Assembly (NCBI GenBank): GCA_000431535.1
Contig: HF991820.1
Coordinates: 1 to 39,658, forward strand
Length of the DNA stretch: 39,658 nt
Reading direction: 5' to 3'
DNA from: Clostridium sp. CAG:678
Lineage (GTDB): Bacteria > Bacillota > Clostridia > Oscillospirales > Acutalibacteraceae
Shown here: one piece after another, positions 1 to 39,658 of the stretch
Layout: every line of letters starts with the position of its first letter
How positions within the stretch are numbered: the first letter of the stretch is position 1
The notes under the pieces: generated by a model
Seen by the model: the letters and a program-made list of their open reading frames with translations, nothing else
Databases searched by the model: none
What the model was told of the DNA's origin: nothing
Program-made: the position numbers and the translations under genes

Positions 1-22
1 AGCCAAACTGAGTTACACCTCG
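1..22 (-). tRNA. 5' part of a tRNA, probably tRNA-Pro (cut by window edge)
   Basis: Read on the minus strand, positions 22 to 1 give a 7-base acceptor strand CGAGGTG, then T8 and A9, D-stem ACTC, then A14, G15 and a D-loop TTTGG with the conserved GG pair. This is the canonical layout of tRNA bases 1 to about 21. Starting with C and the CGAGGTGTAACTCAG pattern resemble Firmicutes tRNA-Pro(UGG), but the anticodon lies outside the window, so identity is inference. A -10-like TATACT (minus strand, 28-33) lies just upstream, which would leave almost no 5' leader. Confidence 0.6.
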
Positions 23-314
23 ATAAGAGTATAGATTTTTGATTTGCGGCGGGACTGAAAATTCTGCGTTGGTTGCCCGGCTTGCGAAATCTATGCATAA
101 AATGAAGAGGTTTGCAAGGAATATAATAATATATGACGGGGCATTTGTCAAGCGATAAGCGAAGGAAAAGTGCTTGAAGATCGTGCGTATTATGTTTGCG
201 CGATTTTTTGCGCGGCGCAGATTTATGTGCCGCTTTACGGGTTGCAATACATGAGAATGGGTTCCTTTTGGCAGGGTGAGCCTGCGCTTCCTTTTCTGCG
301 CTTTACAAATGCAC
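23..314. other. Intergenic stretch without a supported gene
   Basis: Between the tRNA start and the pncA promoter I see no convincing gene. A 54-codon GTG-started frame (170-334, +) has a GAAGGA upstream but no recognisable product and runs into the pncA promoter; it is not called. The segment is more AT-rich than the coding DNA that follows. Confidence 0.4.
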
Positions 315-343
315 TTGCATTCGGGCGTTTTTAAGGGTATTAT
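315..343 (+). promoter_or_regulatory. Predicted sigma-A promoter of pncA-pncB-srtB
   Basis: TTGCAT (315-320), a 17-bp spacer and TATTAT (338-343). Transcription would start near 350, about 30 bases before the chosen pncA start. No operator palindrome is visible. Confidence 0.45.
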
Positions 344-380
344 AGTAGTGATCATAATTATTGGAGTATGGGGTGCGGAT

Positions 381-911
381 ATGAAACGCTGTTTGATTGT
401 TGTGGATTACCAGAATGATTTTGTGAGCGGTTCGCTTGGTTTTGAAAAGGCAAAGGCGCTTGACGGGTGCATTTGCGAAAAAATAAGGGAATGCCGAAAA
501 GCCGGTGGAGACATTCTTTTTACGATGGATACCCACGGCAGGGATTATCTTAAGACCCGGGAAGGCCGCAGCATTCCGGTGGAACACTGCATCAAGGGCA
601 CAAACGGGCACTGTCTGTACGGCAACACCGCGCAGGAGGCGCGGGAAGAGGATCTGTATTTTGAGAAGAGCACATATGGATCTGACGCGCTTTACGAATA
701 TCTGAAAACAGCGGCGTATGATTCAATAGAACTTTGCGGCGTTGTGAGCAACATATGTGTGCTCTCCAATGCGGTGCTTGCGAAAACGGCGCTGCCGGAG
801 AGCGAGATCAAAATCGACGCGCGCTGCACGGCGTCTAATGACGATCGGTTAAATGAAGAAGTGCTGGACGTGTTGGCGTCTATTAATGTGGAAATTACCA
901 ACCGCGTGTAA
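381..911 (+). CDS. pncA: Nicotinamidase / isochorismatase-family cysteine hydrolase
   Basis: Hydrolyses nicotinamide to nicotinate, the first step of NAD salvage, probably in the cytosol. The 176-residue product has the family layout: Asp9 in DYQNDF, the metal-site pair Asp50/His52 in TMDTH, Lys96 in FEKSTYG and nucleophile Cys126 in SNICV, so the Asp-Lys-Cys triad is complete. The frame is open back to a GTG at 276, but that would add a hydrophobic stretch unlike the family and start upstream of the predicted promoter; ATG 381 starts directly at the first beta strand. Its ribosome site is poor (GGAG 14 bases upstream, G-rich spacer). The next gene, 14 bp downstream, uses its product, which makes nicotinamidase more likely than another isochorismatase-like activity. 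Confidence 0.88.
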   Translation: MKRCLIVVDYQNDFVSGSLGFEKAKALDGCICEKIRECRKAGGDILFTMDTHGRDYLKTREGRSIPVEHCIKGTNGHCLYGNTAQEAREEDLYFEKSTYGSDALYEYLKTAAYDSIELCGVVSNICVLSNAVLAKTALPESEIKIDARCTASNDDRLNEEVLDVLASINVEITNRV

Positions 912-925
912 AGGGGAAATATAGG

Positions 926-2374
926 ATGGAAAACAGAAATTTGACCATGCTTTGCGACTTTTATGAACTGACGATGGCAGGCGGATATTTTAAAAACGGC
1001 ATCCATAAAAGAAACGCTTATTTTGACGTGTTTTTCCGCTCTGTGCCGGACGGCGGCGGCTTTGCTATTGCAGCGGGGCTGGAGCAGATCGTAAATTATA
1101 TAAAAGACCTTCATTTTTCGGCGGAAGATCTTGATTATCTGCGTTCCAAAAATCTTTTTGACGAGGAATTTTTGAACTATCTTGCGGATTTCCGTTTTAC
1201 GGGCGATATTTACGCCGTGCCGGAGGGTACGCCTGTTTTTCCCTATGAGCCGATAATAACGGTACGCGCGCCGGCGATCGAGGCGCAGCTGATTGAAACA
1301 TTTTTGCTGCTCCAGATCAATCATCAGTCGCTGATTGCAACCAAGGCAAACCGCATTGTGCGCGCTGCCCAGGGCAGAACCGTGCTGGAATTCGGCTCGC
1401 GCAGGGCGCAGGGCGCGGACGGTGCGGTCATCGGTGCGCGCGCGGCGTACATAGGCGGCTGCGCCGGTACTGCCTGCACGCTTACGGATGAACTTTACGG
1501 TGTGCCTGCCGGCGGCACGATGGCGCATTCGTGGGTGCAGATGTTTGATTCGGAATATGAGGCGTTTGAGGCGTATTGCAAACTCTATCCCCACAGCGCA
1601 ACGCTGCTGGTGGACACATATAACACGCTGAAAAGCGGTGTTCCGAACGCGATTAAAGCGTTTAAAAACATTCTTGTTCCCCAGGGGATCACGGATTTCG
1701 CCATCCGGCTGGATTCGGGCGATATCTCCTATCTTTCCAAAAAAGCCAGAAAAATGCTGGATGACGCCGGTTTGCCGAACTGCAAGATCACGGCGTCCAA
1801 CGCGCTGGATGAATATCTGATCCGTGATCTGATGATGCAGGGCGCGAAGATCGATACGTTCGGCGTGGGCGAACGGCTGATCACCGCCAAAAGTTCGCCG
1901 GTTTTCGGCGGCGTATACAAGCTTGCCGCCGTAGAGGATGAAAACGGCGGGATCATTCCAAAGATCAAGATCAGCGAAAACACCGCCAAGATCACCAATC
2001 CGCATTTTAAGCGCCTTTACAGATTTTATGACCGGGAAAGCGGCAAGGCGCTTGCGGATGAACTCTGCCTTAGGGATGAAGTGATCAACGAGAACGAGCC
2101 GCACACGATCTTTGATCCGAATGCCGTTTGGAAAACAAAAACCCTGACCGATTACACGGTGCGCGATCTTCAGGAGCCGATCTTCAAAAACGGCAAACTG
2201 GTGTACGAACTGCCAAGCCTGGACGCCATTAAAAATTACTGCCGTGAACAGATCGGCACGCTGTGGGACGAAGTGAAACGATTTGAAAATCCGCACACGT
2301 ATTATGTGGATCTTTCACAGAAACTGTGGGATGAAAAAAGGCGCCTGCTTAAGGAAAACGAGTATATCCTGTAA
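926..2374 (+). CDS. pncB: Nicotinate phosphoribosyltransferase
   Basis: Converts nicotinate, PRPP and ATP to nicotinate mononucleotide, feeding NAD synthesis; cytosolic. The 482-residue protein has the N-terminal MLCDFYELTMA signature, the FGSRRAQGADGA block (156-167), the AHSW motif whose His201 corresponds to the phosphorylated histidine, and the PRPP-site motif RLDSGD (261-266). Length fits the Gram-positive type of the enzyme. It starts 14 bp after pncA with AAAGGGGAAA upstream, and it is followed 30 bp later by a sortase gene on the same strand, so all three are likely one transcript. The long antisense frame over this gene is a shadow. Confidence 0.95.
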   Translation: MENRNLTMLCDFYELTMAGGYFKNGIHKRNAYFDVFFRSVPDGGGFAIAAGLEQIVNYIKDLHFSAEDLDYLRSKNLFDEEFLNYLADFRFTGDIYAVPEGTPVFPYEPIITVRAPAIEAQLIETFLLLQINHQSLIATKANRIVRAAQGRTVLEFGSRRAQGADGAVIGARAAYIGGCAGTACTLTDELYGVPAGGTMAHSWVQMFDSEYEAFEAYCKLYPHSATLLVDTYNTLKSGVPNAIKAFKNILVPQGITDFAIRLDSGDISYLSKKARKMLDDAGLPNCKITASNALDEYLIRDLMMQGAKIDTFGVGERLITAKSSPVFGGVYKLAAVEDENGGIIPKIKISENTAKITNPHFKRLYRFYDRESGKALADELCLRDEVINENEPHTIFDPNAVWKTKTLTDYTVRDLQEPIFKNGKLVYELPSLDAIKNYCREQIGTLWDEVKRFENPHTYYVDLSQKLWDEKRRLLKENEYIL

Positions 2375-2404
2375 GCGGCACCGGAAAATCTGAGAGGGAT
2401 AACA

Positions 2405-3304
2405 TTGAGCAAAAAGAAAAAAATTGCGGTTGCCGTGACCGTGATCTTGGTTATTGCTGCGGCGGCAGCGGCTTACCTGCTGTACAGCGGCGGATTTTTT
2501 GATAAACCTGTGGCAGAGACCGAACCGACCAGCGCGGCAGCACCGGACGAGACAACTACGGTGCCTGCTGTTTATCAGGAATATTACAACAGAAATCAGG
2601 ATTTTGTGGGCTGGATCAAGATTGAAGGCACGGATATAGATTACCCGGTTGTTCAGGCTGATGACAACGAGTATTATCTGAACCATAATTTTGACAGAGA
2701 GCGCGAATCGCGCGGTACGATCTTTATGGATTACCTGAGCGATCCGAATCTGGGGTATATGAATACGGTCATCCACGGGCATAACTGGCTGGATGACACG
2801 GTCTTTTCCGAACTGCCGCAGTATTCGGACATTGAGTATTATCGGGAACATCCTATTATAGAGTACAACATCCGCACCGAGATGCACAAATGGAAGATCT
2901 TTGCGGTGTTTATTACTACCGCCTCCGCCGATGAGGATAACGGCTATGTTTTTAACTACGTTTATCCGGATATGGGCGGGTTGAATTATGACGGTTATAT
3001 GGCAGAGGTGAACAAGCGCACCCTGTATTACACAGATGTGGATGTAAATGCAAACGATAAGATCCTGACCCTTTCCACCTGCACCAGAGAGGTGGATACG
3101 CGTTCTTACCGGGCGGACTGCCGCATTGTGATCCTTGCCAGAATGATTCGGGACGGAGAGAGCGAAACGGTGAATACCGCCGCCGCGTATGAGAATCCGA
3201 ATCCGAAATATCCGCAGATCTGGTATGACCTGAAAGGCCGTGAAAACCCGTATAAAAATGAGGAGTTCTGGTATCCTTATGAAACGATGAATGAATCGCA
3301 GTGA
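2405..3304 (+). CDS. srtB: Class B sortase
   Basis: Membrane-anchored cysteine transpeptidase that would attach surface proteins to peptidoglycan or assemble them. The TTG start is set by GAGAGGG (2392-2398) six bases upstream. The 299-residue protein has one N-terminal membrane segment (about 7-27), a Thr/Glu/Pro-rich linker, then a sortase fold: HGHNW with catalytic His126, TLSTC with Cys226, and Arg240 in ADCRIVILAR. The spacing and the residues before HGHN fit class B. After the fold comes a tail with YPQIWYDLKGRENPY and WYP (269-291), shared with the inactive paralogue at 8304-9449. No substrate with a sorting signal is visible nearby. Its place behind pncA-pncB is probably operon convenience. 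A terminator follows directly. Confidence 0.92.
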   Translation: MSKKKKIAVAVTVILVIAAAAAAYLLYSGGFFDKPVAETEPTSAAAPDETTTVPAVYQEYYNRNQDFVGWIKIEGTDIDYPVVQADDNEYYLNHNFDRERESRGTIFMDYLSDPNLGYMNTVIHGHNWLDDTVFSELPQYSDIEYYREHPIIEYNIRTEMHKWKIFAVFITTASADEDNGYVFNYVYPDMGGLNYDGYMAEVNKRTLYYTDVDVNANDKILTLSTCTREVDTRSYRADCRIVILARMIRDGESETVNTAAAYENPNPKYPQIWYDLKGRENPYKNEEFWYPYETMNESQ

Positions 3305-3307
3305 ATC

Positions 3308-3358
3308 AAAAGATCCCGCTTTCGGCAGGTGTAAATGCCCCCGATGCGGGATCTTTTT
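3308..3358. terminator. Bidirectional intrinsic terminator (srtB / DUF1624 gene)
   Basis: AAAAGATCCCGC (3308-3319) pairs with GCGGGATCTTTT (3346-3357). The plus strand ends in a run of T; on the minus strand the opposite arm also ends in four T, so it can serve both convergent genes. Confidence 0.85.
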
Positions 3359-3366
3359 CTGCGGTT

Positions 3367-4143
3367 TTAAACAAACAGCAGTTGTATAAAACTGATGAGA
3401 TACATAATTGCGTAGAGCGCCGGCTGGTGCAGCAGATACACCCAAAGGCTGTTTTTGCCCACCTTTTGCAGGAATGGAACGCGGCTTTTGTAAAACCCGC
3501 CGGGGAGGGCGCCGTCCTTTGCCCATTTGCCCAGAAACGCGCCGAACAGAAACAGAAACAGCCACGGAATCAGCGGAAAATAATCGGCAGAATAGAAACT
3601 GCCGTTGTGGAAACCGAGAAACGCGAAGGCATTGGAGGTATAGAGCCGCGCGGGCAGTTCGATCAGGCCGAAAAGCAGCATGCCCTCGCTAATGGAATAC
3701 GACGCAAGAAAAAGCGCGGCGGAGACCGCCATGCCCGCTATGGAGCCTTTTTTGCCCAGTTTGTTGATCAGCGGCATAAAAGCGCCCGTGATGATCATGG
3801 AAAGCCCAAGGCAGGATAGCACGCCGAAATAGATCTCCGCGCCCGTAATGCCGATTGCCGGCATGATGGCGGCGGTAACAAGCGTTACGGCAAGGCCGGC
3901 GGCAAACACGATGGCGCCGCGCCGCACGGTGTTTCTGGAAAGACGGCTGCAAATGCCGGAGGTAATGATGAAGATTGCCCAGAACAAGGGCTGAAAGATG
4001 CATAAAAAATTAAAGATCCTGTAGCCGATATCGTAGTGCAGCACAAAGCCGATATCGTAAAACGTATGGTGAATCACCATACAGATAATGGCAAAGCCCC
4101 TGAGTTCGTCCAGCAGATAGATCCTGCGCTGCCCCTCTTTCAT
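3367..4143 (-). CDS. DUF1624 / heparan-alpha-glucosaminide acetyltransferase-like membrane protein
   Basis: Multi-pass membrane protein of 258 residues. The opening RIYLLDELRGFAIICMVIHH is the N-terminal signature of the DUF1624/HGSNAT-like acyltransferases: a first membrane helix with an Asp-Glu-x-Arg-Gly start and a downstream His pair proposed to act in transmembrane acyl transfer. About seven further hydrophobic segments follow. The substrate is unknown; acylation of an envelope glycan or small molecule is the family expectation, not shown here. ATG 4143 is chosen because GGAGGG lies four bases upstream; a GTG six codons earlier lacks such a site. It stands alone between a shared terminator and a divergent promoter region. 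Confidence 0.8.
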   Translation of the reverse strand: MKEGQRRIYLLDELRGFAIICMVIHHTFYDIGFVLHYDIGYRIFNFLCIFQPLFWAIFIITSGICSRLSRNTVRRGAIVFAAGLAVTLVTAAIMPAIGITGAEIYFGVLSCLGLSMIITGAFMPLINKLGKKGSIAGMAVSAALFLASYSISEGMLLFGLIELPARLYTSNAFAFLGFHNGSFYSADYFPLIPWLFLFLFGAFLGKWAKDGALPGGFYKSRVPFLQKVGKNSLWVYLLHQPALYAIMYLISFIQLLFV

Positions 4144-4181
4144 ATTTTCCCTCCGTTTCACAAGGTGTTAAACTGAATAGT

Positions 4182-4187
4182 ATTGTA
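4182..4187 (-). promoter_or_regulatory. Possible extended -10 promoter of the DUF1624 gene
   Basis: On the minus strand, TGG followed by TACAAT lies about 40 bases before the start codon. The -35 region 17 bp further up is poor, so the extended -10 TG would have to compensate. Confidence 0.35.
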
Positions 4188-4288
4188 CCATATTCTTTTG
4201 AAAAATACCACTGCTTATTGGCGGCGTGCTCCGGCAGCCTGTTTTGCGGCGGATGTGTTTTGCATGATCCGGTGCATAATTATTAATA

Positions 4289-4347
4289 TTGTATTACTAA
4301 TAGAATTATGTTATACTTTGAAGAGAACCCGTGCCGTATTTACGGCA
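4289..4347 (+). promoter_or_regulatory. Promoter with downstream palindrome before the thioesterase gene
   Basis: TTGTAT (4289-4294), 17-bp spacer, TATACT (4312-4317) with an extended -10 TG (4309-4310). Fourteen bases after the -10 lies TGCCGTA-TT-TACGGCA (4332-4347), a perfect inverted repeat at the start of the transcript that could be an operator or a 5' hairpin. This promoter may drive the long run of genes up to 12523. Confidence 0.55.
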
Positions 4348-4383
4348 AATCCAAACACGCGCAAATGCGGGAAAGGTTTGTTT

Positions 4384-4767
4384 ATGAAAGAAGTTAAGAG
4401 CGGCGCTTTTGCCGAAAAAACACTGGTTGTAAACGGGGAGAACACGGCGGTTGCCGCAGGCAGCGGATCGCTCCCGGTGCTGGGAACGCCGTATATGATC
4501 GCGCTGATGGAAAACGCAACGTGCGCGGCAGTTGAGCCCTATCTGGAAGAGGGCGAAACCACGGTGGGAACGCGCATAGACGTTACGCACGACCGTGCAA
4601 GCAAAACCGGCGAAACGATCACCGCCCGTGCCGAGATCCGTGAAGTGCGCGGCAGAAAGATCGTTTTCTCGGTTGAGGCAACAAATGAAAAGGGCGAAAG
4701 GATCGGCGGCGGCACAATCGAGCGCTTTGCCGTAATCCGTGAAAAATTTATGGCAAAACTCGGCTGA
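4384..4767 (+). CDS. FlK-like hot-dog thioesterase
   Basis: Probable small acyl-CoA thioesterase of 127 residues, cytosolic. It matches the fluoroacetyl-CoA thioesterase FlK family: Thr35 in LGTPYM, Glu43 in MENA and His69 in VTHD have the same spacing (8 and 26 residues) as the FlK catalytic Thr42, Glu50 and His76. That does not mean fluoroacetyl-CoA is the substrate; most family members are uncharacterised and may clear unwanted short acyl-CoA. The frame is open upstream to 4183, but ATG 4384 has AAAGG seven bases before it, lies behind the predicted promoter and begins at the conserved region. It is the first gene of a long same-strand run. Confidence 0.8.
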   Translation: MKEVKSGAFAEKTLVVNGENTAVAAGSGSLPVLGTPYMIALMENATCAAVEPYLEEGETTVGTRIDVTHDRASKTGETITARAEIREVRGRKIVFSVEATNEKGERIGGGTIERFAVIREKFMAKLG

Positions 4768-4815
4768 CCAGCCGTTTCATAATTCGTTCAGATCACGTGC
4801 ATACAGGGGTATTTT

Positions 4816-6006
4816 ATGAAATTTAAAGCTGTTATTTTTGATTTTGACGGAACGATCTGCGCAACCGCGCCCGGTGTTGTAAAAAGCGCGAAATACGCGC
4901 TGGAGGCGTTTGGGTATGCGGTGCCGGAGGATGAAAACGAACTGGAGTTCTTTATAGGCCCTCCGCTGCTTGTTACGTTTCAGGAACGGTTTGGGGCAGA
5001 CCCGCAGACGGCGCTGGAGCTGGTGAAAAAGTACAGGGAAAGATATACCAACCAGGGCGTTTTCGAAAGCGAACTTTACGGCGGGATAGACATTTTGCTT
5101 TCCGCTTTGAAGAAGGACGGTTTAAAGATCGGCATTGCCTCCTCCAAACCGCAGAAATATATTGAAACGCTTTTGGAGCGCTTTAATGTTATGAAGTATT
5201 TTGACTGCGTTTGTGGCGTCAGCTTTACTGCGGACTGTGAATCCAAAGCAAGCATCATTACCCGGTGTATGACCACCATGGGTGTGAACAATGAAAACAC
5301 CTTTATGGTTGGCGACAAAAGATATGATATTGCCGGCGCCAAGGCAAACGAAATGCTTTCCGTTGGCGTGCTTTGGGGTTACGGCACCAAATTTGAGCTG
5401 ATCGAAGCCGGCGCGGATTTCATTGCGGAAAAGATAGAGGATGTGGAATCCATCGCGCTTGGGTATTTTGAGCAGACGGAGGAGAGCACGGGCATCTTTA
5501 ACGGCAGGATCATCACCGTGCACGAAGATACCGTTACGCTGGTGGACGGCACCCACGCCAAGCGGGAGATCGTGGATCACAACGGCGGCGTTGCCGTTAT
5601 CGGCTTAACCGAAGAAAAGGAAGTGCTGCTGGTGCGGCAGTTCCGCGCGCCGTATAAGGAAACGATTTTTGAGATCCCGGCAGGCAAACTGGAAAAGGAC
5701 GAGGATCCGGATGAGGCGGCAAAGCGTGAGTTCAGCGAGGAGTGCGGCTGCACGGCGGGCGAATTCAAATATATCGGCGAACTTTACCCCACGCCCGGTT
5801 ACTGCGGCGAGATCATCCGCCTGTATCTTGCAAGGGATCTGCAGTACGGCGAGCAGCATTTGGATGAGGATGAGCGGCTGGATGTGTATAAAGTGCCGCT
5901 TGAAGAGGCGTTTTGGCGTGTGATGAACGGAGAGTTTAAGGACGCGAAAACGCAGATAGGAATTATGAAAATCAGGGAAATGATAAGAAATGGCAGTTTA
6001 TCTTGA
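4816..6006 (+). CDS. HAD phosphatase - NUDIX (ADP-ribose pyrophosphatase-like) fusion
   Basis: Single 396-residue frame with two hydrolase domains. Residues 1-215 are a HAD phosphatase of the phosphoglycolate phosphatase type: motif I DFDGT (9-13), motif II in IASSKP (107-112), motif III/IV VGDKRYD (165-171). Residues about 225-390 are a NUDIX domain with a complete Nudix box (290-312; GKLEKDE then REFSEECGC) preceded by LVRQFR and FEIPAGK, the pattern of ADP-ribose pyrophosphatases. The NUDIX part would split ADP-ribose to AMP and ribose 5-phosphate; the HAD substrate is unknown. There is no frameshift at the join. ATG 4816 has AGGGG six bases upstream. The last 17 bases overlap the cysteine desulfurase, showing translational coupling. 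Confidence 0.88.
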   Translation: MKFKAVIFDFDGTICATAPGVVKSAKYALEAFGYAVPEDENELEFFIGPPLLVTFQERFGADPQTALELVKKYRERYTNQGVFESELYGGIDILLSALKKDGLKIGIASSKPQKYIETLLERFNVMKYFDCVCGVSFTADCESKASIITRCMTTMGVNNENTFMVGDKRYDIAGAKANEMLSVGVLWGYGTKFELIEAGADFIAEKIEDVESIALGYFEQTEESTGIFNGRIITVHEDTVTLVDGTHAKREIVDHNGGVAVIGLTEEKEVLLVRQFRAPYKETIFEIPAGKLEKDEDPDEAAKREFSEECGCTAGEFKYIGELYPTPGYCGEIIRLYLARDLQYGEQHLDEDERLDVYKVPLEEAFWRVMNGEFKDAKTQIGIMKIREMIRNGSLS

Positions 6007-7123
6007 CAACAGCGCCACAACCAAGCCGTGCAGGGAGGCGGCGGACGCCGTAAATTATATGCTTACGGAAAATTTCGGCAATCCCTCCAGCCTGCACGCG
6101 GCGGGAATAGAGGCGGCAAAATCGCTGATCTCGGCAAGAGAGGCGGTCGCCCGTGTGCTGGGCTGCGAAAAAGAAGAAGTTTATTTTACAAGCGGCGCAA
6201 CGGAGGCAAACAACCTTGCCCTTTTCGGCGCCTGCGCGGCAAAGCGGCGCGCGGGGAACCGGATCGTGACCACGGCAATTGAGCATGAAAGTGTTCTTGC
6301 CGCTGCCGATGAACTGGAAAAGCAGGGCTTTGAGGTTATAAAACTGATGCCGGATCAGCACGGCAACATAAGCGCCGCGGATTTTGCCCAGGCGGTGAAC
6401 GAGAAAACGATTCTGGTCTCCGCCATGTATATCAATAACGAGATCGGCTCGGTTCTGCCGGTGGATAAAATTAAACGAATCATAGAGATGAAAAAAGCGC
6501 CCGCCCTTTTCCATGCGGATTGTGTGCAGGCGTTCGGCAAAGTGAAATTCAGCCCCAAAAAATTAGGGGCGGACCTTGTTTCTGTAACGGCTCATAAAAT
6601 TCACGGCCCAAAGGGAACCGGCGCGCTCTACATAAAAAAAGGCGCAAGAATCCTGCCCCGCACATTCGGCGGGGAGCAGGAAAAGCGCATGCGCCCGGGC
6701 ACGGAGGCGTCTCCCCTTATCGCAGGGTTCGGAGCCGCTGCGGCGGCGCTGCCCGATTTGCAGATGCAGAGCAGGGCGGTCGGGGAACTGAATGCCTATT
6801 TAAAAGAAAAGTTAAGCGGCATAGACGGCATCCGGTTCAACAGCGATGAAAACGCGTCGCCCTATATATTAAATGTATATATTCCCACGTTTATGCGCAG
6901 CCAAACGATTGTGCAGGAACTGTCCTCTAAATACGAAGTATATGTCAGCAACGGTTCGGCGTGCGCCAAGGGCAAAAAGAGCCATGTGCTTGCCGCCATG
7001 CACCTGAGCGACGAAACGGCGGACAAGAGCATTCGCATCAGCTTTTCGCGCTTTAATACACGGCAGGACTGCGAACGATGCGCCGCCGCCATAAAAGACT
7101 TAACAGAAAAACACCCGAGGTAG
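5990..7123 (+). CDS. Cysteine desulfurase (NifS/IscS type)
   Basis: PLP enzyme of 377 residues that takes sulfur from cysteine to form a protein persulfide. YLDNSATT at the N-terminus, SGATEANN (68-75), PLP-binding Lys203 in TAHKIHGPKG and active-site Cys325 in NGSACAKGK place it in class I (NifS/IscS). It overlaps the preceding gene by 17 bp and is 2 bp from thiI. In Bacillus subtilis a dedicated cysteine desulfurase (NifZ) next to thiI supplies sulfur for 4-thiouridine in tRNA; the same arrangement here suggests that role rather than general Fe-S assembly. No iscU or sufU is nearby. Confidence 0.93.
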   Translation: MAVYLDNSATTKPCREAADAVNYMLTENFGNPSSLHAAGIEAAKSLISAREAVARVLGCEKEEVYFTSGATEANNLALFGACAAKRRAGNRIVTTAIEHESVLAAADELEKQGFEVIKLMPDQHGNISAADFAQAVNEKTILVSAMYINNEIGSVLPVDKIKRIIEMKKAPALFHADCVQAFGKVKFSPKKLGADLVSVTAHKIHGPKGTGALYIKKGARILPRTFGGEQEKRMRPGTEASPLIAGFGAAAAALPDLQMQSRAVGELNAYLKEKLSGIDGIRFNSDENASPYILNVYIPTFMRSQTIVQELSSKYEVYVSNGSACAKGKKSHVLAAMHLSDETADKSIRISFSRFNTRQDCERCAAAIKDLTEKHPR

Positions 7124-7125
7124 AC

Positions 7126-8307
7126 ATGAAAGAAATTATACTTGTAAAAAACGGAGAACTTGTTTTAAAAGGGCTTAACCGCAATACCTTTGAAGATGTT
7201 TTGATCAAAAATATGCGCCGCCATTTAGCGGATCTGGGCGAATTTAAATTTACAAAAAGCCAGTCCACCATTATGGTGGAGGCGCCGGATGGGGTGGATC
7301 TGGACGAAGTTGCCGAAAGGCTTGGCAAGGTGTTCGGCATTGCGGCGTATTCGCGCGCGGCCGTGTGCGAAAAGGATATGCAAAGCATTGTGAAAACGGC
7401 AAGGGAATATCTGGCGGATGAGCTTTCCCTTGTTTCCACCTTTAAAGTAGAGGCAAAGCGCAGTGATAAAAAATTCCCGCTCAAATCGCCGGAAATCTGC
7501 CGCGAACTCGGCGGCGCGCTGCTGAAAAAATTTAACCATTTAAAAGTGGATGTGCATAACCCGGATGTTACCGTTACCGTGGAGATCAGAGATCATTATG
7601 CGTTTGTGCGCGGCAACAATATCAAAGGCGCCGGCGGCATGCCCACAGGCACCAGCGGCAGGGCGGCAGTGCTTATCAGCGGCGGCATTGATTCGCCCGT
7701 TGCGGCGTATATGATGGCAAAACGGGGCATTGAGCTGGTTGCCGTTCACTTTGCCTCGCCGCCCTACACAAGCGAACTTGCGGAAATGAAAGTGATGGAT
7801 CTGCTGAAAAAAGTTTCCGCCTACTGCGGCACGATCACAACCTATGTTGTGCCGTTTACAGAGATACAGGAGGCGATCCGCGATTCCTGCCCGGAGGAGT
7901 ATTTTACGCTGGTGATGCGCCGCATTATGATGAAGATCAGCAATATCATTGCCGAAAATCAGAACTGCCGCGCGCTCATTACCGGGGAGAGCTTAGGTCA
8001 GGTTGCCAGCCAGACCATCTATGCCCTCCAGTGTACGGACAGTGTGGCAAAACTCCCGGTGTTCCGCCCGTGCATCGGTATGGATAAGGATGAGATCATT
8101 GCGGTCTCCAGAAAAATCGATACCTTTGATACGTCCATTCAGCCGTATGAGGACTGCTGCACGGTGTTTACGCCAAAACACCCGCGCACCCGCCCGAAAC
8201 CGCAGGATGTGGAAACGGCGGAAAGTAAAATAGAAAATCTGGATGAAATGATTGCCGCAGCCGTTCAGGGCGCGAAACGCAGGTTTATAAAGGCGGCAGG
8301 CGTATGA
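7126..8307 (+). CDS. thiI: tRNA 4-thiouridine synthase ThiI (no rhodanese domain)
   Basis: ATP-dependent tRNA sulfurtransferase that makes 4-thiouridine at position 8 and may also supply sulfur for thiamine. The 393-residue protein has an N-terminal ferredoxin-like/THUMP region (to about 165), the PP-loop SGGIDSP (185-191), and the CCTVFTPKHPRTRP segment that holds the conserved cysteine. It stops before the rhodanese domain found in Escherichia coli ThiI, as in Bacillus, where sulfur comes directly from a partner desulfurase; that partner is the gene just upstream. ATG 7126 is chosen over an earlier in-frame ATG because GAGG lies five bases before it and the protein starts with the family motif. 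Confidence 0.95.
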   Translation: MKEIILVKNGELVLKGLNRNTFEDVLIKNMRRHLADLGEFKFTKSQSTIMVEAPDGVDLDEVAERLGKVFGIAAYSRAAVCEKDMQSIVKTAREYLADELSLVSTFKVEAKRSDKKFPLKSPEICRELGGALLKKFNHLKVDVHNPDVTVTVEIRDHYAFVRGNNIKGAGGMPTGTSGRAAVLISGGIDSPVAAYMMAKRGIELVAVHFASPPYTSELAEMKVMDLLKKVSAYCGTITTYVVPFTEIQEAIRDSCPEEYFTLVMRRIMMKISNIIAENQNCRALITGESLGQVASQTIYALQCTDSVAKLPVFRPCIGMDKDEIIAVSRKIDTFDTSIQPYEDCCTVFTPKHPRTRPKPQDVETAESKIENLDEMIAAAVQGAKRRFIKAAGV

Positions 8308-9449
8308 GCGATAAAAACGAAACCAAAAAGCCGGATGAGATCGGCGAACTGCTTGGTGATTACAAAAAGCAAAAGGAAGAGCGGGAAAAGAACTTTGGCA
8401 AAATAGAATTTCACAAGCCGAAACAGAGCGCGGCTGTGCAAAGCGGCGCGGACGCGGCGCCGCCGGAGGCAAACGCGAAAAAGAAACGGCACAAAGCCGG
8501 TAAAAACAGCCAAAATACGGACCGCGAAACCGGCGCAGAACGCAAACATTCCGGCGGAAAAGCAAGATCCGCTGCGCATGCCGTCAAAGCCTTTTTCAAA
8601 ACCCAGAAAGGCAAAAAAATCATGATCACGGTTGCGGCGGTGCTGTGCGCCGCTGCTGTTGCGGCAGGCGGTTTTGCATTGATCCGCTATGAAAAGACCG
8701 CTTATTTGCGCCCGTATATTGAAAAGTACCCGGATGTGGATTTCCCCGCCGGGATCCGGGAAAATTACTGCGAGCAATACGCAAGGGTGCCCGCAACAAC
8801 CGGGTATCTCTCCATAGAGGCGTGCAGCTACGGCAGTTTCGTTGTGCAGAGCACGGCGTCCGCGCAGCCGGCGCTCAGCTTTTCAAACCGTGCGGACGGG
8901 CTTGATTTTAACACGGTGATCCGTATGCCGGACGGGGCGTGCGATCTGGAAAGTGTGTTCGGCAGTGCGGAAAGTTACCTTGCCGCTTCGCAGAAGATCA
9001 CGTATTCCACACTGTTTGAGGATTATGATTTTACCGTGATCGGCGCCTTTTATACGAATACCGATCCCGATGAGGACGGCGGCTATGTGTTTCCGTATGA
9101 TGTTACGCAAAAAATGACGCCGATCAGCTTTAATGATTATACAGACCGCTTGTATCACCGCTTTTTATATGAAACCGAATATAAACTGGATTATGATACA
9201 GATCAGATTCTTACGGTTGTTTCGGATTCGCAGCGGATGCCCGGCTTTGAATTTGTTGTGGTCTGCGCGCTCGGCGCGCCGGCGCAAAGCAGCGCAACGC
9301 CCAATGATTCCGTTCATTATCCGCAGGCGTGGTATGACGCGCGCGGGGAAATCAATCCTTACAGATTTTCGGATCCGTGGTATCCCACCGTTTATATAGA
9401 TGATTCAGAGGAAGAAACAAGCATTCAGTCAGAAAAAGATTATCAGTAA
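8304..9449 (+). CDS. Membrane-anchored sortase-B-like protein lacking catalytic residues (pseudo-sortase)
   Basis: 381 residues, ATG overlapping the thiI stop by 4 bp. Residues 1-105 are highly charged, Lys/Glu-rich and probably cytoplasmic; one membrane helix follows (about 106-128); the rest is outside. Residues 140-325 align with the sortase at 2405-3304: NTVI, DEDxGYVF and D-x-ILT are kept in order. The catalytic His in NTVIHGHN becomes NTVIRMPD, and Cys in ILTLSTC becomes ILTVVSD, so transpeptidation is not expected. The tail keeps YPQxWYD, NPY and WYP like the active copy. This comparison is read directly from both sequences; a scaffold, regulator or substrate-binding role is inference. 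Codon use is like its neighbours, so it does not look like decaying DNA. Confidence 0.72.
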   Translation: MSDKNETKKPDEIGELLGDYKKQKEEREKNFGKIEFHKPKQSAAVQSGADAAPPEANAKKKRHKAGKNSQNTDRETGAERKHSGGKARSAAHAVKAFFKTQKGKKIMITVAAVLCAAAVAAGGFALIRYEKTAYLRPYIEKYPDVDFPAGIRENYCEQYARVPATTGYLSIEACSYGSFVVQSTASAQPALSFSNRADGLDFNTVIRMPDGACDLESVFGSAESYLAASQKITYSTLFEDYDFTVIGAFYTNTDPDEDGGYVFPYDVTQKMTPISFNDYTDRLYHRFLYETEYKLDYDTDQILTVVSDSQRMPGFEFVVVCALGAPAQSSATPNDSVHYPQAWYDARGEINPYRFSDPWYPTVYIDDSEEETSIQSEKDYQ

Positions 9450-9486
9450 CAGACACAGAAATACACATATACAGGAGGGGTAAAAA

Positions 9487-10920
9487 ATGTATGATGTTGC
9501 CGTTATAGGCGCCGGAATCGTCGGCGCGGCATGCGCTTATGAACTCAGCAAATATAATCTGCGTGTTGCCGTGCTGGAAAAAAAGAACGATGTTTGCTGC
9601 GGCACCACCAAGGCAAACAGCGCTATTATCCACGCCGGCTATGACCCGCTGCCCGGCACGCTTATGGCGCGTTTGAATGTTGCCGGCTCAAAAATGGCGG
9701 GTGAACTCTGCAAAAAACTGGATGTGCCGTATCAGCAGATCGGCTCGCTGGTTGTTGCGTTTTCTGAGGACGATAAAAAAGAGGTAGAGGAACTTTATCG
9801 CCGCGGAACCGAAAACGGCGTGGAGGGGCTGCGGATCGTAGACGCCGAAGAACTCAGAAAAATGGAGCCGTATATCTCTGATCAGGCGATCTGCGCATTG
9901 TATGCGCCCACGGCGGCAATCGTAAATCCGTGGGAATACGGCATTGCGCTTGCCGAGACCGCTGTTCGAAACGGCGCGGAGGTAAAACTGGAATTTGAGG
10001 TTACCTCCATAGAGAAAAAAGACGGCGTTTGGCATATTGAATCGCCCAAAGGCAGTGTGGACGCAAACTATGTGATCAATGCCGCCGGGGTGGACTGCGA
10101 TACGATCCATAATATGGTGGCGCAGCCTGCCTATAAGGTGCTGCCCAGCGCGGGCGAGTATTACCTGCTTGACCTCAGCGAGGGCAAACGGGCAAACCAC
10201 GTGATCTTTCAGTGCCCGGATAAGGACGGGAAAGGCGTGCTCGTAACGCACACCTGCCACGGGAATCTGCTGGTTGGCCCCAATGCGGACCCGAGGGATA
10301 AGGACGATACTTCCACCAAATCCCGCTGCCTGGATTTCATCCGGCAAAAGGCGGTTAAATCCGTGCCGTCCATCGCTTTCAGGGAAAATATCAGGAATTT
10401 CACCGGCGTTCGCGCGGTTACGGACAGGGATGATTTCATTATTGAATTTGCGGCAGAGCATTTTCTGGATCTTGCCGGCATTAAATCCCCCGGCCTTTCC
10501 GCCGCACCGGCGATCGCGCTGGAGGCTGTGAAAATGCTTGCGGATCAGGGGCTTGCGCTTAATAAAAAAGAAAATATTGTGGATTCCAGAAAGCATCTGC
10601 GTTTCAAAAAACTTTCCAACGAAGAAAAGAACAGGATCATTGCGCAGGATCCCGCATACGGCAGAGTGATCTGCCGCTGTGAAACCATTACGGAGGGCGA
10701 GATCCTGGACGCTTTAAGATCACCGATCCCGCCGGTGTCGCTGGACGGCATTAAGCGAAGAGCCGGCACAGGCATGGGCAGGTGCCAAAGCGGCTTTTGC
10801 GGCCCCAAAGTGCTGGAGATCATTGCAAAATTCAGAAATGTTCCGTATGAGGATGTTTTGCAGGATGATACCGGCAGTTATATTTTGACCGGAGAAACGA
10901 AGAGCGGAGGTGTAAAGTGA
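9487..10920 (+). CDS. FAD-dependent oxidoreductase, glycerol-3-phosphate dehydrogenase-like, with BFD [2Fe-2S] domain
   Basis: 477 residues. The N-terminus VIGAGIVGAACAYELS is a Rossmann FAD-binding motif of the DAO family, and the C-terminus (about 395-460) is a BFD-like domain with CRCETITEGE and GRCQSGFCGP, four cysteines for a [2Fe-2S] cluster. This is the architecture of GlpA-type anaerobic glycerol-3-phosphate dehydrogenases and of the paralogues found in Clostridia next to a second flavoprotein and DUF1667. AGGAGGGG (9473-9480) lies just before the ATG. It begins a three-gene module with 1-4 bp junctions; no glpK or glpF is nearby, so glycerol 3-phosphate as substrate remains an inference. 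Confidence 0.88.
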   Translation: MYDVAVIGAGIVGAACAYELSKYNLRVAVLEKKNDVCCGTTKANSAIIHAGYDPLPGTLMARLNVAGSKMAGELCKKLDVPYQQIGSLVVAFSEDDKKEVEELYRRGTENGVEGLRIVDAEELRKMEPYISDQAICALYAPTAAIVNPWEYGIALAETAVRNGAEVKLEFEVTSIEKKDGVWHIESPKGSVDANYVINAAGVDCDTIHNMVAQPAYKVLPSAGEYYLLDLSEGKRANHVIFQCPDKDGKGVLVTHTCHGNLLVGPNADPRDKDDTSTKSRCLDFIRQKAVKSVPSIAFRENIRNFTGVRAVTDRDDFIIEFAAEHFLDLAGIKSPGLSAAPAIALEAVKMLADQGLALNKKENIVDSRKHLRFKKLSNEEKNRIIAQDPAYGRVICRCETITEGEILDALRSPIPPVSLDGIKRRAGTGMGRCQSGFCGPKVLEIIAKFRNVPYEDVLQDDTGSYILTGETKSGGVK

Positions 10921-12170
10921 TGTATGAACTTATCGTGATCGGCGGCGGCCCGGCAGGTCTTGCCGCGGCGCTTTCCGCTTATGAAAACGGGCTGAAAAAG
11001 ATTTTGATCATAGAAAGAGACCGCGAACTCGGCGGTATTCTGAACCAGTGCATACATAACGGTTTCGGCCTTCACTATTTTAAAGAGGAACTGACCGGCC
11101 CGGAATACGCCGGCAGATTTATTGAAATGCTCAAGGATACCCAGGTGGAAGTGATGACGGATACCATGGTGCTGCAGGTCACGAATGACCGCTGTGTGCA
11201 CTGCATCAATTCCAAAAACGGTTATCAGATTCTGGAGGCGGGCGCCGTTGTGCTTGCCATGGGCTGCCGGGAGCGCACAAGGGGCGCCATCTCCATCCCC
11301 GGCACACGCCCTGCCGGAATCCTAACCGCCGGCGCGGCGCAGAGATATGTGAATATAGAGGGGCACATGGTGGGCAAACGCGTTGTGATCCTCGGCTCCG
11401 GCGATATCGGCCTGATCATGGCGCGCCGCATGACGCTGGAGGGCGCAAAAGTGCTTGCCTGTGTAGAACTGATGCCCTATTCCGGCGGCCTGCAAAGAAA
11501 CATTGTGCAGTGCCTGAATGATTTTAATATTCCGCTTTATCTTTCCCACACCATTATTGATATTCAGGGCAAAAACCGTGTGGAAGGCGTAACGGTTGCA
11601 AAAGTTGGGGCGGACAGAAAACCGATCCCCGGCACGGAGATGCAGTTTGACTGCGATACCGTTTTGCTTTCCGTTGGCCTGATTCCGGAAAACGAACTTA
11701 CCAGAACGGCAGGGATCGAAATGGATCCCCGCACGAACGGCGCGGTCGTTTTTGAAAATATGGAAACCTCCGCAAACGGCATATTCGCCTGCGGCAATGT
11801 GGTGCACGTTCATGATCTTGTGGATTTTGTAACGGGCGAGAGCCAGCGTGCCGGCAAAGCGGCGGCGGATTTCGTTTTAAACGGGGAAAAGAGCCGGGAG
11901 GACTGCATTGAACTGAAAACGAACGAATTTGTCAGTTACACGGTGCCGCAAAAGATCAGGCGCACGGCACAAACGGCGGAGATCTTCTTCCGCGTGCGCC
12001 GCATCTTTGAAAAATCCGGCATAACGGTAACGGACGGCGATACCGTGATCGCGCATTTCAAGAGGGAGCATATGGCGCCCGGTGAAATGGAAAAGATCAC
12101 CCTGCCGAAAGTGCTGCTGGATAAGATCCGTTCCGGTCAGATTACGGTTTCGGCAAAGGAGGAGGCGTGA
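10920..12170 (+). CDS. NAD(P)/FAD-dependent pyridine nucleotide-disulfide oxidoreductase
   Basis: 416 residues with an N-terminal FAD motif IGGGPAGLAAALSAYE, a conserved CRERTRGAISIPGTRPAG segment, a second dinucleotide site VILGSGDIGLIMARR (about 160) and a C-terminal FAD motif GIFACGNVVHVHDLVD. It is the middle gene of the module between the GlpA-like protein and DUF1667 and probably passes electrons between NAD(P)H and the first subunit. It has no catalytic disulfide pair of the CxxxxC type. ATG 10920 shares its A with the upstream TGA; a GTG three bases earlier is also possible, since GGAGG (10906-10910) is 6 or 9 bases away. Confidence 0.88.
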   Translation: MYELIVIGGGPAGLAAALSAYENGLKKILIIERDRELGGILNQCIHNGFGLHYFKEELTGPEYAGRFIEMLKDTQVEVMTDTMVLQVTNDRCVHCINSKNGYQILEAGAVVLAMGCRERTRGAISIPGTRPAGILTAGAAQRYVNIEGHMVGKRVVILGSGDIGLIMARRMTLEGAKVLACVELMPYSGGLQRNIVQCLNDFNIPLYLSHTIIDIQGKNRVEGVTVAKVGADRKPIPGTEMQFDCDTVLLSVGLIPENELTRTAGIEMDPRTNGAVVFENMETSANGIFACGNVVHVHDLVDFVTGESQRAGKAAADFVLNGEKSREDCIELKTNEFVSYTVPQKIRRTAQTAEIFFRVRRIFEKSGITVTDGDTVIAHFKREHMAPGEMEKITLPKVLLDKIRSGQITVSAKEEA

Positions 12171-12172
12171 GT

Positions 12173-12523
12173 ATGACACATTTGATCTGTATTACCTGCC
12201 CCAAGGGCTGCCACTTAACGGTGGATGAGGCGCAGGATTATAAGGTTACCGGAAACGCCTGCCCAAGAGGCGCCGAATACGGCAGAAACGAACTGAAAAA
12301 CCCCGTGCGTGTGGTTACCTCAACGGTGCGCACAAACAGCGGTGAATATCCGCGCTGCCCCGTTAAAACAAACGGCGCCATACCAAAGGGCAGAATGTTT
12401 GACGCCATGCGCCTTTTGGATGATATTACGCTGGAAGTTCCGGTAAAAGCCGGCGATACCGTGATCCCGGATCTGTTCGGAACCGGTATTTCGTTTGTGG
12501 CTTGCAAAACCATAGAAAAATAA
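12173..12523 (+). CDS. DUF1667 cysteine-containing small protein
   Basis: 116 residues beginning MTHLICITCPKGCHL, with further cysteines in NACPRGAEYG and near the centre and C-terminus. DUF1667 proteins nearly always stand behind this pair of flavoproteins in Clostridia and Thermotogae and are presumed to be an iron-sulfur or redox accessory subunit; no biochemical function is established from the sequence. ATG 12173 is preferred over the GTG at 12167 because AAAGGAGGAGG ends seven bases before it. The coding frame overlaps or abuts the upstream stop, so translation is coupled. A strong terminator follows. Confidence 0.88.
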   Translation: MTHLICITCPKGCHLTVDEAQDYKVTGNACPRGAEYGRNELKNPVRVVTSTVRTNSGEYPRCPVKTNGAIPKGRMFDAMRLLDDITLEVPVKAGDTVIPDLFGTGISFVACKTIEK

Positions 12524-12532
12524 ACGAATCAG

Positions 12533-12571
12533 AAAGATCCCTTTCCGCAGAACGGAAAGGGATCTTTTTTT
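12533..12571. terminator. Intrinsic terminator between the DUF1667 and glmS genes
   Basis: A perfect 15-bp stem, AAAGATCCCTTTCCG (12533-12547) with its complement (12553-12567), 5-base loop and a T run to 12571. It can also stop glmS on the minus strand, where the stem ends in TTTCT. Confidence 0.92.
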
Positions 12572-12611
12572 GCCTGCATGTGTATTTTCGTTTTCGGCAG
12601 GTGTTTTCGGT

Positions 12612-14429
12612 TTATTCTACGGTAACGGATTTGGCAAGGTTGCGCGGTTTGTCTATGGGCAGGCCTTTTTCTTTTGCCGTGTAATACGCCAGCAGCTGCA
12701 GCGGCACAATCTCCAGCGACGGCGTTAAAAACGGTATGGAATCCGGGTAAGTGATCACCGTGTTGAATCTGCCCAGACTCTGCGCCAGGCTTTCCGGGGC
12801 AAATACGGTTACATCCGCCCCTCTGGAAATGACCTCCTGTAAATTGGAAACCGTTTTGGGCAAAAGACGGCTGTTGCTGATGATGCCAAAGCACACCGTG
12901 CCGTTTTCGATCAGGCTGATCGTGCCGTGTTTCAGTTCGCTCGCAGGGCAGCCCACGCAGTCTATATAACTGATCTCTTTGAGTTTCAGCGCGCCTTCCA
13001 GCGCGGCGGCGTAATCTGCGTTTCTGCCCAGGAAAAAGCATTTGTCCGTATCTTTGATCCGTTTTGCAAGTTTCTTTATCTTTTCCGTATCGTTTAGGAT
13101 ACGTTCCATTTTTTTCGGCAGCAGCAGGCTCATATTCAGCGCGATCTCCGCAAAAACGGAGGAACACGCGCCGCGCCGCAGGGCAATAGAAAGGCAAAGC
13201 ATGTTCAGCATTGCCGCCTGGCAGGAAAACGCCTTTGTGGTGGCAACGGCAATCTCCGGCCCCGCCTTGGTAAGCAGGCTGTATTCGCTCATTTTGGCAA
13301 TGGAGCTTTCGGCAACGTTTACAATACTGATCGTTCTGGCGCCCTGCTCGCGCGCCTGTTTCAGCGCGGCAAGGCTGTCTGCCGTTTCGCCGCTTTGGCT
13401 GATGATCACAACCAGGCAGTCCGCGCCAAGCACGGGATTTTCATACCGAAATTCACCGGCGTATTCCGCAAAGCAGGGGATTCCGGCAATCTTTTCAAAA
13501 GCGTATTTTGCCATCAGGCCAACATGGTATGCGGAACCGCAGCCAACGATATAGATTCTGCTGAGGGCGCGGATCTCCGCATCCGTAAAAGGAAAGCCCT
13601 TAAAATCAATGCTTTCGCCGTTGGTTACGCTGCCCAGCGTTGCGCGCACGGCGTTTGGCTGCTCATAGATCTCTTTGAGCATAAAATGCTCGAATCCGCC
13701 TTTGTCGGCGGAGGAATCCGGCAGTTCCACCGATTTGATCTCTTTTTTCACGGGTTCAAAATTTTTGCCGAAAACGCGGATCTCCTCCGCGGTGATCCGC
13801 GCGGTCTCGCCGTCCTCAAGATAGACTGCCCGGTTCGTTTTTCCAAGCAGGGGATTGATGTCTGAGGAAATATAATTCTCACCGTCTCCAACGCCGATAA
13901 TTAGCGGCGAGCCGTTTTTGGCGCAGTAAAGCGTGTTGGCGTCATCCGTGCAGAGGATGCCCAGCGCATAAGAGCCTTTCAGCAGCGGCAGCGTTTTTCT
14001 GATCGCCTCTTCCGCGTCGCCGTTATAATTCAGTTCCAGCAGTTTCGGGATCACTTCCGTATCCGTGTCGCTTTCAAAAGAAGCGCCGTTCAAAATCAGG
14101 CTTTCCCGAATCTCTCTGTAATTTTCGATAATGCCGTTGTGCACAACGGCAAAATGGGCGCTCACCTGCGGGTGGGCGTTTGTTTCATTTGCCGCCCCGT
14201 GTGTTGCCCAGCGTGTATGCCCGATCCCCAGACTGCCGCGAATCTCATATCCGCGCAGCTTTTCCTCCAGATTTCGAATCTCTCCGGCGGCTTTGACTAC
14301 CCTGAGATCTCCGCCGTTCAAAACGCCGATACCGCCGCTGTCATACCCGCGGTATTCCAGCCCTTTGAGCCCTTTGATTAAAATGCCCGTTGCGTCACTT
14401 CTGCCTACATAGCCGATGATTCCACACAT
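12612..14429 (-). CDS. glmS: Glutamine-fructose-6-phosphate aminotransferase (isomerizing)
   Basis: Makes glucosamine 6-phosphate from fructose 6-phosphate and glutamine, the entry to UDP-GlcNAc for peptidoglycan. The 605-residue protein starts MCGIIGYVG, so Cys2 is the N-terminal nucleophile of the class II glutamine amidotransferase domain (to about 240). Two SIS domains follow; ISQSGETADSLAAL marks the first, and KPRNLAKSVTVE is the usual C-terminus. GGAGTGATC lies four bases before the ATG. It begins only 19 bp after spoIIE on the same strand, so it may be transcribed from the spoIIE promoter in addition to any internal one. There is no room for a glmS ribozyme in the junction. GlmU, a later step of the pathway, is at 34059-35441. 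Confidence 0.97.
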   Translation of the reverse strand: MCGIIGYVGRSDATGILIKGLKGLEYRGYDSGGIGVLNGGDLRVVKAAGEIRNLEEKLRGYEIRGSLGIGHTRWATHGAANETNAHPQVSAHFAVVHNGIIENYREIRESLILNGASFESDTDTEVIPKLLELNYNGDAEEAIRKTLPLLKGSYALGILCTDDANTLYCAKNGSPLIIGVGDGENYISSDINPLLGKTNRAVYLEDGETARITAEEIRVFGKNFEPVKKEIKSVELPDSSADKGGFEHFMLKEIYEQPNAVRATLGSVTNGESIDFKGFPFTDAEIRALSRIYIVGCGSAYHVGLMAKYAFEKIAGIPCFAEYAGEFRYENPVLGADCLVVIISQSGETADSLAALKQAREQGARTISIVNVAESSIAKMSEYSLLTKAGPEIAVATTKAFSCQAAMLNMLCLSIALRRGACSSVFAEIALNMSLLLPKKMERILNDTEKIKKLAKRIKDTDKCFFLGRNADYAAALEGALKLKEISYIDCVGCPASELKHGTISLIENGTVCFGIISNSRLLPKTVSNLQEVISRGADVTVFAPESLAQSLGRFNTVITYPDSIPFLTPSLEIVPLQLLAYYTAKEKGLPIDKPRNLAKSVTVE

Positions 14430-14448
14430 AAAAGATCACTCCGTAAAA

Positions 14449-16578
14449 CTAAAATTCATCTTCAAATCTGTGTATTCTTGCCGCGATCACGCTCATATCG
14501 TCCTCGCGCATATCCCTGGTTATGTTCAGGGCGGTCTTTATGATTTCGTTTGCGATCTCGTCCGCGCTCATTTCTTCCGCGCCGGAAAGCATTGCCGTCA
14601 GCCATTCGCCGCCCGGCTCGGTAATTCCGTCGCTCACCATCACCACAAGATCGCCGTCTCCAAGCGCTGCCGTGCGTTTGGCGAATTCTATGTTTCGCAG
14701 GATCCCGGCAGGCATGGAGGAAAGTTCGCATTTCGTAACTTTATTGCCTTTTACAAGATAGGTTGCCGGCGCGCCGGCTTTGTACAATTCCACTCTTCCG
14801 GTAAACAGGTCTATGCAGGCGCAGTCCAGCGTGGCAAGGCTTTCATCTCCGGATTTTACAAGCAGCGCGGAGTTGACCACTTTCAGCGCGCTGTCAAACC
14901 CGAACCCGGCGGCAAGCAGTTTGGAGAGCAGCCCCGCTCCCATAGCGCCGTCGATCGCCGCTCTGCCGCCCTGTCCCATTCCGTCGCTTATGATCAGCAC
15001 GCTCCTGCCGTGGCCGTCGTTTATGGTCTTGATTGTGTCACCGCAGAGGGCGCCCTCGGCGCTGTGCTGGGCAAAGCCGATCTCAACCGAGTAATTCGGC
15101 TTTTCCGTAAATGTGATCATGGTGTCATTTTTAAAATGGGTAACGGCGCATTTGTCCAGATACCGGGAGCAGGCTTTGGAAACTTCCTTCTGCAGTTTGG
15201 GGTCTGAAAATCCCGTTTCACGCCCGCTTGTAAGGATCTCGATCCGAATCCTGCCGTATTTATCCTCAATTACGGAAATGCTTTTCGGAAAAATATCGTA
15301 TTCGCCCAGCGCGCGCCGTATTCTGCCTGCCGCAACGGTGTCAAAATATTCCGCTTCGTCAAATTCACGCGCCAGGTCGGAAAGCATGTCGGATATGGAA
15401 AAGAACTGATCCGCCGCCACCATGCGGATCTCATTTGTTTTTTCATTGATAATCTCCTGAGAAAAATAATCCGCATCGCTCATCTGATCCCGTGCCTGCA
15501 TGGCTTTGCGGCTGTTCATTTCATCTATCTTTTCACGCACTTCGTTTACACTTTCGCTGATATAATTGATCGCGCCGGAGGCAAAACGAAGCCGCATCAC
15601 AAGACTCTGGCGCAGGGAGCCGTCCGGCGTTATATTTTCGCCGCCGCGGAAGAACGCCTCAATCTTTTCTCCTGCCGCTTTCGGCAAAACGGCAAGAACG
15701 GCGCAGGCAGCGGCGCTTTCCAGAACGAAACCGATACCGGCGCCGGCGGCAACCGTAAACAGCGCGGAAGAAACGCAGAAAGAGGCGGCGCAGGCGAGTG
15801 AGCCGAACGGGCAGAACAGGCATGCCAGCAAAGCGGAAAAACCGTAACTGCCGGTCAGAAACAACGTGTCTTCCGTGCCGAGCGAAAAGGCGAATCCAAC
15901 ACAGAGCGCCAGCATGATCCCCAGCCGGTCAGATCCGTAGCGCACGGTGAAAAGCACAAGGAGCAGCGCGATACAGCGGGCGGGGGAAAATCCGCCGATG
16001 GAGATTCTGGAAAGGCTCATCAGCAGCAGCGCGGCGGAGATCACAATGCAGGTCAGATCTGACGCCGGCAGCGCCCGAAGCCGGAAACGGCGAAAACTGC
16101 AGTTCAGCGCCCGGTAAAAGAAAAAGGAACCTCCGCCGGCAAGAATGCTCTGTGCGGCGGTCAGCGCAAAGTCCGCCGCCGCGCCGCCGGTTTTAATGTC
16201 CACAACAAAGCCGGTTGCCGCCACCGCGCAAAAAGAGATCGTCATCGGCAGGAACACGGCGGTTTTGCAGTCTGCAAGATCAAGCGCCAGCGCGCCCAAA
16301 AACACGATCAGCACCGCTGCGGCGCATCTTGCAAGATCCTGCGGGCGGAACACAAGATAGCCGAATGCCGCGCCGGCGGCGGAATAAAAGTAATTTTTCT
16401 TTTTGGATACGGAGATCAGCGATACGGCAAACGGAGAAACGCTTTGCAGCACAACATTTTGCGCCAGCAGAAAAGCGGCGGCAAAATATGCCGCGCCCTC
16501 CAGTATGCCGCGCGCCTTTTTGCTTTTCACGGTGTTCTTAATTTCGCTTAATTTTTCCTTTTTAACAGCCGTTTTCAT
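14449..16578 (-). CDS. spoIIE: Stage II sporulation protein E (PP2C phosphatase)
   Basis: Membrane phosphatase that dephosphorylates SpoIIAA to activate sigma-F in the forespore and acts in asymmetric division. The 709-residue form has a strongly hydrophobic N-terminal third (about ten membrane segments, residues 30-310), a central regulatory region, and a C-terminal PP2C/SpoIIE domain with ISDGMGQGGRAAIDGAMG, VSDGITEPGGEW and DDMSVIAARI carrying the metal-binding aspartates. It is somewhat shorter than the Bacillus protein. ATG 16578 has GGAT upstream; a GTG three codons earlier is possible. The upstream promoter has the 21-bp spacing known for Spo0A-dependent spoIIE. Its presence marks the organism as spore-forming or recently so. 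Confidence 0.96.
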   Translation of the reverse strand: MKTAVKKEKLSEIKNTVKSKKARGILEGAAYFAAAFLLAQNVVLQSVSPFAVSLISVSKKKNYFYSAAGAAFGYLVFRPQDLARCAAAVLIVFLGALALDLADCKTAVFLPMTISFCAVAATGFVVDIKTGGAAADFALTAAQSILAGGGSFFFYRALNCSFRRFRLRALPASDLTCIVISAALLLMSLSRISIGGFSPARCIALLLVLFTVRYGSDRLGIMLALCVGFAFSLGTEDTLFLTGSYGFSALLACLFCPFGSLACAASFCVSSALFTVAAGAGIGFVLESAAACAVLAVLPKAAGEKIEAFFRGGENITPDGSLRQSLVMRLRFASGAINYISESVNEVREKIDEMNSRKAMQARDQMSDADYFSQEIINEKTNEIRMVAADQFFSISDMLSDLAREFDEAEYFDTVAAGRIRRALGEYDIFPKSISVIEDKYGRIRIEILTSGRETGFSDPKLQKEVSKACSRYLDKCAVTHFKNDTMITFTEKPNYSVEIGFAQHSAEGALCGDTIKTINDGHGRSVLIISDGMGQGGRAAIDGAMGAGLLSKLLAAGFGFDSALKVVNSALLVKSGDESLATLDCACIDLFTGRVELYKAGAPATYLVKGNKVTKCELSSMPAGILRNIEFAKRTAALGDGDLVVMVSDGITEPGGEWLTAMLSGAEEMSADEIANEIIKTALNITRDMREDDMSVIAARIHRFEDEF

Positions 16579-16613
16579 TTTTTTCACATCCGTATTTTTA
16601 ATAACACGGTATG

Positions 16614-16659
16614 AGTATATAGCAAGTGAAATAAAAAAATTGTCAGAACGCGGGACAAT
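16614..16659 (-). promoter_or_regulatory. Predicted Spo0A-type spoIIE promoter with 21-bp spacer
   Basis: On the minus strand, CTGACA (16641-16646) and TATACT (16614-16619) are separated by exactly 21 bp, too long for ordinary sigma-A promoters but the spacing described for spoIIE of Bacillus subtilis, which Spo0A-P activates. TTGTC elements resembling half of the 0A box (TGTCGAA) occur on both strands here: TTGTCAGAA (plus) overlapping the -35, and TTGTCCC (minus, ending near 16659). The match to full 0A boxes is imperfect. Confidence 0.5.
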
Positions 16660-16732
16660 ATAAAATAAACCGGGCTGTTATCACGATCCCTCCCGCGGCT
16701 TTTTGTTTTTGGGCGCCCCGAAACGGCAGCAG

Positions 16733-17446
16733 TTATTTCGTTTTGTTTTCCGTTTTCTTCTTTTTGCCTTTTTTGCGGTTTCGCAGCACGATCATAAAAA
16801 TCATGCCGATCACGCCGCCAACGGCGTTCATCATCATATCCGTCATGGTGTCAAACAGCCCCAGATAGCCGTATTCGCCGTTGTATTTTGAAAGGTCAAA
16901 CATTGCGGTCTCCTCGCCGGGTTTGGCAAGCTGCAGGTTTGTGCCGTGCAGGGTGTCCATCAAAAATTCATAAAATTCCCAGCCAACGGCAATGGAAAGC
17001 GCAAACATCAGGCCGAATATGGCGGCAAGCGTTGCGGCGCACTGCCCCTTTTTGCGCTGGATGATGCAGGCAAAATCATAGCCGAAAGAGGCGCACACAA
17101 AGCCGGAAAGAATGTGCATAAAGATATCAAACCACCATATTCTGTCAAACATGCCCATATATGAGCCGATCACGATACCTATAAATATAATAATGTTCAG
17201 CAGGGTCTGTGAAAGCGGCGGCACTTCTTCTATAAAAGAGCCGTTGCCGAACACCTGAAACATATCCCACAAATGAGTAAAGATAAAGCAGAATACGGAT
17301 TCAAATCCCATCACAAGATCGCCGGTAATAAAGGAATAGGCGGCGCAGATAAGCAGCGCTATGCGCGTGATAATCCAGAATGCAAACTGCGCTTTGGGAA
17401 TGCTTTTGGTTGGGTGTTTCTTTATTTTATATGCCATAGGAGCCAC
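16733..17446 (-). CDS. Multi-pass membrane protein, DUF2238/YjdF-like
   Basis: 237-residue membrane protein with about six hydrophobic segments (roughly 20-60, 83-100, 105-130, 138-160, 205-225) and a Lys-rich C-terminal tail. The WWFDIFMHILSGFV block, the GWEFYEFLMD segment and the DTMTDMMMNAVGGVIG block give a pattern like DUF2238/YjdF membrane proteins, where conserved Asp/His/Glu lie in or near helices; function is unknown in that family. The assignment is by pattern memory only. The GTG start has AAAGG four bases upstream; an ATG three codons in lacks a site. It lies 155 bp upstream of spoIIE on the same strand, but spoIIE has its own promoter. Confidence 0.6.
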   Translation of the reverse strand: MAPMAYKIKKHPTKSIPKAQFAFWIITRIALLICAAYSFITGDLVMGFESVFCFIFTHLWDMFQVFGNGSFIEEVPPLSQTLLNIIIFIGIVIGSYMGMFDRIWWFDIFMHILSGFVCASFGYDFACIIQRKKGQCAATLAAIFGLMFALSIAVGWEFYEFLMDTLHGTNLQLAKPGEETAMFDLSKYNGEYGYLGLFDTMTDMMMNAVGGVIGMIFMIVLRNRKKGKKKKTENKTK

Positions 17447-17478
17447 ATAGCCTTTCTTTGCTGTAAATAACAGATATA

Positions 17479-17506
17479 ATCATATCATAAACTGTGCAAA
17501 AGTCAA
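17479..17506 (-). promoter_or_regulatory. Predicted promoter of the DUF2238-like gene
   Basis: On the minus strand TTGACT (17501-17506), 16-bp spacer and TATGAT (17479-17484), ending about 33 bases before the start codon. Confidence 0.45.
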
Positions 17507-17718
17507 ATAAAATAAACGGTCTTTCCATGGAGATTTTGCTGTTTTCTGCACGGGCAGGTGCGGCCGAACCATGCAAAAACCAGAAATGCCGCTATAAAAC
17601 GCAGAGCGGTTTGCTTGATTTCGGTCTGTTTTTTTAAGCGCGTTTTTTAACATTGATCTTTACTTTGTATAAAAATGTAAATAAGTTATAAACAAATGAT
17701 AAATATTTGCATTTTGTA
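17507..17718. other. Intergenic region, no gene seen
   Basis: Between the divergent promoters of the membrane protein and the acyl-CoA ligase I see no open frame worth calling. The stretch has several T runs on the plus strand and a short CCGCT/AGCGG inverted repeat, not strong enough for a terminator or a small RNA call. Confidence 0.4.
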
Positions 17719-17747
17719 TTGCAAGTTTGCTTTTGTTTTATTAAAAT
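17719..17747 (+). promoter_or_regulatory. Predicted promoter of the acyl-CoA ligase gene
   Basis: TTGCAA (17719-17724), 17-bp spacer, TAAAAT (17742-17747), giving a leader of about 37 bases. Confidence 0.4.
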
Positions 17748-17790
17748 GATACAGGAAAACACTAAAAATCAGAAACGGAGAATTATTCAG

Positions 17791-19467
17791 ATGGAATACA
17801 CTTCAAAGTATAATGTTAGAACTACCATGTATCAGCAGTTCGAACATTCGGTGGATGAAAGAGGAGATCATCCCTGTCTGTATTATTACAATAATACGTT
17901 AAGCTGGAATGAAACGGCGGATCTGGTAAACCGCTGCGCGGCTGCGCTCAGGGCAAACGGCGTGAAAAAAGGGGACAGAGTTGTAATCTGCCTGCCGAAT
18001 ATGCCGCAGTGTATCGCCGCAATCTATGCTGTAAACAAAATCGGCGCCGTCGCGTCCATGCTTCACCCGCTTTCGGTAAAGTCAGAGGCGGATTACGCCA
18101 TCAAGCTCGTCGGCGCGAAATTCGCGTTTTGTTTTGACGTATCCGAAAAAGCTTTTAAGGACAATCCGGATGTAACCGTAGTAAAATGCAAAACGGCGCA
18201 TTATTTCCCCAAAACCGTATACGGTTTTATGGCAAATCTGGTTTACAAGAAAAAGATCAAGGGCAAAACGGCGCCCGCAACCAACGTGAAAAAGCTGATC
18301 GACTGGGCGGATTTCTTAAAAGAGGGCGATGCGTATATCAAGGAAAACGGCATTCCGGAAACGCAAACGGATTACGCCGCCACTGCCGCGGTCATGATGA
18401 CGGGCGGCACAACCGGTAACCCCAAGGGCGTTATGCTCTCTTCCGAAAATATCAACAACCTTTCCTATGAACTGGTGGATGTTGTTACCACTGTTTTGGA
18501 TATGCAGATCGATCAGGATCATGACGGTATGCTGACCGCGCTTCCCGTGTTCCACGGTTTTGGTTTCGCGCTTTGCATGCATGTTTCCATGTGCGTTGGC
18601 ATGGCGCAGTCCCTCTGGCCGCAGTTTGACGCCAAAATGTGTTCTGAGGCAATCAAGAAATATCATCTGAATTATATCTTCGGCGTTCCGGATTTCTTTG
18701 AAAAAGTGTATAAAGCCGGCTACCTTAAGGGCATCGATATGAGCAATATGAAGCTGATCGGCTCCGGCGGAGACGTTGTGCCTTACACCCTTACGGAAAA
18801 AATGGATCGCCTGCTTAAGGAAAACGGCGCAAAATGCCATTTCGTTACCGGTTACGGGCTTACGGAATGCGTTACCGTCTGCACGTTTACGGATCCGCTG
18901 CGTGAGGCGCCGCAGGGCTGCATTGGCATTCCCACTTACAATATTGAAGTGATGACCGTTAAACCCGGCACAACAGAGGAAGTTAAGGGCGAGGACGGCG
19001 AACTCTGCGTTTACGGCCCCACGCTGATGCAGGGCTACTGGAACGACCCGGAGGAGACGGCAAAGATGCTTGTTCAGCATGAGGACGGCAGAGTATGGCT
19101 CCACACCGGCGATATGTGCTATATAGATGAAAAAGGCGATATCTATTACCGCCAGCGTTTAAAGAGAGTTTATAAGATCAGCGGTTATCTTGTGTATCCG
19201 TCTTTCATTGAAGAGACTTACAGAGCCATGGCGGAGATCTATGACTGCTGTGTGATCGGCAAAGAGGACGGCGGCAAGACCATGCTTAAGCTTTTTGTTG
19301 TGAAAAACAAGAAGTTTGCCAAGGATGATGAGGAGCAGCTCACCGCCAAGATCAGGCACTTCGGCGAACAGAACCTTTCCAAATGGAGCCTGCCCAGAGA
19401 GATCGTTTATATTGATGAACTGCCCCGCACCAAAGTCGGCAAAGTGGATTTCAAGGTGCTGAATTGA
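17791..19467 (+). CDS. AMP-forming acyl-CoA ligase / fatty acid-CoA ligase
   Basis: Adenylates a carboxylic acid with ATP and transfers it to CoA. The 558-residue protein has the class I adenylate-forming motifs in order: MTGGTTGNPKGVMLS phosphate loop (about 205-219), GYGLTEC (A5), LHTGDMCYID (A7), LKRVYKISGYLVYP (A8), and a C-terminal PRTKVGKVDF with the catalytic lysine (A10). The substrate cannot be told; it is closest in style to medium- or long-chain fatty acyl-CoA ligases of Clostridia. ATG 17791 begins at the conserved domain; the CGGAG is 10 bases upstream, a slightly long gap, and an earlier in-frame ATG exists at 17746. It is a single-gene unit with its own terminator. Confidence 0.9.
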   Translation: MEYTSKYNVRTTMYQQFEHSVDERGDHPCLYYYNNTLSWNETADLVNRCAAALRANGVKKGDRVVICLPNMPQCIAAIYAVNKIGAVASMLHPLSVKSEADYAIKLVGAKFAFCFDVSEKAFKDNPDVTVVKCKTAHYFPKTVYGFMANLVYKKKIKGKTAPATNVKKLIDWADFLKEGDAYIKENGIPETQTDYAATAAVMMTGGTTGNPKGVMLSSENINNLSYELVDVVTTVLDMQIDQDHDGMLTALPVFHGFGFALCMHVSMCVGMAQSLWPQFDAKMCSEAIKKYHLNYIFGVPDFFEKVYKAGYLKGIDMSNMKLIGSGGDVVPYTLTEKMDRLLKENGAKCHFVTGYGLTECVTVCTFTDPLREAPQGCIGIPTYNIEVMTVKPGTTEEVKGEDGELCVYGPTLMQGYWNDPEETAKMLVQHEDGRVWLHTGDMCYIDEKGDIYYRQRLKRVYKISGYLVYPSFIEETYRAMAEIYDCCVIGKEDGGKTMLKLFVVKNKKFAKDDEEQLTAKIRHFGEQNLSKWSLPREIVYIDELPRTKVGKVDFKVLN

Positions 19468-19504
19468 TCATTCGTTGTTTTACAGGTTTTGTATAAGAAA
19501 TATA

Positions 19505-19546
19505 CGCCGCGCGGCTGCTGCAATTGCCGCGCGGCGGTTTTATTTT
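19505..19546 (+). terminator. Intrinsic terminator of the acyl-CoA ligase gene
   Basis: CGCCGCGCGGC (19505-19515) pairs perfectly with GCCGCGCGGCG (19526-19536), 10-base loop, then GTTTTATTTT. Each arm is itself nearly palindromic. Confidence 0.9.
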
Positions 19547-19581
19547 GTGTGGAAATTTATTTTTCTTTTATATGATTTTTA

Positions 19582-19610
19582 TTGAAGTTCGTGCCGCCAT
19601 TTGTTATTAT
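19582..19610 (+). promoter_or_regulatory. Predicted promoter of the GH3 gene
   Basis: TTGAAG (19582-19587), 17-bp spacer and TATTAT (19605-19610) with extended -10 TG at 19602-19603. Confidence 0.55.
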
Positions 19611-19653
19611 ATTTTTAAATAATAATAAAAAACAAAGCTCACAGGGGTATTTT

Positions 19654-22104
19654 ATGAAAGAAATGATGGAAAAGGCGGCAAATGCCGTTGGCAGTTTTTT
19701 TGTTTCGCTCGGTTCTGTTTCACAGAAAAAAGTAAAGGCGGATGAGAGCGGCGCTGTGGATAAAAGCTACGCGCGCCTGTTTGCAAGGGCGGCGGCTGAG
19801 GGCGCTGTTCTGCTGAAAAATAACGGCGTTCTGCCTTTGGAAAAGCAGGCGTGCGTTTCCGTGTTCGGGCGCGTGCAGTGCAACTGGTTTTACACCGGCT
19901 ATGGTTCCGGCGGCGAGGTTAACCGCCCGTATGAGGTCAATTTGACGGATGGGATCCGCGCGTGTGAAGAACTGGAACTCAACGAACGGCTTGCGCAGAA
20001 ATATGAAACATGGTGTGCGGAAAATAAGATTAAAGACGCCGTTTGGGGCATGTGGCCCCGCTTTTATCCGGAGATGCCCATTGAGGCGGCGGAAGTGTTT
20101 CGCGCGGCAAAGGAATCGGACTGCGCCGTTGTGGTGATCGGCCGTTCTTCCGGCGAGGACAGGGATTGTGTTCTGGAAAAAGGCAGCTGGTATTTAACGG
20201 ATGAGGAACGCCGCCTTTTAGATGTGGTTACGGATTATTTTTCCAAAACCGTGGTTTTGCTCAACATCGGCTGTGTTATGGATATGGCGTGGATTGAGGA
20301 GTACGGCGATAAGATCGGCGCGGTTCTGCTTTTGTGGCAGGGCGGCCAGGAAAGCGGCGCTGCCGCGGCGGATCTGCTGTGCGGCAACGCCGTTCCGTGC
20401 GGTGCGCTTACGGATACGATTGCCGCGCGGTATGAGGATTATCCGAGCGCCGGGGATTTTGCCAACCGCGATTTTAATAATTATACGGAAGATATTTATG
20501 TTGGATACAGATATTTTGAAACGTTTGCAAAAGAAAAAGTTCTCTATCCTTTTGGGTTTGGGCTCAGTTACACGGATTTCAGCGTAACGCTTAAAAATGC
20601 CGCGGCGCTTGACAACGGCTTTTCCTTTCAGGTTTCTGTGAAAAACACAGGGAATGCGGCGGGTAAACGGCCGGTTATGCTCTATCTGGAAAAACCGCAG
20701 GGCAAACTCGGCAATCCGTGCAGGGAACTGGCGGCGTTTGCAAAAACAAAGCTGTTGCAGCCGGGCGAGGCGCAGGAACTGGAACTGTTCGTTTCTGTGT
20801 ATCAGCTGACCTCCTATGATTCGCAGGGCGTTTGCGGCTATCCGTCCGCTTATGTAACGCAGGCAGGCGAATATGTGTTTTATCTTGGTCAGGCGGTGGA
20901 CTGCGCGCAAAGCGTTTTTTCCTATTATCAGGAGAAAACGGCGCTGTTTAAGCAACTTTCCGAAAATCTTGCCCCGTGTGAAGATTTTGATATCATCACT
21001 CCGGTGCAGGGCATAAACGGTTATATTCCGGTTAAAAGACCCTGCCCAAAAAGAAAAACGGATCTGGGGCGGAAGATCCGGGAGGAGATGCCGCAGGCGT
21101 TTACACCGTCCTGCCAAAGCGGGCTTTCGCTTTTTGATGTTGCAGACGGAAAAATCAAGATGGAAGATTTTGTTTCCACGCTGAGCCTGGAGGAACTGGA
21201 GGCGCTGACGCGCGGCGATTACACGATGAACAGTTCGCTTGGCGCGCCGGGCAACGCAGGCGCGTTCGGCGGCGTTTTGCAGTCCTTAAGGGATAAAGGT
21301 GTTCCGCCGGTGATCACTACAGACGGCCCGTCCGGCATACGGCTCAGCGCAAAATGCTCGCTGATCCCCATCGGCACGCTGCTTGCCTGCTCTTTTGATA
21401 CGGCGCTTGTGCAAGAGGTTTACAGCGCTGTGGCGGCGGAGATGCTGGAGCGGGGCAGCGATGTGCTGCTTGCTCCGGGCATGAATATTCACAGAAATCC
21501 GCTTTGCGGCAGAAATTTTGAGTATTATTCGGAAGATCCGTATGTTTCCGGGAAAATGGCGGCAGCGGCGGTGCGCGGCATACAAAGCCTTGGCGGTTCT
21601 GCCTGCCCCAAGCATTTTGCCTGCAACAATCAGGAATTTGCAAGAACAAAAAATGATTCGCGCGTTTCCGAGCGCGCGCTGCGGGAGATCTATTTAAAAG
21701 GATTTGAGATCTGCATAAAAGAGGCGCAGCCGGAAAATATTATGACTTCCTACAATAAGATCAACGGCGTTTACAACCATTATAATTATGAACTGTGCAC
21801 GGATATTCTGCGCAAAGAATGGCAATATCCGGGCAATGTGGTAACGGATTGGTGGATGCAGAAAGGCAGAAGCCCCGAATTTCCGAATCTGCGCGACAAT
21901 GCTTACAGAGTGCGCGCGCAGGTGGATGTGCTGATGCCGGGCGGAAAGCGCGGCGGCAGAAGAAAGCCGGACGGCACTTTGCTGGAATCTTTCGGAGACC
22001 GGGGCGGTATCACGCTTGCGGAACTGCAGCGCACGGCGGTTAATGTGCTGCACTTTGCCATGAAATCCACCGCGTTCAAACGCTTTCGGGAATACCGGGG
22101 TTGA
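19654..22104 (+). CDS. Beta-glucosidase-type glycoside hydrolase family 3, domain-inverted
   Basis: Probable cytosolic exo-glycosidase (no signal peptide), 816 residues. The domain order is the reverse of standard GH3: the alpha/beta sandwich (GH3_C) comes first (about 45-300; AAEGAVLLKNNGVLPL, then GRSSGEDRD with candidate acid/base Glu168, then YPFGFGLSYT), then a fibronectin-III-like domain (309-417), a linker, and finally the TIM barrel (about 500-800) with TTDGPSGIR, APGMNIHRNPLCGRNFEYYSED, KHFACNNQE and VVTDWW whose Asp732 is the expected nucleophile. Such inversion is known in Ruminococcus albus and Butyrivibrio beta-glucosidases. All catalytic elements are present. ATG 19654 has AGGGG six bases upstream; the frame is open 24 codons earlier but through the promoter. 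The sugar specificity is not determined. Confidence 0.9.
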   Translation: MKEMMEKAANAVGSFFVSLGSVSQKKVKADESGAVDKSYARLFARAAAEGAVLLKNNGVLPLEKQACVSVFGRVQCNWFYTGYGSGGEVNRPYEVNLTDGIRACEELELNERLAQKYETWCAENKIKDAVWGMWPRFYPEMPIEAAEVFRAAKESDCAVVVIGRSSGEDRDCVLEKGSWYLTDEERRLLDVVTDYFSKTVVLLNIGCVMDMAWIEEYGDKIGAVLLLWQGGQESGAAAADLLCGNAVPCGALTDTIAARYEDYPSAGDFANRDFNNYTEDIYVGYRYFETFAKEKVLYPFGFGLSYTDFSVTLKNAAALDNGFSFQVSVKNTGNAAGKRPVMLYLEKPQGKLGNPCRELAAFAKTKLLQPGEAQELELFVSVYQLTSYDSQGVCGYPSAYVTQAGEYVFYLGQAVDCAQSVFSYYQEKTALFKQLSENLAPCEDFDIITPVQGINGYIPVKRPCPKRKTDLGRKIREEMPQAFTPSCQSGLSLFDVADGKIKMEDFVSTLSLEELEALTRGDYTMNSSLGAPGNAGAFGGVLQSLRDKGVPPVITTDGPSGIRLSAKCSLIPIGTLLACSFDTALVQEVYSAVAAEMLERGSDVLLAPGMNIHRNPLCGRNFEYYSEDPYVSGKMAAAAVRGIQSLGGSACPKHFACNNQEFARTKNDSRVSERALREIYLKGFEICIKEAQPENIMTSYNKINGVYNHYNYELCTDILRKEWQYPGNVVTDWWMQKGRSPEFPNLRDNAYRVRAQVDVLMPGGKRGGRRKPDGTLLESFGDRGGITLAELQRTAVNVLHFAMKSTAFKRFREYRG

Positions 22105-22112
22105 CAGCGGTG

Positions 22113-22136
22113 TTATTCTATAACTGTTAGGAATAA
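22113..22136 (+). promoter_or_regulatory. Inverted repeat before the COG0523 gene, possible operator
   Basis: TTATTC (22113-22118) and GAATAA (22131-22136) flank a perfect TAAC-T-GTTA palindrome (22121-22129). It lies 22 bases before the COG0523 start, downstream of a TTGACA at 22101 that has no clear -10. A metal-responsive repressor site would fit the gene, but the sequence is not a standard Zur or Fur box. Confidence 0.3.
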
Positions 22137-22158
22137 AACAAACTAAGGAGAAGATAAA

Positions 22159-23379
22159 ATGAATTACAAAAACGGACTTGTGCCCGTATCCCTGCTTACG
22201 GGGTATCTGGGCGCCGGCAAGACCACCCTGCTGAATCATATTCTTTCCAATCAGGAGGGCTACCGTGTTGCCGTTATCGTCAATGATATCGGCGAGGTAA
22301 ATATAGATGCTTCTTTGATTCAGAAAGGCGGCGCCGTAACGCAGAAAGATGAAAATCTGGTTCCGCTCTCCAACGGCTGCATCTGCTGCACGCTTAAGGT
22401 GGATCTGATGAAACAGATTATCAGCCTTGCCTCCAGCAAAAAGTTTGATTATATTCTGATCGAGGCGTCCGGCATCTGCGAGCCCGGCCCGATCGCCGGA
22501 TCAATCTGTATGCTGGACGGAACCGACCCGTCTGTTAACCTGCCGGCAGTGGCGTATTTGGACAATATCACCACCGTTGTGGACGCGAAAAGAATGGCGG
22601 ATGAGTTTGGCGCGGGCGATTCCCTGCTGAAAAAGGATATGGACGAAGAGGATATTGAAAACCTGCTTGTTCAGCAGATCGAATACTGCACCACGATCGT
22701 GCTCAATAAGGTGGATGAGGTATCGCCGAAAGCGAAAGAAAAGGTGCTTGCCGTGATCAAAGCGCTCCAGCCGCAGGCAAAGATCATTGAAACCACTTAC
22801 GGCAATGTGGATGTTGGCGAGATTCTTTCCACGAACCGCTTTGATTATGAAAAAATCCTGGAAAGCGCAGGCTGGATTCAGGCAATGCGCGGCGAGGGCG
22901 AAAATTCCGAAAGCGAACAGGAAGCGCATCACGCGCACGAAGATCATGAACATGAGCATGAGGCGCACGGCCACCACCATCACCATCACCACGGCGAGGG
23001 CGAGGCGGAGGAATACGGCATCGGCACGTTTGTATATCAGAATGTAAAGCCGTTTTCCAAGCAGAAGTTTGAGGAATTTGTTTTTGCCAAATGGCCGAAA
23101 GAAGTGATCCGCGCAAAAGGGCTGTTTTGGATCAAGGAAGATCCGGACACGGCGTATATTTTTGAGCAGAGCGGCAGGCAGAAGACTGCCACGGACGACG
23201 GCAAATGGATCGCCTGCTTCCCGGAGCGGGAAAGAAAACAGATCCTTCAGATGAATCCGGATATCGCCGCGGCGTGGGATCCCACTTATGGGGACAGGAT
23301 CAATAAAATCGTTTTCATCGGCAGGGATATGGATAAAGCGGCCATTATCAAGGCGCTGGATCATTGCCTTGCGCAGTAA
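22159..23379 (+). CDS. COG0523 (CobW/ZNG1-type) metallochaperone GTPase with His-rich loop
   Basis: G3E-family GTPase that probably delivers a metal, most often zinc, to client proteins. In the 406-residue product: Walker A GAGKTT (18-23), the metal-binding CICC motif (74-77) in SNGCICCTLK, EASGICEPGP (102-111), and NKVD (183-186) for guanine specificity. Between the GTPase and the CobW C-terminal domain lies a His-rich segment (257-278) with 14 histidines, including seven in a row, likely a metal buffer. Nothing in the neighbourhood points to cobalamin synthesis. AAGGAG is eight bases before the ATG. It is a single-gene unit followed by a hairpin repeat. Confidence 0.9.
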   Translation: MNYKNGLVPVSLLTGYLGAGKTTLLNHILSNQEGYRVAVIVNDIGEVNIDASLIQKGGAVTQKDENLVPLSNGCICCTLKVDLMKQIISLASSKKFDYILIEASGICEPGPIAGSICMLDGTDPSVNLPAVAYLDNITTVVDAKRMADEFGAGDSLLKKDMDEEDIENLLVQQIEYCTTIVLNKVDEVSPKAKEKVLAVIKALQPQAKIIETTYGNVDVGEILSTNRFDYEKILESAGWIQAMRGEGENSESEQEAHHAHEDHEHEHEAHGHHHHHHHGEGEAEEYGIGTFVYQNVKPFSKQKFEEFVFAKWPKEVIRAKGLFWIKEDPDTAYIFEQSGRQKTATDDGKWIACFPERERKQILQMNPDIAAAWDPTYGDRINKIVFIGRDMDKAAIIKALDHCLAQ

Positions 23380-23418
23380 TCTGCCGCAGAATCAAAAACA
23401 AACGGAAGTTTTACAGTA

Positions 23419-23475
23419 ATCCCTCCGGCTTGGCTCTGCCAACCCGCCTCCTTTTTATAAAGGAGGCTTATTTTT
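23419..23475 (+). repeat. REP-like hairpin element that also forms a terminator
   Basis: After the GTPase gene comes a compact block starting AATCCCTCCGGC, with a short GGCTTGG..CCAA part and a perfect 9-bp stem GCCTCCTTT (23446-23454)/AAAGGAGGC (23459-23467) followed by TTATTTTTTT. The stem and T run make a good terminator. The whole layout (CCCTCC arm, small inner hairpin, GGAGG arm) resembles dispersed intergenic palindromic repeats seen in many gut Clostridia; that family link is from memory. Only one copy is visible in this window. Confidence 0.55.
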
Positions 23476-23572
23476 TTGCTGCGGGGTTGTTTCATGATCT
23501 GCCGCGTTATTACAAAATTTCTGTTGTGTACATTTCACACATTCCGCAGGATATTTTTGGTAAGTTGCCGAA

Positions 23573-23601
23573 TTGATTTGCCGTAAAAAACTTTATATAA
23601 T
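23573..23601 (+). promoter_or_regulatory. Predicted promoter of the membrane protein / HD gene pair
   Basis: TTGATT (23573-23578), 17-bp spacer and a consensus TATAAT (23596-23601), about 30 bases before the coding start. Confidence 0.65.
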
Positions 23602-23637
23602 ATAGGTAATAATATTGTTTTTTATGAAGTGATGCGT

Positions 23638-24423
23638 ATGAAAAAACTGAGTTTTACAAAAGATCAGTGGCTTTCCCTCTTTTCGCTTGCAATCGTTATC
23701 CTCTGCTACGCGGGAGAGAAGGCAATGAAACGGCTTGTGCCGTGGAGTGAAACTTCCGCTCTGATCCAGGCGTTTGTGTTTACCGTTGCCGTTGCGGCGG
23801 TCTATCTGATCCTTTCCAAGGCAAAGGACGCGTATTTCGGCATGATCGCCGGTATCTTCGCGTTTAAAATTTTACCGCCGGATATGGAAATGCTGCGCGC
23901 TTATAATATGGACGCGTCCTGCGTGTATTTCATTGTGCGCAAGATGGCGCTTGTGCTGTTTCTTTATACGATCTATCGGCTCTATCTGCGCTCCAAAAAA
24001 GGGCAGGCGGATCCCATCCGCGCCCTGCCGGTTGCCGCACTGCTGCTTGTTGTTCCGTTTTTAACGGGTATGTCCAATGATTTTGAGCAGTATGCGTATA
24101 TCAAAACAGGCAGTATGATGCTGCCGTATGCGCTGGACGCCGGCTTTTATATTGCCGCCATGTGTGTGCTTGGCGTGGTGTGCGTTTTGTTCCGCGGCAG
24201 AAACGCCGCGCTCGTCTGCGATTTTTCCATGATCGGTTTTGTTGTGGGCGGCGCCAGAAAACTCTGCTCCGCTTTGATCATCCTGAATGCCAATCTGCAT
24301 CTCAGCAAATCCTATATCTGCTGGATCGCGATCTATGCCGTGCTGATCGCCGCGTTTGCCGTGCTCAGAAAAAAGACGGCAGGCTCCGCGCTTATCTTTT
24401 CAGGCGCGGCAAGAAAATCATGA
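23638..24423 (+). CDS. Integral membrane protein of unknown function
   Basis: I do not recognise this family. The 261-residue protein has about eight hydrophobic segments (roughly 12-30, 40-60, 66-80, 100-118, 130-148, 165-190, 200-220, 228-245) joined by short basic loops, for example RLYLRSKKGQ, and no soluble domain. ATG 23638 is chosen because the preceding AAGTGAT can pair with the 3' end of 16S rRNA; two earlier starts (GTG 23629, ATG 23632) are possible. The next gene overlaps by 4 bp (ATGA), so the two were made as a pair; that partner is now interrupted by a stop codon. Confidence 0.7.
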   Translation: MKKLSFTKDQWLSLFSLAIVILCYAGEKAMKRLVPWSETSALIQAFVFTVAVAAVYLILSKAKDAYFGMIAGIFAFKILPPDMEMLRAYNMDASCVYFIVRKMALVLFLYTIYRLYLRSKKGQADPIRALPVAALLLVVPFLTGMSNDFEQYAYIKTGSMMLPYALDAGFYIAAMCVLGVVCVLFRGRNAALVCDFSMIGFVVGGARKLCSALIILNANLHLSKSYICWIAIYAVLIAAFAVLRKKTAGSALIFSGAARKS

Positions 24424-25103
24424 ATAAATCAGATTTCAATAAAATAGAGCAATATATGCTTTCCTGCATGGGGGACAGCGCACATGACAGCCAGCATATT
24501 TACCGGGTGCTTTTTATTGCGCTGGATATTGCAGAGCACGAAAAAAATGTTGATAAAGATATATTGATAGCCGCGTGCCTTTTGCACGATATCGGCAGAA
24601 AAGAACAGTTTGAAGATCCCTCGCTTTGCCATGCGCAGGTTGGCGCGGAAAAGGCAAGAACTTTTCTGCTGGAAAACGGCTTTGATTCTGAATTTGCCGA
24701 TAGAGCGGCAGCCTGCGTAAGAAAGCATCGTTACCGTTCTGCTTCCCCGCCGGAGAAAATTGAGGAAAAAATCTTGTTTGATTCCGATTAACTGGAGGCG
24801 GCGGGCCTTATGGGGATCGCGCGCTCTCTTTTGTATGAGGGAAAAGCAGGCACGCCGATCTATTCGCTCGGCAGTGATTTTGAAGTGCTGGACGGCACCG
24901 GAAATGAACCGCCGTCTTTTTTCAGAGAATATAATTTTAAGTTAAAAAAGGTTTATTCCGGGTTTTATACAAGCAGGGCAAAGAAGATCGCAAAAGCGCG
25001 CGAATCTGCCGCTGCCGCGTTTTATGAGGAACTGCTTTTTGAATCCCGCGCCGCTTATTCCGGCAAAAGGCTCCTTTCTGAATATTTGGAGCCCTGTTTT
25101 TAA
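24420..25103 (+). pseudogene. HD-domain phosphohydrolase gene interrupted by an in-frame TAA
   Basis: From ATG 24420 the frame encodes 123 residues with HD-superfamily features: H in SAHDSQHIYRV, the LLHDIGR pair, and KHR. It reaches DSD and then meets TAA (24789-24791). The same frame goes on without a shift: LEAAG, then MGIARSLLYEGKAG and about 90 more residues to 25103. HD proteins of this type usually read D-x-D-K-L-D/E-A-x-G here, so a Lys codon AAA has become TAA by one change. TAA ends several intact genes in this window, so it is not a sense codon. GGAGG (24794-24798) lies before ATG 24810, so a separate downstream fragment could be translated by reinitiation. Read-through product would be 227 residues. 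A true mutation, a two-part protein or a base-call error are all possible. Confidence 0.8.
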
Positions 25104-25120
25104 AATAGAATAACCGTTAA

Positions 25121-25162
25121 AAAGCAGACCCGCGGAGATTAGGTTTCTCTGCGGGTCTTTTT
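25121..25162. terminator. Bidirectional terminator between the HD and CYTH genes
   Basis: GACCCGCGGAGA (25127-25138) pairs with TCTCTGCGGGTC (25146-25157) apart from one G-T pair; T run 25158-25162 on the plus strand and an A run 25119-25123 (T run on the minus strand). Serves both convergent units. Confidence 0.9.
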
Positions 25163-25175
25163 GTAACCTTTTTAC

Positions 25176-25910
25176 TTATTTTTGCGTTGTTCCATACAGC
25201 TTTGCAAGCACGGAATTGCGAAATGTTTTATCCTGTGTAACTTCTTTGATCACGTGCAGGAACGGCGGTAACTCAAAATTTTCCGTTTCGCTTTTCAGTT
25301 CGATCTCCAGCAGCGCCCGATCCGCCCAAAAGGGGAAGAGATCCAGCTCAAAGCACTTGCCGTTATAAAGCAGGAGCCAGCGGCGCTTGGAAAGCACTTT
25401 TTCTCCCTGAATGTGGTTCAGATATTCCGCCTCGGTGATGCGGCTTTCTTTTTCTATTCTTTTCATTTCGGTCAGTTTTATTTTTTCCGTTTTAATATAG
25501 ATAAAATCGCCGTCTTTGCCGCGTTTTCTTACCCTGAACCGTTCGCCGTTTCGGTTTATATACGCCTGCGCAATATCCGCATAATCGCAAAGGTCATGGT
25601 TTTGCAATTCGCTTTCGCCGGGCTTTTCAATCAGAAATTTCCGCTCAATCTCCAGCGGTTCGGGAATACCAAGGAAAAAATCCATCTCCTCAAACAGCGC
25701 TTTTTCATTTGCCGCCAAGCGCAGATGCTCGTTTCCAAGCCATTTTTTTATAACGGTTTTCTCTGTGCCGCTGTTGAGAAACACAGCGGAATAGGCATAT
25801 TTTTCCGCATTGCTTTCGCAGGGCACGTCAAAAAACAACTCTGCTTTTCCGGCGTATCTTTTTCTTACGGCATCCGTGTTTTCAAAGCCGATAACGGCAA
25901 TCTTTTCCAT
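25176..25910 (-). CDS. CYTH-domain (triphosphate tunnel) protein with unique N-terminal region
   Basis: 244 residues. From about 85 on it is a CYTH domain: the EIERK signature (87-91; E-x-E-x-K), RFRVRKRG, KTEKIK, and later basic/acidic strand pairs, as in triphosphate-binding tunnel enzymes (thiamine triphosphatase, tripolyphosphatase, CyaB). Such enzymes hydrolyse or cyclise triphosphate compounds with Mg or Mn. Residues 1-84 (MEKIAVIGFENTD onward) match nothing I know and contain no P-loop. The ATG directly follows the stop of the ATP-grasp gene, so this is the third gene of a tight operon. The substrate may be a product or by-product of the ATP-grasp ligases; this is inference. Confidence 0.82.
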   Translation of the reverse strand: MEKIAVIGFENTDAVRKRYAGKAELFFDVPCESNAEKYAYSAVFLNSGTEKTVIKKWLGNEHLRLAANEKALFEEMDFFLGIPEPLEIERKFLIEKPGESELQNHDLCDYADIAQAYINRNGERFRVRKRGKDGDFIYIKTEKIKLTEMKRIEKESRITEAEYLNHIQGEKVLSKRRWLLLYNGKCFELDLFPFWADRALLEIELKSETENFELPPFLHVIKEVTQDKTFRNSVLAKLYGTTQK

Positions 25911-26645
25911 TTATTTCAACTCTTTTTTAATGTATTCGCAGTAAAGGCGCAAAATATCAATATCGGTTTTATCGTATACCATTCTTGCGCCAACGGCGTC
26001 TTCTATCTCATTAAAAACGGCTTTGCCGCCGTCAAAAACAAAATCTATCCCTATATAATCATATTTTATGCGCGATGCAATCTTATAAATGAGCGCGCGT
26101 TCGCTCTTGCTTAAGCGGTATATTTCGGCACTGCCGCCAAGGCAGTAATTGGATCGAAAATCCGTTTCGCTTTTTCTGAGCACGGCGCAGATGATCTTGC
26201 CGCCGATCAGCCACACACGCAGGTCTCTGCCAAGGTCTGACGCCGGTTTTTGATACACAAATCCTTTTTTGAACGCCACTTTGCCGCTTTTTATCAGGCG
26301 CACGTCTCTGCCGCCCTTGCCGTTTGCCGGTTTTTCTACCAGCGGCGGTTCTGTTTGATTGATCGGCATTATCTCTATGCCGTTTTCACGCATAAATTCA
26401 TAGCACTTTTGCTTATCGTTCGCAAGGCGGGTCAGCGCCGCCGGGTTAAAAACGCGTATGCCGCGCCGCTCAAAGTTTTCGGCTATATCCGCGTTGTTCG
26501 TTCTGTTGATCACAAAATCTGCCGGCATGCCGAACTCTGTTTCGTTTTCCAAAACCAGTTTTACGCCAAGATATTTTTTAAACCGTTCAACCGAAAAGGC
26601 GTTGCGCTGTGCCTCTTCTTTGCTGTATATCAGTATTCCGCTCAA
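25911..26645 (-). CDS. RimK-like ATP-grasp protein (second of pair)
   Basis: 244 residues. ATP-grasp features: VEKPANGKGGRDVRL nucleotide loop (about 103-117), DLRVWLIGGKIICAVLR (about 141-157) as in RimK, YIGIDFVFDGG, and the metal-binding end NEIEDAVGARM, where the usual E-x-N of RimK is E-I-E-D. RimK-type enzymes join an amino acid or peptide to a carboxylate through an acyl phosphate. The start is TTG, overlapping the TGA of the upstream ATP-grasp gene by 4 bp; the nearest GAGGAG is 14 bases away, so translation is probably coupled. It is clearly different from its partner and not a recent duplicate. Substrates are unknown. Confidence 0.8.
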   Translation of the reverse strand: MSGILIYSKEEAQRNAFSVERFKKYLGVKLVLENETEFGMPADFVINRTNNADIAENFERRGIRVFNPAALTRLANDKQKCYEFMRENGIEIMPINQTEPPLVEKPANGKGGRDVRLIKSGKVAFKKGFVYQKPASDLGRDLRVWLIGGKIICAVLRKSETDFRSNYCLGGSAEIYRLSKSERALIYKIASRIKYDYIGIDFVFDGGKAVFNEIEDAVGARMVYDKTDIDILRLYCEYIKKELK

Positions 26646-27457
26646 AGTCTGTTTCTTATCTCCTCAAAGATCAGCGGGGCAATATCCGTGCCCGTGCAGT
26701 TCATAATGTTTATGATATGGGCGTTGCTGTTTACCTCGCACACGCTGCCGTCGGAAAGGATATCCACGCCGCCGAACGTAAGCCCCAGCGCGCCGCAAGC
26801 GGCAAGCGCGCTTTTCACTTCAGAATCCGTGGGCGTGTAAGGCTCCATGTGCCCGCCGTTGGTTACGTTCGCCCGAAAATCCTGTTTGTTTTCACGGCGC
26901 ACCGCCGCGGCGATCTTTCCGCCAACTACTTCTATTCTGATGTCATGCCCGGCGGAATCCGCTATAAATTCCTGCAGTATAAACGGCTTTTCCGTACTAT
27001 GGCGCAGGACATCTTCCTTGCGTTCGCAAAGAAACACCTGCTCGCCGAACGAGCCGAAACATTCCTTAAAAACAAGCGGCAGGCCAAGGATTTTTATTGC
27101 GCCTTCAACAAACTGTGCAAAATCCGCCTTAAAATAAGTTTTGGGCGCGATCAGTGTTTTCGGCTGCTTTACGATTCCGTTAAGCGCTATATAGGTTTTT
27201 GCCTTGTCGTCGCAAAGCGCAATGCCTTTGGCGCTGTTAAAAACCGGCAATCCGCTTTTTTCAAGCCGCCGGGCAAGGTTGGTGTCCTTATCCCAAAACA
27301 GCACAAAATCCGCGTCCGGCGTTTCCAGCGCCAGTTCCAGATTTGTCTTTAACAGCAGTTCCACGCCCTGCTTTTTTGCGCTTTCCAGCAAATGGCGGTG
27401 CAGCGTATTAAATTTTTGTGTGTTTAAAAAGTGATTGACCGCAAGTATGCCTTTCAT
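26642..27457 (-). CDS. RimK-like ATP-grasp ligase (first of pair)
   Basis: 271 residues, RimK-type ATP-grasp fold: N-terminal alpha/beta domain with DADFVLFWDKD and the preATP-grasp Lys segment, LPLVFKECFGSFGEQV nucleotide loop, HDIRIEVVGGKIAAAVRR, the RAN motif in QDFRANVTNGG, FGGVDIL and the metal-binding EVNSNAHI. All expected ATP and Mg ligands are visible, so it should be an active carboxylate-amine ligase. ATG 27457 has AAAGG seven bases upstream; earlier in-frame ATGs lack a site. It is the promoter-proximal gene of the CYTH/ATP-grasp operon and diverges from the AICAR formyltransferase gene. Confidence 0.82.
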   Translation of the reverse strand: MKGILAVNHFLNTQKFNTLHRHLLESAKKQGVELLLKTNLELALETPDADFVLFWDKDTNLARRLEKSGLPVFNSAKGIALCDDKAKTYIALNGIVKQPKTLIAPKTYFKADFAQFVEGAIKILGLPLVFKECFGSFGEQVFLCERKEDVLRHSTEKPFILQEFIADSAGHDIRIEVVGGKIAAAVRRENKQDFRANVTNGGHMEPYTPTDSEVKSALAACGALGLTFGGVDILSDGSVCEVNSNAHIINIMNCTGTDIAPLIFEEIRNRL

Positions 27458-27508
27458 TTTTACGCCTTTCGTCAAAATAATATAGAAACGCATTTTCAAC
27501 TTTTATAT

Positions 27509-27537
27509 ACTGTATCATTTTTTCTTGCTTTTTTCAA
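27509..27537 (-). promoter_or_regulatory. Predicted promoter of the ATP-grasp/CYTH operon
   Basis: On the minus strand TTGAAA (27532-27537), 17-bp spacer and TACAGT (27509-27514), about 50 bases before the first start codon. The plus-strand gene on the other side has TATACT at 27557-27562 without a clear -35. Confidence 0.4.
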
Positions 27538-27591
27538 TCTGCTGATATAAAATAGATATACTAATTCTATATAAAAGCGGAGGAATGTTAC

Positions 27592-28767
27592 ATGACGGAA
27601 TATACCCTTAAATACGGCTGTAACCCAAATCAGAATCCCGCCCGTATCCATATGGACGGCAAAGAACTGCCTTTTGAGATCTTAAACGGCAGCGCGGGAT
27701 ATATCAATCTTTTGGATGCTTTCAACTCCTGGCAGCTTGTTAAGGAACTGAAAGAGGCAACCGGCCTGCCAAGCGCGGCGTCCTTTAAGCACGTTTCGCC
27801 CGCCGGCGCCGCCGTTGCGCAGCCGCTGGATGAAACGGACAGAAAAGTCTGCTTTGTGCCGGAAGGGCTGGAACTTTCTCCTATTGCCCAGGCGTATGTA
27901 AGAGCAAGAGGGTGCGACAGGGTTTCTTCCTTCGGCGATTTCGCGGCGCTTTCCGATGAATGCGACGCGTCTGTTGCGCAGTTCCTTGTAAAAGAAGTTT
28001 CAGACGGCATTATCGCTCCGTCTTATTCCGACGAGGCGCTGGAGATCTTAAAAAAGAAAAGGCGCGGCAATTATCTGATCATAAAAATGGATCCGAATTA
28101 TGTGCCGGAAGAGATGGAAACCAAGCAAGTGTTTGGCATTAAGTTTGAGCAAAAGAGAAATAATGCCAAGATCACAATGAGCCTGTTTGACGATATGCCC
28201 ACCAAAGTTAAGGAGATCCCTCAGATCGCAAAGATAGATCTGCTCATTTCCATGATCACGCTGAAATACACGCAGTCCAATTCCGTATGCTACGCCATGG
28301 GCGGGCAGACGATCGGCGTTGGCGCAGGGCAGCAGTCCCGTATTGCCTGCACACGCCTTGCAGGCACAAAGGCGGATAATTTCTGGCTTCGCAGGCACGA
28401 TAAAGTAACTTCCCTGCCGTTTATTGAGGGCATCAGGAAGTGCGAGGCGGATAACGCCATAGATCTTTATATCAGCGATGAATATGAGGAACTTTATAAA
28501 AACGACCTTTGGAAAAAGTATTTCACCGAAAAGCCGGAGCCGTTCACCGCAGAGGAAAAGGCGCAGTGGCATAAGCGGATGACGAATGTTGCCCTCGGTT
28601 CGGACGCGTTTTTCCCGTTTGAAGATAATATTGAGCGCGCGGCAAGATCCGGCGTTAAATATGTTGCCCAGCCGGGCGGTTCAGTAAGGGACCAGGCGGT
28701 TATTGATTGCTGCGATGCATTCGGCATGGCAATGGCGATGACGGGAATCAGACTTTTCCACCATTGA
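27592..28767 (+). CDS. AICAR formyltransferase, stand-alone (no IMP cyclohydrolase domain)
   Basis: Formylates AICAR to FAICAR with 10-formyl-tetrahydrofolate, the penultimate step of purine synthesis. The 391-residue protein begins MTEYTLKYGCNPNQNPAR and has ASFKHVSPAGAAVA (about 62-75) with the catalytic Lys-His, and KYTQSNSVCYAMGGQTIGVGAGQQSR, both AICARFT signatures. It lacks the N-terminal MGS-like cyclohydrolase domain of standard PurH, so IMP cyclohydrolase must come from another gene (purO or a separate PurH). Stand-alone forms are common in Clostridia. GCGGAGG lies eight bases before the ATG. No other pur gene and no purine riboswitch is in the window. Confidence 0.93.
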   Translation: MTEYTLKYGCNPNQNPARIHMDGKELPFEILNGSAGYINLLDAFNSWQLVKELKEATGLPSAASFKHVSPAGAAVAQPLDETDRKVCFVPEGLELSPIAQAYVRARGCDRVSSFGDFAALSDECDASVAQFLVKEVSDGIIAPSYSDEALEILKKKRRGNYLIIKMDPNYVPEEMETKQVFGIKFEQKRNNAKITMSLFDDMPTKVKEIPQIAKIDLLISMITLKYTQSNSVCYAMGGQTIGVGAGQQSRIACTRLAGTKADNFWLRRHDKVTSLPFIEGIRKCEADNAIDLYISDEYEELYKNDLWKKYFTEKPEPFTAEEKAQWHKRMTNVALGSDAFFPFEDNIERAARSGVKYVAQPGGSVRDQAVIDCCDAFGMAMAMTGIRLFHH

Positions 28768-28830
28768 TTTCAGAAAATTTTTCCTAAAATGGGAAAAATA
28801 GGAAAAAATAAAAAGCGAAAAATTATTAAA

Positions 28831-28869
28831 AGCGCAAAACAAGCCTGTGCCAATGTTTTGCGCTGTTTT
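28831..28869 (+). terminator. Hairpin after the AICAR formyltransferase gene, probable terminator
   Basis: AGCGCAAAACA (28831-28841) pairs perfectly with TGTTTTGCGCT (28854-28864), 12-base loop, followed by GTTTTG. The T run is short, so termination may be partial. Confidence 0.6.
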
Positions 28870-28895
28870 GCTTATAAAAGTTAAATTTACCCGTC

Positions 28896-28924
28896 TTGAA
28901 CATGCGGCGATAGTATAGTATAAT
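28896..28924 (+). promoter_or_regulatory. Predicted promoter of birA and the GH25 gene
   Basis: TTGAAC (28896-28901), 17-bp spacer, consensus TATAAT (28919-28924), about 20-25 bases before the birA start. No bio operator-like dyad is seen. Confidence 0.7.
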
Positions 28925-28948
28925 ACATTCGCAGAGGCGGTGATATGT

Positions 28949-29890
28949 TTGAGCCTGAAAAGCGAGATATTAGAAGAACTGCGGCGCCGCGGCGGCTATG
29001 TCAGCGGAGAAGAACTTGCCCACAGCCTTAACAAGAGCCGAACAGCGGTGTGGAAAGCGGTAAACGCGCTGCGCAACGAGGGCTACCCTGTTGAGGCGCA
29101 CACCAAAAAAGGGTACAGGCTTTGCGGGGATACGGATGTTTTGAATGCCGAGGAGATCTTGCGCCTTTGCAAAACAAAAATCAAGGTTTTTTATCTTGAT
29201 AGTGTGGATTCCACAAATAATTACGCAAAAAAGCAGATTGCGCAGGGCGAGAAAGATATTTTCCTTGTTGCGGCGGCGGAGCAGACCGCGGGCCGCGGCA
29301 GGCAGGGCAAAGCCTTTTTTTCACCAAAGGGCACGGGGATCTATATGAGTCTGGTTGTGCACCCGGACGCGCCGCTGCAAAGCGCCGTTTCGGCAACCAC
29401 GGCTGCGGCGGTTGCGGTTTGCAGGGCTATAGAGAAGATATCGGATAAGCAGCCGGGTATAAAATGGGTAAATGATGTTTATCTGGACGGCAAAAAGATC
29501 TGCGGCATACTAACGGAAGCCGTGTCTGATTTTGAAAGCGGCACAGTATCTTCCGTGATCATAGGCATCGGCATTAACATCAGCACAGAGCAGTTCCCCG
29601 CAGATGTGGAAAACGGCGGCAGTTTAGGGCCGGGCATCGGCCGGGCAAAACTGATTGCGGCGGTCAGCGATGAACTGCTGAAAACCATAAACAGCGATTA
29701 TAATGATTTTATTGCGTATTACAGAAGCCGAAGCATTGTGATTGGAAAAGAGATCCGGTTTCTTGAAAACGGCGTTTGGCAAACGGCAAAGGCAGAGGGG
29801 GTGGACAGCCGCGGCGGATTGGAGATCGTTTTAAAAGACGGTGTGCGCAGAACACTCAGAAGCGGCGAAATCAGCATTAGAAAAGTATGA
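28949..29890 (+). CDS. birA: Biotin-protein ligase / biotin repressor BirA
   Basis: Attaches biotin to carboxylase carrier proteins and, in the bifunctional form, represses biotin genes. The 313-residue protein has an N-terminal winged helix (KSEILEELRRRGGYVSGEEL..SRTAVWKAV, to about 60), the ligase core with GRGRQGKAFFSP (biotinyl-AMP site) and KWVNDVYLDGKKICGILTE, and a C-terminal SH3-like domain. The TTG start is chosen because AGGCGGTGAT, nearly the full anti-SD complement, ends five bases before it; a GTG three codons upstream lies inside that site. The next gene, a GH25 lysozyme, overlaps by 4 bp. No biotin synthesis gene is near. Confidence 0.93.
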   Translation: MSLKSEILEELRRRGGYVSGEELAHSLNKSRTAVWKAVNALRNEGYPVEAHTKKGYRLCGDTDVLNAEEILRLCKTKIKVFYLDSVDSTNNYAKKQIAQGEKDIFLVAAAEQTAGRGRQGKAFFSPKGTGIYMSLVVHPDAPLQSAVSATTAAAVAVCRAIEKISDKQPGIKWVNDVYLDGKKICGILTEAVSDFESGTVSSVIIGIGINISTEQFPADVENGGSLGPGIGRAKLIAAVSDELLKTINSDYNDFIAYYRSRSIVIGKEIRFLENGVWQTAKAEGVDSRGGLEIVLKDGVRRTLRSGEISIRKV

Positions 29891-30684
29891 GCAAAAAATT
29901 ACGTTTAAAAATTCTGAATTTAAAATTTCTAAAATCAAAAAAAGCAAAAGCGGCAATCACTTCCGCCGTGCTGATTATTATTGCCGTTCTCTGCGCGGCG
30001 GCAATTTTTTCTTCCCGGCCGAATACAAACAAGCCCGTTTTGTTTGAAACGGGCGCGGAATATGTGGAAGGTATTGATGTTTCCAGCCATAACGGGCAGG
30101 TAAACTGGCAGTCGGTTGCAAATGCCGTAGATTTTGCTATAATCAGAGCGGGTTACAGAGGCTATGGTACGGGCGCGATCGTTGAGGATACAGAACTGAG
30201 CCGCAATCTCAGCGAAGCGAACGATGCCGGTATCCCCCTGGGCGTTTATTTTTACTCCCAGGCGGTGACCCCGCAGGAAGCGCGCGAGGAAGCGGAATTT
30301 GTGCTTGATCTTATAAAGGGGTACGATGTGGATCTGCCGGTGTTTATTGATTATGAATATGCGCTCGGCAGCGGCGGGGAACTAACAGGCAGACTGTATG
30401 ATGCAAAACTTTCCGCGGCGGCGGCAGCGGATATCATAAACGCGTTTTGCAAGGAGATAACGGACAGCGGCAGATACGCCGGCGTTTATTCCTCCTCTTC
30501 CATGCTTACTCTGCACATAAGCACATCCGGCCTTGCGGAAAATCTGTATATCTGGGTTGCTGATTATAATGAAACTGTCACCTATCCGGGCGCATATGAT
30601 ATTTGGCAGTATACGAAAAGCGGCTCCTGCGACGGCGTCAACAGCAGGGGCGTGGACAGAAATTACTGGTTTATAAACCACTGA
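29887..30684 (+). CDS. Membrane-anchored GH25 muramidase (lysozyme)
   Basis: Cleaves the MurNAc-GlcNAc bond in peptidoglycan. 265 residues: a basic N-terminus, one membrane helix (about 22-42), then a GH25 domain from 59 to the end with GIDVSSHNG (Asp64), FIDYEY (Asp155, Glu157) and a C-terminal YDIWQYT and GVDRNYW. The helix lacks a clear cleavage site, so it may remain membrane-bound on the outside. The ATG overlaps the birA stop (ATGA). It resembles the GH25 domain of the next gene (same DVSxHNG, NWQSV, IIRAG/VIRAG, GVYxxSQA motifs), so the two are neighbouring paralogues. Confidence 0.92.
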   Translation: MSKKLRLKILNLKFLKSKKAKAAITSAVLIIIAVLCAAAIFSSRPNTNKPVLFETGAEYVEGIDVSSHNGQVNWQSVANAVDFAIIRAGYRGYGTGAIVEDTELSRNLSEANDAGIPLGVYFYSQAVTPQEAREEAEFVLDLIKGYDVDLPVFIDYEYALGSGGELTGRLYDAKLSAAAAADIINAFCKEITDSGRYAGVYSSSSMLTLHISTSGLAENLYIWVADYNETVTYPGAYDIWQYTKSGSCDGVNSRGVDRNYWFINH

Positions 30685-30700
30685 GCAGGATCGTTCCTGC
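30685..30700 (+). other. Short hairpin between the two GH25 genes
   Basis: GCAGGA-TCGT-TCCTGC, a perfect 6-bp stem with tetraloop, no T run. It lies just after the first GH25 stop and 11 bases before AAGGG of the second gene. It could protect or process a shared transcript; it is not a good terminator. Confidence 0.35.
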
Positions 30701-30724
30701 CTTAAAACCGAAGGGATGAATCTT

Positions 30725-33700
30725 ATGTTTTTTAAAAAAGGAATCAGATCGGCAGCGGCGTACATACTTGCCGTGATCATGGCATTCTCTTTCCCGATCA
30801 GTGCGGCGGCGCTGACAACAAGCACTTCGCCTTATACAAATAAAACGTATACGCACAGTTCGGCGTTTGACGGCTATGACAGGCATGACGGCATTGATGT
30901 TTCCGCGCATAACGGAGATCAGATCAACTGGCAGAGCGTGAAAGCGGACGGTATTGAATACGCCGTTATTCGCGCCGGCTTTACCGGATATACGAAGTCA
31001 AGGCATTCGATCAATGCGGACACGCAGGCGGTAACCAATATCAAAAATGCGCAGGCAGCAGGCCTGCCGGTAGGCGTATACTGGTTTTCGCAGGCGCTGA
31101 ACGAGAGCGAGGCAAGAGCAGAGGCGCAGAAGACGCTTGAAATCATCAGCGGCTATGATCTGCAGCTGCCCGTATTCTTTGACTATGAATTTTACGGCGT
31201 TGCCGAAGGCAGGCTGGATTCCGCCTGGAGAGAGGGCACGATCACAAAAAGCCAGATGACTGCCAATGCCCGCGCTTTCTGCGAAGTGATCGAGTCGGCA
31301 GGCTATGAGACGGGCATCTATGCCAACAAGTCTTTCCTCACGAGCCAGCTGGATGCGGCAAGTCTTGCCAACGATTACAGCATTTGGCTTGCGCATTTCA
31401 CGACCCAAACGGATTATACCGGCGATTACTATATGTGGCAGTATACCGAAGAGGGCAAAGTTGACGGTATCAGCGGCAATGTGGACTGCGATTTCATGTA
31501 TCTGCCAAACGGCACGGAAATCGGCGGCGACCGCAAAGTAACCGGCTTTAACGTATACGGCAGGGGCGACGGCGGCACGGATCTTTATTTGGAATGGAAT
31601 GAAGTCGGCGGCGCGGATAAATATGAAGTATATATCGTTTCCGCAAACAGCGAAACACTGAAAGGAACGGTTACGGAAAATCGGTTTACCTTTACGGATC
31701 TTTCCCCTGCATGGGAATATGACGTCAGAGTAAAAGCGTACAGCGGTGATGAACTGATTGCGCAGAATCATACTTACAGAGTTTGCGCGGCTCCGTCCCC
31801 GGTTCAGAATCTTTCCGTCAGCCTAAACGGCAACGCCATCACGGCAAGCTGGGATGTGCAGGCGTCGCACGGTTACTATATTCAGTGGTCAACGGATCCC
31901 ACATTTGCCAAGAATGTAAACGGCTCCTTTATTACGGGTTCCGGTTCAACAAAGTATACGATCAATGTGGATAACGCGCAGGATTACTATGTTCGCGTAA
32001 GAGCATGGAAATGGTATGAGGGCTACAGGCTTTACAGCGATTTCTCCGCCCCGGTAAAACCTGCGGTTCCGCTTTCTGCCCCAACCGGCTTTAATGTTTA
32101 CGGCAGAGGAGACGGCGGCACGGATCTTTACCTTGACTGGAACGATGTTGCCGGCGCGGACGGCTACAGAGTATATATCAACAACGGCAAGCAGGATCTT
32201 CTTCAGGGCGAAACAACGCAAAGCAGATATACATTTACGGAACTGGTTCCTGCTTGGGAATATGATGTAAAAGTAGTTGCTTACAATGATGTCAGCACTT
32301 CTGAGGCGATGTTCAGAATCTGCGCCGCGCCGTCACCCGTAAACGGGCTTCAGGCAGAGGCGGATGAAGATTCCATCACCGCAAGCTGGGATGTGCAGGC
32401 GTCGCACGGCTATTACATTCAGTGGTCTACGGATCCCAACTTCGTTCAGAATGTGAACGGCGCGTTCATAACCGGTTCCGGTTCCACAAAGTATACGATT
32501 AATGTGGATAACGCACAGGATTACTATGTTCGCGTAAGAGCGTGGAAATGGTATCAGAATACAAGACTTTACAGCGATTTTTCGGCTCCGGTAAAACCGG
32601 ACGGCGCGCTTTCGGCTCCAACCGGCTTTAATGTTTACGGCAGAGGAGACGGCGGCACGGATCTTTATCTGGAGTGGAATGAAGTCAGCGGCGCGGAGAA
32701 ATATGAAGTATATATCGTTTCCGCAAACAGCGAAACGCTGAAAGGAACGGTTGAAGACAGCCGGTTTGTATTTACGGATCTTTCCCCGGCATGGGAATAT
32801 GATGTTAAAGTAGTTGCCTACGGCGGCGGGAAAACTTCTGAGGCAATGTTCAGAGTCTGCGCCGCGCCGTCACCTGTAAACGGACTTCAGGCAGAGGCGG
32901 ATGAGGATTCCGTCACCGCAACCTGGGATGTGCAGGCGTCGCACGGTTACTATATTCAGTGGTCAACGGATCCCACATTTGCCAAGAATGTAGACGGCTC
33001 TTTTATTACAGGTTCCGGCTCCACAAAGTATACGATCAATGTGGATCATGCGCAGGATTACTATGTTCGCGTAAGAGCGTGGAAATGGTATGAGGGCTAC
33101 AGGCTTTACAGCGATTTTTCAGCGCCTGTAAAGCCGGACGGCGTTCTTTCCGCTCCCACAGGTTTTAATGTATACGGCAGAGGAGACGGCGGTACGGATC
33201 TTTATCTGGATTGGGATGATGTTGCCGGTGCCGAAGGCTACAGAGTATACATCCATAACGGCAGTGAAGACCTTTTGCAGGGAGACATTGCTGAGAGCAA
33301 ATTTACCTTTACGGAACTGACCCCGGCATGGGAATATGATGTAAAGGTAGTGGCATACAGCGGAGACAAAACTTCTGAGGCAACATACAGAGTATGCGCC
33401 GCCCCGGAGCAAGTTGAAAACGTTTACGCCGTTTTCAATACGGAGCAGATCGTTGGCCTTTGGGATCCGGTAACGAGCCACGGATATGTATTTCAGTGGT
33501 CTAAGGATAAGGATTTCTCCGATATAGAAGGCAGCGTAAGTTTGACGGGCACGGATAATGTTTATTATGAACTGAGTGTATCCGTTCCAACCGATTATTA
33601 TATAAGAGTCAGGGCATGGAAAAATTATAACGGATCCTATATTTACGGCGATTTTTCTGAGCCGCTTGAGATAAAGCCCATGCCCGTTGAAGACGCTGCT

Positions 33701-33991
33701 CTTGCACAGGAGCAGATCAATGCGTATATAGACGCTGTGGATGGATTTGTTTTGGATGACTCCCTTGCAGATGACGGCGTGTTGTATATTGCGATGCCAA
33801 CGAATATTTTTACGCATCAGGAAGTATTGACCATCATGATGGATGTGATGGCTGAGGCGCTCAGAGCCATGGTGGATGAAGAAACTGCGTGGGAGGGCGA
33901 TATCCCGCTCTATGCAGATATCGTTGTGCTGGACGGCGTTACTTATGTTGCCCTGCTTACCAGCGCGGAACTTGCTGCCGCAGTCAGCTAA
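30725..33991 (+). CDS. Secreted GH25 muramidase with eight Fn3-like modules
   Basis: 1088 residues. Signal peptide about 1-28 (FFKKGIRSAAAYILAVIMAF, then AAA). GH25 domain about 50-262 with GIDVSAHNG (Asp58) and FFDYEF (Asp153, Glu155). From residue 274 four long repeats of about 180 residues, each with an A part (GFNVYGRGDGGTDLYL) and a B part (SWDVQASHGYYIQWSTDP), each probably an Fn3-like sandwich, so eight modules; the last B part is diverged. Residues about 985-1088 form an acidic C-terminal region I do not recognise. No LPxTG or transmembrane anchor is present, so it is probably released or held by the modules. ATG 30725 is chosen because AAGGG is nine bases upstream; ATG 30716 would abut it. 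Likely acts in wall turnover or on foreign peptidoglycan. Confidence 0.93.
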   Translation: MFFKKGIRSAAAYILAVIMAFSFPISAAALTTSTSPYTNKTYTHSSAFDGYDRHDGIDVSAHNGDQINWQSVKADGIEYAVIRAGFTGYTKSRHSINADTQAVTNIKNAQAAGLPVGVYWFSQALNESEARAEAQKTLEIISGYDLQLPVFFDYEFYGVAEGRLDSAWREGTITKSQMTANARAFCEVIESAGYETGIYANKSFLTSQLDAASLANDYSIWLAHFTTQTDYTGDYYMWQYTEEGKVDGISGNVDCDFMYLPNGTEIGGDRKVTGFNVYGRGDGGTDLYLEWNEVGGADKYEVYIVSANSETLKGTVTENRFTFTDLSPAWEYDVRVKAYSGDELIAQNHTYRVCAAPSPVQNLSVSLNGNAITASWDVQASHGYYIQWSTDPTFAKNVNGSFITGSGSTKYTINVDNAQDYYVRVRAWKWYEGYRLYSDFSAPVKPAVPLSAPTGFNVYGRGDGGTDLYLDWNDVAGADGYRVYINNGKQDLLQGETTQSRYTFTELVPAWEYDVKVVAYNDVSTSEAMFRICAAPSPVNGLQAEADEDSITASWDVQASHGYYIQWSTDPNFVQNVNGAFITGSGSTKYTINVDNAQDYYVRVRAWKWYQNTRLYSDFSAPVKPDGALSAPTGFNVYGRGDGGTDLYLEWNEVSGAEKYEVYIVSANSETLKGTVEDSRFVFTDLSPAWEYDVKVVAYGGGKTSEAMFRVCAAPSPVNGLQAEADEDSVTATWDVQASHGYYIQWSTDPTFAKNVDGSFITGSGSTKYTINVDHAQDYYVRVRAWKWYEGYRLYSDFSAPVKPDGVLSAPTGFNVYGRGDGGTDLYLDWDDVAGAEGYRVYIHNGSEDLLQGDIAESKFTFTELTPAWEYDVKVVAYSGDKTSEATYRVCAAPEQVENVYAVFNTEQIVGLWDPVTSHGYVFQWSKDKDFSDIEGSVSLTGTDNVYYELSVSVPTDYYIRVRAWKNYNGSYIYGDFSEPLEIKPMPVEDAALAQEQINAYIDAVDGFVLDDSLADDGVLYIAMPTNIFTHQEVLTIMMDVMAEALRAMVDEETAWEGDIPLYADIVVLDGVTYVALLTSAELAAAVS
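31544..33678 (+). repeat. Four tandem ~540-bp coding repeats
   Basis: Copies begin at 31544, 32087, 32624 and 33161, each at the codons for GFNVYGRGDGG; periods are 543, 537 and 537 bp. Long segments are close to identical in DNA as well as protein, for example around SHGYYIQWSTDP and STKYTINVD in copies 1-3, so they were copied or converted recently. Copy 4 keeps the A part but its B part is diverged. Copies 1 and 3 share the EVYIVSANSETLKGT variant while 2 and 4 share the GYRVYI variant, an alternating pattern that suggests duplication of a two-copy block. Confidence 0.92.
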
Positions 33992-34005
33992 AAAATCATA
34001 AAATG

Positions 34006-34043
34006 AAGAACCGCACGGCTTTTGAGCCATGCGGTTCTTTTTT
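34006..34043. terminator. Terminator between the GH25 gene and glmU
   Basis: AAGAACCGCA (34006-34015) pairs with TGCGGTTCTT (34030-34039), with an inner GGCT/AGCC extension across one mismatch, then T to 34043. Convergent glmU ends 16 bases beyond it. Confidence 0.88.
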
Positions 34044-34058
34044 GTGTATGTTTTTTGA

Positions 34059-35441
34059 TCAGTCCATATTTTTATACGGTTTTTTCTTTTCTACCCAGCC
34101 TTCTTTGTTTACCTGCTTTGCGCGGGCGACGGAAAGCGCGCCGCCGGGCACATCGTCGGTTATGGTAGAGCCTGCGGCGGTGAACGCAAGATCCCCGATC
34201 TCAACAGGGGCAACCAGATTGGTGTTGCAGCCGATAAACGCGCCGTTGCCGATCTTGCAGCGGTGCTTGTTTTTTCCGTCGTAATTTACGGTTACGGTGC
34301 CGCAGCCGAAGTTCACGTTTTTGCCTACATCGCTGTCTCCCACATAAGTCAGGTGCGCGCATTTCGTGCCTTCGCCAAGTGTGGAGTTTTTGATCTCTAC
34401 AAAGTTTCCGATATGCACATGCTCACCCACAACGCTGTTTGCGCGGATTCTTACAAACGGGCCGCAGTCCGCGCCGTCTTTGATCTCGCTGTCCGTAATC
34501 TGGGTATTGTTCAGCTCCACGCCGTTTCCTATTTTTGAATCCTTTATATAACTGTTGGGGCCGATCACGCAGTTTTCGCCGATTTCCGTGTTGCCGCGAA
34601 TGATCGTATTCGGCAGGATCGTTGTGCCTTTGCCGATGGTAACGGCGTCGCCGATCATAACGCCGTCCGTGCAGGGAATATCAACGCCGCTCAGCATATG
34701 CATGTCATTAATGTTGCGGCGCATGATGTTGTTTAAAATGTTCAGCTGCTTTCTGTCGTTCGCGCCAAGCACGGATTCCGTGTTTTCACAAACATACGCG
34801 CCTGCGTTCTTGCCCTGCCCCAAAAGGATGGCAAGGCTGTCCGTCAGGTAATATTCATTCTGCGCGTTGTTGTTTGTAATATGATCCAGAGCGTAAAGCA
34901 GGTCGTTTCCTTTAAACCAGTACGTGCCGGCATTGGATTCATTGATCTTTTTTTCTTCCTCGTCTGCATCCTTGTGCTCAACAATGCAGAGCAGTTTGCC
35001 GGTTTCATCCCTTTTAACATGGCCGATCCCGTTGGTATCTTCCACGATTGCGGAAACCAGCGTTATAGAATTTGCATTTTTGCAGTGATAATCATATGCG
35101 GCGTTGATCGTAGCGGCGTCCATAAGCGGGCCGTCGCCGTTTAAAATCAGAATATCATCCCCGCTGTGGCGCTCCACAAAATCCCTTGCGCACATAACGG
35201 CGTGCCCCGTGCCGAGCTGCGGATTCTGGTATGCTGCCTCTATGCCCTCCGGCAGATACGCCTCAACGATCTCGTGTTTATAACCCGTAACCACACAGAT
35301 ATCTTCACAGCCTGCCTCTTTCACCGCTTTGATCACGTAATAGAGCATCGGTTCAAAAAGAACCTCGCACATGACTTTCGGCATATCAGATTTCATTCTT
35401 GTGCCTTTGCCGCCGGCAAGAATCACAGCGCATTTCATCAT
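34059..35441 (-). CDS. glmU: Bifunctional UDP-GlcNAc pyrophosphorylase / glucosamine-1-phosphate acetyltransferase
   Basis: Last two steps to UDP-GlcNAc for peptidoglycan. The 460-residue protein has the uridylyltransferase domain (about 1-230) with LAGGKGTRMKS near the N-terminus, NGDGPLMD and YQNPQLGTGHAV, and the C-terminal left-handed beta-helix with hexapeptide repeats and NFVEIKNSTLGEGTK, YVGDSDVGKNVNFGCGTVTVNYDGKNKH and GCNTNLVAPVEIGD, which form the acetyltransferase site. Starts: AGAGG lies six bases before ATG 35441, followed by a second ATG; a TTG just before is unlikely. It stands alone, divergent from ppdK. GlmS, the first step, is at 12612-14429. Confidence 0.96.
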   Translation of the reverse strand: MMKCAVILAGGKGTRMKSDMPKVMCEVLFEPMLYYVIKAVKEAGCEDICVVTGYKHEIVEAYLPEGIEAAYQNPQLGTGHAVMCARDFVERHSGDDILILNGDGPLMDAATINAAYDYHCKNANSITLVSAIVEDTNGIGHVKRDETGKLLCIVEHKDADEEEKKINESNAGTYWFKGNDLLYALDHITNNNAQNEYYLTDSLAILLGQGKNAGAYVCENTESVLGANDRKQLNILNNIMRRNINDMHMLSGVDIPCTDGVMIGDAVTIGKGTTILPNTIIRGNTEIGENCVIGPNSYIKDSKIGNGVELNNTQITDSEIKDGADCGPFVRIRANSVVGEHVHIGNFVEIKNSTLGEGTKCAHLTYVGDSDVGKNVNFGCGTVTVNYDGKNKHRCKIGNGAFIGCNTNLVAPVEIGDLAFTAAGSTITDDVPGGALSVARAKQVNKEGWVEKKKPYKNMD

Positions 35442-35473
35442 CAAAAACCTCTCTTTTTTATGGTATCTACTAC

Positions 35474-35502
35474 ATTATGCACGAAAAGCAGGCTGTTTTC
35501 AA
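35474..35502 (-). promoter_or_regulatory. Predicted glmU promoter
   Basis: On the minus strand TTGAAA (35497-35502), 17-bp spacer, CATAAT (35474-35479), about 30 bases before the start codon. Confidence 0.6.
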
Positions 35503-35552
35503 TACAATTTTTCACTATTTTAGGAAAATATAACATTATAATAAAAAAAGAT

Positions 35553-35581
35553 TTGTATTTTATTCTGTAATATGCTATAAT
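35553..35581 (+). promoter_or_regulatory. Strong predicted ppdK promoter with extended -10
   Basis: TTGTAT (35553-35558), 17-bp spacer, TATAAT (35576-35581) preceded by TG at 35573-35574. Transcription would start near 35588, giving a leader of about 80 bases. Confidence 0.75.
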
Positions 35582-35583
35582 AC

Positions 35584-35636
35584 TACCGCAATATACCGGT
35601 AACTTTCTTGTTATGCAAATCATTACCGCCGGTAAT
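35584..35636 (+). promoter_or_regulatory. TACCG/CGGTA palindrome cluster in the ppdK leader
   Basis: Three related elements follow the -10: TACCG (35584-35588), the palindrome TACCGGTA (35594-35601), and a perfect 7-1-7 palindrome ATTACCG-C-CGGTAAT (35622-35636). The last ends 14 bases before the ribosome site. They look like repeated operator sites for one dimeric regulator, or paired hairpins in the leader; the sequence matches no cre or Rex site. Confidence 0.5.
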
Positions 35637-35667
35637 TAGTAAAAAAATATGGGAGGTACTCATTAAT

Positions 35668-38307
35668 ATGAGCCACAAGTACGTTTATTTGTTCTCAGAG
35701 GGCGATGAGACCATGAGAGAACTCCTTGGCGGCAAGGGCGCCAATCTTGCGCAGATGACAAGACTGGGCATGCCTGTTCCCCAGGGATTCACGATCTCCA
35801 CAGAAGCCTGCACCCGTTATTACGAGGACGGCAAAACCATCGCTCCGGAAATCGAGGCTGAGATCTATGAATATCTTGCCAAGATCGAAGCAATCAATGA
35901 AAAGAAATTCGGCGATCCCGAATGCCCGCTTCTTGTTTCCGTTCGTTCCGGCGCGCGCGCATCCATGCCCGGCATGATGGATACAATCCTGAACCTCGGT
36001 CTTAACGACGAAGTTGCAGAAGGCCTGATCAAGGGCAATCCGGATCCTTCTTTTGCTCGTTTTGTTTATGACTCCTACCGCCGTTTCATCCAGATGTTCT
36101 CAGACGTTGTTATGGAGCTTTCCAAGAAGAAGTTTGAGGTTATCATTGATGAACTCAAGGCAAAGAAAGGCGTAACTTACGACGTTGAGCTGGATACCGA
36201 AGATATGAAGGAACTTGTAAAACTCTTCAAAGAGTTCTACAAGAGCGAAAAGGGCGTTGACTTCCCGACAGATCCTAAGGAGCAGATGATGGAGGCTGTA
36301 AAGGCCGTATTCCGTTCTTGGGACAACCCCCGCGCAAACGTATACCGCCGCATGAACGATATCCCTTATTCCTGGGGCACGGCTGTAAACGTTCAGCCCA
36401 TGGTATTCGGTAACCTCAATATGAAGTCAGGCACAGGCGTTGCCTTTACCCGTAACCCTGCAACAGGTGAAAAAGGCCTTTACGGTGAGTACCTCATCAA
36501 CGCACAGGGTGAAGACGTTGTTGCCGGTGTCCGCACACCTTCTCCGATCTCTAAACTTCAGGAGGAGATGCCGGAGGTTTATGCGCAGTTCCACGATATT
36601 GCAATGAACCTTGAAACCCACTATAAAGATATGCAGGATATGGAGTTCACCATTGAAAACGGCAAACTCTATATGCTTCAGACCCGTAACGGCAAGAGAA
36701 CGGCTGCTGCCGCTCTTAAGGTTGCCGTAGACCTTGTTGACGAAGGCATGATCGATGAGAAAGAGGCTGTTCTCCGCGTTGAGCCGAAGCAGCTGGATTC
36801 TCTTCTTCACGATCAGTTTGACGCTGCCGCTCTTAAGGCTGCTACCCCGATCGGCAAGGGTATTGCCGCTTCTCCCGGCGCTGCCTGCGGTAAAGTTGTA
36901 TTCACCGCTGCTGACGCAAAAGAATGGGCAGACAGAGGCGAAAAAGTTGTTCTCGTTCGTCTTGAGACTTCCCCGGATGATATTGAAGGCATGGTTTCTT
37001 CAGAGGGTATCCTCACCGTTCGCGGCGGCACAACTTCTCACGCTGCCGTTGTAGCGCGCGGCATGGGCACTTGCTGCGTATCCGGCTGCGGCGAGATCAA
37101 TATGCACGCGGATGAAAAATACTTTGAACTCGGCGGCAAGAGATATAACGAAGGCGATTATATTTCTATCGACGGTTCAACCGGTAATATTTACGGCGAA
37201 GCCATCCCAACCGTAAGCGCTTCCATCAGCGGCGATTTCGGCCGTTTCATGGCTTGGGCGGACAGCTGTCGCAAACTTAAGGTAAGAACCAATGCGGATA
37301 ACCCGAGAGATACGGCGCAGGCTCTTAAATTCGGCGCAGAAGGCATCGGCCTTTGCCGTACGGAGCACATGTTCTTTGAGGGAGACAGAATTAAGTCTAT
37401 CCGCAAGATGATTGTTGCTAAAGACGCTGAATCACGCGAGGCTGCTCTTGAAGAGATCCTTCCGCTTCAGCAGGGCGACTTTGAAGAAATGTATAAAGAA
37501 CTCAACGGACTTCCGATGACCATCAGATTCTTGGATCCTCCGCTCCACGAGTTCGTTCCTACTAAGGAAGATGAGATCGCTGAACTTGCAGGCGAACTGA
37601 ACATCAGCGTTAAGGAACTGAAAGAAATCTGCGATTCTCTTCATGAGACCAACCCGATGATGGGCCACCGCGGACTTCGTCTTGCAGTTACCTATCCTGA
37701 AATTGCAAAGATGCAGACAAAGGCGGTTATCCGTGCTGCTATCAATGTTTCTAAGGAAACAGGCGTTCAGATCACGCCGGAAATCATGATTCCGCTTTCC
37801 TGCGATGCAAAAGAACTCAAGTTCGTTAAGGATATCGTTGTTGAAACTGCGGATGCAGAGATCGCAGCGGCAGGCGTTGAGATGAAGTATGAAGTCGGCA
37901 CCATGATCGAGATTCCGCGTGCTGCGCTTACAGCAGGCGAGATCGCTAAAGAGGCTGAATTCTTCTGCTTCGGCACAAACGATCTTACCCAGATGACTTA
38001 CGGCTTCAGCCGTGATGACGCGGGCAAGTTCCTTGAGTCTTATTATGACAACAAGATCTTTGAATCAGATCCGTTTGCAAAGCTTGACACGGTTGGCGTC
38101 GGCAGCCTCATGAAGATGGCTGTTGCAGCCGGCAAGGCAACCCGTCCTGATCTCCACTGCGGTATCTGCGGTGAGCACGGCGGTGATCCAAGTTCTGTTG
38201 AATTCTGCCACGAGATCGGTCTGGATTATGTATCCTGCTCCCCGTTCCGCGTTCCGATCGCTCGCCTCGCAGCCGCGCAGGCTGCTATTAAAAGCAGGGA
38301 GGACTAA
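35668..38307 (+). CDS. ppdK: Pyruvate, phosphate dikinase
   Basis: Interconverts pyruvate + ATP + Pi and phosphoenolpyruvate + AMP + PPi; in anaerobes it often serves PPi-linked glycolysis or gluconeogenesis. The 879-residue protein has the N-terminal ATP-grasp-like domain (GGKGANLAQMTRLGMPVP; SVRSGARASMPGMMDTILNL), the swivelling domain with GGTTSHAAV (catalytic His458, close to His455 of the Clostridium symbiosum enzyme), and the PEP/pyruvate barrel ending CGICGEHGGDP, with Cys and SPFRVPIARLAAAQ. GGGAGGT lies ten bases before ATG 35668; the frame is open upstream through the leader. Codon choice differs from neighbours: far more GCT, CTT and GTT and fewer GCG and CTG, as expected for very high expression. 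Confidence 0.97.
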   Translation: MSHKYVYLFSEGDETMRELLGGKGANLAQMTRLGMPVPQGFTISTEACTRYYEDGKTIAPEIEAEIYEYLAKIEAINEKKFGDPECPLLVSVRSGARASMPGMMDTILNLGLNDEVAEGLIKGNPDPSFARFVYDSYRRFIQMFSDVVMELSKKKFEVIIDELKAKKGVTYDVELDTEDMKELVKLFKEFYKSEKGVDFPTDPKEQMMEAVKAVFRSWDNPRANVYRRMNDIPYSWGTAVNVQPMVFGNLNMKSGTGVAFTRNPATGEKGLYGEYLINAQGEDVVAGVRTPSPISKLQEEMPEVYAQFHDIAMNLETHYKDMQDMEFTIENGKLYMLQTRNGKRTAAAALKVAVDLVDEGMIDEKEAVLRVEPKQLDSLLHDQFDAAALKAATPIGKGIAASPGAACGKVVFTAADAKEWADRGEKVVLVRLETSPDDIEGMVSSEGILTVRGGTTSHAAVVARGMGTCCVSGCGEINMHADEKYFELGGKRYNEGDYISIDGSTGNIYGEAIPTVSASISGDFGRFMAWADSCRKLKVRTNADNPRDTAQALKFGAEGIGLCRTEHMFFEGDRIKSIRKMIVAKDAESREAALEEILPLQQGDFEEMYKELNGLPMTIRFLDPPLHEFVPTKEDEIAELAGELNISVKELKEICDSLHETNPMMGHRGLRLAVTYPEIAKMQTKAVIRAAINVSKETGVQITPEIMIPLSCDAKELKFVKDIVVETADAEIAAAGVEMKYEVGTMIEIPRAALTAGEIAKEAEFFCFGTNDLTQMTYGFSRDDAGKFLESYYDNKIFESDPFAKLDTVGVGSLMKMAVAAGKATRPDLHCGICGEHGGDPSSVEFCHEIGLDYVSCSPFRVPIARLAAAQAAIKSRED

Positions 38308-38432
38308 TCTGAAATTTAGTTTTTCCATAGATTTTGAAATGGCTAAAAGTTTCAGAGAATCAAATAATCAATATGTTAGAAAGTCTCAATGGGATAATCT
38401 TATTGTTGATGTATATATTTGAATAATTAATT

Positions 38433-38461
38433 AGGGACTGTGTCTTTCACAGTCCCTTTTT
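38433..38461. terminator. Terminator between ppdK and the integrase
   Basis: AGGGACTGTG (38433-38442), 5-base loop TCTTT, CACAGTCCCT (38448-38457) and a T run. It lies 126 bases after the ppdK stop, within the AT-rich segment, and 27 bases from the integrase end on the minus strand. Confidence 0.88.
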
Positions 38462-38487
38462 ATGCTCAAAAATCGCAATTAATTTGT

Positions 38488-39393
38488 TTATAGATTGAAT
38501 TTGTTTCTTGGATGTTTTTCTTCAAGAATATGACGAATTTTATTTGTGCATATATGGGTATAGATTTGAGTGGTTGTAATTGAACTGTGACCGAGCAACT
38601 GTTGAATATACCTTATATTTACATTCTCATCCATAAGAGCCGTTGCGAATGTATGGCGAAACATGTGCGGAGTTATATGTAATTCCACACCGGTAGCTAT
38701 TGCATAATCGTTTATCATATTTCTTATGGATTGCTCAGAATATCTATTTCCTAATTTGTTAATAAACACATAATCGTTAAGTGAATTGCAAATATCTAAA
38801 TAATTGCATAAAAGTCTTGATATTTTATCATTAGTAATACACATTATGCGTTCCTTTGAACCTTTACCGTAAATGTAAATTGTATTGCTTTGAAGATCAA
38901 GACTTTTTCTTTTTAGATTACTGATTTCCGATACCCTCATTCCCGTTGAAAACAACAACTCAATAATTATTGTGTTTCTCAAAGCAACCATATACTGATA
39001 ATTGCTGTTTACATTATTAAGTTTTTTATATGAATATTTCAAAATATCCTTTATACTATCAAGAGGAATTGTTTTCGGCAGAGTTATCGGTTCTTTATAT
39101 TTGAGTGCGATTTTATGAAAAGGATTATATTCAATAATATCTTCAGTTTCCATATACCTGTAAAATGCTTTAATGCTGGCAATTTTTCTTTTTGCACTCT
39201 TTGGTTTGTACTTTTTGTGTATGTAATTTATATATTCAATCAATTGTTCCTTGTTGAGTGAATTTTTATATTGTATAAAATCCAAAAACTGCATTAAATC
39301 GATTCTATATGCCTTGATGGTTAGTTTGCTTAAACCTTTTGAATTTTCACATACAAGCAAATATTTTTCAACTTCTTTTTTGATATTTTTCAT
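38488..39393 (-). CDS. XerC/XerD-like tyrosine recombinase / integrase
   Basis: Site-specific recombinase of 301 residues that cuts and joins DNA through a tyrosine. N-terminal SAM-like core-binding domain (about 1-90; LSKLTIKAYRIDLMQFLDF) and catalytic domain with Arg153 in STGMRVSEI, Lys in YGKGSKER, His243 and Arg246 in HMFRHTFATAL, His269 in LLGHSS and Tyr278 in TTTQIYTHI: the full R-K-H-R-H-Y set. ATG 39393 has GGAGG seven bases before it; the longer frame lies within the promoter. Composition is AT-rich, unlike housekeeping XerC/XerD would be in this genome, so a mobile-element or invertase role is likely. Its promoter overlaps a perfect palindrome. Confidence 0.92.
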   Translation of the reverse strand: MKNIKKEVEKYLLVCENSKGLSKLTIKAYRIDLMQFLDFIQYKNSLNKEQLIEYINYIHKKYKPKSAKRKIASIKAFYRYMETEDIIEYNPFHKIALKYKEPITLPKTIPLDSIKDILKYSYKKLNNVNSNYQYMVALRNTIIIELLFSTGMRVSEISNLKRKSLDLQSNTIYIYGKGSKERIMCITNDKISRLLCNYLDICNSLNDYVFINKLGNRYSEQSIRNMINDYAIATGVELHITPHMFRHTFATALMDENVNIRYIQQLLGHSSITTTQIYTHICTNKIRHILEEKHPRNKFNL

Positions 39394-39420
39394 AATAAAA
39401 CCTCCGAATCGTTTGATTTT

Positions 39421-39449
39421 ATTATGAATAGCATTCATACAAAAGTCGA
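39421..39449 (-). promoter_or_regulatory. Integrase promoter overlapping a perfect 7-3-7 palindrome
   Basis: On the minus strand TCGACT (39444-39449), 17-bp spacer, CATAAT (39421-39426). TATGAAT-AGC-ATTCATA (39423-39439, plus strand) is a perfect inverted repeat covering most of the spacer and part of the -10. It may be an operator for repression or a recombinase binding site. Confidence 0.5.
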
Positions 39450-39518
39450 TAAAAATAGCCTCGTTTTTACAATATTTTTGCACTTATGCCAAATTTCTAT
39501 GCTTTTTCGTATTCCCCA

Positions 39519-39545
39519 TTGACAAACCACAAAAAATGTGATAAT
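39519..39545 (+). promoter_or_regulatory. Predicted promoter of the truncated right-edge gene
   Basis: TTGACA (39519-39524) and GATAAT (39540-39545) with a short 15-bp spacer and an extended -10 TG (39537-39538). A CACA-N5-TGTG inverted repeat (39528-39540) fills the spacer, a position suited to repressor binding. Confidence 0.45.
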
Positions 39546-39606
39546 GAAAAACTAGAGAATTATATAAATAAAGGTTAACTTAAAATTATCTTAATGGGAG
39601 AATAAA

Positions 39607-39658
39607 ATGCTAAATCGTGAAGATTTTATTAAACAATTTGCAACAAAATGTAAGGAAG
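39607..39658 (+). CDS. Start of an unidentified gene (cut by window edge)
   Basis: ATG 39607 follows GGGAG (39596-39600) by six bases and sits behind a predicted promoter. The 17 visible residues, MLNREDFIKQFATKCKE, do not identify a family. Composition matches the AT-rich integrase segment. It is divergent from the integrase, an arrangement common for element regulators, but this is only suggestive. Confidence 0.5.
   Translation, partial: MLNREDFIKQFATKCKE

What the first reader, a model, noticed from the sequence alone, without database searches (positions are those of the whole stretch)
25176..27457. CYTH protein fused to an unknown N-terminal region, in one operon with two different RimK-like ATP-grasp proteins
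Three genes with junctions of 4 bp overlap and 0 bp form one minus-strand unit closed by a terminator. ATP-grasp enzymes of the RimK type join carboxylates to amines; two unlike copies suggest two successive ligations. CYTH domains bind and hydrolyse triphosphate-containing compounds. The EIERK signature in the CYTH protein and most ATP-grasp motifs are intact, so the unit looks functional. I know no characterised pathway with this set. It could make a small peptide-like or polyamine-like metabolite, or modify a protein tail. The first 84 residues of the CYTH protein match no domain I recognise.
Basis: partly seen in the sequence, partly recalled or inferred. Interest (0 to 1): 0.72.

Follow-up and report, generated by a model that had tools for sequence, protein, structure and literature searches.

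The report
ATP-grasp pair plus shrunken CYTH protein
Two neighbouring ligase-like genes travel together in some Clostridia as a tightly linked pair, and in this lineage a third gene, for a predicted tripolyphosphate-cutting enzyme whose front part is the worn-down half of a lost ATP/GTP-binding domain, has been added behind them.

Summary
The three genes, their 4-base and 0-base junctions and the closing hairpin are real. As a set they are not a conserved pathway. The conserved unit is the two ATP-grasp genes: A lies directly upstream of B in 94 of 94 loci found through B (92 distinct B). A always keeps the usual E-x-N metal motif; B always has E-x-E-D. In 36 other same-genus genomes the CYTH gene lies behind the pair in 4, elsewhere in 18, and is not found in 14; the arrangement is confined to one clade. 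Its "unknown" first 84 residues are the shortened C-terminal half of a P-loop NTPase (AAA_28), intact in longer homologues, the architecture of Drosophila TTD14; Walker A is gone, and the shrinkage probably happened at least twice. Motif rules make the CYTH part a tripolyphosphatase, not a cyclase or thiamine triphosphatase. In another clostridial family the gene behind B is also a triphosphate-tunnel protein, a VTC domain: a functional link, or chance. Substrates are unknown; no structure could be predicted.

The parts
26642..27457 (-). Gene A: RimK-family ATP-grasp protein, 271 aa, canonical metal motif C-E-V-N-S-N-A-H
   Evidence: Pfam RimK 107 bits; NCBIfam TIGR00768 154 bits, over its cut-off 143.4; E-x-N in 94 of 94 loci
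25911..26645 (-). Gene B: divergent RimK-like ATP-grasp protein, 244 aa, metal motif F-N-E-I-E-D (E-x-E)
   Evidence: Pfam RimK 53.7 bits; TIGR00768 81.2 bits, below cut-off 143.4; E-x-E in 94 of 94 loci
25176..25910 (-). Gene C: reduced P-loop NTPase half plus CYTH/TTM domain, 244 aa
25659..25910 (-). C residues 1-84: shortened C-terminal half of an AAA_28-type P-loop NTPase, without Walker A
   Evidence: hhalign of this region alone against the N-terminal regions of the five long homologues of its own clade and of all seven: probability 94.9 and 96.7%, E 1.1e-8 and 5.3e-10; against the two long ones of the other clade only 3.8%. Three long homologues scanned match AAA_28 at 60-91 bits
25179..25658 (-). 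C residues 85-244: CYTH/triphosphate tunnel domain with ExExK, RxR and ExE motifs
   Evidence: motif rules from PMC8233210
25126..25158 (.). terminator-like hairpin closing the unit (shared with the convergent gene)

Best explanation
A and B are one unit: a translationally coupled pair of RimK-type ATP-grasp proteins, seen only in Clostridia in the samples searched, that together make one carboxylate-amine ligase system. A has a standard ATP/Mg site and is probably the catalytic ligase. B keeps the fold, both ATP-site lysines and two metal ligands (site assignments recalled), but has Glu in place of the usual Asn ligand, and works with A either as a partner subunit or as a second, divergent ligase. 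The substrate is unknown. C is a later, lineage-specific addition. It is a triphosphate tunnel enzyme that most likely hydrolyses inorganic tripolyphosphate. It descends from a P-loop NTPase-CYTH fusion of the TTD14 kind, lost the Walker A half of the NTPase, and keeps the other half as a short cap under weaker but real selection. Shown: adjacency of A to B, the motifs, homology of the N-terminal region, one clade for the CYTH arrangement. Inferred: catalysis, heteromer, tripolyphosphatase activity, role of the cap.
For: A directly upstream of B in 94 of 94 loci (92 distinct B). Exact 4-base overlap in 51 of 75 measured pairs. In the class sample the strong B hits (139 bits or more) are in 14 of 291 genomes including the window's, each with a second RimK-like match next to it; in the phylum sample of 299 no genome apart from the window's own exceeds 52.3 bits. 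E-x-N against E-x-E without exception; the solved ArgX and RimK shown in the alignment have ELN and EVN there. Three scanned long homologues of C carry AAA_28 plus CYTH. Full-length fusions occur in 7 of 291 class genomes. CYTH tree: two deep clades split at 100/98, each holding long and stub forms. A+B tree: all 13 feoB/CYTH rows form one clade, 100/98. No HF motif, R instead of W/Y at the ThTPase position, E202-x-E204 present. dN/dS against the nearest relative: stub 0.31, CYTH 0.14.
Against: No structure, no activity and no substrate were obtained. All 94 loci were found by searching for B, so an A without B would not have been seen. B keeps most ATP-grasp residues and may be fully active. 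C is the next gene after B in six of the nine CYTH loci (0 bp in the window), and the tree asks for at least two changes of the feoB gene between them while C stayed, which hints that the neighbourhood matters. A second triphosphate-tunnel gene behind the pair in another family also speaks against C being a mere neighbour. The stub profile does not match the two long forms of the other clade (3.8%), and only one pair was unsaturated enough for both dN/dS values.
Confidence: 0.6

Rival explanations
1. A and B are two independently active ligases that add two building blocks in succession to a small molecule or protein tail.
For: Both have invariant lysines, arginines and acidic residues along the ATP-grasp fold. 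A and B differ in their N-terminal substrate half. No B without A was seen.
Against: B always has Glu where the solved relatives shown have the Asn metal ligand, which suggests altered rather than standard catalysis. No other gene was seen constantly beside the pair outside the genus.
Confidence: 0.3
2. A, B and C form one working pathway in this clade: the ligase pair handles or makes a phosphate-rich compound, and C trims a triphosphate from it or removes tripolyphosphate.
For: 0-bp junction. C stays behind B although feoB between them comes and goes at least twice on the tree (losses are the simpler reading). In family f75 a VTC triphosphate-tunnel gene lies right behind B in 3 genomes. By Pfam search C is the only VTC/CYTH gene found in G000 and G029, and the VTC gene behind B the only one in G182, G292 and G310.
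Against: C is missing behind A-B-feoB in L080, L082, L084, L088 and L090. 11 of 36 same-genus genomes have B without a C homologue found, and 2 have C without B. Of the five genomes checked that carry C behind the pair, G009 has a second CYTH gene, G021 a VTC gene elsewhere and G032 a broken CYTH fragment. VTC in L210 is followed by DUF4956, not by a shared gene. No PPK1 or VTC gene found in the window's genome.
Confidence: 0.2
3. Residues 1-84 of C are a new small domain unrelated to NTPases, fused to CYTH independently.
For: No Pfam hit for this part. hhalign E-values are for single comparisons, one of the three comparisons fails (3.8%), and the first 35-40 residues align loosely.
Against: In the sequence search itself the match to the long homologues runs back from the CYTH domain to residue 41 (L007) or 50-53 (L006, L008, L009, L012, L013, L025), into the end of their NTPase domain. 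hhalign gives 94.9-96.7% for C's clade and 97.5-98.6% for the second stub clade.
Confidence: 0.07

Closest known systems
RimK / LysX / ArgX alpha-L-glutamate ligases (ATP-grasp, TIGR00768, PF08443)
   Same: A passes TIGR00768; both genes pass Pfam RimK; nearest solved chains are RimK, ArgX/LysX and alpha-L-glutamate ligases (the enzyme name ArgX for 3vpb is recalled).
   Different: Found as a tandem pair; B fails TIGR00768 and has E-x-E instead of E-x-N; no LysW, S6 or cofactor partner noticed next to them.
TTD14 (Drosophila P-loop NTPase + CYTH, binds GTP; PMC4624897)
   Same: Long bacterial homologues of C have the same order, P-loop NTPase then CYTH, with a G-x-P-x-x-G-K-[ST] Walker A.
   Different: C has lost Walker A and most of the NTPase; TTD14 itself was not aligned here.
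NeuTTM / NE1496, specific tripolyphosphatase of Nitrosomonas europaea
   Same: NE1496 is the nearest solved chain for the CYTH part (E 6.9e-11 by profile); TTM motifs kept. That NE1496 is NeuTTM is recalled.
   Different: C has an extra N-terminal cap; activity not tested.
VTC polyphosphate polymerases (PF09359)
   Same: Triphosphate tunnel fold, as stated for Vtc4p in PMC4641920; lies behind the same pair in family f75.
   Different: Different family; C keeps glutamates typical of the hydrolases (E87, E89, E202, E204); no alignment to VTC was made.

Membership tests
RimK family alpha-L-glutamate ligase (TIGR00768), gene A | whole-protein score over the curated cut-off 143.4 bits | tested here: met
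   A: 154 bits
RimK family alpha-L-glutamate ligase (TIGR00768), gene B | whole-protein score over the curated cut-off 143.4 bits | tested here: not met
   B: 81.2 bits
RimK-like ATP-grasp domain (PF08443), A and B | score over the gathering cut-off 21 bits | tested here: met
   A 107, B 53.7 bits
ATP-grasp ligases, gene A | E-x-N metal motif near the C-terminus | tested here: met
   E-x-N in 94 of 94 loci, one of them E-A-N. That this motif binds metal is recalled
ATP-grasp ligases, gene B | E-x-N metal motif near the C-terminus | tested here: not met
   E-x-E in 94 of 94 loci
LysX, MptN, CofF, GAK, S6 ligase and other equivalogs listed by NCBIfam | equivalog score over cut-off | tested here: not met
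   the equivalog scores listed for A and B are all well below their cut-offs
CYTH (PF01928) | score over the gathering cut-off 23.2 bits | tested here: not met
   C 17.9 bits; homologues L007, L009, L012 and L015 score 27-33 bits, L010 17.2
CYTH / triphosphate tunnel metalloenzyme | ExExK signature | tested here: met
   E87-I-E-R-K91, invariant in 9 of 9 aligned proteins
class IV adenylyl cyclase (CyaB) | HFxxxxExExK and Ala in the second place of ExE on strand 8 (PMC8233210, section 10) | tested here: not met
   G81-I82 at the HF place; E202-I-E204 kept
thiamine triphosphatase / plant TTM1-2 | W/YxRxR (PMC8233210, section 10) | tested here: not met
   R124-F-R126-V-R128
inorganic tripolyphosphatase | hydrolysis of tripolyphosphate | not testable with these tools
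   needs protein; motif rules point to it
TTD14-type NTPase-CYTH protein | P-loop with Walker A and Walker B in front of CYTH | tested here: not met
   lost in C; AAA_28 present in L007, L009, L012 and Walker A in the four rows of A4
known anti-phage defence protein (PADLOC) | match to a PADLOC model | tested here: not met
   0 hits for A, B, C at E up to 1

The most novel reading that the evidence does not exclude
The A-B pair is a two-part ATP-grasp enzyme of a new kind, one standard subunit and one with an E-x-E metal site, and it is tied to tripolyphosphate or polyphosphate chemistry. Twice, in different clostridial families, a triphosphate-tunnel enzyme (a CYTH tripolyphosphatase here, a VTC polyphosphate polymerase in family f75) became the gene directly behind the pair; in the three f75 genomes and in two of the five CYTH-carrying genomes checked, including the window's, it is the only such gene that Pfam searches found.
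Probability: 0.12. Interest if true: 0.7.

Novelty: new variant of a known kind. Interest (0 to 1): 0.45.

Why it matters
The pair is a closely linked, unnamed enzyme module with a built-in asymmetry that a bench test can settle. If B's E-x-E site works, it widens the known chemistry of ATP-grasp enzymes; if it does not, B is a clear case of a partner subunit. The CYTH protein shows a P-loop NTPase being worn away to an 84-residue cap, probably at least twice inside one genus, with intact, half and absent forms side by side, so the role of the NTPase in TTD14-type proteins can be approached by comparing them. Read as one pathway, the unit would mislead annotation; the conserved piece is two genes, not three.

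Tried and rejected
Rejected: (1) a conserved three-gene pathway, because the CYTH gene follows the pair in one clade only and B and C do not co-occur beyond chance (Fisher p 0.36). (2) A role tied to purine synthesis from the AICARFT-like neighbour: its cluster has 58 genes over the window and 80 loci, but none was seen in L142-L157 or L204-L216, so shared gene order within the genus explains it. (3) Adenylyl cyclase or thiamine triphosphatase for C, by motif rules. (4) A defence system: no PADLOC hit. (5) A link to PPK1-made polyphosphate in this organism: no PPK1 or VTC gene found in its genome. (6) My first alignment placed the first strand of C on the P-loop strand; profile comparison places it on the Walker B strand. 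I prefer the latter, but this detail is not settled.

Led nowhere: structure prediction of C (alignment A3) was never accepted because the queue was full, so no fold search was possible. Literature searches for the pair or for CYTH with ATP-grasp gave nothing on point: searches returned no paper; I saw only the listings (20 of 58, 12 of 14 and 3 of 3 papers). Iyer and Aravind 2002 is not held. RNase H fused to A (L204, L205) and a phosphofructokinase-type gene behind B (L142, L144, L145, L146, L148; Pfam run on L145 only) were noted without an explanation.

Papers, what I saw: PMC4624897 passages and section 7; PMC8233210 passages and section 10; PMC3440374 and PMC4641920 passages only; all others as search listings with abstract starts. 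Recalled, not from a call: that NE1496 is NeuTTM and 3vpb is ArgX, which ATP-grasp residues bind metal and ATP, the FeoB, MurC and FliB names given to neighbours from their sequence, and the HD and lysozyme names in the noticed list.

Dropped rows and limits: the named-genome scan confirmed 134 stretches and kept 80. The CYTH tree left out L085 and L086 (same loci as L003 and L005), L027 (fragment with a stop) and L089 (cut at a contig end). The A+B tree used 37 of 61 genus loci in which both genes were called (feoB/CYTH ones and odd-numbered others; L090 lacked A in that call). One search measured the junction in 75 loci, because gene calling missed A in L090, L091, L105, L144, L155 and both genes in L138; one search recovered these by profile. 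The search of 114 loci for tunnel-fold genes used profiles built here from the genus's CYTH domains and three VTC proteins, so distant members could be missed.
Full report
What is there. Three minus-strand genes, A (26642-27457), B (25911-26645) and C (25176-25910); A and B overlap by 4 bases, B and C abut. A hairpin with a T-run closes the unit. A and B are RimK-like ATP-grasp proteins and C has a CYTH domain.

Where it comes from. The best named relatives are MAGs of Clostridia, several titled as gut or rumen samples. A genome of the window's genus (G005) has a contig of the same length (73285) as a contig of Eubacterium coprostanoligenes ATCC 51222 that carries the pair, so the window belongs to that group (inference).

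The pair is the conserved unit. B is found in 31 of 36 other same-genus genomes, in the window's own, and weakly in one of 23 genomes of other families of the order. Over 80 named-genome loci (kept of 134 confirmed), 13 class-level loci and the window, A lies directly upstream of B in 94 of 94 (92 distinct B sequences). These loci were all found through B, so an A without B would not show. The overlap is exactly 4 bases in 51 of 75 measured pairs. In a class sample, 14 of 291 genomes including the window's own have a strong B hit (139 bits or more), each with a second RimK-like match next to it. In a phylum sample of 299, apart from the window's own genome, matches reach at most 52.3 bits. In two other clostridial orders the pair is patchy: 3 of 28 and 3 of 30 genomes.

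A and B differ in a fixed way. The metal motif near the C-terminus is E-x-N in A (CEVNSNAH in most; one has E-A-N) and E-x-E-D in B (FNE[ILM]ED in most; L150, L206 and L207 have LNEIED, L153/L216 LSEIED), in 94 of 94 loci for each. The solved relatives shown in the alignment have ELN or EVN at that place. A passes the NCBI RimK-family cut-off and B does not. B therefore has an altered but strictly kept site. Whether it is active is open.

The third gene is a late addition. The CYTH gene is the next gene after B in the window and in L078, L079, L081, L083 and L087, and follows with a FeoB-like gene between in L085, L086 and L089: 8 of 80 named loci. FeoB without CYTH follows B in L080, L082, L084, L088 and L090. 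In a tree of 37 A+B rows all 13 feoB/CYTH rows form one clade (100/98), with the four feoB-only rows as a subclade. The simplest history is one arrival of feoB and CYTH behind the pair, more than one later loss of feoB, and one loss of CYTH; repeated insertion of feoB is not excluded. Among 36 other same-genus genomes C lies behind the pair in 4, elsewhere in 18, and is not found in 14; 20 have both B and C, 11 only B, 2 only C, 3 neither (Fisher p 0.36). Where it lies elsewhere, C homologues mostly sit between MurC-like and FliB-like genes or among other genes.

What the N-terminal region is. Longer homologues in the same genus (354-437 aa where complete) carry a P-loop NTPase before the CYTH domain; three were scanned and match Pfam AAA_28 at 60-91 bits. 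The match of C to these proteins runs back to residue 41 or 50-53, into the end of their NTPase. Profile comparison of the N-terminal regions alone gives 94.9 and 96.7% for C's clade (against five long forms of its clade and against all seven) but only 3.8% against the two long forms of the other clade; the second stub clade gives 97.5-98.6% in all three comparisons. The hits align to the half that starts at the Walker B strand. Walker A and the lid are gone. The CYTH-domain tree (29 rows) has two deep clades (100/98), each with long and stub forms; a third form has no N-terminal part. Full-length fusions occur in 7 of 291 class genomes, all in other families, so the fusion is probably the older state, and the shrinkage then happened at least twice. 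Against the nearest relative dN/dS is 0.31 for the stub and 0.14 for the CYTH part (synonymous change is saturated in the CYTH part of all other pairs), so the stub is kept by selection, more loosely. The order P-loop NTPase then CYTH is that of Drosophila TTD14, which binds GTP and loses this with a Walker A mutation (PMC4624897, passages and section 7).

What the CYTH part does. The rules of PMC8233210 (section 10) exclude a class IV adenylyl cyclase (no HF, second Glu of E202-x-E204 kept) and a thiamine triphosphatase (R at the W/Y place). Tripolyphosphatase remains the best prediction. The nearest solved chain is NE1496; NeuTTM of that organism is a specific tripolyphosphatase (PMC3440374, passages; the identity of the two is recalled).

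A second triphosphate-tunnel neighbour. In three genomes of family f75 (G182, G292, G310) the gene right behind B is a VTC domain (140-157 bits), followed in L210 by a DUF4956 gene. Vtc4p has the triphosphate tunnel fold (PMC4641920, passages). A search of 114 loci (1.47 Mb, with repeats) with profiles of this CYTH group and of these VTC proteins found them only behind B, in these two lineages. By Pfam search the VTC gene is the only VTC or CYTH gene found in G182, G292 and G310, and C the only one in G000 and G029. Against this, G009 has a second CYTH gene, G021 a VTC gene elsewhere, and G032 a broken CYTH fragment (there that search missed C); and 10 of the 13 class-level loci have no such gene behind B. 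With zero to three such genes per genome the coincidence is unlikely for any one position, but it was noticed after the fact, the events are only two, and other neighbours (FeoB, RNase H, phosphofructokinase) recur as well. I give the link a low probability.

Verdict. I found no description of the module in the open-licence library with the terms (listings only). No structure model was obtained.

Noticed in passing
window 24420-25103 (+): A convergent gene that looks like an HD-domain protein (name recalled) is interrupted by one in-frame stop codon at 24789-24791; pseudogene, sequencing error or strain difference.
   Followed up: partly
L204:5978-7765 (-), L205:6607-8295 (-): In two genomes of family f31 gene A is fused behind an RNase H-like domain (Pfam RNase_H 31 bits in L204; L205 not scanned) and a small unnamed domain; in L206 (34 bits) and L207 the RNase H-like protein is a separate gene upstream of the pair.
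   Followed up: partly
L210:6545-7988 (+), L213:4532-5275 (-), L214:7056-7808 (+): VTC polyphosphate-polymerase domain gene directly behind the ATP-grasp pair in family f75, followed in L210 by a DUF4956 gene (44.8 bits).
   Followed up: partly
window 27592-28767 (+): Divergent AICARFT-like gene of 391 aa that matches only positions 77-311 of the AICARFT/IMPCHase model; its cluster has 58 genes over the window and 80 named loci.
   Followed up: partly
window 4816-6006 (+): One protein with a HAD hydrolase domain followed by a NUDIX domain.
   Followed up: no
window 22159-23379 (+): CobW-type GTPase (CobW and CobW_C) with a long His-rich stretch between the domains.
   Followed up: no
window 30716-33991 (+): Secreted-looking 1091-aa protein with a lysozyme-like (GH25-looking) front and several similar repeats (domain names recalled).
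   Followed up: no
L027 (G032:C10:23951-24343): A broken CYTH fragment with an in-frame stop in a genome that has an intact C elsewhere.
   Followed up: no
L208:4007-5230 (-): A protein with a Card1-like endonuclease domain (34 bits) lies right behind B in the one genome of family f76 seen.
   Followed up: no
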